Source: Desulfobacterales bacterium
GTDB lineage: Bacteria > Desulfobacterota > Desulfobacteria > Desulfobacterales > JARGFK01
Length of the DNA: 42,813 bases
Direction: 5' to 3'
Assembly (NCBI GenBank): GCA_029211065.1
Contig: JARGFK010000033.1
Coordinates: 1 to 42,813, forward strand
In this document: positions 1 to 42,813 of the stretch, piece by piece
Layout: every line of letters begins with the position of its first letter
How positions within the stretch are numbered: position 1 is the first letter of the stretch
Program-made: the position numbers and the translations under genes
The notes under the pieces: model-generated
Told to the model about the DNA's origin: nothing
The model's input: the letters and a program-made list of their open reading frames with translations, nothing else
The model's database searches: none

Positions 1-26
1 GCCTTCCAAATCAGGGAGCATTTGCA

Positions 27-1037
27 CTACTGTAATCGATTCGGCCACCATCTCCTCAACAGTTCCTGTGCACATCGGGAGGCCTCATCCAGGCGCACGC
101 CCGTTGCGGTAAAATGTCCGGCTGTCAGCCAGGTGTCATAAGGGGTAACATAGTTATTCGCTGCCAGAAAATCCAGGCTTTGTTGAAATTTATTGTATTT
201 TTGGCGCCAGCGAACCGGCAGGATTCCCACACGGCACCCGGCGGTTAAGGCTTCATATACCATGGAAACACTGTCAGCAGTTACCCAAACCGTTAAGTTC
301 TGTTGATACTGCTGTTCAATCCACCCAGGCGGTGTATTTATCGAGTTGAAAAATTCCACTCCGTCGATTCGGGCGGCAAGGTCTTCCAATTGGTGAAGCG
401 TCTCCTGCGGCGTACGCGGCGATGATGAAATGGTCCAACGCAGGTCCGGCCTTTTTTTCACAAGGGTCTTAACCTGATCCATCAATGCTTCGGAATCCCA
501 GTGATGGCTCTTGGGATCCAACCCTCCCACCAGGATCAGACCCCTTCGATGATCATGGGTGTCCGTGTATGCGACATTGTTGGGAGGACCGATGGTCTTG
601 AATATATTATCCAGCAGCTTTTGCCGGTCGTGTTGCGGAACAAAACACAGGTCCATCCGGTCTCTGAAAGGAAAATCAGGCGTCATGCAGGTGACCACCC
701 TGGCCCGGGCGCATTTCTTTTTAAAAAGAAGCATGGGAATGTGGGTGGCGGAACCGGTCCCGATGATCAGGTCCGCACGGTTTTCGCCATGCCTTGGAAC
801 AACCGGCCGAATCAGCAAGGCAATAAATGACAGCCATGCCCGGATGCGCTCGGCCCAGGAAAGGGGATTAACCATCCGGTGAGCCTCCTCAATGACCGTT
901 AATTTCGACAAAGCATTCAACACGCCCCGGGTCTGCTTTTCATGACCCAGGCGGCCATCCCAGAAAGAAACCACCCGCAGCGATTCCAGTCCGTCGGGGT
1001 AATTTGTATCAATGTTTGCAGGTCGCGGTTTACTCAT
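27..1037 (-). CDS. ELM1/GtrOC1-family putative glycosyltransferase
   Basis: A 336-residue protein resembling the Mito_fiss_Elm1 family (PF06258, formerly DUF1022). Bacterial members are regarded as putative glycosyltransferases of cell-envelope clusters. The family signature near the N-terminus is visible (VVSFWDGRLGHEKQTRG, about residues 22-38), and a GTGSATHIP stretch and a late TADSVSMVYEA motif fit a GT-B-like nucleotide-sugar site. I chose the ATG at 1037 over the TTG at 1043. It lies 2 nt after the frameshifted stop of an lpxK remnant, mimicking the usual lpxK-ELM1 junction. Its 5' end is partly duplicated at 3368-3538. The context (lpxK, waaA, O-antigen ligase) points to LPS core or lipid A decoration. 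Donor and acceptor are unknown. Confidence 0.8.
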   Translation of the reverse strand: MSKPRPANIDTNYPDGLESLRVVSFWDGRLGHEKQTRGVLNALSKLTVIEEAHRMVNPLSWAERIRAWLSFIALLIRPVVPRHGENRADLIIGTGSATHIPMLLFKKKCARARVVTCMTPDFPFRDRMDLCFVPQHDRQKLLDNIFKTIGPPNNVAYTDTHDHRRGLILVGGLDPKSHHWDSEALMDQVKTLVKKRPDLRWTISSSPRTPQETLHQLEDLAARIDGVEFFNSINTPPGWIEQQYQQNLTVWVTADSVSMVYEALTAGCRVGILPVRWRQKYNKFQQSLDFLAANNYVTPYDTWLTAGHFTATGVRLDEASRCAQELLRRWWPNRLQ

Positions 1038-1039
1038 AA

Positions 1040-1199
1040 TCAATCCAGCCGATCCCGAATAAACTCCAGAAACGTCCTACTTCCTCTCCGAACAAGACTT
1101 GGGCGCCGATTTTGGCAATATCCCCATCGCGGTATGGATGATAATCCGGAAAGCCGCTGAAGCCTGCCGTTTGACACCCCTGCTTGGCGAACGGCCGCA
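1040..1199 (-). pseudogene. lpxK 3'-end remnant (second copy, decayed)
   Basis: Reverse-strand translation gives GCQTAGFSGFPDYHPYRDGD followed by IGAQVLFGEE. This aligns with the C-terminus of the intact LpxK at 3535-4650 (GCPLVGFSAFPDHHPYTDQD ... IGVQATFGEE). About 34 codons between the two blocks are missing. After FGEE the match continues only in another frame (TFLEFIRDRLD, stop at 1040-1042, against AFRDFIQDRLHA). The fragment therefore has an internal deletion and a frameshift, and no start of its own. It begins immediately after the stop codon of the O-antigen ligase and ends 2 nt before the ELM1 start. It is a relic of a second, diverged lpxK. Confidence 0.85.
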
Positions 1200-2342
1200 T
1201 CACTGCTGCAAAAACACCTGTCGGCGTTGAGAGTAAATCAAACCGATAAAAAAAGAAAGGCTGCCCATAAATCTAAAAGCAAAGAATTGCAAATCAAATT
1301 GCCCCATAATCAAAAAGGCACTTAGACCCAGAATTCCCATGCTCCAGAGAGTATTTTTATGATAAATGAAACGCATCAAATGCCGTTTCAATACAAAACA
1401 AATGGTAAATACCCATATAAGTCCTAGTATCCCACTGCAAACAAACACCTCTAATATAACATTATGGGCTGTAAAAAGGACCAAACCCTTCAAAAATGCG
1501 AGAGGCTTCACACAGCCAATGCCAAATCCCAGGAAGAGGTGTTCCTGAACTGTGGCCTTCAATAAAGCAATCCAAACGCCTCCACGAAGGCTGAGTTGAA
1601 AGCCTTTGTAATTTAAGTAGTATAAGAGTGCAAAAAGACCGAGAAGCATGGCCCCGCAGACTGTTAGTCGAATCCAAGTCTGAATATCTCGTCTGATCGA
1701 CCCCCAAATCATTACAGCGCAGCATACACCCAGCCATGCACCTCTTGAATTTGTTAAAATTAAAAGATATAATCCTATTGCTACCCCTACAATGCTTATT
1801 ATCGAGTTAAGGGATAGACATGACCATTTCTTGTTTCGAACAAGTGGCAAAACCAAGATGCAAAGACCGACCAGATGCACGGCGGCATTGTTGGGGTTCT
1901 TATAATAAGAGAAAAAGAAATGATTTTCCGGATCATGTAAAAAAAGAAAATTCCCCAAAATAACAATAAAAGCCAGAAGATTTACAAATAAAAGTCCTTT
2001 GCGTCGCGCTAATTCCGCAAAAACGAGTGCAAACGGAAAAAAGAGACACCCTCTCAAAACATTATATACCCCATCTGCAGAATGACTGACACTTTGAGAA
2101 AACAACGTAAAGAAGATCAAGTAGGCAAGAAGCAGATAAAATGCTATTCTGATCTGTCTATCTATTTGTATTACTGAGCGATATCCCCACGTGACAAACA
2201 GGGCAGGAATTACCAAAAATGATGAAAGTTTTCCGGGCAGATATAAGCCGATCAGGGCCAACGCCAATAAAATGAGGGAAGCCTGAATAGCTATTGGATG
2301 TTTTATATGGTCCAATTTGAAAGAAAAAATTTTGTTGATCAT
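1200..2342 (-). CDS. O-antigen ligase / Wzy-C family membrane protein (WaaL-like)
   Basis: A 380-residue, very hydrophobic protein with roughly ten to twelve predicted membrane segments. It has the Wzy_C hallmark ILTNSRGAWLG in the middle, a large loop (YKGFQLSLRGGVWIALL), and a late HN motif (TAHNVILEVFVCSG). This family joins or polymerises undecaprenyl-linked glycans at the periplasmic face. Next to lpxK and glycosyltransferases, attachment of O-antigen to lipid A-core is the likely role, but polymerase (Wzy) activity cannot be excluded. The ATG at 2342 follows the upstream stop by 4 nt, with GAAGG just before it. The longer reading from 2405 would overlap the previous gene by 59 nt. Base composition is clearly AT-richer than in the neighbours, suggesting transfer. 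Confidence 0.75.
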   Translation of the reverse strand: MINKIFSFKLDHIKHPIAIQASLILLALALIGLYLPGKLSSFLVIPALFVTWGYRSVIQIDRQIRIAFYLLLAYLIFFTLFSQSVSHSADGVYNVLRGCLFFPFALVFAELARRKGLLFVNLLAFIVILGNFLFLHDPENHFFFSYYKNPNNAAVHLVGLCILVLPLVRNKKWSCLSLNSIISIVGVAIGLYLLILTNSRGAWLGVCCAVMIWGSIRRDIQTWIRLTVCGAMLLGLFALLYYLNYKGFQLSLRGGVWIALLKATVQEHLFLGFGIGCVKPLAFLKGLVLFTAHNVILEVFVCSGILGLIWVFTICFVLKRHLMRFIYHKNTLWSMGILGLSAFLIMGQFDLQFFAFRFMGSLSFFIGLIYSQRRQVFLQQ

Positions 2343-2346
2343 ATTG

Positions 2347-3309
2347 TTATAAACCTTCAATAATGGTTTTGGCACGATGTTGATAAGTGTGGTCTGATAA
2401 AACACGCTTTCTTGCCATCTTAGCCAAGTTATGAGATAGGACTTTATTTTTTCTCAATGCCTCTATTTTTTCGATCATCTCCCTGGGTGATCGAAAAAAA
2501 ATTATCTCTTTGTCCGGTTCAAAATATTCGGAGAGTCCGGATCTGAATTCGACAACTTGCGTAATCCCATATCCAGCACACTCAAAGGTACGCATATTGG
2601 TCCCCTCCCGCACGACTTGGGCATGAATATTAAGCGAGATAGAATATTGGCTGTAAATTTTTCCCATTACGTAATTGGAGACCGGCGGGGAAAAACTTCT
2701 GGGATGTAACCAATAAAGTGAGCTTTTGAGGAAATAGTTACCATACACCTTAAAATCAATCCTGCTGGATAAGAGGGCCTTCAAATAGATGTCACGTTTG
2801 GGATCCTGATTGCCGATAAAGCAGACGTCATGTTGGGTATTGACCGCTTTGAAAGGTTTGTGGATTTCCGGAAGGTGCGCAAATGGAAGAATTCCCCCGA
2901 ACTTTTGTTTTTTAAGATGAGGCACCACTTCATCTCTATAGCCGGGATCAGCAAGGTAAACGCGCCCAAATGGCTCAAGCTGTCCCAAAACCAGCCGTGG
3001 GTCATCAGTAATCCATATGACGTGCTTATCCGAGTGATCTAAAGCTGAAAATTCCTTGATCGTATTAATAAAGATCGCAATATCGTATTCAGTTGAAGCG
3101 ATTTCTTCTGCCAGCCGCATTCCCCATTTTTTTTTATTTTTTCTATAATCCAATTTGTCTTTAAGTCCCACAGGGTAAGTAAAAAACCATTTTACATGTT
3201 CAGACAAATCTTGTAACGCCCGGAAAAAATAGTTGCTAAGTCCCCCTTTCCAGGGTTTGGCAACCAAAATAACCTTGCCGGCAATAAACTTCTTAACCTC
3301 TTTTTTCAT
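2347..3309 (-). CDS. CgeB-like glycosyltransferase family 1 protein
   Basis: About 320 residues from the ATG at 3309. A longer frame from a TTG at 3390 would begin inside the ELM1 remnant and is unlikely. The C-terminal half has the CgeB/Glyco_trans_1_2-type pattern: NIHAQVVREGTNMRTFECAGYG, then LSEYFEPDKEIIFFRSPREM. This is the GT4-like nucleotide-sugar binding region with the usual glutamate (FE). The N-terminal KVILVAKPWKGGLSNYFF resembles a Rossmann-type start. The substrate is unknown. It is probably cotranscribed with the O-antigen ligase, whose start lies 4 nt past this stop. Like the ligase it is AT-rich relative to the lpx genes, consistent with both arriving together. Confidence 0.75.
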   Translation of the reverse strand: MKKEVKKFIAGKVILVAKPWKGGLSNYFFRALQDLSEHVKWFFTYPVGLKDKLDYRKNKKKWGMRLAEEIASTEYDIAIFINTIKEFSALDHSDKHVIWITDDPRLVLGQLEPFGRVYLADPGYRDEVVPHLKKQKFGGILPFAHLPEIHKPFKAVNTQHDVCFIGNQDPKRDIYLKALLSSRIDFKVYGNYFLKSSLYWLHPRSFSPPVSNYVMGKIYSQYSISLNIHAQVVREGTNMRTFECAGYGITQVVEFRSGLSEYFEPDKEIIFFRSPREMIEKIEALRKNKVLSHNLAKMARKRVLSDHTYQHRAKTIIEGL

Positions 3310-3367
3310 TTTGACTGAAGCACCAATTCCAATTCTATTCGTTATGCAACAAACTGAAATTTCCCAT

Positions 3368-3538
3368 TTAAATTGCGGCAGTCTCCCCAATGTCCATTAA
3401 TTTGGCCAGGGCCGCCAGGACCCCGCGGGTCTGTTTTTCATGACCCAGGCGACCATCCCAAAATGAAACGACCTTGAGCGGTTTCAAACCGCGAGGGGGG
3501 GTTGCATCACTATTTTTCAGTTGCGTTGGTATCATCAT
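3368..3538 (-). pseudogene. ELM1-family 5'-end remnant (second copy, truncated)
   Basis: A 56-codon frame whose first ATG overlaps the lpxK stop as ATGA. Its residues 23-41 (KVVSFWDGRLGHEKQTRGV) match the intact ELM1-family protein at 27-1037 almost exactly. The first 20 residues are poorly conserved between the copies. Similarity ends near LAKLMDIGE, and the frame stops at 3368-3370 just before the glycosyltransferase region. Only about one sixth of the gene is left, so no function is expected. The ATGA coupling shows that lpxK-ELM1 was once a translationally coupled pair here. Confidence 0.85.
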
Positions 3539-4650
3539 GCATGGAGCCGATCTTGGATAAAATCCCGAAAAGCCGTTTCCTCTTCTCCGAATGTGGCCTG
3601 GACGCCGATGACAACAAGCTTCAGGGGCCAGTGGATTCTTCCTGAAATTTTGCTGAAATCTTTCTCGGTCGTTGCCAGGGTCTCAGCACCCGCCTGCCGG
3701 GCCGCTTGCAGGATAGCGGCGAGATCCTGATCGGTATAAGGGTGATGATCCGGAAAAGCGCTGAAGCCCACCAATGGACACCCCGTTTCCGTCAGCGAAT
3801 CTCTAAAATTACGATTGTTCGCCAGCCCGGAAAACGCGAAAACCCGCACCTGTTTCATCCCTTCCGGACCCAACGCAGGCGACGCCGTCTGGCCGGCGGG
3901 TTCTTTCGAACCCACCACCCGTGCGATCATCGGCATATGACGGGACCTGAAAACAGGCCGGCGGGGCGCCATTTTCCGGATCTTTTCAACCGTTGCTGTT
4001 TTTTCTTTTGGAGACCGCGTCAGAATAACGGCATCACACCGCAGCAGCGCTTCTCCCGGCTCCCTTAACGTCCCCCTGGGCAGCAGGTGATCGTTGCCGA
4101 AGGGGCGACGATCGTCCAACAGGACCAGATCGATATCCCTTTCCAGCCCGATGTGCTGAAAGGCATCGTCCAGCACCACCACGTCAACGCCGAACGCCCC
4201 AATGGCCGCCATCCCGGATTTGAACCGATCCCGGCCCACCAGCACCGGGATCCCCTTGAGACTTTCCGCCAGCAAATAGGGCTCATCGCCGGCCATTGCA
4301 GGTGTCATGCAGATACGTTGCCCGTCACTGACGATCCCCCCGTTTTTTTCAGCGCCGCCTTTATACCCCCGGCTGATAACCGCTACTTTATATCCGAGCT
4401 GTTGCACCAGCCGGGCCACATAAACGGTCATGGGCGTTTTACCGGTCCCGCCCACGGTAATATTTCCTATTGAAACAACCCGGCAGGGCAACTTTTTTGT
4501 TTTCAGCAAGTGCCGCCGGTAAAGGACCTGCCGGCCCTTCAAGGCTGCCGCATAAAGTCGTGAAAGCAGATACAGCAACAAATCAAACAGATTACATCTG
4601 CCGCTGTCGTCCGTCATGGCGGACTGAACTTTGTTTGTCAGATAATTCAT
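3535..4650 (-). CDS. lpxK: Tetraacyldisaccharide 4'-kinase
   Basis: LpxK phosphorylates the 4' position of tetraacyldisaccharide 1-phosphate to make lipid IVA, at the inner face of the cytoplasmic membrane. The protein (371 residues) has the P-loop GNITVGGTGKTP at residues 62-73, a hydrophobic N-terminal anchor region (about 21-37), DDAFQH, LLPRGTLREP, and the C-terminal GFSAFPDHHPY and TEKDFSK motifs of the family. The start at 4650 overlaps the end of waaA by 59 nt and has a GGA upstream. An alternative ATG lies at 4617. The stop overlaps the ELM1 remnant start. It follows lptF, lptG and waaA in one tight minus-strand transcript. Part of its 3' end is duplicated in decayed form at 1040-1199. 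Confidence 0.95.
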   Translation of the reverse strand: MNYLTNKVQSAMTDDSGRCNLFDLLLYLLSRLYAAALKGRQVLYRRHLLKTKKLPCRVVSIGNITVGGTGKTPMTVYVARLVQQLGYKVAVISRGYKGGAEKNGGIVSDGQRICMTPAMAGDEPYLLAESLKGIPVLVGRDRFKSGMAAIGAFGVDVVVLDDAFQHIGLERDIDLVLLDDRRPFGNDHLLPRGTLREPGEALLRCDAVILTRSPKEKTATVEKIRKMAPRRPVFRSRHMPMIARVVGSKEPAGQTASPALGPEGMKQVRVFAFSGLANNRNFRDSLTETGCPLVGFSAFPDHHPYTDQDLAAILQAARQAGAETLATTEKDFSKISGRIHWPLKLVVIGVQATFGEEETAFRDFIQDRLHA

Positions 4651-5956
4651 TTACGATAATTTCCAAATTTCTTCTCACCGCGCCTTTGTTTTCGCAGAAC
4701 ACCCGATACGCGTTTCGTCCCATCTCATCTGCTTTCAGACTGTTTTCCATCAGCATGTGGACAGCAGTGGACAGTTCCCAGGCATCGCGAACCTGCAGTG
4801 CCCCCCCGGATTCAAGGAGCATCCGGGCGATGGCAATAAAATCGCTCATATCCGGCCCGAAAAGGACCGGTCTGGAAAATGCCGCCGGTTCCAGCGGATT
4901 GTGGCCGCCGCAATCCACCAGGCTGCCGCCGATAAAGGCCATATCGGCCAAGGCATACAAAGCCCTTAAATCGCCGATGGTATCGACGATAATGACATCG
5001 AACGGTCGCGCCTCCTTATGGGAAGACAGGTGTGAAACAAGCGCGGTCGCTATGCCCGCCTGCTGAAACAGGCGGACAACCGCAGCGGCGCGCAGAGGGT
5101 CGCGGGGCGCCACCATCAGGGTCATATCAAAATGGTTGCGCTGCAGCCGGATAAAAACATCCCTAACCACCGCTTCTTCACCTTCATGAGTGCTTCCCGC
5201 CAGCCAGACTTTTTTCCCCGAAGCGATTTTCAACCGCCGGCGCCACTGCTGTATCTGATCGTCTGGAACCGGGTCATCGTTCTGGTCGAATTTCACGTTT
5301 CCGGTCACGATGATCCGGCCGGGAGGGATGCCCAGCCGCCGAAAGCGTTCCGCATCCAGGGAAGACTGCGCACAGATTTTTAAAAGCCCGGAAAACATCC
5401 ACCTGAAAAAAAAAGCAAATCGTTTGTAGCCGCTGAAGGATTTTTTTGAAAGCCGGGCGTTGATGAGCAGAACCGGCACCTTGCGCAGAGTCATCTCATG
5501 TAAAAAATTCGGCCAGATATCGGTTTCGACGATAACGACCAGCGCGGGGTTGATCTTTTTCACAACATGCCTGACCGAAAAGGCCAGATCGTAAGGGTAG
5601 AAAAAAATCGCATCAACAATCCCGGTTAAACGCCGACTTGCCACTTCATAGCCGGTTTGGGTGGAAACCGAAAAAAAGATGCTGTAATTTTCTATTTTAT
5701 TTTTCAATTCCGCTACCAATGAAACTGCGGACAAGACTTCGCCCACGGACAATGCATGAATCCAGACCGGACTTTTTATGTTTTTGCGAACTTCCGGGCA
5801 ATCGATAGCGGCAGGCAGACGTTTAAACCCCAGCCGAAAGGGAAACGTCCGGCGCATCTTCTTGGAAGCCAGTAAAGCAGACAGGATCAGAGGGAGCCCC
5901 AGCACCGTCGCAATAAACAACAGGATATTATAAACGAAAATCACAAGGAGCCTCAC
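4592..5956 (-). CDS. waaA: Kdo transferase (3-deoxy-D-manno-octulosonic acid transferase)
   Basis: WaaA (KdtA, GT30) adds Kdo from CMP-Kdo to lipid IVA at the inner membrane. The 454-residue protein starts with a single membrane anchor (residues 1-30) and has WIHALSVGEV with the conserved glutamate at 73. It carries the family patterns VIVETDIWPNFL, LLINARLS, VTGNVKFD, VWLAGSTHEGEE, and the CMP-Kdo site FIGGSLVDCGGHNPLEPAAF. The GTG start overlaps the lptG stop by 4 nt (GTGA), implying translational coupling. Length is slightly above the enterobacterial enzyme, through loops and tail. The number of Kdo residues added cannot be judged from sequence. Confidence 0.95.
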   Translation of the reverse strand: MRLLVIFVYNILLFIATVLGLPLILSALLASKKMRRTFPFRLGFKRLPAAIDCPEVRKNIKSPVWIHALSVGEVLSAVSLVAELKNKIENYSIFFSVSTQTGYEVASRRLTGIVDAIFFYPYDLAFSVRHVVKKINPALVVIVETDIWPNFLHEMTLRKVPVLLINARLSKKSFSGYKRFAFFFRWMFSGLLKICAQSSLDAERFRRLGIPPGRIIVTGNVKFDQNDDPVPDDQIQQWRRRLKIASGKKVWLAGSTHEGEEAVVRDVFIRLQRNHFDMTLMVAPRDPLRAAAVVRLFQQAGIATALVSHLSSHKEARPFDVIIVDTIGDLRALYALADMAFIGGSLVDCGGHNPLEPAAFSRPVLFGPDMSDFIAIARMLLESGGALQVRDAWELSTAVHMLMENSLKADEMGRNAYRVFCENKGAVRRNLEIIVNELSDKQSSVRHDGRQRQM

Positions 5957-7032
5957 TCTGCATGCATCAGCATCAGGACGCCCAGACAGAGAAAAACAAA
6001 ATTGGCTGCCCAGACAGCCAGCAGGGGCGGCAGCATTTCACCGCGGCCCAGCGACACGCTGAAACTGTAAAAAACCCAGTACAGGAAGGCAACCCCCAGT
6101 CCGTAAACGATACTGACCGGCAGTCCTTCCTTTAACTTCCCGCGAATCGCAATCCCGGTGCCGACCATGCTCAACAGCAGACATACAAACGGAAACGCAA
6201 ACTTGGCATATAGATCGATGCGCTGGGAGGTGGCATCGTAACCTTCCGATTCGATCCGGCGGATGTAGGCATAAAGTTCTTTAAAACTCATCTCTTCTGA
6301 TTTATTGGCCACCCGCTTTAAATCTTCAGGTATGAATTCCAGTTTTTCAACACGCTCCGGATAGAATTCGACGGTGTAATTTCCTTGTTGCGAAATTGAA
6401 TTCTGCTCCATAATATCATACAATACCCATTGCCCCTGCTGATAGACCCCTTTGGGGGCATCAACCCTTCGCACCAGTCTGAACTCCCCGTCGAAATAGT
6501 TTAGTGAAATGCCGTAAATGGCCGGTATCTGCGGGTCATAATGTTTGATATGGATGATGGCGCGGTTTCCTTTCATCCAGATATTCTTCTCTCGCGATAA
6601 AACAGCGGCTTCTTTGCGGACCTCTTTTAACCAGATATGATTGGCCCGCCCGACAGTGAGGGGGACAACCACCTCGGAAAGAAAGAACATTAATAAACTC
6701 ACCAGCAGTCCCATGGCGATCATGGGTTTTAACAGGTGGTAAATGCTGACCCCGGCGCTTTTCAGGGCGATGATTTCATTGTTTTTATTCATCAGGCCGA
6801 AAACAACCAGCACCGCCAGCAGGAGTCCGACCGGTGTTATCTGGGCGATGATGAAAGGGGCCTTGTAGACAAAAAATATCAGCGCCCTGGAAAACGGCAG
6901 CCCTGCTTCCAGAAAATCATCGATCTTTTCAAAAAAGTCCACGACAATATAGATGCCGACGACCATGAATAGGACAATGGTCAGGTATTTAAGAACCTCG
7001 CGAATGATATACTTATGAATTATCGGCATCAT
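5953..7032 (-). CDS. lptG: LPS export ABC transporter permease LptG
   Basis: LptG pairs with LptF and the LptB ATPase to pull LPS out of the inner membrane toward LptC/LptA. The protein has 359 residues with the YjgP/YjgQ layout. Three membrane segments lie in the first ~115 residues, including the coupling-helix region LLAVLVVFGLMNKNNEIIALKSAGVS. A periplasmic beta-jellyroll follows (about 130-265), then three C-terminal membrane segments. It lies 18 nt behind lptF and overlaps waaA by 4 nt. The second YjgP/YjgQ protein at 7051-8217 is its partner. I assign F and G by order and by likeness of the N-terminus, so the two names could be exchanged. Confidence 0.9.
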   Translation of the reverse strand: MMPIIHKYIIREVLKYLTIVLFMVVGIYIVVDFFEKIDDFLEAGLPFSRALIFFVYKAPFIIAQITPVGLLLAVLVVFGLMNKNNEIIALKSAGVSIYHLLKPMIAMGLLVSLLMFFLSEVVVPLTVGRANHIWLKEVRKEAAVLSREKNIWMKGNRAIIHIKHYDPQIPAIYGISLNYFDGEFRLVRRVDAPKGVYQQGQWVLYDIMEQNSISQQGNYTVEFYPERVEKLEFIPEDLKRVANKSEEMSFKELYAYIRRIESEGYDATSQRIDLYAKFAFPFVCLLLSMVGTGIAIRGKLKEGLPVSIVYGLGVAFLYWVFYSFSVSLGRGEMLPPLLAVWAANFVFLCLGVLMLMHAE

Positions 7033-7050
7033 CTTTAGACAGTCTTTGTA

Positions 7051-8217
7051 TTAGCATCGTTCCCGTTTTTTTATCAACCGGGACAGAAAATTCATCTGAA
7101 AGGTCCGCTCCCGGGCGGTTTGCCTGAGCAGAAAAAACCCGATACCCCCCATCACGACATTCGGAACCCACATGCCGATCAGTGGCGGATAAACCCCGGC
7201 TTCACCAAACACCCAACCGGCGGAGAGAAGGATATAATAGCTTAAAAAGAAAACCAGACCCAACCCTACGCCATAAGACCGTCTGGCTGAACGGGAGTGT
7301 ATCCCCAACGGAACAGCCAGCAGTCCGAGTGCAAAACACGCAAACGGAATTGAAAATTTTTTATGGAATTCCATCAGGGTCAGATAATACTGGTCGTTTT
7401 TGAGGGAGGTATTTTTCAAATAGTGCCGCAGCTCGGCCAGATCCATTTCTTCTTCGTCTTTATCGCCGCCCCCCCGGACCGGCTGTGCCATCCGCTTGAT
7501 ATCCAGGGTGATGTCATAGGTGTCGAAATTGATGGAGTGGGCCGAACGGCTCTTCATGTCGACCTGATTAATGGTTCCGTTATACAACCGCAGTCGGTAC
7601 TGCAGGTCCTGGGGATTGCTGAACAGTCTCCCTTTTGACGCCACCACGGTACTGATCAGGTTCGGGGTTCTTTGATCCTCAATGAACACATCCACCAGGG
7701 CTTTGTTCTTAAGGTCGACCTGATTCACATAAAGCATTACACCGTCAAAGCTGTCGCTGAAAGTCCGCTCTTTGAGGCCGATGTCAATGTTTGAAGAAAT
7801 CACCTTGAAGGACAACTCTTTTAATGAAAGCTTGCCCCAGGGCAAGGCATAAATCGCCATGAAACTTGTCAGCGCCCAGCCGATGAAGGCAAAAAGAAAA
7901 ACCGGCGGAAGCAATCGGTAGATATGACACCCTCCGGCCTTGAGCGCCACGATTTCATTATCGCTGGACAAGCGCAAAAAGGTCAGCAATACCGCCATCA
8001 TAACGGACATGGGGATTACGAATTCCAGAAAAAAAGGCATGGAATAAATCAGCATCAACACGATCGCCCACAGGCTGACCTTATAATTTACCACCAGATT
8101 GGTGATATCGAGAATTTTCGTCATCAGAAAAATAAAGGTCAGAAAAAACAGATTGATGACAAACGGCGGGATTAGCTCCTTAAAGATATAGCGGTTAATA
8201 ATCGTATTGAATTTCAC
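7051..8217 (-). CDS. lptF: LPS export ABC transporter permease LptF
   Basis: Partner of LptG in the LptB2FG extractor. From the GTG at 8217 the protein has 388 residues: an N-terminal amphipathic/transmembrane start (FNTIINRYIFKELIPPF), three membrane helices with the RLSSDNEIVALKAGG coupling motif, a jellyroll domain, and three C-terminal helices with IPFACFALGLLAVPLG. I prefer GTG 8217 to the ATG at 8247. The GTG matches where family members begin, and AGGG lies upstream, whereas the ATG has no visible ribosome site. The upstream ten codons coincide with a dispersed 27-nt repeat (8213-8239). First gene of lptF-lptG-waaA-lpxK. Confidence 0.88.
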   Translation of the reverse strand: MKFNTIINRYIFKELIPPFVINLFFLTFIFLMTKILDITNLVVNYKVSLWAIVLMLIYSMPFFLEFVIPMSVMMAVLLTFLRLSSDNEIVALKAGGCHIYRLLPPVFLFAFIGWALTSFMAIYALPWGKLSLKELSFKVISSNIDIGLKERTFSDSFDGVMLYVNQVDLKNKALVDVFIEDQRTPNLISTVVASKGRLFSNPQDLQYRLRLYNGTINQVDMKSRSAHSINFDTYDITLDIKRMAQPVRGGGDKDEEEMDLAELRHYLKNTSLKNDQYYLTLMEFHKKFSIPFACFALGLLAVPLGIHSRSARRSYGVGLGLVFFLSYYILLSAGWVFGEAGVYPPLIGMWVPNVVMGGIGFFLLRQTARERTFQMNFLSRLIKKRERC

Positions 8218-8239
8218 TTGAGCCCTTGACCCCTTAAAT
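8213..8239. repeat. 27-nt dispersed repeat, copy 1
   Basis: The motif begins TTCACTTGAGCCCTTGACCC and is matched at 24 of 27 positions by 19071-19097, 11 kb away. This copy contains the proposed GTG start codon and the ribosome-binding AGGG of lptF on the opposite strand. The second copy is purely intergenic. The two copies share orientation relative to the minus-strand genes. Confidence 0.6.
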
Positions 8240-8290
8240 ATGAACATAAATTCAATGACGTTTTAATTCGCTAAAGAAACCTGGCGAATA

Positions 8291-8365
8291 AAAATCCCTC
8301 CCAGCCTCCCTTTTCGAAAGGGAGGAGAATATTTTCCCCCTTTGTTAAAGGGGGTAGGGGGATTT
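8291..8365. repeat. Double GC-rich palindromic intergenic element
   Basis: Two hairpins side by side. The first is a perfect 9-bp stem (8305-8313 with 8317-8325, CCTCCCTTT/AAAGGGAGG). The second is a perfect 8-bp stem (8336-8343 with 8347-8354, CCCCCTTT/AAAGGGGG). The outer ends are also inverted (AAATCCC at 8292, GGGGGATTT ending at 8365), so the element reads as nested inverted repeats. A closely related palindrome lies at 39301-39347. It resembles REP/MITE-like repeats. It sits in the presumed 5' leader of lptF. Confidence 0.7.
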
Positions 8366-8467
8366 CTTTAATGAAGTTTGTTTAAATCCATTTTGCTAAA
8401 TACGCCACAAAATCTACGTGCAGATGTACTTAACAACCCTTCTGATGATGCTCTATATTGAATAACT

Positions 8468-8496
8468 ATCTTATTTGACATCATAAATTAAGTCAA
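8468..8496 (-). promoter_or_regulatory. Candidate sigma70 promoter of the lptF-lptG-waaA-lpxK operon
   Basis: On the minus strand TTGACT (8491-8496) is followed after 17 nt by TAAGAT (8468-8473), in an AT-rich stretch. It would give a leader of roughly 240 nt that crosses the palindromic element. Only consensus similarity supports it. Confidence 0.4.
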
Positions 8497-8571
8497 TAGG
8501 CGCTGCCTTAATATAGTGTTCGCCCGCTGAATTCCCTTGACTTTGAGATCCCCAAACATTAATCCTGATCC

Positions 8572-10146
8572 ATGACAATAGCCGACGACAAGTACTACTT
8601 TAAGATGGCGTGGTTCTGGATAATCGGTTTCGGTCTTTTCCGACTATTTTACGCTTGCCTGTTTCCGCTGGTTCCGGACGAAGCAAACTACTGGCAGTGG
8701 AGCCGGCACCTTGCCTGGGGATACCACGACCAGGCCCCCATGATCGCCTGGGCCATCAAACTGACAACAGCCTTATTCGGCCACACTGAACTTGGCGTGC
8801 GGTTGCCTTCGGTGATCGCCATGACCGTGGCCTCGGCTTATCTGATTCTGATCGCCAACAGGTGGATCGGACCCGAAACGGCATTTAAGACTGCGGTTTT
8901 AAGCCAGGCAATCCTTGAGTTCAATGTCGGCGGGCTGCTGGCCACGCCGGACGGACTGCAGGCGGCGGCATGGGCCGGGGCCTGTTACCATGTGGCCGGC
9001 GCCTATGAAAGCGATGAATGGTCGCAATGGATCATGGGCGGACTATGGTTCGGCTTCGGCCTGCTCAGCAAATACACCATGGTTATTTTTTTGCCCGGGG
9101 CATACCTTTTCGGCCTTTTTTGCCCGCCCTATCGCAAGAGACTTGCCGGCCTCCGTCCCTACGTCGGGGTTTTGCTGGGATCGCTGCTGTTCCTGCCGGT
9201 CATCCTGTGGAACGCCCAAAACGATTGGAACTCCGTGCGGCATGTGGCCTACATCGGGGGCGCCAACCAGCAATTTTCGATCCACTGGAAATATTTCGGG
9301 GATTTCATGGCTTCACAGGCCGGACTCCTGTCCCCCCTGGTCTTTCTCATGGTTCTCTGGGCCTGGCTGATGGTTCTTTTTAAAAAGTACCAGGTCGAAC
9401 GACGGATCTATTCCTTTCTTTTTTTCACTTCAGTCCCCATGTTTGCGGTTTTCGGTTTTCTAAGTCTTCATACCCGGGTCTACGGCAACTGGCCGGGGGC
9501 CGGATACCTGACCGCCTGCATAATGGTCGCAGCATTCTTTACAGAAAAGACAAAAGATATTTTTCGCCCCCAGAAACTTTCATCGGGTCACAAATTATGG
9601 TCATGGACGGTGGGAACCGCCTATTGCATTACCGCCCTGATCCTGCTCCAGGTTGTCTGGCCGATTCTGCCGATACCGCTGAAACTGGATCGCACCGCCA
9701 CGGAACTCTCCGGCTGGCGGGAGCTGGGAATTAAAGCGGAAGAGCTCCGCCGGCAGATGCCGATGCCGGAAAAAACCTTTTTCTTCGGCCTGCGCTATCA
9801 AACCGCCAGCGAACTGGCCTTTTACACCCCGGGACAGCCCCGGACCGTCTCCATCAACAAATGGAAAAGACCGAATGTGTATGACTACTGGTGGAAGGAC
9901 AAAGACTTGATCGGCTGGAATGCCGTGGGGGTTACCTATGAACCAGACAGTCATATCACCCGGCTGAACCAGGTGTTTGAAAAAGTCGACCCGCCCATCG
10001 AACTGAAAATCTACCGCCAAAAAGTTTTCTATTCTGATCAAAGCCAAGTAACGCCGGTCAAATCCTTTTTTCTTTACCGGGCCTATGGCTTTAAGGGGGG
10101 ACTCCGCTGGGTGCCGCCGGATCAGAACGATATCCGGGCCGGCTGA
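8572..10146 (+). CDS. ArnT/PMT-like GT-C membrane glycosyltransferase
   Basis: A 524-residue integral membrane protein of the GT39/GT83 type. Enzymes of this fold move a sugar from a polyprenyl phosphate to lipid A or protein on the periplasmic side. The first periplasmic loop has the expected acidic motif VPDEANYWQWSRHLAWGYHD (about residues 33-52), followed by a QAPMIAW stretch, as in ArnT-like proteins. About eleven to thirteen hydrophobic segments follow, with a soluble C-terminal part (from about 385). It is transcribed away from lptF. A GT2 enzyme and a PAP2 phosphatase that could supply a polyprenyl-P sugar and modify the acceptor lie 3-6 kb away. Substrate is unknown. Confidence 0.8.
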   Translation: MTIADDKYYFKMAWFWIIGFGLFRLFYACLFPLVPDEANYWQWSRHLAWGYHDQAPMIAWAIKLTTALFGHTELGVRLPSVIAMTVASAYLILIANRWIGPETAFKTAVLSQAILEFNVGGLLATPDGLQAAAWAGACYHVAGAYESDEWSQWIMGGLWFGFGLLSKYTMVIFLPGAYLFGLFCPPYRKRLAGLRPYVGVLLGSLLFLPVILWNAQNDWNSVRHVAYIGGANQQFSIHWKYFGDFMASQAGLLSPLVFLMVLWAWLMVLFKKYQVERRIYSFLFFTSVPMFAVFGFLSLHTRVYGNWPGAGYLTACIMVAAFFTEKTKDIFRPQKLSSGHKLWSWTVGTAYCITALILLQVVWPILPIPLKLDRTATELSGWRELGIKAEELRRQMPMPEKTFFFGLRYQTASELAFYTPGQPRTVSINKWKRPNVYDYWWKDKDLIGWNAVGVTYEPDSHITRLNQVFEKVDPPIELKIYRQKVFYSDQSQVTPVKSFFLYRAYGFKGGLRWVPPDQNDIRAG

Positions 10147-10164
10147 CACCTGAAGGGACAGATA

Positions 10165-10281
10165 TCAGGGACTGGGGGTCAGGGATCGGCGGGGAACGAG
10201 GATCAAGGTTGGTTGCGAGTAAATCGTAACGCGGGACGAGTGACGGGTAGGCATTACGTAGTAGGCAGTAGGCAGTTGGCA
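10165..10281. repeat. 7/14-nt periodic intergenic tract
   Basis: The 223-nt gap 10147-10369 is largely low-complexity sequence with a 7-nt rhythm. TCAGGGA recurs 14 nt apart (10165 and 10179). ACGCGGG, ACGAGTG and ACGGGTA run in phase from 10229. GTAGGCA units follow at 10247, 10261 and 10268, then GTTGGCA at 10275. There is no palindromic spacer structure, so it is not a CRISPR array. It could be an expanding minisatellite-type repeat. No promoter or gene is evident in it. Confidence 0.6.
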
Positions 10282-10369
10282 CGGGCGGTATATTTGCCTT
10301 CGGTCTTCAGCCTAAGAGCCTTAACACAGAAGCGCTGCAATCAAAGAAACCGGAGAGAGAGGTATTGTC

Positions 10370-10945
10370 TTGCAGAAATCCATTGTTTATTTCCGGCAGC
10401 CCGGAGAGCAGAACACCCCGCAGGTAATCCAGAAAGCCAAGGAACGCGCCCTGGAACTTGGCATCAAGGAAGTCGTTGTTGCCAGCACCTCGGGGAAAAC
10501 GGGTGTTGCCATGGCCGACGCGCTGAAAGGCACGGGGATCCGCACCGTAGCCGTGACGCATCATTACGGTTCCCATGAAAAAGGCAAGTGGGATGTGGAT
10601 CCCGGTCATGAAGCCGAGCTGAAAGCACTGGGTGCAGCCATTGTTTCCCAGACCCACAGTTTTTCCGGCATCGAAAAAGCGATATCCAGGACCAGCGGCG
10701 GCATCAGCCGGATTGAAATTGTGGCAGATACCCTGCGCAAGCTGTTCGGGCGAGGATTTAAAGTAGCAGTTGAAGTGGCTGTCATGGCGGCCGATTCCGG
10801 CGCCATTTCCATGCAGGACGACATCATTGCACTGGGCGGTTCAGCCCGCGGCGCGGATGTGGCCTGCGTCATCAGACCCGCCCATTCCAAAGACTTTTTC
10901 AGCCTCCAGGTTAAAGAAATCATCGCGATGCCGCAAGAAAAATAG
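10370..10945 (+). CDS. Stand-alone pyruvate kinase alpha/beta (C-terminal) domain protein, COG1751-type
   Basis: 191 residues resembling the C-terminal alpha/beta domain of pyruvate kinase (PK_C fold), without the catalytic barrel. The core is IKEVVVASTSGKTGVAMADAL (about 31-51), then RTVAVTHHYG. A second half carries EVAVMAADSGAI and a late IALGGSARGADVACVI, typical of the conserved uncharacterised family COG1751. Function is not known. The fold suggests binding of a phosphorylated or adenylated ligand. The TTG start at 10370 is chosen because a strong GGAGAGAGAGG ribosome site (10352-10362) lies 7 nt before it. A NUDIX hydrolase and an MFS carrier follow on the same strand at short distance and may be cotranscribed. 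Confidence 0.8.
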   Translation: MQKSIVYFRQPGEQNTPQVIQKAKERALELGIKEVVVASTSGKTGVAMADALKGTGIRTVAVTHHYGSHEKGKWDVDPGHEAELKALGAAIVSQTHSFSGIEKAISRTSGGISRIEIVADTLRKLFGRGFKVAVEVAVMAADSGAISMQDDIIALGGSARGADVACVIRPAHSKDFFSLQVKEIIAMPQEK

Positions 10946-10986
10946 ATCCGGAGAAGTATCATTTTTTTTCGCTATAACAACCTGAA

Positions 10987-11499
10987 ATGAGCGATAACGA
11001 AATCGTATTAATTGTCGATGAACACAATCAGGTCGTCGGGGCTGAACCGCGATCCGCCATGCGCCGGATGAATCTGCCCCACCGCGCATCCTACATCCTG
11101 GTATTTGACCGCAGAGAGCGTCTTTTTATCCACAAGCGCACCCAAAGCAAGGATGTTTTCCCGGGGTATTATGACATTGCCGGCGGCGGTGTGGTGAAAA
11201 AAGGGGAAACCTACCGCCAGTCGGCGGAACGGGAACTGTTTGAAGAACTCGGCATCCGCGGCGTTCCCCTCACCGAACTCTTTGACTGTTTTTACAGCGA
11301 TGAACACTGTCGGGTCTGGGGCCGGGTTTATCGCTGCGAATACAACGGCGATATGACGCTTCAGAAAGAAGAAATTGAAAGCGGCCGATTTATGGCGGTC
11401 TCCGATATTCTCACAAACACTGATAGTCTGAAAATCACTCCGGACTCCCTGCTAATCCTGCAGCGATATGTGCGGATGCAACCAACAACTCTGTCTTAA
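10987..11499 (+). CDS. NUDIX hydrolase (YfcD/IPP-isomerase-like subgroup)
   Basis: 170 residues. A complete Nudix box lies at residues 68-90: G68, E74, then R82-E83-L-F-E86-E87-L-G89-I. This coordinates the divalent metal used to hydrolyse a nucleoside diphosphate linked to another group. The N-terminal EIVLIVDEHNQVVG and HRASYILVFD are typical of the YfcD-like subgroup related to isopentenyl-diphosphate isomerase. Isomerase activity is less likely, because the box reads as a hydrolase. Spacing is 41 nt from the previous stop and 18 nt to the MFS gene. Substrate unknown. Confidence 0.85.
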   Translation: MSDNEIVLIVDEHNQVVGAEPRSAMRRMNLPHRASYILVFDRRERLFIHKRTQSKDVFPGYYDIAGGGVVKKGETYRQSAERELFEELGIRGVPLTELFDCFYSDEHCRVWGRVYRCEYNGDMTLQKEEIESGRFMAVSDILTNTDSLKITPDSLLILQRYVRMQPTTLS

Positions 11500-11517
11500 A
11501 AGATATAGGAGGTCGAA

Positions 11518-12768
11518 ATGAGCGGTAACAGAATTCATTACGGCTGGATCGTCATCTTCATGGGGCTCCTGACCACCATTGCCGCCCACGGCTTCGGACG
11601 GATGTCTTATACCATCATCCTGCCGGCCATGAAGGACGGCCTCCAGTTTAATTACACCCAACTGGGGCTGCTGGGCACCGGAAACTTTGTCGGGTATCTG
11701 ACCATGGCCATCACCGGCGGATTTCTGGCGGCCCGCTATGGCACCCGCATCGTGATTACCCTGGCGCTGATCCTGATGGGCATCACCATGATGTTGACGG
11801 GGCTGGCCCAATCTTTCGGGTTTGCCCTGACCATGCGATTTTTAACCGGTCTGGGCAACGGTGCGGCCTATGTTCCGGCCATGGCGCTGGGTTCGGCCTG
11901 GTTTGTTATCACCCGGAGGGGGTTTGCAACCGGGATTGTTTCGGCCGGAATCGGCGCAGGCACGCTTATATCCGGTCTGTTGGTGCCGCCCATATTGGCC
12001 GCATACGGTCCCAGCGGCTGGCGCTTTTCCTGGTATATCCTGGGCGGAACGGTCCTGTTGATCGCAGGCGTCGTGTCTCTCCTGATCCGCAGCCGGCCGG
12101 ACGAAAAGGGTCTTCTGCCAATTGGCGCCATCCCGCAGGAATCTGCAAGCCCGGCGGCCTCAGCCGTTAAGGTTTCCTCCCTTCAATGGACGGACGTATA
12201 TACCATGCCTTCGGTCTGGTACCTGGGGATTGTCTACTTTTTCTACGGCCTGTCTTATATCATCTATATGGTTTTCTTTGCCGCTTATCTGGTAAAGGAA
12301 ATGGGGCTTTCACCCGCCTGGGCCGGCGGGTTATGGGCGCTGGTGGGCGGGTTGAGTGTTTTTTGCGGCGTGATCTGGGGCAGCATCTCCGACCGTCTCG
12401 GCCGAAGCCGAGGTGCGGCTTTGGCCTATCTCGTTCTGGGAATTTCCTACCTCATCTTTGCCTTGATCAAAAATAAATACGGATTTTACCTGTCGGCAAT
12501 CACGTTCGGACTGACCGCCTGGAGCATTCCCACCATCATGGCGGCGGCAGCCGGTGATTTTGTCGGCCCCCGCCTGGCCCCGGCCGGGCTGGGGTTCATC
12601 ACCCTGTTTTTCGGAATCGGCCAGGCCTTGGGACCGGCCATTGGAGGTTTTATCGCCGACATCAGCCGGTCTTTTACCATCCCGTTTTTAGCGGCGGCGG
12701 TGATATCATTTGCGGGGATGGTATTTTCACTGTATCTCAAAGCGCCGGGGGATAGGAACAACTCCTGA
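11518..12768 (+). CDS. Major facilitator superfamily transporter (YbfB/monocarboxylate-like)
   Basis: 416 residues with twelve hydrophobic segments in two halves around a central cytosolic loop (about 195-225). The GGFLAARYGTRIVI stretch after segment 2 and GSISDRLGRSRGAAL in the second half are the paired MFS loop motifs. The N-terminal HYGWIVIFMGLLTTIAAHGFGRMSY resembles the YbfB/oxalate-formate/monocarboxylate group. An AGGAGG-like ribosome site (ATAGGAGGTCGAA) stands just before the ATG. Last gene of the plus-strand group, followed by a candidate terminator. The transported compound cannot be told from sequence; a small carboxylate is a guess from family likeness. Confidence 0.8.
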   Translation: MSGNRIHYGWIVIFMGLLTTIAAHGFGRMSYTIILPAMKDGLQFNYTQLGLLGTGNFVGYLTMAITGGFLAARYGTRIVITLALILMGITMMLTGLAQSFGFALTMRFLTGLGNGAAYVPAMALGSAWFVITRRGFATGIVSAGIGAGTLISGLLVPPILAAYGPSGWRFSWYILGGTVLLIAGVVSLLIRSRPDEKGLLPIGAIPQESASPAASAVKVSSLQWTDVYTMPSVWYLGIVYFFYGLSYIIYMVFFAAYLVKEMGLSPAWAGGLWALVGGLSVFCGVIWGSISDRLGRSRGAALAYLVLGISYLIFALIKNKYGFYLSAITFGLTAWSIPTIMAAAAGDFVGPRLAPAGLGFITLFFGIGQALGPAIGGFIADISRSFTIPFLAAAVISFAGMVFSLYLKAPGDRNNS

Positions 12769-12859
12769 AGAATCCACAAAAAAAACTATAAATCCGAAAA
12801 TCGAATTTCGTGCTTCGAATTTAGAGCCTTCTCATTTCGCAAGGCAGGGCCACTAACTG

Positions 12860-12884
12860 ACCTGGCCTTGAATACCAGGTTTTT
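12860..12884 (+). terminator. Candidate intrinsic terminator after the MFS gene
   Basis: ACCTGG (12860-12865) pairs with CCAGGT (12875-12880) around a 9-nt loop and runs into a short T tract (12880-12884). The stem is only 6 bp, so it may be weak. It lies 92 nt past the MFS stop. Confidence 0.4.
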
Positions 12885-12934
12885 CGTGCGGGAATAAAGA
12901 GAGAGCCACTCTAAAATAGAAAGTTATGTCCTGA

Positions 12935-13654
12935 TCATTCCCGCCGGTGAAGTTTCTTGATTCTGAACAGCTCCTGAAAGACAAACAGCGATTTTTTCAA
13001 GCTGTCATACTGAATCCGCGAATTCTCAGCGTGGCGCCAGACCACCGGAAATTGAGCAACCTTAAAGTTGTTCAGTTTGGCCAGCCAGAGAATCTCGGGG
13101 TCAAATATAACACTGTCCAGTTTTTGTTGGGCAAAGAGATTCCGTGCGGCCGGTGCGGTAAATATTTTAAACCCGCACTGGGTGTCCGGGTAGCGGATGC
13201 CGAGGTAAAAATTCTGAATGACGGTATAAAGCTTGGCTGAAAGCTCCCTGAAAAAGTTCTGATGCTGGGTGACCACCGATCCGCTCAGCGCCCGCGAGGC
13301 AATCGCCGCGTCAAATCCCTCCCGGATCAGGGCCAGGCCCCTTTCCACCGCTTCGATGGGAACGGAATAGTCGGCGTCCATAAACATGATGATGTCGCCG
13401 CTACCCCTTAACATGCCGTAGCGGACGGCGTATCCCTTTCCCCGATTGGGATGATACTCCAATGCCTTTAAGACAACCTTACCCTTCGTCTGGAAGCTGC
13501 CGGCAACCTCGCGGGTTTCGTCTTTGCTGCCGTCACTGACCACGACGACTTCACTCGGGTAGTCCTGCCGCTCCAGATAGGCAAGCGTCTGGGTTAAGGT
13601 GCCCACAATTCGATCCGCTTCATTATATGCCGGAATGATAATGGATAGTTTCAT
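12935..13654 (-). CDS. GT2 family glycosyltransferase (dolichyl/undecaprenyl-phosphate sugar synthase-like)
   Basis: 239 residues from the ATG at 13654, which overlaps the PAP2 stop (TAATG). The longer frame upstream lies inside the PAP2 gene. Motifs run in order: LSIIIPAYNEADRIVGTL, VVVVSDGSKDET, the HPNRGKGYAVRYGM stretch, and the metal-binding DAD in MFMDADYSVP. A central TQCGFKIF and a QYDSLKKSLFVF tail follow. The pattern fits dolichyl-phosphate beta-glucosyltransferase-like enzymes, which load a sugar on a polyprenyl phosphate at the cytosolic face. No C-terminal membrane helices are present. With the PAP2 phosphatase, msbA and an ArnT-like enzyme nearby, a role in lipid A or glycan decoration is inferred. 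Confidence 0.85.
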   Translation of the reverse strand: MKLSIIIPAYNEADRIVGTLTQTLAYLERQDYPSEVVVVSDGSKDETREVAGSFQTKGKVVLKALEYHPNRGKGYAVRYGMLRGSGDIIMFMDADYSVPIEAVERGLALIREGFDAAIASRALSGSVVTQHQNFFRELSAKLYTVIQNFYLGIRYPDTQCGFKIFTAPAARNLFAQQKLDSVIFDPEILWLAKLNNFKVAQFPVVWRHAENSRIQYDSLKKSLFVFQELFRIKKLHRRE

Positions 13655-14391
13655 TAAACGCCCTGTTTTTTTTTCAATAGACCCTTTTGTTGCAACTGCA
13701 GGGCAAATTGGATTACCCGGCGGCTGATCCCGGCAAGCAGGAGCCCGCAAAGTGTCCCGGCAATACTGCCGATGAGAACATCAAAGGGGAAATGAACCCC
13801 CAGATAGACCCGGGAATAACCCACCAGGAAGGCGATCAGGTAAAACAACGGCCATAATTTTCTGAAAAAAAAGCTTAAGAAAAAGGCTGCTGCAAAAATA
13901 TTGGTCGCATGAGAGGATGGCAGTGACAGGGATTCCCCCCGGACAATCGTTTTTAATTCAGGGGTGACACTCCAAGTCTTAAACATTCTATCATACAGAT
14001 GAACGTGCGACAGGGAATGATAGGGCCGGGGCCGGTCGAACAGCGGCTTTAAAACGCCCGAGCTGATCCATTCTGAAAAAGATATCAGTGCCAGTATGGC
14101 GATGGCAACGATTCGAAGCTTGATCTTCGTCTGAACAAACGCAAACTGCCGCAGCGGGATAGAGAGCGGCGGGAAGTTGACTTTTTCCAGCTTTAGAACG
14201 ATCCGCTGGGATACCCGCGATCCCGCTAATATGAATAACAGCCAGGCGATCAGCAGGGGCACATAAAAATTCTTTTCATTTGAAACAAACGGCATCAACG
14301 CATCGAAAAATGCGTTCTTTCCGCCTGTGTTAATCAAATAAAAAAGACTGACATCTATTTTTTCGATCAATGGCCACATCGTTTCAGTCAC
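13654..14391 (-). CDS. PAP2 superfamily membrane phosphatase
   Basis: 245 residues with five to six membrane segments. All three PAP2 motifs are present: K115...R122-P (KPLFDRPRP), SSH at 159-161 (LPSSHATN), and SR...H...D at 193-204 (SRVYLGVHFPFD). The active site would face the periplasm and could act on undecaprenyl pyrophosphate (BacA-independent recycling) or on lipid A phosphates (LpxE/LpxF-like). About 35 residues between motifs 1 and 2 are an unusually long loop. It is coupled at both ends: its ATG overlaps the msbA stop by 4 nt and its stop overlaps the GT2 start. This context favours a lipid A-linked role over general recycling, but this is inference. Confidence 0.85.
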   Translation of the reverse strand: MTETMWPLIEKIDVSLFYLINTGGKNAFFDALMPFVSNEKNFYVPLLIAWLLFILAGSRVSQRIVLKLEKVNFPPLSIPLRQFAFVQTKIKLRIVAIAILALISFSEWISSGVLKPLFDRPRPYHSLSHVHLYDRMFKTWSVTPELKTIVRGESLSLPSSHATNIFAAAFFLSFFFRKLWPLFYLIAFLVGYSRVYLGVHFPFDVLIGSIAGTLCGLLLAGISRRVIQFALQLQQKGLLKKKQGV

Positions 14392-16172
14392 CCGTCCGGG
14401 TGGGATTCTGCTTGTGTTTCGTTTGCAAACTGCATCTGATAAAGTTTGAAATACTCACCCCGGCGGGCCATCAGTTCATCGTGCCTGCCCTCTTCGACGA
14501 TTCGGCCGTCGGAAATCACGATAATCCGGTGGGCATAGGCGATGGTGGAAAGCCGATGGGCGATCACAAAGGTCGTTCGCCCCCTCATCAGATTTTCAAG
14601 GGCCTTTTGTACCAGTTTTTCAGATTCGGCGTCCAGGGATGAAGTGGCTTCGTCCAGTATCAGTATCGGTGCATCTTTCAGCAGCGCCCGGGCAATGCAG
14701 ATCCGCTGTTTTTCACCCCCGGAGAGCCGACTGCCCAGTTCGCCGATGGTGGTATCGAATTGGTGCGGAAAGCTTTGGACAAAATCATAGGCATAGGCCG
14801 CCCGGGCCGCATTTTCAATGGCTTCGGCCGATGCATCTGGATTGCCATAGGCGATGTTGTTGCGGACCGTATCGTTAAACAGAATGGGTTCCTGGGTAAC
14901 CATCGCGATCTGACTGCGCAGGGACACGATAGCGGCGTTACGAATGTCAATTCCGTCGATAAGAACAGCCCCGCTGCTGACGTCATAGAATCTCGCAATC
15001 AAATTGACCAGGGATGTCTTGCCGCCGCCGCTCATGCCCACCAGCGCCAGAATCTCGCCGGCGGAAACATTCAGATCGATATTTTTCAGGATCAGGGTGT
15101 CATCACTCCCCTCATATTTAAAAAAAACATCCTTAAACATAACGCTGTGAGGACCGGGTGTTATCTTCACGGGGCGTTCGGGGTCCCGGATATCGGATTC
15201 GGTTTCAATGATGTCAAAGACCCGGTCTGCTGCGGCCAGACCTTCCTGAATGGCATTGTTGACCCGGCTGATTTTTTTAACCGGATCATAAAGCATCAGA
15301 ACCGCCCCGATAAAAGATGAAAATGTTCCCAGGGTAGACGAGCCCTCAAATACGCTTTTACCGCCATACCAGATGATAAAAGCAACCCCGACGCCGGCCA
15401 GCAGTTCCATGATCGCCGGCGAAAGCGCCTTGGCGATGACCGCCTTGATTTCAAAATCAAACAGCCTCCGATTTTTTATAAAAAAGCGTTTTTTTTCATG
15501 GGGCTCCATCCCAAAAGCCTTGACAATTTTTGAACCCGCAAAGGTTTCATGCAAAAAGGCAAACAGTTCCGCCATGGCTTCCTGGCTTCGGGTGGTGAAT
15601 CGACGTACCCGCCGGCCGAATTCAAAAACCGGAAAGAATGCAACCGGCAAAATGATAATGGCGATCAGTGCCAGCTTCCAGTCGCGGTAAAATATAACAA
15701 TTGTCAGCCCGATGATGGTAAAGAAATCCCTGAAGGCTGCTTTCACGGCATCGGATACCATTGACCGGATCAAAGCGACATCATTGGTAATTCGCGACAT
15801 CAGAACGCCGGTTTTCATCCGATGGAAAAAGGAAAGGGGCAGATCCTGGATGCGGCTGTAAAGGCTGTCCCGCAGGCGCTTGATGATGTTAAGCCCCACA
15901 TAACTCATGAAGTATTCCTGGCCGTAAAGACCGACGCCGCGGATTAAAAATATACCGATGACCACAAAGGGGAGCTTCCAGAGCATGGCGACGTCTTTAG
16001 CGATGAAGATGTCGTCGATGACGTTTTTGATCAAAAGCGCGGTTGCCCCGGTGGTCGCCGCCACCAGTATGCTGGAGACGATGGAAAGATAAAGCCTGAA
16101 GCGATTTTCCTTGATCAGCGCCAGCAGGTATTTATGACGCTCTTTTATTTTAGGCAGTTTTACAGTTTTCAT
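14388..16172 (-). CDS. msbA: Lipid A/LPS flippase MsbA (ABC transporter, fused TMD-NBD)
   Basis: 594 residues. The six-helix transmembrane domain spans about 28-320. The ATPase domain has Walker A VGMSGGGKTS (378-387), Q-loop VTQEPILF, signature LSGGEKQR (483-490), Walker B ILILDEA (503-509) and switch histidine IAHRLST. Such exporters flip core-lipid A from the inner to the outer leaflet of the inner membrane. Location between the acyltransferase/lpxB genes and PAP2 supports the lipid A flippase rather than a generic drug exporter. It starts 4 nt past the acyltransferase stop and overlaps PAP2. Confidence 0.92.
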   Translation of the reverse strand: MKTVKLPKIKERHKYLLALIKENRFRLYLSIVSSILVAATTGATALLIKNVIDDIFIAKDVAMLWKLPFVVIGIFLIRGVGLYGQEYFMSYVGLNIIKRLRDSLYSRIQDLPLSFFHRMKTGVLMSRITNDVALIRSMVSDAVKAAFRDFFTIIGLTIVIFYRDWKLALIAIIILPVAFFPVFEFGRRVRRFTTRSQEAMAELFAFLHETFAGSKIVKAFGMEPHEKKRFFIKNRRLFDFEIKAVIAKALSPAIMELLAGVGVAFIIWYGGKSVFEGSSTLGTFSSFIGAVLMLYDPVKKISRVNNAIQEGLAAADRVFDIIETESDIRDPERPVKITPGPHSVMFKDVFFKYEGSDDTLILKNIDLNVSAGEILALVGMSGGGKTSLVNLIARFYDVSSGAVLIDGIDIRNAAIVSLRSQIAMVTQEPILFNDTVRNNIAYGNPDASAEAIENAARAAYAYDFVQSFPHQFDTTIGELGSRLSGGEKQRICIARALLKDAPILILDEATSSLDAESEKLVQKALENLMRGRTTFVIAHRLSTIAYAHRIIVISDGRIVEEGRHDELMARRGEYFKLYQMQFANETQAESHPDG

Positions 16173-16176
16173 ATCG

Positions 16177-16857
16177 TCAGGATATCATATGACCGTAAAA
16201 ACGATCCGCGCTTGTGGTAATCCGGCAAAGTTCCTCCTCCAGGCGCAACCGACAAGCGGACACCGTCTCCGGGTCAGCGTTTTCGGGAACACGGACAGGA
16301 TCGCCATAAACGATCCGGCATCCGGCAAATGGCATCGGGAGTATAAAGCGGTCCCAGCTGTTGAATACTTTTATGCGGCTGGCGCTGTAAGTGACCGGTA
16401 CGATCGGCAAGCCGGTTTTTTTTGCCAGCATAATGATGCCGGGCTGAACTTTAAAGCGCGGGCCCTGGGGCCCGTCCGGGATGATCCCGGCCGGCCGGCG
16501 GTTTTCTTTTAAATTTTTTATCATTTGAGAAAGCGCCCGCAGCCCCCCCCGCGTAGTTGACCCCCTGAAGGTATCATGGCCTTGTCTTTGAAGCGTTCGG
16601 GCGATGAACTCTCCATCCTGGGATTGACTGACGAGGATTGCCGCATTCCACCCCTGGTAAAGAAAACTGATGAGCAGAATACGCGAATGCCAGAAGGCAA
16701 AGATAAACCTGCGGCTTCCGATGATGGATGCTACCTTTTCGAAATCGATGGTCTCAATCCGGGTTGTTTTAAACAGCAGATCCACCAGCAGCTTGCCGAA
16801 TATGCCGATCAGCTTCCATTTCAGTTCTTCAAACCACGGGGGTGATGATTTTTTCAT
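16177..16857 (-). CDS. DUF374 lysophospholipid-acyltransferase-like protein
   Basis: 226 residues of the LPLAT superfamily, DUF374 branch. Visible motifs are the FWHSRILL block (family counterpart of HxxxxD), STRGGLRALSQM, and IPDGPQGPRFKVQPGI. One N-terminal hydrophobic segment could hold it on the inner membrane. It lies 2 nt after lpxB and 4 nt before msbA, exactly where a lipid A secondary acyltransferase (LpxL/LpxM) could be expected. No LpxL-type gene is seen in the window, so a role in late acylation of lipid A is an attractive inference. General phospholipid acylation is the alternative. Confidence 0.8.
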   Translation of the reverse strand: MKKSSPPWFEELKWKLIGIFGKLLVDLLFKTTRIETIDFEKVASIIGSRRFIFAFWHSRILLISFLYQGWNAAILVSQSQDGEFIARTLQRQGHDTFRGSTTRGGLRALSQMIKNLKENRRPAGIIPDGPQGPRFKVQPGIIMLAKKTGLPIVPVTYSASRIKVFNSWDRFILPMPFAGCRIVYGDPVRVPENADPETVSACRLRLEEELCRITTSADRFYGHMIS

Positions 16858-16859
16858 TA

Positions 16860-18005
16860 TTATTTTTCCAGCAGGGCCATTGCAACGGCGGCCGTCCGAT
16901 CAGATGCCCCCGGGCCGCCCAGGGCGCCGACGGCAGATCGCAGCTCTTTTCGCAGCTGATCCAGGCCGGCTGCATCCCCTAACATCGCCGTTACTTTTGC
17001 AGCGATATTTTCAGGAAAGGCCTGGCCCTGAACCAGTTCGGGAACGATTTCTCTGTCGGCAATAAGGTTCACCAGCCCCATGTACCGCACTTGAATCAGC
17101 GCCCTTCCCATCCAGTAGCTGGGGAGGGACACCCTGTAAATAATGACCATGGGGGTTCCGGATATGGCCGCCTCCAGGGAAACGGTCCCTGACACCACAA
17201 TGGCGAACCCGCAGCGCTTGAAGACCTGGTCCACCCCTTCAGATATAATTTCCGTCTTTATATCGCTGCCGTGCGTTTTTATGATCGAATCAACCAGCTC
17301 CCGTGTGACCGTGGGAGCCAGTGAAACCGCAAATTTTAAATTCGGGGTCTGTCGAATCAATTGCCGCGCAGCCGAAAGCATAATCGGCAGGTGCCGCAAA
17401 ATCTCCCTTTCCCTTGACCCCGGCAGCAGGCCGATTGTCGAATGATCAGGGACGGTCGCACCAGCTTCCGGGCTATTTGCATATTGCTCGCCATCAAGCA
17501 GCGGATGGCCGACAAATGTTACGGGGATATCATGGGCCGCGTATAAATCCCGTTCAAACGGCAGTATCACAGCCACATGGTCCACGAGCTTTTTGATTTT
17601 GTTGATCCGGCCGGACCGCCAGGCCCAGATTTGAGGGCTGATATAATACAGAACGGGAATATCGAGCTTTTTGGCGATTGCCGCCGCATGGAGGTTAAAA
17701 TCCGGGAAATCGATGAGAATGAGAAGATCCGGCCGCAGGCTTTTTAAGAGTTTTTTAACAACCCCCATTCCCTTTGCAAGCACCGGAATTTTGGATATGG
17801 CCTCGGTAAGCCCGACAACGGAAAGCGACGCGGCTTCCACCAGAATCCGGACCCCGGCTTCCCTGAGGAATTTACCGCCGATGCCGCAGAAGAAAAGGTC
17901 CGGTGAGCGTTTGCGCATGGCCCTTACCAGCCGGGACCCGTGCAGATCGCCGGAAGCTTCTCCGGTGATGATCATGACACATTTGGGTGCCTGCAATGGT
18001 TCCAT
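16860..18005 (-). CDS. lpxB: Lipid-A-disaccharide synthase
   Basis: LpxB (GT19) condenses UDP-2,3-diacylglucosamine with lipid X to form the beta-1,6 disaccharide of lipid A. The 381-residue protein has GEASGDLHGS near the N-terminus (15-24), FCGIGG, the LIDFPDFN block, YYISPQIWAWRSGRI, FVGHPLLD, GLLPGSREREI, and the C-terminal SGTVSLEAAISGTPMVIIYR donor-site motif. Length is normal. It lies 4 nt after the Gfo/Idh gene and 2 nt before the acyltransferase, inside the lpx operon. Confidence 0.95.
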   Translation of the reverse strand: MEPLQAPKCVMIITGEASGDLHGSRLVRAMRKRSPDLFFCGIGGKFLREAGVRILVEAASLSVVGLTEAISKIPVLAKGMGVVKKLLKSLRPDLLILIDFPDFNLHAAAIAKKLDIPVLYYISPQIWAWRSGRINKIKKLVDHVAVILPFERDLYAAHDIPVTFVGHPLLDGEQYANSPEAGATVPDHSTIGLLPGSREREILRHLPIMLSAARQLIRQTPNLKFAVSLAPTVTRELVDSIIKTHGSDIKTEIISEGVDQVFKRCGFAIVVSGTVSLEAAISGTPMVIIYRVSLPSYWMGRALIQVRYMGLVNLIADREIVPELVQGQAFPENIAAKVTAMLGDAAGLDQLRKELRSAVGALGGPGASDRTAAVAMALLEK

Positions 18006-18009
18006 GGTG

Positions 18010-19005
18010 TCACAAACCTGAAAACCGGCGGTTTGCGGAGTGAATCTGGTCCATGATATTCAAGGCGATATGCAGCGCTTCTCTTCCCATCTGGCCGGTC
18101 ACCGCCGGAACCTCTCGCCGCCTGACAGCCCCGACAAACGCGCTTAATTCATCCTCTAATGCATCTCTCTGGGTAAAATTAAGCTGATTGACCTGCATCC
18201 CGGGGATCAGTCCTTCCCCGGTCTTATCGCCCTGGTTGATGACGGTTATCTCGCGTTTGGCAAAATCAACCGAGATATAGGCATCCCGCTGGAAGAGCCG
18301 GATTTTGCGTTCGTTTTTCATCGAAATCCTGCTGGCGGTCACATTGGCCACACAGCCGTTTTCGAATTCAAGGCGCGCATTGGCAATATCGATATGCCTG
18401 GTAATAACGGCAACTCCGGCGGCATGAATATTCTTAACTTCGGCGCGGACAAAGTTTAATATGATATCAATATCATGGATCATCAGATCCAATACGACGC
18501 TGACATCGGTTCCACGTTCCTGATAAATGCTTAATCGATGGGACTCGATAAACAACGGCTTTTTTATGATATCCTTATCTCTTAGGGCAACCACCGCCGG
18601 GTTGAATCGCTCAAGGTGCCCCACCTGAATAATGAGCCCTCTTTTCTCTGAAAACCGAATCAACTCGTCCGCTTCTGCCAGGGTCTGCGTCATCGGTTTT
18701 TCAATGAGAACGTCCACATCGTTTTCCAGAAAATCTCTGCTGACGGCAAAATGCGCCGGTGTGGGCACCACCACGCTGACCGCATCCACTTTGTCTAAAA
18801 TTTCTTTATGACTTTCATACGCCTTTGTATTTACTTTCCGGGCGACTTCTTCAGCCTGGGCTTTATTGATATCGACGACGCCCACCAGATCGACATCATC
18901 CATTTTCGCATATTTTTCAGCATGAAATTTACCGAGATATCCTGTCCCGATGACAGCCACCCGGAGTTTTCGATTTTTTTGTTTGTCCTTTGCGGCAAGT
19001 GCCAT
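18010..19005 (-). CDS. Gfo/Idh/MocA family oxidoreductase in the lpx operon
   Basis: 331 residues. It has an N-terminal Rossmann fold (VAVIGTGYLGKFHAEKY, about 17-32), the conserved VEKP-type IEKPMTQT (101-108) and a C-terminal alpha/beta dimer domain with LDLMIHDIDII. Members oxidise or reduce a sugar hydroxyl with NAD(P). Placement between lpxI and lpxB recalls GnnA, which oxidises UDP-GlcNAc at C3 before GnnB amination for 3-amino (amide-linked) lipid A. No GnnB-like aminotransferase is in the window, so that role is only a possibility. Some other sugar dehydrogenation is equally open. A 103-nt gap with repeats separates it from lpxI. Confidence 0.8.
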   Translation of the reverse strand: MALAAKDKQKNRKLRVAVIGTGYLGKFHAEKYAKMDDVDLVGVVDINKAQAEEVARKVNTKAYESHKEILDKVDAVSVVVPTPAHFAVSRDFLENDVDVLIEKPMTQTLAEADELIRFSEKRGLIIQVGHLERFNPAVVALRDKDIIKKPLFIESHRLSIYQERGTDVSVVLDLMIHDIDIILNFVRAEVKNIHAAGVAVITRHIDIANARLEFENGCVANVTASRISMKNERKIRLFQRDAYISVDFAKREITVINQGDKTGEGLIPGMQVNQLNFTQRDALEDELSAFVGAVRRREVPAVTGQMGREALHIALNIMDQIHSANRRFSGL

Positions 19006-19022
19006 TCTCTGTTTCCTATCTT

Positions 19023-19062
19023 CCCAGCCTCACAGCCTCCAAGCCTTCCAGCTTAACAGCCT
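19023..19062. repeat. 8-nt periodic tract (NNNAGCCT units)
   Basis: Five consecutive octamers: CCCAGCCT, CACAGCCT, CCAAGCCT, TCCAGCTT and AACAGCCT. They lie directly before the second copy of the 27-nt dispersed repeat (19071). The tract fills the lpxI to Gfo/Idh gap. It is unlike a terminator or riboswitch. It may be a minisatellite-like or mobile repeat. Related CCCAGCCT wording also occurs inside the palindromic element at 8300. Confidence 0.55.
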
Positions 19063-19070
19063 ATTTGCTT

Positions 19071-19097
19071 TTCACTCGAACCCTTGACCCCTTGAAT
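19071..19097. repeat. 27-nt dispersed repeat, copy 2
   Basis: Matches 8213-8239 at 24 of 27 positions (differences at positions 7, 10 and 24). Here it is intergenic, immediately downstream of lpxI on the transcribed strand and next to the octamer tract. Confidence 0.6.
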
Positions 19098-19108
19098 CCT
19101 TTTCTATC

Positions 19109-19930
19109 TTATTCCATCGCCACAATCGCAATCCCGCATGCATCCGCCAGTTCAACCATCTCCTGTCGATCAAAGACAACCGCTTTGCAGGCTTCCAGCG
19201 CCAGCGCGGTTACACCGGCCGAGTTCATGGTCTGAATGGTTTCGACCCCCACAGCCGGCATATCGAATCTTAAATCCTGATTCGGTTTGCTGACTTTAAT
19301 CAAAACCGCAGTTCCATTCCCCAGTTGACCGCCGCGCCGAATGGTCGCATCCGTACCGTCGATAGCCTCAACCGCCAGGACCGACCCGCCCCCCACCACC
19401 ACACACTGGCCGATATCCAGACGACCGATTTCTTTGGCCAGTTTCCACCCCAGCTCCATGTCGGCCCTTTCAGCTTTGGCAGGCCTGCGTTTTGTCCAGC
19501 ACCCCTTCTGCGCCAGCAGGCCCGGCAGCAAAAAGGTAGACGGTTTGACCTGGATGCCTTCATCGGCAAGCACACCGGCAAAGGCTCTTAAAATACCGTC
19601 ATCATGGGTATGGCGCATCTTGACGATCAAAGAGATGGTTTTCATGTCGGGCTTCACGTCCGAAAACATCCGCGTTTTATTAATTGCGCCCAGCATGACG
19701 GCTTCGCTTACATTGTTTTCCTTAAAAAATTGCAGCAATCGCTTGATCTGACCGAGATGAATCCATTTGATCGCATCAACATACGCTTCAAGCGTCGGGT
19801 CCGTTTCGTGGTGATGGGCCGCGGCATAGACGCTAAAGCCTTTCGACCGTGCTTTTTTGGAAAAAATGATGGGGAACTGGCCGCTGCCGGCAATCAGCCC
19901 TATCCGCATGGTTTTGGTGTTCCTTTGCAT
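19109..19930 (-). CDS. lpxI: UDP-2,3-diacylglucosamine pyrophosphatase LpxI
   Basis: LpxI hydrolyses UDP-2,3-diacylglucosamine to lipid X and UMP and replaces LpxH/LpxG in many alpha- and deltaproteobacteria. The 273-residue protein opens with IGLIAGSGQFPIIFSKKA (about 10-27). It has the central GQCVVVGGGSVLAVEAIDGTD region, RRGGQLGNG, and the C-terminal RFDMPAVGVETI, whose Asp corresponds by position to the catalytically important Asp of characterised LpxI. An internal ATG at 19909 is an alternative start. It lies 46 nt after lpxA. No lpxH is seen, so this should be the sole enzyme of the step in this cluster. Confidence 0.93.
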   Translation of the reverse strand: MQRNTKTMRIGLIAGSGQFPIIFSKKARSKGFSVYAAAHHHETDPTLEAYVDAIKWIHLGQIKRLLQFFKENNVSEAVMLGAINKTRMFSDVKPDMKTISLIVKMRHTHDDGILRAFAGVLADEGIQVKPSTFLLPGLLAQKGCWTKRRPAKAERADMELGWKLAKEIGRLDIGQCVVVGGGSVLAVEAIDGTDATIRRGGQLGNGTAVLIKVSKPNQDLRFDMPAVGVETIQTMNSAGVTALALEACKAVVFDRQEMVELADACGIAIVAME

Positions 19931-19976
19931 GGGAGTAATCCAACGCCCGATGCTTTTGCCGCAATCGTCGGCGATT

Positions 19977-20747
19977 TCAACGGGTTACACCCCGCTCGGA
20001 CGATTTAATGAATTCGATAAACTTCACCACTTCAGGTACCTGCTCAACTTCCGCCCGAACTCTTTCAACGGCTTCATTAACCGTCAGCCCGATCCGGAAG
20101 AAAATCCGGTACGCTTTTTTCAGCAGAGATAACGTTTTGGGGGACATCCCCTGGCGTTTGAGACCCACCAGATTCAAGCCGTGAAGTTTGGCCCGGTCAC
20201 CGGCAGCAATCACATAGGGGGGGATGTCTTTAGGGATCGCGGATTTTCCGCCGATAAAGGCATAATCGCCGATTTTGACGAACTGGTGAATCGCCACCAG
20301 CCCGCCCACCGTGGCATAATCCCCGATGGTGATATGCCCTGCCAGGGTCGCATTGTTGGCCATCACCACTTTCCGTCCGATTTTACAATCATGGGCAATG
20401 TGGGTATAGGCCATCAGAAAGTTTTCTTCACCAATTTCGGTTACACCGCCGCCGAATCCGGTCCCCCGGTGAATCGTCACAAATTCTCTGATCATACTGC
20501 CGCGTCCGATTTTAACATATGTTTTTTCGCCCTCGAATTTGAGCGACTGGGGTACGGCGCCAATGGCGGCATACTGAAATATTTTACAATCCGGACCGAT
20601 CGTGACATAAGGATCAATCACGACATGGGACCCGATAACCGTACCGGATCCGATAAAAACACTCTCCCCGATGATGGAATAGGGCCCGATCTCGACGTTT
20701 GTATCCAGCTCCGCCTTGGAACTCACAATTGCTGTTGAATGTATCAT
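19977..20747 (-). CDS. lpxA: UDP-N-acetylglucosamine O-acyltransferase
   Basis: LpxA starts lipid A synthesis by moving a hydroxyacyl chain from ACP to O3 of UDP-GlcNAc. The protein (256 residues) is a left-handed beta-helix of hexapeptide repeats with a C-terminal helical part. The catalytic His is in HIAHDC (about residue 119). The HQFVKIGDYAFIGG stretch keeps glycine at the position equivalent to Gly173 of the E. coli enzyme, the hydrocarbon ruler, so a long (around C14) chain is plausible by analogy. Three in-frame starts (20753 GTG, 20750 and 20747 ATG) overlap the fabZ stop. The third is best spaced from GGAG and matches the family N-terminus. Confidence 0.94.
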   Translation of the reverse strand: MIHSTAIVSSKAELDTNVEIGPYSIIGESVFIGSGTVIGSHVVIDPYVTIGPDCKIFQYAAIGAVPQSLKFEGEKTYVKIGRGSMIREFVTIHRGTGFGGGVTEIGEENFLMAYTHIAHDCKIGRKVVMANNATLAGHITIGDYATVGGLVAIHQFVKIGDYAFIGGKSAIPKDIPPYVIAAGDRAKLHGLNLVGLKRQGMSPKTLSLLKKAYRIFFRIGLTVNEAVERVRAEVEQVPEVVKFIEFIKSSERGVTR

Positions 20748-20749
20748 CA

Positions 20750-21190
20750 TCACTCTCCAAATGTTGCCATTAACTCCGCCTCGGCAACGACCTTATCGTC
20801 GACTTTAGCCGTTCCCGCCATTTTAATCGCTTTCAGCCTTTGTTTGAGCAGCTTCACCTCAAAAATAATCTGATCACCGGGGACCACCGGCTTCCTGAAT
20901 TTTACCTTGTCCATTCCCATGAAATAAACCAGCGCACCCCCTTTTTCCGGGGGTTGAGAATCGAGATACAGCACCCCGCCGGTCTGGGCCATCGCCTCAA
21001 CAATCAACACGCCCGGCATGACCGCAAAGGCCGGAAAATGCCCCTGGAAAAAAGGTTCGTTGATGGTGACGTTTTTAAGGGCGACAATCCGGTCGCCGGG
21101 TATTAATTCAAGAACGCGATCGATCAGAATAAAGGGATAGCGATGCGGCAATAATTTCAGAATTCCCTGGATATCGTATTTTTTTTCCAT
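20750..21190 (-). CDS. fabZ: 3-hydroxyacyl-ACP dehydratase FabZ
   Basis: 146 residues, single hot-dog fold. FabZ dehydrates beta-hydroxyacyl-ACP in fatty-acid synthesis and competes with LpxA/LpxD for the same hydroxyacyl-ACP pool, which explains its usual place in lpx operons. The catalytic His51 ([14 protein letters not shown]) and Glu65 (LIVEAMAQT) are present, with [13 protein letters not shown] near the N-terminus. A strong AGGGGGTGAA ribosome site precedes the ATG. It is coupled to lpxA by overlap. A gap of 120 nt separates it from lpxD and holds no gene. Confidence 0.95.
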
Positions 21191-21310
21191 TTCACCCCCT
21201 TAGAATGATAGACCTCTCAAAGTATTGTAACCCTGCTTTGGATCTTTATGCCATAAAATACAACTGCCAAGCATCAAGTTACAAAAAAAACCCCCTCCGG
21301 AGTCGGATAT

Positions 21311-22336
21311 TTATTTTTTTTCCAGCTCTTTCAATCTTTTTTCTAATTCGTCAATCTTCTTTTTTAACTCGGGCAGTCTGGGCATAATCCGCTGAACCTT
21401 CAGCCACGTTCGATGCGGCATTTCAGGCCCTCCCGACACCACCGCTCCGTTGGGAAGAGATTTTGACACCCCGCCCCTGGGGCCGATAATCACATCGTCG
21501 CCAATCTCCAGGTGCCCGGAAATAGCCGCCTGCCCGGCCACGATCACATGCTTGCCGATGGTCGCACTGCCGGCAATACCGACCTGGGCCACCAGGATTG
21601 TATCTTCCCCCACCGTGACATTATGGGCGATATGAACCAGGTTGTCGGTCTTGACGCCCCGCTGGATCCAGGTCTTGCCGAAGGTTGCCCGGTCAATGGT
21701 ATTGCCGGCGCCGATTTCAACGTCATCGTCGATCTGGACAATTCCGGTGTGCCTGATTTTTAGATACGTCCTTCCGTCCGGCGCATATCCAAAGCCATCG
21801 CTGCCGATGACCGTGCCGGCCTGAATGGTTACCCGGTTGCCGATGCGGCACCGTTCCAGAATGGTCACATTCGGAAACAGAATCACATCGTCTCCCATCA
21901 CAACGTTGTCGCCGATCACGACGTTGGAATGGATGCTGACGCGATCCCCCAGGGTCACATTGTCCTGAATGACCGCAAAAGGCGCAACGGCAACATCCTT
22001 ACCCATCACCACGTTGCTGCCGACATGGGACTGCGGATGAACGCCGGGTTTTTGTTTATTAGGAGGATAAAAAAATGTCAGCGCCCTTGCAAACGCCGCC
22101 TGAGGGTTTTTTGAAAAAATCAAGTTGATGACGGACGTTCCTTTAAAATCATGGGGAACAATAACGACGCCCGCCCCGCACACATCCATTTTTTTTAGGA
22201 ATATGGCATCCCCGGCCCAGGTGACGTCATCGGCGCCGGCAGCCTCAAAGGGAGCAGCTCCCCGGATAATTTTGGCCCCATCGCCGCTGAATTTTCCCGC
22301 TACCATTTCAGACAGAGCAGCAAGTGTTATGGTCAT
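21311..22336 (-). CDS. lpxD: UDP-3-O-acylglucosamine N-acyltransferase
   Basis: LpxD adds the amide-linked hydroxyacyl chain to UDP-3-O-acyl-glucosamine. From the ATG at 22336 the protein has 341 residues, the usual length, beginning MTITLAALSEMVAGKFSGDG in line with the family. The GTG at 22366 would add ten unexplained residues. It has an N-terminal uridine-binding domain (to about 100), a hexapeptide-repeat beta-helix with the catalytic-type HIAHNVTVGE, FAGQAAISGHL-like repeats and GGVSKSL, and a C-terminal coiled-coil helix (KKKIDELEKRLKELEKK). It lies 37 nt behind the skp-like gene. Confidence 0.94.
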   Translation of the reverse strand: MTITLAALSEMVAGKFSGDGAKIIRGAAPFEAAGADDVTWAGDAIFLKKMDVCGAGVVIVPHDFKGTSVINLIFSKNPQAAFARALTFFYPPNKQKPGVHPQSHVGSNVVMGKDVAVAPFAVIQDNVTLGDRVSIHSNVVIGDNVVMGDDVILFPNVTILERCRIGNRVTIQAGTVIGSDGFGYAPDGRTYLKIRHTGIVQIDDDVEIGAGNTIDRATFGKTWIQRGVKTDNLVHIAHNVTVGEDTILVAQVGIAGSATIGKHVIVAGQAAISGHLEIGDDVIIGPRGGVSKSLPNGAVVSGGPEMPHRTWLKVQRIMPRLPELKKKIDELEKRLKELEKK

Positions 22337-22373
22337 CTCAGATGAATATCTATCAACCAAAACCACGATTCCT

Positions 22374-22937
22374 TTATTTTTTCTCGCTCTTTTCTTTCTT
22401 GTCTGTTTTCTGGGCGAATCGGGTGTTATACAGCTGGATCAGCTTATCGGTGATATCGATGGTATTGGGGGCATACACCACCCCACCTTCCGTTCTTTCC
22501 ACCACCAGCAGATACCCCTCTTTTTTCCCGACTTCTTCCACCAGGGCAAACACATCATCCTGCAGCCGCTTGACAAGCCTTTTGTTCAGATTATTAATTT
22601 CCTGTTTAAATTTTTGTTCAAGGGTTTTAAAGTCATTTATCTTAATTCTAAATTCTCTCTCTTTTTCTTCCCGCATTTCCCTGGTCATCACCAGTGCTTC
22701 GCGATCAATTCTTTTTTTGATTTCTTCCAGCTCTTCCTGAGTTTTCTTAAGCTCGGTTTCCATAGCTTTCCCCTGCTTCGTAATTTCCGCCTGGGATGCT
22801 TTGCCGGCACTGGAGGTCTCTAAGATCCTTTGAAAATCGATCACGCCGATTTTGGCGACATCGGCACCGTAAGACGAAAAAGTCCCAAAGAAAAAAGTAA
22901 AGAGTGTTATCCCTAAAATAGTTTGTAAAGACCGCAT
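22374..22937 (-). CDS. skp: OmpH/Skp family periplasmic chaperone
   Basis: 187 residues. An N-terminal signal peptide (about 1-24, ending SSYGA) is followed by VAKIGVIDFQRIL. A long charged helical hairpin runs from about 45 to 125 (rich in K, E and Q), the tentacle arms of Skp. A conserved C-terminal beta element (GYLLVVERTEGGVVYAPNTIDITDKLI) and a Lys-rich tail end it. Skp holds unfolded outer-membrane proteins in the periplasm for delivery to BamA, whose gene lies immediately upstream. A GAGGGGGAAAC ribosome site precedes the ATG. Confidence 0.92.
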   Translation of the reverse strand: MRSLQTILGITLFTFFFGTFSSYGADVAKIGVIDFQRILETSSAGKASQAEITKQGKAMETELKKTQEELEEIKKRIDREALVMTREMREEKEREFRIKINDFKTLEQKFKQEINNLNKRLVKRLQDDVFALVEEVGKKEGYLLVVERTEGGVVYAPNTIDITDKLIQLYNTRFAQKTDKKEKSEKK

Positions 22938-22988
22938 GTTTCCCCCTCTGAAAATAATTTTAATTTTCTAAAATATTTGTATTTTTGG

Positions 22989-25622
22989 TTAAAAGGCCGA
23001 ACCCATGGTAAATTCCCAGCGGCCTCCGGATCTTTCACCTTCTTTCGTATCAATGATATATCCGTTTTCCAGCCGGATCGGCCCGATGGGAGAAAACCAC
23101 CGGATACCATACCCGGCACTTTGTCTCAGGCCGCTCAAAGACATGCTCTCGTCTTTGCCGTATACGTTTCCGGTATCATAAAAAAGAACGCCCACCAGGC
23201 CCTGCTTTTTAACTAAGGGAATTAATATCTCGAAATTAAACTGTACAAATTTTTCTCCCCCGATCTCGTCGCCGTTTTCGTCAATGGCGTGGATACCGCG
23301 CCAGTCAAACCCCCGCATCGAGTTCATACCGCCCAGATAAAATTTTTCGTAATCCGGCAGCAGCATGCCGGAATTTTCAGTGACAGAACCGGCTTTACCA
23401 TGCAGAAAATTAACCACTCCCCAAAACAGCGGGATATACCAGCCGGTTTCCGCTGTAATTTTGCTGAAGCCGATATTGCCGCCAAGTCCGGCATATTGAA
23501 ACGACAGGCTGTGATCGGACCCCTCAGTGGGATTGAACTGCCTGTCCCTGGAGTCATAATTGATGTAAGTCGTTATGCTGCTGGTAATATTGATTCCTTC
23601 AAGTTCTTTAATGGAATCGGCGGCATCCTCCGTGATGTCACTGATATCCGCCCGATCGTATTTATACGTTATGCCGGCACGGGTAAAATCAAATACCCGA
23701 TAGCTGAACCTGAGCGCTCCACCCAGACTATCCTTTTCATAGGTGTCATAATCATAGTTCCAACTGTAAATGTCAAAACCGGCCGACAAAGGAATATCAA
23801 ACAACCACGGCTCCGTAAAGCTTAATGTGTATTGGTCGGATCTCCCGCCGATCTCGCCTTGAAGCTTAAGCGTCTGCCCCCTTCCCAAAAAATTTCGTTG
23901 GGTAATGGAAGCAGTGACAAAAAAATCCTGAAGGGAGCTGTACCCGCCGCCGAAAGTAAAAGCGCCGGTGGGTTTTTCCGTCACGTCGATTTTGAGTAGT
24001 ATGCTGTCATCGCTGTCGCCCTTTGCCGTGGCCACCTTGATATCCTCAAAGTAATCCAGCCGGTAAAGATTGCGGACGCCGCGTTTGAGACGTGATCCGC
24101 TGTATAGCTCCTGTTCATACACCTGAAGTTCACGACGGATGACCTTGTCCCGGGTCTTGGTATTGCCCCCGATGAGTATTCTTTCAAAATATACCTGCCG
24201 GCCCTTGTTGATTTGATAGATGATATTAACGATCCGTTTTTCCGGATCCTTGTCGACCGCCGGGGAAATATTGGCATAGGCATAGCCTTCGTCTGAATAA
24301 AGATCGCTGAGGTACAGCACGTCGTTACGAATAATTTCCCGGTTGTAGAATTTTTCGTTTAGGATTTTTACTTTTTTAAGCAAGTCTTCCTTTGGCAGGA
24401 TGAGATCGCCGCTGATGTCGACCGCTCCTACGCCATATTGAGCGCCCTCTTCTATCCTGAAGGTAATCTCAATCCAGGTGTCTTTAAATTCAACCTGGGG
24501 TTCACCGATTTTGGCATCGACATACCCCTTGTTGTGATAAAAAGCAGCCAGTTTGGCAGCATCCTGGTTCAGATTTTCCTTATTTAATTCGCCTGAAGAC
24601 GTCAGCCAGAAAAAGAAGCCCTTTTCCGAGGTCTGCATCAACCCTTTCAAATCTTTTTCCGAATATGCATTATTCCCTATAAAGGTAATTTTTTCGATGC
24701 GAATTTTTGCGCCTTCATCAATGACGAATGTCAGATCCGCCTGATTGTTGTCCCGCTGCTGAATATCATAGGTAACCCGGACATTGTGATAATTTTTATC
24801 CCTGTATAGGGCCTCAATCCGTTCAATATTATTATGGATTTTGAAAATATTCAGAATGGACCCTGTCTTTATGGTTAAATTTTCCTTTATTTTTCCATCA
24901 TCATAAACCCGGTTGCCGCTGGTCCGGATGTACCGGATGGTTGCCTTTTCTTTTACATTAAATATGATTATTTTACCGCCGGGGGCGTCCTCTGACAGGA
25001 TACGGACATCATCAAAATATCCCATCGAATAGATTGCTTTCAGATCCTTTGAAAGATTTCCGGTCTGAAATAAATCTCCGGATTTTGTTTGAATTTGCTT
25101 GCGAATCGCATCCGCCTCAATCCGGTTATTTCCGTCAACGCGGATATCAATAATTTTTTTCCACTTGAAAATTTTCGACCCGATATCTTGGGCAAGTTCT
25201 TTAACTGTTCCAAAAAGGTTTTCAATGCCATCGCCTTCCGTGAAGAAAGTTTCCGGTGGACGTTCCCCGATGGCTTCAACCATTTTTGCATCCATGCTGA
25301 ATTTTGTGCCGATCCAGGTCAAGCTTCCCCAGACAACATAATCCGCACCGGTTTGGATACCGATTCTGCGAAACGCATCCAAAGTTCTCGACCCCTCTTT
25401 GGGGAGCAATCCGGCCGCGGTATTTACATCCACAACCCCTGCACCATCTTCGGACAGCTGTTTCAGAATAACCCCGGGGATCTCCACCCCCATATAGGAA
25501 AGGTCTTCCTGGGAATAAACATCAAACGGCAACACCACCACGCGTAAAGATTCCTTCGAACCGGCAGGCCCCGCCAGAAGGCATGTCATCAAAATTATCA
25601 AAAAACCGATGCGTTTAATCAT
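22989..25622 (-). CDS. bamA: Outer membrane assembly factor BamA with extra N-terminal TolB-N/CsgG-like domain
   Basis: 877 residues. A signal peptide (about 1-23) is followed by an extra alpha/beta domain (about 25-152: LRVVVLPFDVYSQ, GADYVVWGSLTWIG) that resembles the TolB N-terminal/FlgO/CsgG-type fold. Five POTRA domains follow (from about 156, 230, 313, 398 and 478; each ends in a GNxxT/GxRVY-like turn). The surface-antigen barrel starts about 555, with FTFGGGYSS, the L6-type motif NSMRGFDWRG (around 776) and a terminal Phe. BamA folds beta-barrel proteins into the outer membrane. AAGGG precedes the ATG, and a good promoter lies upstream. The extra domain is a likely lineage feature and could bind a partner in place of missing BAM subunits. 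Confidence 0.95.
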   Translation of the reverse strand: MIKRIGFLIILMTCLLAGPAGSKESLRVVVLPFDVYSQEDLSYMGVEIPGVILKQLSEDGAGVVDVNTAAGLLPKEGSRTLDAFRRIGIQTGADYVVWGSLTWIGTKFSMDAKMVEAIGERPPETFFTEGDGIENLFGTVKELAQDIGSKIFKWKKIIDIRVDGNNRIEADAIRKQIQTKSGDLFQTGNLSKDLKAIYSMGYFDDVRILSEDAPGGKIIIFNVKEKATIRYIRTSGNRVYDDGKIKENLTIKTGSILNIFKIHNNIERIEALYRDKNYHNVRVTYDIQQRDNNQADLTFVIDEGAKIRIEKITFIGNNAYSEKDLKGLMQTSEKGFFFWLTSSGELNKENLNQDAAKLAAFYHNKGYVDAKIGEPQVEFKDTWIEITFRIEEGAQYGVGAVDISGDLILPKEDLLKKVKILNEKFYNREIIRNDVLYLSDLYSDEGYAYANISPAVDKDPEKRIVNIIYQINKGRQVYFERILIGGNTKTRDKVIRRELQVYEQELYSGSRLKRGVRNLYRLDYFEDIKVATAKGDSDDSILLKIDVTEKPTGAFTFGGGYSSLQDFFVTASITQRNFLGRGQTLKLQGEIGGRSDQYTLSFTEPWLFDIPLSAGFDIYSWNYDYDTYEKDSLGGALRFSYRVFDFTRAGITYKYDRADISDITEDAADSIKELEGINITSSITTYINYDSRDRQFNPTEGSDHSLSFQYAGLGGNIGFSKITAETGWYIPLFWGVVNFLHGKAGSVTENSGMLLPDYEKFYLGGMNSMRGFDWRGIHAIDENGDEIGGEKFVQFNFEILIPLVKKQGLVGVLFYDTGNVYGKDESMSLSGLRQSAGYGIRWFSPIGPIRLENGYIIDTKEGERSGGRWEFTMGSAF

Positions 25623-25667
25623 AGATGCCCTTAGATGTTATCACCTGGAATTTGTCTAAAGATATTC

Positions 25668-25695
25668 ATTCTTTTCTATTACCTTCGGCTGTCAA
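25668..25695 (-). promoter_or_regulatory. Candidate sigma70 promoter before bamA
   Basis: A perfect TTGACA (25690-25695, minus strand) is followed after 16 nt by AAGAAT (25668-25673). It lies in the 109-nt space between lolD and bamA and would drive bamA-skp-lpxD-fabZ-lpxA and the genes beyond. Prediction rests on consensus only. Confidence 0.45.
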
Positions 25696-25731
25696 CATTA
25701 AACCTGATTCCCATCAATTTTTATGCCGTAT

Positions 25732-26478
25732 TCAGGCGTCAACCAACTGTCCCTCGCTAAGCGTCACAGACCTTGACATATAACCGGCAAGCTCCATATT
25801 GTGGGTCACAACAACCAATGTCGTGTTAAAATCCTGGTTCAACTTCAGCAATAACTCGTGGACCTGTTCACTGTTGTGCTTGTCCAGATTCCCGGTCGGT
25901 TCATCGGCCAGCAGCAAGAGCGGATTTAAGACAAGTGCCCGGGCCAATGCCACCCGTTGCTGCTCCCCTCCGGAAAGTTTACCGATTTTGTGGTGCAACC
26001 GGTCCTTGAGCCCCACCCGGACGAGTATGGTTTCTGCTGATTCCTCGGCAAGTTGGGGTTTACAGCCCTTGATCAGTGCCGGCATCATGGCGTTTTCAAT
26101 TGCGGTGAATTCGGGCAGGAGATGATGAAACTGAAAGATAAAGCCCACCGATTCATTCCGAAAGACAGCCAGTTCATCATCATCGAACAGGAAAACATTT
26201 TTTCCCTGATACCAGAGCGCCCCCTTATCAGGCCGGTCCAGCGCCCCCATAATATGCAGGAGCGTCGACTTGCCGATGCCGGAAGCACCCACAATGGCCA
26301 CGGTTTCACCTTTCTGCAGGCTGAAATTGACTCCCCTTAAAATTTCAAGCCGGACATTGTTATGGCTGAACGTTTTTGATATGCCGGCAGCATGAATAAA
26401 ATCAGCCGGTTCCGAGTCGACGGGGCCGCCCTTTCCGTTATGTGGCTTTTTGAACACTGATCCTTGGAAATCAACCAT
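25732..26478 (-). CDS. lolD: Lipoprotein-releasing ABC transporter ATPase
   Basis: 248 residues. LolD powers release of outer-membrane lipoproteins from the inner membrane to LolA. Motifs: Walker A VGASGIGKST, Q-loop FIFQFHHLLPEFTA, signature KLSGGEQQRVALARAL, Walker B LLLLADEPTGNLD, and the H-loop VVVTHNMELA. FQFHHLLPEF is characteristic of LolD within the MacB/FtsE group. About 27 residues precede the usual start of the domain. The ATG overlaps the permease gene by 8 nt, and no better internal start is visible. Confidence 0.92.
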   Translation of the reverse strand: MVDFQGSVFKKPHNGKGGPVDSEPADFIHAAGISKTFSHNNVRLEILRGVNFSLQKGETVAIVGASGIGKSTLLHIMGALDRPDKGALWYQGKNVFLFDDDELAVFRNESVGFIFQFHHLLPEFTAIENAMMPALIKGCKPQLAEESAETILVRVGLKDRLHHKIGKLSGGEQQRVALARALVLNPLLLLADEPTGNLDKHNSEQVHELLLKLNQDFNTTLVVVTHNMELAGYMSRSVTLSEGQLVDA

Positions 26479-27718
26479 ATCGAATGGCCTCGACCGGATT
26501 GAGTTTTGAGGCCTGCCGGGCCGGATAAAGTGTCGCTAAAAAGCAGATGACCATCGCGGCAGATGCTATCAGAAAAACATCCAAAAATTCCAGTTTTACC
26601 GGAAGGGTCGTAAAATAATACACATCTCCCGGCAGCTCGATAAACTTGTAGCGTTTCAATAAAAAACATCCCAAAAATCCCAGACACAATCCCATCGTGG
26701 TGCCCACGCAGCCAATGACCATACCCTTAAAAATAAAAATTTTTCGAATGCTTTGATCCCTGGCCCCCATGGCCTTTAAAATGGCAATATCTTTAGTCTT
26801 CTGCATCACCATCATGATAAGGGTGCTGGCAATGTTAAAAGCGGCAACCAGGACAATCAGGGTCAATATGATAAACATGGCTTTTTTCTCGAGCTTAAGC
26901 GCCGAAAACAGGTTCTTGTTCATCTGCATCCAGTCCCTGGCCCAATAAGGAAACCCTAGCGCCGCCACCACCTTTTTCGCGACCTGATCGGCCTTATAAA
27001 TGTCTTTAACCCGGATCCCCACACCGGTTACGGCATCCGTCATTCGCAAAAGCTGCTGTGCTTCCTGCAGATGGATATAGGCAAGGGACTGATCGTATTC
27101 ATAAAAGCCGGATTCAAAGATACCGGCGACCCTAAACCGTCTCATAACCGGTACATGCCCGATTGGCGAAATCATTCCCCGGGGAGACAGCAGGTAAACC
27201 GATTCTCCTTCCACAAGCCCCAACGCGGCGGCCAGTTCCTTCCCCAGAATAATCGCGGGCGCGGCATCCGGCGATTTTTCTTCCCCGTTTTTAACGGACA
27301 GCTTTGCGGATACTTCTTCAAATGATGTTTGACGGTTTGTTTTTCCTCCCGGCTGAATCGATTCCGGATCAATCCCCCTCAAGACGGCGCCGGACACCCC
27401 GGATGATGAACGCAGCATGATTTGGCTGTAAATATAAGGCGCAGCCGATTCAATCCCTTCAACACTTTGGATCCGCTCGAGAATACGGCGATAGTCTGAA
27501 AAAAGCCCGCCGTGTCGCATCAGAACCACATGGGGTTCCAGTCCCAGGATGCGCGACCTGAAATCCGCTTCGGCGCCGGACATGACCGCTATCACAACAA
27601 TCAAGGCCATGACACCGACGGTAACGCCGGCCATGGACAATACGGTAATGAGCGATATGAAGGCCTGGCGCTGTTTGGATCTGAGATAACGGCCGCCGAT
27701 GAACAATTCAAAAGACAT
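26471..27718 (-). CDS. Lipoprotein-releasing ABC transporter permease LolC/LolE type
   Basis: 415 residues in the LolC/LolE layout: one N-terminal membrane helix (about 20-50) after the LFIGGRYLRSKQRQAFISLIT start, a large periplasmic domain (to about 265), and three C-terminal helices (about 275-405) ending ARQASKLNPVEAIRYG. It forms the Lol exporter with LolD. Only one permease gene is present, so a homodimer (as proposed for LolF-type systems) or a second gene elsewhere is needed; C and E cannot be distinguished. It lies 62 nt past lysS and overlaps lolD. Confidence 0.9.
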   Translation of the reverse strand: MSFELFIGGRYLRSKQRQAFISLITVLSMAGVTVGVMALIVVIAVMSGAEADFRSRILGLEPHVVLMRHGGLFSDYRRILERIQSVEGIESAAPYIYSQIMLRSSSGVSGAVLRGIDPESIQPGGKTNRQTSFEEVSAKLSVKNGEEKSPDAAPAIILGKELAAALGLVEGESVYLLSPRGMISPIGHVPVMRRFRVAGIFESGFYEYDQSLAYIHLQEAQQLLRMTDAVTGVGIRVKDIYKADQVAKKVVAALGFPYWARDWMQMNKNLFSALKLEKKAMFIILTLIVLVAAFNIASTLIMMVMQKTKDIAILKAMGARDQSIRKIFIFKGMVIGCVGTTMGLCLGFLGCFLLKRYKFIELPGDVYYFTTLPVKLEFLDVFLIASAAMVICFLATLYPARQASKLNPVEAIRYG

Positions 27719-27780
27719 GATTCAATTGGCCTTGCGTGTTTAGGTTCAGCCGGTAGCTGCAACGGCTCGATTTAGTCGTT

Positions 27781-29289
27781 TTAATCACTGCTGCTGTCCT
27801 TTGCCAGCGGCTTCATATGGGGAAAGAGAATGACTTCCCGGATAGAGGCGGCATCTGTTAACAACATGGTCAGCCGATCGATTCCGATTCCTTCTCCGGC
27901 GGTAGGCGGCATTCCATATTCCAGCGCTTCAATATAGTCCAGGTCCATGTAGTGCGCTTCCTCATCCCCGGCTTCCCGGTCTTCGACCTGCTGTTGAAAA
28001 CGTTCTTTCTGTTCATTGGGATCATTCAGTTCAGAAAATCCATTGGCGATTTCACGTCCGGCGATGAAAAGTTCAAACCGGTCCGTCAGGTCGGGTGTCT
28101 CTCTGTTCCTGCGCGAAAGCGGGGACACTTCCACCGGGTATCCGGTAATAAATGTGGGCTGGATAAGATGGGGCTCCACCAGTGCATCAAAAAGTTTTGT
28201 AACAATTTTTCCCCAGCGCCCGTTCTTGGTAATGTGAATCCCCTTATCGGCTGCAAATGCCAACAAGCCCTCTTTATTCTTGGCTTTAAGAAGCTCGGGG
28301 TCAATCCCGCCTATTCTTTCCAACGCTGTTGTCAGAGCCATTCGCTGCCACTTTTTCCCCAATTCTATTGTATCTCCCTGATAGGTGATTGAATCCGAAC
28401 CAATCAACTCCCTAGCGATGGCGGGAAACATTTCCTCCGTTAAATCCATCATGTCATGATAATCTGCGTAAGCCTGGTAAAATTCCAGCATGGTAAATTC
28501 AGGATTGTGCTGGGTGGAAATCCCTTCATTGCGGAAACTTCTGTTAATCTCGAAAACCCTTTCAAACCCCCCCACCACCAGACGTTTGAGATAGAGTTCA
28601 GGTGCGATCCTTAAAAAAAGATCCATTCCCAGTGCATTGTGGTGGGTCTTAAAGGGGGTTGCTTCGGCGCCACCCGGAATGGTCTGCATCATGGGTGTTT
28701 CCACTTCCATGAAATCCCTTTTGAGCAGAAATACCCTTATGGCCTGTATAATTTGACTCCGCTTGATAAAAATATCACGCACGTGGGGATTCATAATCAA
28801 ATCAAGGTATCGCTGGCGATAACGCTTTTCGTGGTCTTTCAGGCCATGAAATTTTTCCGGAAGCGGTCGGAGGGTCTTGCTGATCAGCTTGACTTCCTGG
28901 GCCAGCAGGGTCCATTCACCCGTCTTTGTTTGAAACACCGATCCTTTCAGGCCGACAAAGTCGCCGACGTCGATCTGCTGGAAAAGCTCGTAGATTTTTT
29001 CACCGACCTGATCTTTTCGAATGTAGGCCTGAAGCTGTCCGGTTCGGTCGCGGAAACGCACAAAAGCGGTTTTCCCAAACCGGTTGATCGCCATCAGACG
29101 ACCGGCCACACAGAAAACAGGCGTTTTTTCGGCAACGTCAATGCTCTCTTTTTCAATAGCGTGTTTAATTTCAAGAACCGTATCGGAAACCTTGGTGTCA
29201 TTCGGAAAAAGCTCGACATCCATATGTATCAAGTCGGCAAGTTTCTGCCTGCGATTTTCTATGACATCGCTTGGTTTATTTTTATCCAT
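27781..29289 (-). CDS. lysS: Lysyl-tRNA synthetase (class II)
   Basis: 502 residues. An N-terminal OB-fold anticodon-binding domain (about 55-160: CVAGRLMAINRFGKTAFVRFRD) is followed by the class II catalytic core. The core has motif 2 around FEINRSFRNEGIS, the HNPEFTMLEFYQAYADYHDMM block, and motif 3 GEGIGIDRLTMLLT near the C-terminus. Charges tRNA-Lys with lysine. The start at 29289 gives the normal length. It is upstream of the lol genes, a common order in this group of bacteria. The 157-nt gap to the sensor kinase upstream holds no gene. Confidence 0.96.
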   Translation of the reverse strand: MDKNKPSDVIENRRQKLADLIHMDVELFPNDTKVSDTVLEIKHAIEKESIDVAEKTPVFCVAGRLMAINRFGKTAFVRFRDRTGQLQAYIRKDQVGEKIYELFQQIDVGDFVGLKGSVFQTKTGEWTLLAQEVKLISKTLRPLPEKFHGLKDHEKRYRQRYLDLIMNPHVRDIFIKRSQIIQAIRVFLLKRDFMEVETPMMQTIPGGAEATPFKTHHNALGMDLFLRIAPELYLKRLVVGGFERVFEINRSFRNEGISTQHNPEFTMLEFYQAYADYHDMMDLTEEMFPAIARELIGSDSITYQGDTIELGKKWQRMALTTALERIGGIDPELLKAKNKEGLLAFAADKGIHITKNGRWGKIVTKLFDALVEPHLIQPTFITGYPVEVSPLSRRNRETPDLTDRFELFIAGREIANGFSELNDPNEQKERFQQQVEDREAGDEEAHYMDLDYIEALEYGMPPTAGEGIGIDRLTMLLTDAASIREVILFPHMKPLAKDSSSD

Positions 29290-29446
29290 GAGATACCGCC
29301 GTCACTTAAAAAGTTAAAATATTCAATCGCGGTCACCTCATTTGGGTGAATCAAACAAAAAATTTTGTCTGCATAACCGCAAAAATATAAATGAAATAAA
29401 AAGATTAATTTGAATCAGGTAACCTATTTACAGATGGGTGTCAAGT

Positions 29447-30751
29447 TTAAGTTGGTGGTCGGATAAGCCTAAATTTTAAGGTAAACGTGGTCCCTTCGTT
29501 GATTTTACTTTCCACTTCCAGCCAGCCGTTATAGGACTCAAGTATGCTGTGGACTATGGAAAGTCCCAATCCTGTTCCCCCTGGTTTTGTTGTGAAAAAA
29601 GGGTCAAAAATCGATTCCAGCGTTTCTCGGGTCATGCCGCAGCCATCATCGCTGATTTCAATGCAGGCAAACCTGCTTTTTGATGGATACAATTGTATTT
29701 GGATACGACCGCTCCCATCTATGGCTTCAGCCGCATTCAGCAGTAGATTCCATAAAATCTGGCGCAAATGCCCCGCATCCATTTGAACCCAGACATTCGG
29801 TGTCACTGTTTTCGTTACGGAAACATCCCGACCTTTTTTGGTGGTCTTGTCGAGCAATTCGACCACTTCAGATAAGACTTTGCCAAGATCGATGGCCTCA
29901 GTTTTCCCGGCCGGCGGTTTGGCAAACAAAAGGAAGTTGCTGGCAAGGGAACTTAACCGATCCGCCTCTCTCAAGACAATCTGCATCAGCCTTTCATGCT
30001 GTGGATTATAATCAATATCTTCACTTAAAAGCTGAATCGATCCCGTTAGCGAGGCCAGCGGATTTTTAATTTCATGCGCCAGACCGGCGGCCATCTCTCC
30101 CACAACAGCCAGCTTTTCAACCCGCTTGACGTGATCCTCCATGGCCGCCAGCTCTTTTTTGGTCTTTCTTTCCTCTTCCGATAAAAGGCTGCTTAAAATA
30201 GCGACCGCAAAACAGGCCACCATGGTGATCATGATCTTGTAAAGAACATGGCTCCCGGCATAATCGGCGGCACTCAGGGTTACCCCTGCGGCATTTAACG
30301 GCTTTAGTATGCCATAAAACTCCAGGTCCAGCATGATACCATATTGGATGCTGCACAGAGCAGCCATGATCATGCTCCCCCTTCGAAACAGGAGCATACT
30401 TGAGTAAATAATGATTACCAGGTATAAAAAAGAAAATATACTGGAATAACAACCTGTTACAAATATAATCAGTGACACCACGACGGTGTCGATGCTGATC
30501 TGGATGTAGGTAAATAGAATTCCCCGCTTGACGTATTTTAAAATAACGGCATACGTAAAAGAAAGCAGAAAAATACCGGCGATCAGACCATAAAGGAGCA
30601 AAAGGGGGGGGGCCAGGGGTGAAGCGCTTTCACCCAACTGCAGAATAATCGTTGACCCCAGAAGCAACGAGGTAAACAGCACCCGAGACAACATAAGCCA
30701 TTGGAGTTTTTGATAAAAATCACTCTCAGGCTTTATGTACAAGCTGCTCAT
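29447..30751 (-). CDS. pilS: PilS-like sensor histidine kinase
   Basis: 434 residues. Six hydrophobic helices lie in the first ~190 residues with no periplasmic domain, as in PilS. A short linker is followed by HisKA with the phospho-acceptor His226 (GLAHEIKNPLASLTGS), the N box ILWNLLLNAAEAI, G1 ISDDGCGM, F FDPFFTTK and G2 GGTGLGLSI. It follows pilC by 87 nt on the same strand. A PilR-type regulator, its usual partner gene, is not next to it (the following gene is lysS). The signal sensed may be pilin level in the membrane, as described for PilS, but this is by analogy. Confidence 0.8.
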   Translation of the reverse strand: MSSLYIKPESDFYQKLQWLMLSRVLFTSLLLGSTIILQLGESASPLAPPLLLLYGLIAGIFLLSFTYAVILKYVKRGILFTYIQISIDTVVVSLIIFVTGCYSSIFSFLYLVIIIYSSMLLFRRGSMIMAALCSIQYGIMLDLEFYGILKPLNAAGVTLSAADYAGSHVLYKIMITMVACFAVAILSSLLSEEERKTKKELAAMEDHVKRVEKLAVVGEMAAGLAHEIKNPLASLTGSIQLLSEDIDYNPQHERLMQIVLREADRLSSLASNFLLFAKPPAGKTEAIDLGKVLSEVVELLDKTTKKGRDVSVTKTVTPNVWVQMDAGHLRQILWNLLLNAAEAIDGSGRIQIQLYPSKSRFACIEISDDGCGMTRETLESIFDPFFTTKPGGTGLGLSIVHSILESYNGWLEVESKINEGTTFTLKFRLIRPPT

Positions 30752-30838
30752 TTAGGACAAAAGGCGACCGTTGTCACCGTTCCCGGGAAAACGGCAAGCC
30801 ATGTTCTGCAAATCTGTGAAGCGTCCCTTCGGCATTTG

Positions 30839-32050
30839 TCAACCACCCACCATACCGGCCATCTGGAATATGGGGAGGTACATGGATACAACCAATCCGC
30901 CGATGACGACCCCTAAAAATACCATCATAAACGGTTCAATCATGGCGGTGAGATTTTCCACAGCCTGATCGACTTCATCATCATAAAAATCAGCGATTTT
31001 CCCTAGCATGGTATCCAGCGCCCCGGTTGATTCGCCCACCGAAATCATCTGACAGACCATCGAAGGAAAAACACCGGTTTCCAGAAGAGGGTCGGCCATC
31101 GTGCGGCCTTCGGAAATACCCGAGCGGACATGATACACCGCTTTTTCAACGGTTTTGTTTCCGGCTGTTTTTGCGACGATATCCAAAGCATCCAAAATAG
31201 CAACACCGCTGGTGAGCATGGTGCTCATGGTCCGGGTAAATTTGGAGACGGCGACTTTGCGGAGCAGCGGCCCGAATACCGGCAGTTTGAGAAAAAGGTC
31301 GTCCAGCACGATACGACCTTTGACAGTTGCGTAAAATTTCTTAAATCCCACCACAAGTCCGCCAACAGCACCAAGGACGAAAAGAATATTCTTCCTTGCA
31401 AAATCGCTCATGGCCACACATATCCGGGTCGGAAGCGGCAATTGGCCGCCGAAATCCGCAAACATTTGGGTAAACACCGGAATAACAAAAACCATGATCA
31501 CAGCCACCACGATAACGGCAATGATGATGGTAATGATGGGGTAGGTCATGGCGCCCTTTACTTTGGCCTTTAATTTTGACGCTTTTTCCATGTAAGCCGC
31601 CAGGCGCGACAAAATATTGTCGAGGATACCGCCGATTTCACCGGCTGCGATCATGTTGACAAAAAGGTCATCGAACTCTTTGGGATATTTTTTCAAGGCA
31701 TCTGCAAGGGTGGATCCACCTTCAACAGTCTCTTTGATCGACTTGAGCATTTTTTTAAATGTTTTGTTTTCCTGCTGGGACTGAAGGATATCCAGGCACT
31801 GAATAATGGGTAGTCCGGCATCGATCATGGTGGAAAACTGCCTGGCAAACAGCATAATATCGGCCTTTTCCACCTTGGGCTGAAAAAAGGCGACATTTTC
31901 AAATAGATCTTTGGGTTTTGCCTTTATCTTGGTGGGGGTAATTTTTTGCCTGAGCAAGTTGTTTCGAACGACATCCTGACTCGGGGCTTCCATCTCCCCT
32001 TTCTGAGTTACATTATTTCTATTTTTTCCAACCCATGTAAAAACCGGCAT
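30839..32050 (-). CDS. pilC: Type IV pilus inner-membrane platform protein
   Basis: 403 residues of the GspF/PilC family, with two related cytoplasmic four-helix domains (about 70-195 and 275-395) and three membrane helices. Signatures: FARQFSTMIDAGLPIIQCLDIL, ALKKYPKEFDDLFVNMIAAGEIGG and the matching second-half GVFPSMVCQMISVGESTGALD. It anchors the pilus motor ATPases. The GAAGGAGGG ribosome site is very good, and a consensus-like promoter lies at 32131-32159. The start MPVFTWVGKNRN is typical. Other pil genes (pilB, pilT, pilA) are not in the window. Confidence 0.92.
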   Translation of the reverse strand: MPVFTWVGKNRNNVTQKGEMEAPSQDVVRNNLLRQKITPTKIKAKPKDLFENVAFFQPKVEKADIMLFARQFSTMIDAGLPIIQCLDILQSQQENKTFKKMLKSIKETVEGGSTLADALKKYPKEFDDLFVNMIAAGEIGGILDNILSRLAAYMEKASKLKAKVKGAMTYPIITIIIAVIVVAVIMVFVIPVFTQMFADFGGQLPLPTRICVAMSDFARKNILFVLGAVGGLVVGFKKFYATVKGRIVLDDLFLKLPVFGPLLRKVAVSKFTRTMSTMLTSGVAILDALDIVAKTAGNKTVEKAVYHVRSGISEGRTMADPLLETGVFPSMVCQMISVGESTGALDTMLGKIADFYDDEVDQAVENLTAMIEPFMMVFLGVVIGGLVVSMYLPIFQMAGMVGG

Positions 32051-32130
32051 AACTTACCCTCCTTCTTTTAACCCCTTCAGAAACGATTTGCTGCCGCAAG
32101 AGAGTTAACACGGAAAATAATTCATTGGAT

Positions 32131-32159
32131 CTTTTATCACAATCAGGTTAAAATATCAA
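32131..32159 (-). promoter_or_regulatory. Candidate sigma70 promoter of pilC-pilS
   Basis: On the minus strand TTGATA (32154-32159), 17 nt, TAAAAG (32131-32136). It gives a leader of about 75 nt ending in a strong ribosome site. It sits in the divergent intergenic space 32051-32287. I see no sigma54-type -24/-12 pair there. Confidence 0.45.
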
Positions 32160-32189
32160 TATATTTACGGAGATTATAGAATCTTGTTC

Positions 32190-32217
32190 TTGATAATCAC
32201 CGCCATCTATGTATAGA
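32190..32217 (+). promoter_or_regulatory. Candidate sigma70 promoter of the tRNA nucleotidyltransferase fusion gene
   Basis: TTGATA (32190-32195), 16 nt, TATAGA (32212-32217), about 70 nt before the ATG at 32288. Consensus likeness only. Confidence 0.35.
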
Positions 32218-32287
32218 GGTACAAGCGCCACCGGTTCCGGGCAGAAACCAATAGATCATGTCAGTTGATTTTACCACCAGCAGGTAG

Positions 32288-34963
32288 ATGGACGTGGCAA
32301 AGAAACAGTCGACAAAAAAAAGAGGGATCACCATCATTACCACGCACATCAATGCCGACTTTGATGCCCTTGCCTCCATGTTGGCCGCACAGAAACTCTA
32401 CCCGGAAGCCCTGGTGGTCTTTCCGGGTTCCCAGGAAAAAAATCTTCGAAATTTTTTTATTAATTCGATGGTTTACCTGTTCAACATGGCCGACATGAAA
32501 GATATCGACCTGTCTTCAATAAAAAAGCTGGTTCTGGTGGACACCCGGCAACCCAGCCGTATCGGCAAGCTGTCTGACGTTCTGACTCGGCCGGATCTGG
32601 AAATACACATATTCGATCATCATCCACCCATGGATAATGATATCCGGGGCCATTACGAAGCGATTCAACCCACCGGCGCAACGGTCAGCATTCTGACCGA
32701 AATGATTCTGGCAAAAGGGATCGACATTTCACCGGATGAAGCCACCATTATGTCCCTGGGAATCTATGAAGACACCGGTTCTTTCACATTCAGCTCGACG
32801 ACCGAAAAGGATTTTAAGGCCGCCGCCGAATTACTGTCAAAAGGGGCGAATCTGAATATCATATCCAACCTGATTGCCAGGGAAATCAGTCCGGAGCAGA
32901 TCGGGCTGCTCAACGATATGATTCAGGCAACGACGAATTATACCATCAACGGCATTGAAATTATCATTACCAGTGTGACCACGGATAATTATGTGCCGGA
33001 CTTCGCTTTTCTGGTCCACAAAATGGTTAAAATGGAAAACCTTAATGCGATTTTCGCTCTGGCGCGCATGGAAGACAAGGTATACATTGTGGCCAGAAGT
33101 CGGATCCCGGAAGTGGATGTGGGAGCGATTGTCACTCCCTTTGGCGGCGGCGGCCACAATTTTGCCGCTGCTGCGACCATTAAGGGGATGACGCTGGTCC
33201 AGGCCGAACAACAGTTGCTTGAAATTCTTTATAAAAATATACGATCCCGGCGTCTGGCAAAAGACCTGATGTCGGCGCCCGCCATAACCGTCGGCGCCGA
33301 TGTCTCATGCAAAGAGGCCGGCAATCTGCTGACAAGATATAATATCAACGCCCTGCTGGTTGCCGAAAAAAACCCTGGCAAAGACCGGCTGCTGGGACTT
33401 ATCTCCCGCCAGGTTATTGAAAAGGCCCTTTACCACCAGTTGGACCATGTCTCTGTGCGGGAATATATGACATCGGAAATCGCCTTTGTGGGACCGGATG
33501 CGGATCTTTCCGAAATACAGGAAAAAATAATCGAAAATAAACAGCGGATTCTGCCGGTCATCGACAAAGCGGTGATTATCGGCGTGGTTACCCGCACCGA
33601 CCTGTTGAACGTCCTGGTGCGTCAGTCCCAGCGGGCGGCTGAAGTATCTCTTGATCCCATGAAAGAACCCCTGCGCGCACGCACCCGCAATATAGCAAAA
33701 TTCATGAAAGAACGGCTCTCGGACCGGCTGCTCGGTGTTCTCAAAGACATCGGCGAAGTTGCCGCTGAACTTGGCGTGGGCGCTTTTGTTGCCGGGGGAT
33801 TTGTCCGGGACCTGTTCCTTTACCGACCCAACGAAGATCTTGACATCGTCATCGAAGGCGATGGGATTGAATTTGCAAGGAAATACGCTAAAATGGTGGG
33901 GGCGCGGATCCATTCATACCGCAAGTTCGGCACGGCTGTGATTATCTTTCCGGACGGATTCAAGATCGACGTCGCTTCCGCCAGAATGGAATATTACAAA
34001 TTTCCGGCAGCCCTACCCATCGTGGAAATGAGTTCCATCAAGCTGGATCTCTATCGCCGCGATTTCACCATCAATACCCTGGCGATTCAATTGAACCCCG
34101 GAAAATTCGGCACGCTCATCGATTTTTTTTCTGCACAAAAGGACATCAAGGCAAAAGCTGTCCGTGTATTGCATAACCTCAGCTTTGTGGAAGACCCCAC
34201 CCGCGTTTTTCGTGCCATTCGATTTGAGCAGCGATTTGGATTTGCCATCGGCAAGCTCACCTCCAGCTTAATCGAAAATGCCGTCAAAATGGATTTTTTT
34301 AAAAGCCTGAGCGGACGACGCGTTTTTGCCGAACTGCGCCTGATCCTGGCCGAAGAAAACCCGACCCCGTCCATCGTCCGGTTGAATGAATACAATCTCT
34401 TGAATGTGATCCATCCCCGCATACGGTTTGACAAGGAGCTGGTCGACCTGTTCAATTCCGTTAAAAAGGCCATCTCCTGGCATGATTTGCTTTTTCTGGA
34501 AGAATCCTATATGAAGTGGGCCGTTTATTTTATGGCGCTGATCAGAAACTTTGACAGGAAAACATCGGAAGCAGTCTGCCTGCGGTTTGAACTGGCTCCC
34601 CGTTATCAGCAGTTTTTCTGCAAAGATCGCATGGAAGCCAATCGCTGTCTCAAGTGGCTTGAACAAAGAAAGTCCATCAGCAACAGCCTGCTCTATCAAA
34701 AACTTTGCGGCTTTAAAGTTGAACTGATTCTTTACATGATGGCCGCCACCAGGTATGAACGGGTTAAAAAACATATTTCTTATTTCTACACGCACTTGCG
34801 TCCTGTTCAAATATCGATAACCGGCAAGGAATTGAAAGAAATGGGTCTTGAACCCGGTCCGATTTACCGGGAGATTCTATATGCGGTGCGCTACGCCAGA
34901 TTAAACGGCCAGTTGAAATCCAGAAGCGACGAAATCGAGTTTGTTAAGGATTATGTTCAATAA
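32288..34963 (+). CDS. DHH phosphoesterase-CBS-CBS-tRNA nucleotidyltransferase fusion (A-adding/CCA enzyme)
   Basis: 891 residues, three modules. The N-terminal DHH/DHHA1 phosphoesterase (about 13-315) has H20, D24, D26, D85, DHH at 110-112 and GGGGHNFAAAA (286-296). Two CBS domains follow (about 325-445). The C-terminal class II nucleotidyltransferase (about 480-890) has VAGGFVRDLFL and the two-Asp catalytic EDLDIVIEG (517-524), RRDFTINTLAI, and EDPTRVFRAIRFEQRF. Related fusions in deltaproteobacteria are annotated as A-adding or CCA-adding enzymes. The DHH part may cleave nanoRNA or a cyclic dinucleotide, and the CBS pair suggests adenylate control of tRNA 3'-end work. No second CCA enzyme is visible here. 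tRNA-Val in this window carries its own CCA. Confidence 0.9.
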   Translation: MDVAKKQSTKKRGITIITTHINADFDALASMLAAQKLYPEALVVFPGSQEKNLRNFFINSMVYLFNMADMKDIDLSSIKKLVLVDTRQPSRIGKLSDVLTRPDLEIHIFDHHPPMDNDIRGHYEAIQPTGATVSILTEMILAKGIDISPDEATIMSLGIYEDTGSFTFSSTTEKDFKAAAELLSKGANLNIISNLIAREISPEQIGLLNDMIQATTNYTINGIEIIITSVTTDNYVPDFAFLVHKMVKMENLNAIFALARMEDKVYIVARSRIPEVDVGAIVTPFGGGGHNFAAAATIKGMTLVQAEQQLLEILYKNIRSRRLAKDLMSAPAITVGADVSCKEAGNLLTRYNINALLVAEKNPGKDRLLGLISRQVIEKALYHQLDHVSVREYMTSEIAFVGPDADLSEIQEKIIENKQRILPVIDKAVIIGVVTRTDLLNVLVRQSQRAAEVSLDPMKEPLRARTRNIAKFMKERLSDRLLGVLKDIGEVAAELGVGAFVAGGFVRDLFLYRPNEDLDIVIEGDGIEFARKYAKMVGARIHSYRKFGTAVIIFPDGFKIDVASARMEYYKFPAALPIVEMSSIKLDLYRRDFTINTLAIQLNPGKFGTLIDFFSAQKDIKAKAVRVLHNLSFVEDPTRVFRAIRFEQRFGFAIGKLTSSLIENAVKMDFFKSLSGRRVFAELRLILAEENPTPSIVRLNEYNLLNVIHPRIRFDKELVDLFNSVKKAISWHDLLFLEESYMKWAVYFMALIRNFDRKTSEAVCLRFELAPRYQQFFCKDRMEANRCLKWLEQRKSISNSLLYQKLCGFKVELILYMMAATRYERVKKHISYFYTHLRPVQISITGKELKEMGLEPGPIYREILYAVRYARLNGQLKSRSDEIEFVKDYVQ

Positions 34964-35639
34964 TTTTAATTTAAATCATATCATCGTCATGCTGGTCCCC
35001 CTTGTTTTTGCGGTAACGATTCATGAGGTGGCCCATGGCTATGCCGCCCTTCGCATGGGCGACGATACCGCCCGCCGGGCGGGGCGGTTAACGTTGAATC
35101 CCCTTAAACACCTCGACTGGTTCGGGTCTTTGCTTCTGCCCGCTTTGCTTAAGTTTTCCGGATCACCCATCATTTTTGGTTACGCCAAGCCGGTGCCGGT
35201 CAATTTCCATAATTTTCATAATTATCGCAAAGGGACCCTGTTGGTGGCCTCGGCCGGAGCAGCAGCCAACCTGACCCTGGCCCTTCTGTCCGGCGCCTGT
35301 TTTCAGGCCTTATTAAAATATGGACCGGTATGGTACGATTCATTTATTCGTCCGGTAGGGATGGATCTTCTCATGATGCTGGGTTATAGCGCCATTATCA
35401 ATTCGGTTCTGGCAGTCTTTAACCTGATCCCGATTCCCCCTTTGGACGGCAGCCGGATTCTTGCAATGATATTGCCGGCACCCCTCCAGAAACAGTTTTT
35501 TCGGTTTGAACGCCTGGGCATGCTCCTCATCATTTTCCTGCTCTTTATAAACACACTCAACCGACTGATGTCATACTTTTTAAACCCGTTAATAAAATTT
35601 TCGCTGGGAAAGGACGGCCTGGCTTTTATTTTTGGCTGA
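34953..35639 (+). CDS. Site-2 protease family (M50) membrane metalloprotease
   Basis: About 228 residues with four to six membrane segments. The zinc site HEVAH (24-28) is in the first helix. The second motif is NLIPIPPLDGSRI, where the Asp completes the zinc ligands. It lacks a PDZ domain and is of the short, widely found bacterial S2P type often encoded between a CCA-adding/DHH gene and trpS. The ATG at 34953, just after AAGGATT, is chosen over a TTG at 34941. It overlaps the previous stop. The substrate is unknown. Confidence 0.88.
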   Translation: MFNNFNLNHIIVMLVPLVFAVTIHEVAHGYAALRMGDDTARRAGRLTLNPLKHLDWFGSLLLPALLKFSGSPIIFGYAKPVPVNFHNFHNYRKGTLLVASAGAAANLTLALLSGACFQALLKYGPVWYDSFIRPVGMDLLMMLGYSAIINSVLAVFNLIPIPPLDGSRILAMILPAPLQKQFFRFERLGMLLIIFLLFINTLNRLMSYFLNPLIKFSLGKDGLAFIFG

Positions 35640-35652
35640 CAGGAGTTTAACA

Positions 35653-36639
35653 ATGGTAAAAAAGAAACGGATTTTAAGCGGCATGCGCCCCACCGGACCG
35701 CTGCACCTGGGCAATCTGCACGGCGCTTTGCTGAACTGGGTCGACATGCAGGAACAGTATGACTGTTTTTTCTTTATTGCCGACTGGCATGCGTTGACCA
35801 GTGACTATGAAGATACCCGCGCCATGGGCGGCTATATCAACGAAATGATGATCGACTGGCTCAGCGCCGGACTGAATCCGGAAAAGAGCACCCTGTTTGT
35901 GCAGTCGCACGTTAAGGCCCATGCCGAGCTGTTTCTGCTGCTTTCCATGATTACGCCGGTACCCTGGCTGGAGCGCAACCCCACCTACAAAGACCAGATT
36001 GTTCAGTTGAGCAACAAGGATCTTTCCACCTTCGGTTTCCTGGGCTATCCCGTTCTTCAGGCCGCTGATATCATCATGTACAAGGCCGACGGCGTTCCGG
36101 TGGGCATGGACCAGGTCCCCCATGTTGAAATTACCCGCGAGATTGCCCGCAAATTTAATTTTCTATACGGCAATGTTTTTCCGGAGCCTGAAGCGATTTT
36201 AACCAAAACGCCCAAAATTCTCGGCATCGACCGGCGTAAAATGAGCAAAAGTTATCAAAACGCCATATTTTTATCGGACGCCCCTGATGTGATTGCATCC
36301 AAGGTGGCCGGAATGATCACCGATCCCCAGCGCGCCCGGAAAAGCGATCCCGGCAATCCGGATGTTTGCAATGTTTTCGAGTTCCACAAGGTCTATTCCG
36401 ACAAAGAAACCGTTGATCGCATTAATACGGAATGCCGCAGCGCCCAAATCGGCTGTGTGGAATGCAAACAAATCATGGCGCAAAACCTGACCAAGGCCCT
36501 TGAGCCGATCCGCCAACAACGGGCCCATTATGAAGCCCGACCGGATCTTGTAGCAGATATCATTGCATCCGGCTGTCTGAAGGCGACAGCCGTCTCCCAA
36601 GAAACCATGGCGGAAGTGCGCGCCGCAATGAGATTATAG
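35653..36639 (+). CDS. trpS: Tryptophanyl-tRNA synthetase
   Basis: 328 residues from the ATG at 35653, which has ACAGGAG at the proper distance. The frame upstream from 35632 overlaps the protease gene and is discarded. A class I catalytic core with the HIGH-equivalent HLGNLHGALLNW (18-29) and the KMSKS loop RRKMSKSYQNAIF is visible. Other features are FLGYPVLQAADIIMYKAD and DQVPHVEITREIAR (tryptophan and ATP site). Charges tRNA-Trp. It is followed by scpA after 8 nt, a common order (S2P-trpS-scpA-scpB) in this group. Confidence 0.96.
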   Translation: MVKKKRILSGMRPTGPLHLGNLHGALLNWVDMQEQYDCFFFIADWHALTSDYEDTRAMGGYINEMMIDWLSAGLNPEKSTLFVQSHVKAHAELFLLLSMITPVPWLERNPTYKDQIVQLSNKDLSTFGFLGYPVLQAADIIMYKADGVPVGMDQVPHVEITREIARKFNFLYGNVFPEPEAILTKTPKILGIDRRKMSKSYQNAIFLSDAPDVIASKVAGMITDPQRARKSDPGNPDVCNVFEFHKVYSDKETVDRINTECRSAQIGCVECKQIMAQNLTKALEPIRQQRAHYEARPDLVADIIASGCLKATAVSQETMAEVRAAMRL

Positions 36640-36647
36640 GACGGTCC

Positions 36648-37361
36648 ATGCAGGAAGAACGCTATAGCGTCAAACTGGAAGATATCTTCGAAGGTCCCAT
36701 GGATCTCCTGATCCATCTCATCAGAAAAAATGAGATTGACATATACGACATTCCCATTGCAATGATTACCCGGCAGTATCTGGAATACCTTGACTGGCTG
36801 AAGTTCATGAACATCGATTTCGCCGGCGAGTTTATTGTTATGGCAGCCACGTTAACACAGATAAAATCGAGAATGCTTCTGCCGACCCATGGATATGAAG
36901 ATGAAGATATCGACCCCCGTTCGGAAATTACCAAGCCGCTGCTGGAATACCTCCGGATGAAATCAATGGCGGAAGAACTTTCCAAAAGACACCTGCTGGG
37001 GGATTCCACATTTGTCCGGACGCCCGATTTAAAGGAATACCTGTCGGACACGGATGACCGGTTTGTCAAGATCGGGCTGTTTGAATTAATTGATGCGTTT
37101 CAAAAGATTCTTGAAAACCTCCCCGGAGATCATAAAATAGACTTCAGCACCGACAGAATTTCCGTAAAAGACCGGATCACTGAAATTATCGATGTTCTGG
37201 AAGCCAAGGGGTCGGTTACGTTTACGGAGTTATTTCCCGCAACCAGCACAAAAAGTGATATTATCGTTACCTTTCTGGCAATCCTGGAAATGGTAAAACT
37301 TTATCTCATTCGGATCGTGCAGCATTCACAGACCGGCATTATCAGGCTATTTTATTTATAA
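36648..37361 (+). CDS. scpA: Segregation and condensation protein A (kleisin)
   Basis: 237 residues. The ScpA kleisin bridges the SMC heads with ScpB in chromosome condensation. N-terminal FEGPMDLLIHLIRKNEIDIYDIPIAMITRQYLEYL and LTQIKSRMLLP are the family signature. The C-terminal winged helix (about 165-237) includes VTFTELFPATSTKSDIIVTFLAILEMVKL. Its stop overlaps the scpB start (TAATG), so ScpA and ScpB are translationally coupled. Confidence 0.95.
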   Translation: MQEERYSVKLEDIFEGPMDLLIHLIRKNEIDIYDIPIAMITRQYLEYLDWLKFMNIDFAGEFIVMAATLTQIKSRMLLPTHGYEDEDIDPRSEITKPLLEYLRMKSMAEELSKRHLLGDSTFVRTPDLKEYLSDTDDRFVKIGLFELIDAFQKILENLPGDHKIDFSTDRISVKDRITEIIDVLEAKGSVTFTELFPATSTKSDIIVTFLAILEMVKLYLIRIVQHSQTGIIRLFYL

Positions 37362-38149
37362 TGGAAAAATTAAAAGAAATCATTGAAAGCTTACTGTTCG
37401 TTGCCGAAACCGCCCTTACGACCGAACGGATCAAACAGGTCACCACGGCGGACGCCAAAGAAATCAGGGATGCGCTCCAGGCGCTTTCAGATGAATATGA
37501 ATCCCGCCCGGGCGGGTTCTATTTGGCTGAAGTCGCCGGCGGCTATCAGATCCGCACCCGGCCGGAATACAACGAGTGGATCAAGCGCCTGATACAGCCG
37601 AATCCGCCCCGCATGAGCAAGGCCGCCCTGGAGACACTGGCCATCATCGCTTATAAGCAGCCGATCATCCGAAGCGATATCGAACATATCCGCGGGGTGG
37701 ATTGCGGCGGTATATTGCGCCTGCTGCTGGAGCGCAAGTTCCTCCGGGTTCTGGGCCGCAAGGAAATACCCGGACGCCCGCTCATATACGCCACCACCAA
37801 ACAGTTTCTGGAGGTATTTGACTTAAAAGACCTTAAAGATCTGCCCACTCCCAAGGAAATCGAATCCTTCGGCCGGTCTCTGCTGGATGAATCGCCCCCG
37901 GAAGATTCTTCCGAGCCGGAATCCTCTGGGGATGAACTGCCCACGGGGGACGCTGATGAGTCGGAACAGGTTTTTGAGGATGAAGACGCCCCGAAAGATT
38001 CAGCCCATTCAGAACAGATTTTTGAGGATGAAGCCTTTCCCGAAGAATCCGCCCAAACCGAACTGATCCATGGGGACAATACCCCTCTGGAAGATTTCAC
38101 AGGACCGGAAGAAGCCAGTGATGATGAAAACCCGCGAGAAAAGACTTGA
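37361..38149 (+). CDS. scpB: Segregation and condensation protein B with acidic repeat tail
   Basis: 262 residues. Two winged-helix domains (about 1-80 and 83-165) carry the family's ALETLAIIAYKQPIIRSDIEHIRGVDCGGILR. This is followed by a strongly acidic, disordered-looking tail (about 175-262). The tail has three 16-residue imperfect repeats at 201-216, 217-232 and 233-248 (the first two begin SEQVFEDE and SEQIFEDE). The usual ScpB is around 180-200 residues, so the tail is an extension. It may mediate protein contacts or charge repulsion from DNA. Role of the tail is unknown. Confidence 0.93.
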   Translation: MEKLKEIIESLLFVAETALTTERIKQVTTADAKEIRDALQALSDEYESRPGGFYLAEVAGGYQIRTRPEYNEWIKRLIQPNPPRMSKAALETLAIIAYKQPIIRSDIEHIRGVDCGGILRLLLERKFLRVLGRKEIPGRPLIYATTKQFLEVFDLKDLKDLPTPKEIESFGRSLLDESPPEDSSEPESSGDELPTGDADESEQVFEDEDAPKDSAHSEQIFEDEAFPEESAQTELIHGDNTPLEDFTGPEEASDDENPREKT

Positions 38150-38221
38150 CTTGAAAAGTATCTCGTCAGTATAAAACAAAAAAGCAGTTAAATCTTGCTG
38201 TCATTACTTTAAGGAGATTCC

Positions 38222-38497
38222 ATGAACAACTCGGAACTGGTCGATATTCTCAAAAGCAGAATGTTCCTCAGTGCCAAAGAGGCCAGAATTTTTTGCGATA
38301 CGTTTTTCGGCGCCATCATGGAATCCCTTGGCAGGGGGGATCGCGTTGAAATCCGCGGATTCGGCAGCTTTACAGTGAAAGAATACAAAGCCTACACCGG
38401 ACGAAACCCTAAAACCGGTGAAAAAATTACGGTTCCTCCCAAAAAATTGCCCTTCTTCAGGGTCGGTAAGGAGCTAAAGAAAATCGTCGACAAATAA
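38222..38497 (+). CDS. HU/IHF family DNA-binding protein
   Basis: 91 residues, the classic histone-like fold. N-terminal helices are followed by RVEIRGFGSFTVKEYKAYTGRNPKTGEKITVPPKK, with the GRNPKTGE arm-tip motif and RGFGSF. The beta arms bend DNA. The IHF-beta-like placing is open. AAGGAGATTCC is an ideal ribosome site. The stop is only 7 nt before tRNA-Val, so both are probably on one transcript ending at the terminator 38588-38627. Confidence 0.93.
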   Translation: MNNSELVDILKSRMFLSAKEARIFCDTFFGAIMESLGRGDRVEIRGFGSFTVKEYKAYTGRNPKTGEKITVPPKKLPFFRVGKELKKIVDK

Positions 38498-38504
38498 ATC
38501 CATC

Positions 38505-38579
38505 GGGCGGTTAACTCAGCGGGAGAGTGCTACCCTCACACGGTAGAAGCCACTGGTTCAAATCCAGTACCGCCTACCA
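38505..38579 (+). tRNA. tRNA-Val (anticodon CAC)
   Basis: 75 nt with encoded CCA (38577-38579). The acceptor arm GGGCGGT (38505-38511) pairs with ACCGCCT (38569-38575), with a G-U at the first pair. The anticodon stem CTACC/GGTAG encloses loop CTCACAC, giving anticodon CAC for GUG valine codons. The T stem CTGG/CCAG has loop TTCAAAT. The gene lacks a separate promoter, lying 7 nt past the HU-like stop, so processing from the HU mRNA is likely. Confidence 0.92.
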
Positions 38580-38587
38580 GATAAATA

Positions 38588-38627
38588 AAGGGTTTGCAGC
38601 TATTGAAGGCTGTAAGCCCTTTTTTTG
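38588..38627 (+). terminator. Strong intrinsic terminator after tRNA-Val
   Basis: GGGTTTGCAGC (38590-38600) pairs with GCTGTAAGCCC (38609-38619) in an 11-bp stem with two G-T wobbles, preceded by A residues and followed by a seven-T run starting at 38620. It ends the HU-tRNA transcript. Confidence 0.85.
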
Positions 38628-38693
38628 TTTATAGATCTGCTATATAAGGTGGAACATCCTCAAACAGGCTGATGCCTGTATCTTAATTGAAGA

Positions 38694-38721
38694 TTGATGA
38701 AAAGTTTTTTTGTTGCATAAT
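38694..38721 (+). promoter_or_regulatory. Candidate promoter of the GNAT gene
   Basis: TTGATG (38694-38699), 16 nt, CATAAT (38716-38721) in an AT-rich stretch about 60 nt before the ATG at 38781. It follows the terminator, so an independent promoter is needed. Confidence 0.35.
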
Positions 38722-38780
38722 GTAATAAGATTTAGGAAAAATTTAAAATTACAAAAATCATACCCATATGGTAAAAAAGG

Positions 38781-39263
38781 ATGAAGATCAAACGAGCAGA
38801 GACCCCATACGAAATTGATGAAGTTCGCCGCCTGTTCCGGGAATATGAGGCCTACCTCGATGTTGACCTCTGCTTCCAGAGTTTTGAGGAGGAGCTTGCC
38901 GGACTCCCCGGGAAGTATGCTCCTCCTGACGGCGTTCTGTTGCTGGCACTGGACGGACAGGAATCAGCCGGTTGCGGCGCATTGCGGAAGCTGGACAATG
39001 GCATATGCGAGATGAAGCGGCTCTTCGTCAAACCGAAGTTCAGAGGACTGGGCTTGGGCACAATTCTTGCCAAGCGCCTTATCGATGAGGCAACTCTCCT
39101 GGATTATTCTACGATGCTTCTGGACACGCTGGACAGGCTCAAGGCGGCCATGACGATCTATGAGTCCCTGGGGTTCGTGCGAACCGAGCCCTACTACCGA
39201 AATCCGCTAGCGGGTGTTGTATACTGGAAACTCGACTTACTAGTAAAAGACAAAAGAAAGTAG
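38781..39263 (+). CDS. GNAT family N-acetyltransferase
   Basis: 160 residues, complete GNAT fold. The acetyl-CoA pyrophosphate loop is KFRGLGLGTILAKRLIDEA (about 94-112), preceded by the beta strand MKRLFVKP and followed by LDTLDRLKAAMTIYESLGF and VRTEPYYRNP, where a Tyr could act as general acid. The small acceptor is unknown. It could be an amino acid, a polyamine or a drug. The ATG is set by family start. AAAAAAGG stands directly against it, which is not an ideal ribosome distance. It stands alone between the tRNA terminator and the fumarase, with a palindromic repeat downstream. Confidence 0.85.
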   Translation: MKIKRAETPYEIDEVRRLFREYEAYLDVDLCFQSFEEELAGLPGKYAPPDGVLLLALDGQESAGCGALRKLDNGICEMKRLFVKPKFRGLGLGTILAKRLIDEATLLDYSTMLLDTLDRLKAAMTIYESLGFVRTEPYYRNPLAGVVYWKLDLLVKDKRK

Positions 39264-39300
39264 CCATGGTGAAGGCGTATCATAGGGTTGTAGGCGTTTG

Positions 39301-39347
39301 AAATCTCCCCTCGCCCCCCTTTAAAAAAGGGGGGTGGGGGGGATTTT
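39301..39347. repeat. GC-rich palindromic intergenic element, second copy
   Basis: A near-perfect inverted repeat AAATCTCCCC...CCCCCCTTT / AAAGGGGGG...GGGGGGATTTT, with about 20 bp stem counting mismatches. It has the same architecture as the double palindrome at 8291-8365 (outer AAATC/GATTT ends, inner C-run and G-run, TTT-AAA centre). Between two convergent genes it could also act as a bidirectional terminator for the GNAT and fumarase genes. Confidence 0.7.
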
Positions 39348-39373
39348 GGAAGAAAGTTTAAGGCCGGTTTTGC

Positions 39374-40987
39374 TCACCTCAGACCCTTGAAGAAATCATT
39401 GCCTTTGTCGTCGACCAGGATAAAAGCCGGAAAATCAACCACCTCGATCTGCCAGACCGCTTCCATACCGAGTTCTGGAAAATCAATGCATTCAACCTTG
39501 CGGATGTGCTCCTCTGCCAGCAAAGCGGCAGGACCGCCGATGGAACCCAGGTAGAAGCCCCCATATTTTTTACAGGCATCGATCACCTGCTGGGAACGAT
39601 TTCCCTTGGCGATCATTACCAGAGAGCCGCCTTTGGCCTGCAGCATGTCCACATAGGCGTCCATGCGACCCGCCGTAGTCGGGCCAAAGGAGCCTGAAGC
39701 CTTGCCCTTGGGGGTTTTGGCAGGGCCGGCATAGTAGATGGGGTGGTTCTTGAGATATGCCGGAAGCGCCTTGCCGGAATCGAGGATCTCTTTGAACCTG
39801 GCATGGGCGCTGTCGCGCGCAACGATAATGGTGCCGGTCAATGCGAGCCGGGTGGCAACAGGGTATTGGGTCAGGATGGCAAGGATGCTTTTCATCGGCT
39901 GATTAAGATCGATTTTGACAACACCGTGCTCATGCTTTCCACGATACTGATCCGGGATCAGGCGGCCGGGATGGGCGTCCAGCGCTTCCAGCCAGATGCC
40001 GTCTTTGTTGATTTTGGCCTTGATGTTGCGGTCAGCCGAACAGGAGACACCCATGCCCACAGGGCATGAGGCGCCGTGGCGGGGCAGGCGGATGACACGC
40101 ACATCATGGACAAAGTATTTGCCGCCGAACTGAGCGCCGATGCCACTTTCCCGGGCCGCTTTCAGAAGCTTTTCTTCCATGTCCGGATCGCGAAAGGCCT
40201 GGCCTCCCTTGTTTCCCTTTGTCGGCAGCGTGTCCAGGTAGCCGGTAGAGGCCAGCTTGACTGTTTTCAGGCAGGCTTCGGCACTGGTGCCGCCCACAAC
40301 AAAGGCCAGATGGTAGGGCGGGCATGCCGCAGTGCCCAGGGATTTCATTTTGCTGATAAGGAATTTCTCCAGAGATTCGGGGTTGAGCAGCGCCTTGGTC
40401 TCCTGGAACAGATATGTTTTGTTGGCGCTGCCGCCTCCCTTGGCAACAAAAAGGAATTTGTATTCAGCGCCTTCAGCGGCGTAGATGTCAATCTGGGCCG
40501 GCAGATTATTGCCCGAATTGACTTCCTTGTACATGTCCAGCGCAGCCGTCTGGGAATAGCGCAGGTTTTCCTCTGTATAGGTTTTATAAATGCCTTTTGA
40601 TAGAAATCCCTCGTCATTGCAGCCGGTCCATATCTGTTGGCCTTTTTTGGCGACCACCGTTGCCGTTCCGGTATCCTGGCAGAAGGGAAGTTCGAATTTG
40701 GCAGCGATCTCGGCATTACGCAGCATCGCAACGGCAACCCCGCGATCATTGGGGGAGGCTTCCGGATCGGAAAGAATTTTTGCGGCCAGCTCATTGTGTC
40801 GCGGCCGGAGAAGGAAAGAGACTTCACGCATTGCCTGGTTGGCAAGATAAGAGAGCCCTTCCCTGTCAACTTTTACCATCGTTTCCCCCTCAAAATCAGC
40901 AACGCTTACAAAGTCCCTGGATAACAGACGGTATTTTGTGTCATCCTTACCCAGCGGAAATGGGTCCTGATACTTGAATTCCGGCAT
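39374..40987 (-). CDS. fumA: Class I fumarate hydratase (4Fe-4S, FumA-type)
   Basis: 537 residues, single-chain class I fumarase, oxygen-sensitive, making malate from fumarate. The three cluster cysteines are present: C103 (PFCQDTGTA), C222 (AACPPYHLA) and C316 (GVSCSADR), which match C105, C224 and C318 of E. coli FumA by position. The C-terminal part is close to enterobacterial FumA as I recall it (for example [13 protein letters not shown] and [13 protein letters not shown]). In anaerobic sulfate or fumarate metabolism it would act in the TCA-type oxidation or reductive branch. AAGGAGAAAAAAAT precedes the ATG. It stands alone, on the minus strand between plus-strand genes, so transfer is possible. 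Confidence 0.95.
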
Positions 40988-41423
40988 ATTTTTTTCTCCT
41001 TGTGATAATGAAACGTTCTATAAAACCTTTTTATTTATTTCAGCAACCATACAGCGCGGTCTGATGCGCTTCCGCCGCTGGACGGTCGGGAACACGCTTT
41101 AACCCCGCCCCTCGAACCGACAGCGAAGCGCAGACCCTGTTCAGAAAGTCCATCCTTTTCTCATGGTTCTCTTTCTCATCCCGAATACCATAAAAAGGGA
41201 ATGAATTAAAGCCTGCAGTAATTCGGAAAAACGACGTCCGACGGCAACAACCCCCTGTCAAACTGTTGCTTTCCCGGCTTAACCCTGCTATGAAAATGAG
41301 TATAACATTGATCATTTTTCATAAATCTTTTATAGACGGCAGGACGCCATAGTCATGTTATGAAGCTTTTTTTATTTTCTTGTAAAGCCGTCTGCCTGAT
41401 CCACTCTATTTTGCGTGTATCCC
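40988..41423. other. Intergenic region between fumA and the GspF-type gene
   Basis: A 436-nt space serving two divergently transcribed genes. It holds the fumA ribosome site next to 40988, a GC-rich block (about 41040-41150) unlike its AT-rich flanks, and a candidate plus-strand promoter (41308-41336). A 91-codon minus-strand frame across the GC-rich block has an odd Cys- and Arg-rich composition and no start signal, so I do not call it a gene. Confidence 0.5.
41308..41336 (+). promoter_or_regulatory. Candidate sigma70 promoter of the GspF-type gene
   Basis: TTGATC (41308-41313), exactly 17 nt, TATAGA (41331-41336), in an AT-rich stretch about 85 nt before the ATG at 41424. Consensus likeness only. 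Confidence 0.4.
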
Positions 41424-42650
41424 ATGCCGGTATTTGAATACTCAGCCTTGAACATCAAGGGAAAAGCAATTGCAGGCGTCATCGATGCCGAGAGTGCCGT
41501 CGCGGTAAGACAGAAGCTGCGGGCCTCAAAGGTTTTTCCCGTTTCCATCAAAGAGGCCGGCAATGCCGCCGCAAAAAAGGATGCCGGCGCTTTTGAATTC
41601 ACCCGCCCGTTTTCCCGAATCAGTTTGTCTGAAATTTCCCTGATGACCCGCCAACTGGCGACCCTGGTGGGGGCCGGATTTCCGCTGGTAACCGCTCTGG
41701 ACACCCTGATACCACAAACCAAGTCGCATTCGTTTAAAAAACTTTTGACGCAAATAAAAGATGCCATTGTCGAGGGCAGCAGTTTTGCCGGCGCCATATC
41801 GCAATATCCGGGAACCTTTTCATCCCTTTATATTAACATGGTTCATGCCGGTGAAACATCGGGGACCTTGGAAATTGTCCTGGATCGGCTTGCGGATATT
41901 ACCGAAAAACAGCAGGCCTTGGCAATCCGTATCCGATCCGCATTGGCCTACCCGGCCCTGATGACCGCTATCGGTGTCATTGTTCTGATTCTGCTGCTGA
42001 CATATATTGTTCCCAGCATCACCAGTGTTTTCAGCGAAATGAATCAGGTACTGCCGGCGCCGACCCGGCTATTGATCGTTGTCAGCAGCCTGTCTAAATC
42101 CTATGGATGGATGCTGTTGCTCGCTGCCGGTGTTGCGATCCCGGTATTCAGAAGCATCACCCGAACAATTAGGGGAAGATATCTTTGGGACAAGCTCCTG
42201 CTTTCCTTGCCCCTGACCGGACCCTTGGCCAGAAAGCTGGCAGTGGCGCGCTTTGCCAGAACCCTTGGTTCTCTCCTGGAAAACGGCGTTTCCATGCTGC
42301 CGGCGCTGGAGATCGTTAAAAATATCGCAGCCAACACCTTGATTTCAAATGCCATCGAATCCGCCGCCAGAGACGTCGGCAAAGGGCAGGGTTTATATCA
42401 GGCGCTTTCCACATCAAATGCCTTCCCGGGTCTGGCTCTGCAGATGATTCAGGTGGGTGAGCAGAGCGGTGAACTGGAACGAATGTTGAACAAAATCGCG
42501 GATGTATTTGAAAATGAGGTAACCTCATCGGTTGTCAGCATGACTTCGCTGCTTGAACCGGTCATGATACTGGTCATGGGGGTCATTGTCGGTTTTATCG
42601 TTCTTTCAATATGCCTGCCCATCTTTGAAATGAATCAGCTGGTAATGTAG
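41424..42650 (+). CDS. Type II secretion/type IV pilus F-family inner-membrane protein (GspF-like)
   Basis: 408 residues from the ATG at 41424 (MPVFEYSALN, the family start; the GTG at 41415 adds three residues). It has two GspF domains (about 70-195 and 270-395), each beginning with a TRQLATLVGAG/ARFARTLGSLLENG-like helix, with HAGETSG and VGEQSGELE turns, and three membrane helices. It is a paralogue of PilC at 30839-32050 but clearly distinct in sequence. It may belong to a type II secretion or second pilus system whose other genes lie beyond the right edge. No strong ribosome site is seen. Downstream 42651-42813 holds no gene that I recognise. Confidence 0.88.
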   Translation: MPVFEYSALNIKGKAIAGVIDAESAVAVRQKLRASKVFPVSIKEAGNAAAKKDAGAFEFTRPFSRISLSEISLMTRQLATLVGAGFPLVTALDTLIPQTKSHSFKKLLTQIKDAIVEGSSFAGAISQYPGTFSSLYINMVHAGETSGTLEIVLDRLADITEKQQALAIRIRSALAYPALMTAIGVIVLILLLTYIVPSITSVFSEMNQVLPAPTRLLIVVSSLSKSYGWMLLLAAGVAIPVFRSITRTIRGRYLWDKLLLSLPLTGPLARKLAVARFARTLGSLLENGVSMLPALEIVKNIAANTLISNAIESAARDVGKGQGLYQALSTSNAFPGLALQMIQVGEQSGELERMLNKIADVFENEVTSSVVSMTSLLEPVMILVMGVIVGFIVLSICLPIFEMNQLVM

Positions 42651-42813
42651 GGTTATTATCACAAAAATGTTCTAATTGAATGATCTCCATAGAACTGTTA
42701 CGCCAGCCGCCGGATGGTTCTGTTTCAGTCGGCAAACTGTCTGAGCAAATTAGAGCGCGTTCAATTGAACATTATCTAATTGACTAAATTCATTCAAAAG
42801 TTGATCCGCTTTA

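Follow-up and report, generated by a model that had tools for sequence, protein, structure and literature searches.

The lipid A/core operon in the window (the whole stretch of 42,813 nucleotides analysed here) carries one extra lpxK-3′/ELM1-5′ segment, split around a two-gene, AT-rich insert. The arrangement has the topology of an insertion-duplication, with the outer genes intact and the inner copies truncated at the insert. The locus is probably a readable scar of LPS-gene entry into a conserved operon, from a phylum that has received little study, and its entry point, the joint between lpxK and the ELM1-family gene, holds different genes in different lineages.

Layout of the region and its AT-rich cassette

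On the minus strand, the gene order is waaA, intact lpxK, ELM1 5′ fragment, glycosyltransferase, Wzy_C-family ligase, lpxK 3′ fragment, intact ELM1 and GT4 start. By coordinate, the features are:

1..51, minus strand: start of a GT4 glycosyltransferase gene (first 17 codons), the canonical next gene, cut by the contig end
27..1043, minus strand: intact ELM1-family gene (PF06258); likely ATG start at 1037 (our reading)
882..1183, minus strand: right copy of the duplicated lpxK-3′/ELM1-5′ segment (direct repeats)
1040..1183, minus strand: lpxK 3′ fragment, second copy, decayed; open ORF 1030-1203
1200..2405, minus strand: Wzy_C/O-antigen ligase-family membrane protein gene, AT-rich (PF04932); likely ATG at 2342 (our reading)
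2347..3309, minus strand: glycosyltransferase gene, AT-rich (PF13524); the longest ORF begins at TTG 3390
3380..3538, minus strand: ELM1 5′ fragment, second copy, about 53 homologous codons; 56-aa ORF 3368-3538
3380..3787, minus strand: left copy of the duplicated segment (direct repeats)
3535..4650, minus strand: intact lpxK, tetraacyldisaccharide 4′-kinase (PF02606, TIGR00682)
4592..5956, minus strand: waaA, Kdo transferase (PF04413), canonical upstream neighbour; order common to relatives

A sequence-only reading of this DNA had already placed the AT-rich pair between second pieces of lpxK and ELM1, with the intact lpxK (3535-4650) and ELM1 (27-1043) on opposite outer sides, and coordinates, repeats and GC content agree with it. 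Both outer flanks represent the normal locus, since waaA-lpxK lies on one side and ELM1 with the GT4 start on the other; the usual order of this operon in Desulfobacterota is lptG-lptF-waaA-lpxK-ELM1-GT4. The direct repeats pair 882-1072 with 3380-3570 (70% over 191 nt) and 1114-1180 with 3718-3784 (75% over 67 nt). Chance likeness of the fragments is ruled out by their recovery with tblastn (ELM1, E=1e-14, 44 aa; lpxK, E=8e-7, 28 aa). Homologous DNA stops near 1183 and near 3380, not precisely at the ends of the fragment ORFs, and the inner copies lose homology close to the cassette, on one side less than about 20 nt from the end of the ligase gene and on the other about 70 nt ahead of the ATG of the glycosyltransferase. 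The fragment ORFs are short open cistrons of 56 codons (ELM1 piece), overlapping the stop of the intact lpxK by 4 nt, and 57 codons (lpxK piece), overlapping both the ligase stop and the ELM1 start. The GT4 gene begins 24 nt inside ELM1, as in eight of the 28 relatives' loci having this GT4, and 14 of the 17 residues of its start, MVAESITVVQMLPDLEG, are as in the GT4 that follows ELM1 in locus L045 (best shuffled control, 8). A search for its continuation on another contig turned up nothing that strongly resembles the GT4 of a relative (29% identity at best).

The insert has a GC content of 39-41% (GC3 0.40-0.43), against 52-56% (GC3 0.58-0.62) for ELM1, waaA and lpxK. Its glycosyltransferase scores 106.2 bits to PF13524, and its sole close relative among the sampled genomes shares 42% identity and comes from G014, where it occupies another place of the same lpt/waaA/lpxK operon, between lptG and lptF; beyond lptF/lptG paralogy, no extra pieces of lptG, lptF, waaA, lpxK or ELM1 surround that insertion. 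The ligase scores 36 bits to PF04932 (curated cut-off 31.7), with no NCBIfam match at E 0.001 and no sequence match to solved structures better than E 0.2; its structure model is poor (pLDDT 49). Searches for ligase relatives returned a single weak non-self match from each of two samples (order, 389 genomes; phylum, 355 genomes) and none on plasmids. The two cassette genes match PF13524 and PF04932 only, and the cassette holds no integrase, plasmid or vector genes. A larger tandem duplication was discarded: no second glycosyltransferase-ligase copy was found in the organism's own genome, in which there is a single occurrence of the contig's first 200 bases. Two minus-strand promoter-like sites were found in the insert, the total of 9 sites being unremarkable against 6.3 expected (sd 2.3), and no known RNA reached the gathering threshold there. 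One tRNA lies elsewhere in the window.

The lpxK/ELM1 joint is recurrently occupied by inserted genes

An ELM1 match was present in 40 relatives, and the loci of all but G108 (two contig-edge pieces) and G359 (a 138-aa open frame) were used; of these 38 loci, 35 were scorable for the joint, as the stretches fetched for L048, L069 and L070 contain no lpxK. G055, which has a PF06258 match yet no match to the window proteins, was dropped; L042 and L043 agree with the contigs of G127 and G209 in length and in gene map and were not counted apart from them, and L044 entered the ELM1 alignments, outside the 38 loci. The uninterrupted waaA-lpxK-ELM1 order that the sequence-only reading had proposed to seek does exist: lpxK and ELM1 are neighbours, less than 400 nt apart, in 25 of the 35 loci, and in 21 of these less than 30 nt apart. 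Other genes, likewise anticipated at this place, separate them in the remaining 10, with three cargo types besides that of the window, namely an LpxL-type acyltransferase, a four-gene glycan block and an oxidoreductase. On the ELM1 tree, occupation of the joint amounts to four changes, the window counted. Of the earlier idea that lpxK-ELM1 serves as an exchange hinge for LPS genes, a recurrent insertion joint is upheld, but a homologous-exchange mechanism is not.

Mosaic LPS and O-antigen loci exchanged by lateral transfer are of a known kind, the Leptospira rfb cluster reportedly being an example, and the recurrently occupied joint is the more interesting part of the present case. The window resembles such loci in having glycan genes of atypical composition amid conserved housekeeping LPS genes, with cargo that varies by lineage. 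It differs in that the site lies inside the lipid A operon, at a joint between lpxK and a KdoT-like gene, in its two-gene cargo, and in retaining incomplete copies of the two genes beside it. The literature of the one open-access library searched yielded no account of such an arrangement.

Divergence of the copies and origin of the arrangement

The intact lpxK (PF02606, 306 bits; TIGR00682, 210.9 bits) retains 43 of 43 near-invariant columns. The lpxK fragment, a 3′ piece with no Pfam match, is decayed and not a functional lpxK. It carries a 1-nt frameshift, as previously noticed, together with an in-frame internal deletion of 105 bp, that is, 35 codons and not the roughly 34 first proposed. 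It retains one of five near-invariant residues inside the homologous DNA, and at sites that differ between the lpxK copies, residues unseen in relatives number 8 in the fragment vs 2 in the intact gene.

The ELM1 5′ fragment had also been described as decayed. Its truncation is confirmed, but it looks like a piece with no clear sign of decay: all five near-invariant residues in its span are retained, dN/dS in a core of 36 codons is 0.12 (NG86) or 0.20 (YN00), and residues unseen in 35 relatives are equally frequent at the differing sites (2 in the fragment vs 2 in the intact copy). The shared 19-residue core reported earlier is identical between both copies. The first 15 codons, in contrast, have a dN/dS of 0.97. 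The weak likeness of the N-termini says little, since in the alignment just 6 of the ELM1 proteins from 39 relatives have at least 10 residues ahead of the conserved part. In simulations with assumed rates and third-position identity held within 1 of that observed, a fragment neutral for the whole divergence reached the observed identity of the core with P=0.016, whereas the full 51 codons gave no significant departure from neutrality (P=0.11), and a half-relaxed core (omega 0.5) was compatible with the data (P=0.17). Overall, there is modest support for the view that the ELM1 piece was constrained for most of the time over which the copies diverged. As this piece looks truncated and not decayed, the copies were probably still functional when they diverged and were cut only later.

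At 71% identity across 258 aligned nt, the two copies have drifted too far apart to stem from a recent tandem duplication, as the sequence-only reading had argued. The separate trees that it had called for returned an outcome it had named as refuting its proposal: the window's copies are sisters (support 100/96 for protein and 100/97 for DNA), in a sample of relatives that includes no same-family genome. Sister copies count against import because duplication in place predicts them; since no same-family genome is among the relatives, sisterhood does not tell a close donor of the extra segment, which is possible, from an old duplication. A foreign origin of one flank, sought as tree conflict, was set aside, as the lpxK and ELM1 trees built on the intact genes showed no supported conflict. 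Trees of ELM1, lpxK, rpoB (33 of 39 matching genomes used, the tree lacking G066, whose rpoB, at 22.9%, had been read in a wrong frame), waaA and lptF left the window without a resolved position near overlapping sets of genomes. The genome nearest by rpoB, G062, is just 42% identical for ELM1 and groups with G057 in the ELM1 tree.

We infer, with confidence about evenly balanced, that the cassette and a diverged lpxK-3′/ELM1-5′ segment were imported from a related lineage into the lpxK/ELM1 joint, rather than duplicated in place. In the order of events that we infer, two lpxK-ELM1 versions would have diverged while both were functional and then met in one chromosome, when the operon was opened at the joint by the two-gene LPS cassette and the extra segment arrived with it. 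One full copy of each gene would have been retained (the left lpxK and the right ELM1); of the pieces, that of ELM1 would have persisted, cleanly truncated, and that of lpxK would have decayed. Co-directional with the operon, the cassette would alter the core or O-chain attachment. In favour of this reading stand the canonical outer flanks, the loss of homology close to the cassette, the single full copies, the constraint on the ELM1 core beside the decay of the lpxK piece, the AT-richness of the insert, the place of the glycosyltransferase's relative inside the same operon in G014 and the other cargo at the joint. Against it stand the sister copies, the short identical run, the absence of integrase or plasmid genes from the cassette, the scarcity of ligase matches, the neutrality tests without significance (51 ELM1 codons; lpxK, P=0.09), the dN/dS of the first ELM1 codons and the lack of supported conflict between the trees of the two flanks. 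Entry by homologous ends, as first proposed, is not shown: the copies share no identical stretch longer than 17 bp, a poor substrate for homologous recombination, none of the 38 relatives' loci holds duplicate pieces (three of them without an lpxK to search with), and no donor of cassette or segment was found. In the genome, one lpxK gene and only these two ELM1 pieces were found; a search for another complete lpxK or ELM1 that could have been the donor found none.

Import from a relative is modestly favoured over its main rival, an old tandem duplication of lpxK-ELM1 in place, in which the two pairs remained functional over a long period until the cassette took the place of the middle (the ELM1 3′ part and the lpxK 5′ part), after which the lpxK remnant decayed. 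This possible but less probable history yields the same topology, predicts the sister copies obtained in both trees and fits the constraint on the ELM1 piece as that of a long-lived functional copy. Against it, no second lpxK or ELM1 piece occurs in the 38 relatives' loci (three without an lpxK to search with), and when a gene that is normally single-copy persists in tandem for long, its copies would tend toward homogenisation or loss.

Integration through a single crossover of the Campbell type produces an insertion-duplication, and the window shares with it the direct target repeats that flank the insert, the intact outer genes and the truncated inner copies. A recent, simple event of this kind, with both inner copies decaying neutrally and all divergence arising after truncation, would suit the topology, the lpxK remnant (dN/dS 0.39; neutrality not rejected in simulation, P=0.09) and the 51 ELM1 codons, over which neutrality is not rejected either. 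It is nevertheless improbable: the ELM1 core, with its low dN/dS, simulated P value, 19-residue identity and retained near-invariants, speaks against it. Unlike Campbell-type integrants, the window has copies only about 71% identical over 258 aligned nt, no longer shared run than 17 bp and no vector or integrase gene in the cassette. An assembly artefact joining pieces of related organisms in the sample is the least credible origin, despite the position at a contig end in a 269-contig genome with 4.29% estimated contamination, as the ORFs are co-directional through the junctions and a single misjoin cannot yield both truncations, the cassette adjoining truncated ELM1 as well as truncated lpxK.

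A bolder extension, which we regard as unlikely though worth stating, is that envelope-glycan genes throughout the order preferentially land at the joint between lpxK, which completes lipid A, and the KdoT-like/GT4 pair, which starts the core, and that in the window this joint was entered through merger with a diverged lpxK-KdoT segment. The leftover short cistrons overlap neighbouring stops and the ELM1 start, and so may maintain translational coupling all the way from lpxK, across the cassette, to ELM1.

A KdoT-like identity for the ELM1 protein

Family, predicted fold and motif suggest that the window's "ELM1" is probably a KdoT-like Kdo transferase, whose putative role would be to add a further Kdo to Kdo2-lipid A; by extension, bacterial "mitochondrial fission ELM1" genes next to lpxK in Desulfobacterota may be Kdo transferases. 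The intact protein scores 217.6 bits to PF06258 (cut-off 27) and retains 44 of 44 near-invariant family columns. Its model is of GT-B type (pLDDT 85), with UDP-GlcNAc 2-epimerases as best PDB matches and glycosyltransferases lower (best E 1e-9; TM-scores about 0.4-0.6). KdoT of Acinetobacter baumannii has been labelled an "ELM1-like mitochondrial fission protein" and has a predicted GT-B fold, and the KdoT tree covers Acinetobacter and Rickettsia (PMC12856342). Where KdoT has the donor-side motif SRRT, the window protein reads SPRT. Its Arg, taken as the equivalent of R180 by motif only, is invariant in 39 of 39 aligned sequences; the Arg preceding it in KdoT is present in one of the 39 (G062). 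In the cell, KdoT depends on a GT4 partner, forming a KdoT-GnaT pair in A. baumannii (PMC12856342); comparably, the ELM1-family gene for the GT-B-type protein of the window overlaps a GT4 gene, an arrangement with counterparts in 28 of the 38 relatives' loci.

Architecture of the duplicated lpxK-ELM1 locus

The window is contig C33 in full, from a 4.94-Mb genome in 269 contigs. Read from high to low coordinates, the locus is organized as follows.

Features of the locus, in order on the minus strand
4592-5956, minus: waaA
3535-4650, minus: lpxK, intact
3368-3538, minus: ELM1 fragment (56 aa)
2347-3309, minus: glycosyltransferase (PF13524)
1200-2405, minus: Wzy_C/O-antigen ligase-family protein (PF04932)
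1030-1203, minus: lpxK 3' fragment
27-1043, minus: full ELM1 gene (PF06258)

The duplicates of lpxK and ELM1 that the sequence-only reading had described around the AT-rich pair were borne out as direct repeats, with tblastn matches at E 1e-14 and 8e-7. Without gaps, 882-1072 and 3380-3570 share 70% identity, and 1114-1180 and 3718-3784 share 75%; homology ends near 1183 and near 882/3380, and past these points identity drops to approximately chance. Decay of both duplicates, also proposed from the sequence, holds for the lpxK fragment, which, aligned to the intact copy, lacks 105 bp, carries a 1-nt frameshift and keeps one of five near-invariant residues within the DNA homology (the invariant His is replaced by Y, and three are gone with the deletion), but not evidently for the ELM1 fragment, which keeps 5/5. 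The intact genes retain every near-invariant family column (43/43 in lpxK, 44/44 in ELM1) in alignments that include the window as one row. Both remnants (1030-1203 and 3368-3538) are open short reading frames, of 57 and 56 codons, overlapping stops or starts of the adjoining genes, and these overlaps would permit translational coupling; taken alone, their open state is statistically unremarkable.

The lpxK-ELM1 joint in related genomes

A search of 389 genomes from the order found ELM1 in 41, among them the window's own, and loci were fetched from 38 of the 40 relatives carrying it. Their common gene order is lptG-lptF-waaA-lpxK-ELM1, with a GT4 gene directly after ELM1 in 28 (single GT4 query, E 1e-10; in four of the ten misses the stretch ends within 1.3 kb). 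As the sequence-only reading had anticipated, both an uninterrupted form and forms with different genes at the joint were found: among the 35 loci having both genes, lpxK and ELM1 are no more than 400 nt apart in 25 (within 30 nt in 21 of those; widest gap 303 nt) and are separated by other genes in ten. On the ELM1 tree (36 labelled rows including the window), separation requires four changes.

Genes between lpxK and ELM1 in relatives (Pfam on one member per set, others by clustering, stretch L055 by sequence)
Lip_A_acyltrans gene: 6 loci (family f35)
Four-gene GT2/GtrA/PMT/GT2 block: 2 loci (family f35)
FAD-type oxidoreductase: 2 loci (family f67), one with an additional gene without Pfam match

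Members of the GT2, GtrA and PMT-like gene clusters that separate lpxK from ELM1 in G297 and G382 (L072, L075) are found downstream of ELM1-GT4 in genome G301 (stretch L070); in G366, a congener of G297 and G382, lpxK and ELM1 have just a 239-nt gap between them.

At the other joints, adjacent pairs numbered 17 (lptG|lptF), 20 (lptF|waaA) and 29 (waaA|lpxK), and no split of the last two was seen within the fetched stretches; the upstream gene was not found despite room in one, four and four further loci, respectively, and ELM1 occurred without lpxK nearby in two. The lptG|lptF joint is split in one genome, G014, by glycosyltransferase, methyltransferase, epimerase-like and GHMP-kinase-like genes, the last two labels scoring below NCBIfam cut-offs. 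This insertion (contig C61; L106 14646-18974, L045 665-3163) is on the opposite strand and splits another joint of the lipid A operon. A second lpxK or ELM1 piece was found in none of the 38 relatives' loci (E 0.01 or better; only ELM1 searched in the three without lpxK), the sole extra matches being three antisense lpxK hits of 7e-4 at best, as against 1e-14 and 8e-7 for the window pieces.

The final 51 bases of the minus strand (window 1-51), MVAESITVVQMLPDLEG, are the start of a GT4 gene cut by the contig end, a feature absent from the sequence-only reading. Fourteen of the 17 encoded residues match the GT4 downstream of ELM1 in G014, compared with a best of 8 in shuffled controls (n=200, across all 28 loci), and the start lies 24 nt within ELM1, an offset shared with 8 of the 28 relatives; for most of the remainder it is 18 or 48 nt. 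A relative's GT4 searched against the own assembly for the rest of the gene gave no strong match elsewhere (best 29% identity). With a GT4 start beyond ELM1, the outer flanks on both sides are thus those of the canonical locus.

In Acinetobacter baumannii, KdoT carries the label 'ELM1-like mitochondrial fission protein' and moves a third Kdo onto Kdo2-lipid IVA before the GT4 enzyme GnaT acts (PMC12856342). The window combines a predicted GT-B-type ELM1 (pLDDT 85, four-sequence alignment; PDB matches at E 1e-9 with TM-scores of about 0.4-0.6) with an overlapping GT4 start, and the Arg taken as the second in the SRRT motif, which reads SPRT in the window, is invariant in 39/39 ELM1 sequences. 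By this analogy, ELM1 is a putative KdoT-like Kdo transferase. What most merits following is the recurrent joint between lpxK and the KdoT-like gene.

Divergence of the copies and origin of the arrangement

The left copy (3380-3787, intact lpxK end and ELM1 fragment) and the right copy (882-1183, lpxK fragment and intact ELM1 start) are sisters in the protein tree (100/96; 86 aligned residues of lpxK and ELM1, 37 rows) and in its DNA version (100/97), the outcome that the sequence-only reading had named as speaking against it; the short branch is the left copy. Third positions are identical in 52 of 86 codons. With dS near 1, and all ratios consequently rough, dN/dS was 0.12 (NG86) or 0.20 (YN00) over 36 ELM1 core codons, 0.26 over 51 ELM1 codons, 0.97 in the first 15, and 0.39 over 50 lpxK codons. 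Simulated fragments neutral for the entire divergence reached the observed identity with P=0.016 (ELM1 core), P=0.11 (51 ELM1 codons) and P=0.09 (lpxK), and a half-relaxed core (omega 0.5) with P=0.17. At differing sites, residues unseen in 35 relatives number 2 in the ELM1 fragment vs 2 in the intact gene, and 8 vs 2 for lpxK. Together, these ratios, simulations and residue counts suggest, with modest statistical weight, that two functional versions diverged first and that truncation came later.

The topology, with outer genes whole and inner copies cut near contact with the insert, is that of insertion-duplication. The longest identical run between the copies is only 17 bases, however, and homologous crossover between sequences as diverged as the present-day copies would be difficult. 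Incoming DNA may instead have recombined elsewhere, with illegitimate joining and deletion then producing the inner junctions, or a tandem lpxK-ELM1 pair may have pre-existed. Sister copies fit a same-family donor and duplication in place alike, and all 58 relatives available for comparison come from other families of the order; we therefore give import of the cassette and extra segment from a related lineage an even chance, and regard duplication of lpxK-ELM1 in place as a less likely explanation. The original observation is confirmed, and its interpretation finds partial support. As a case of LPS-locus mosaicism, the event is of an already-known kind, with an insertion site and scar uncommon enough to merit recording.

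Relatives of the cassette genes

The cassette genes have a GC content of 39-41%. The glycosyltransferase has one close relative in the 389 order genomes (42%, E 6e-86; next best E 3e-19), the G014 gene sited between lptG and lptF, and among 355 genomes of the phylum no other match comes near it (best E 4e-20). G014 also gives the top-scoring match to the window ELM1 (52%; G225 reaches 54% but with a lower score). Besides itself, the ligase has one weak match per sample, at E 1e-4 (order) and 7e-4 (phylum). Within the glycosyltransferase gene, at window 2466-2499, lies an inverted repeat of 15 pairs whose T/A-rich arms enclose a 4-nt loop.
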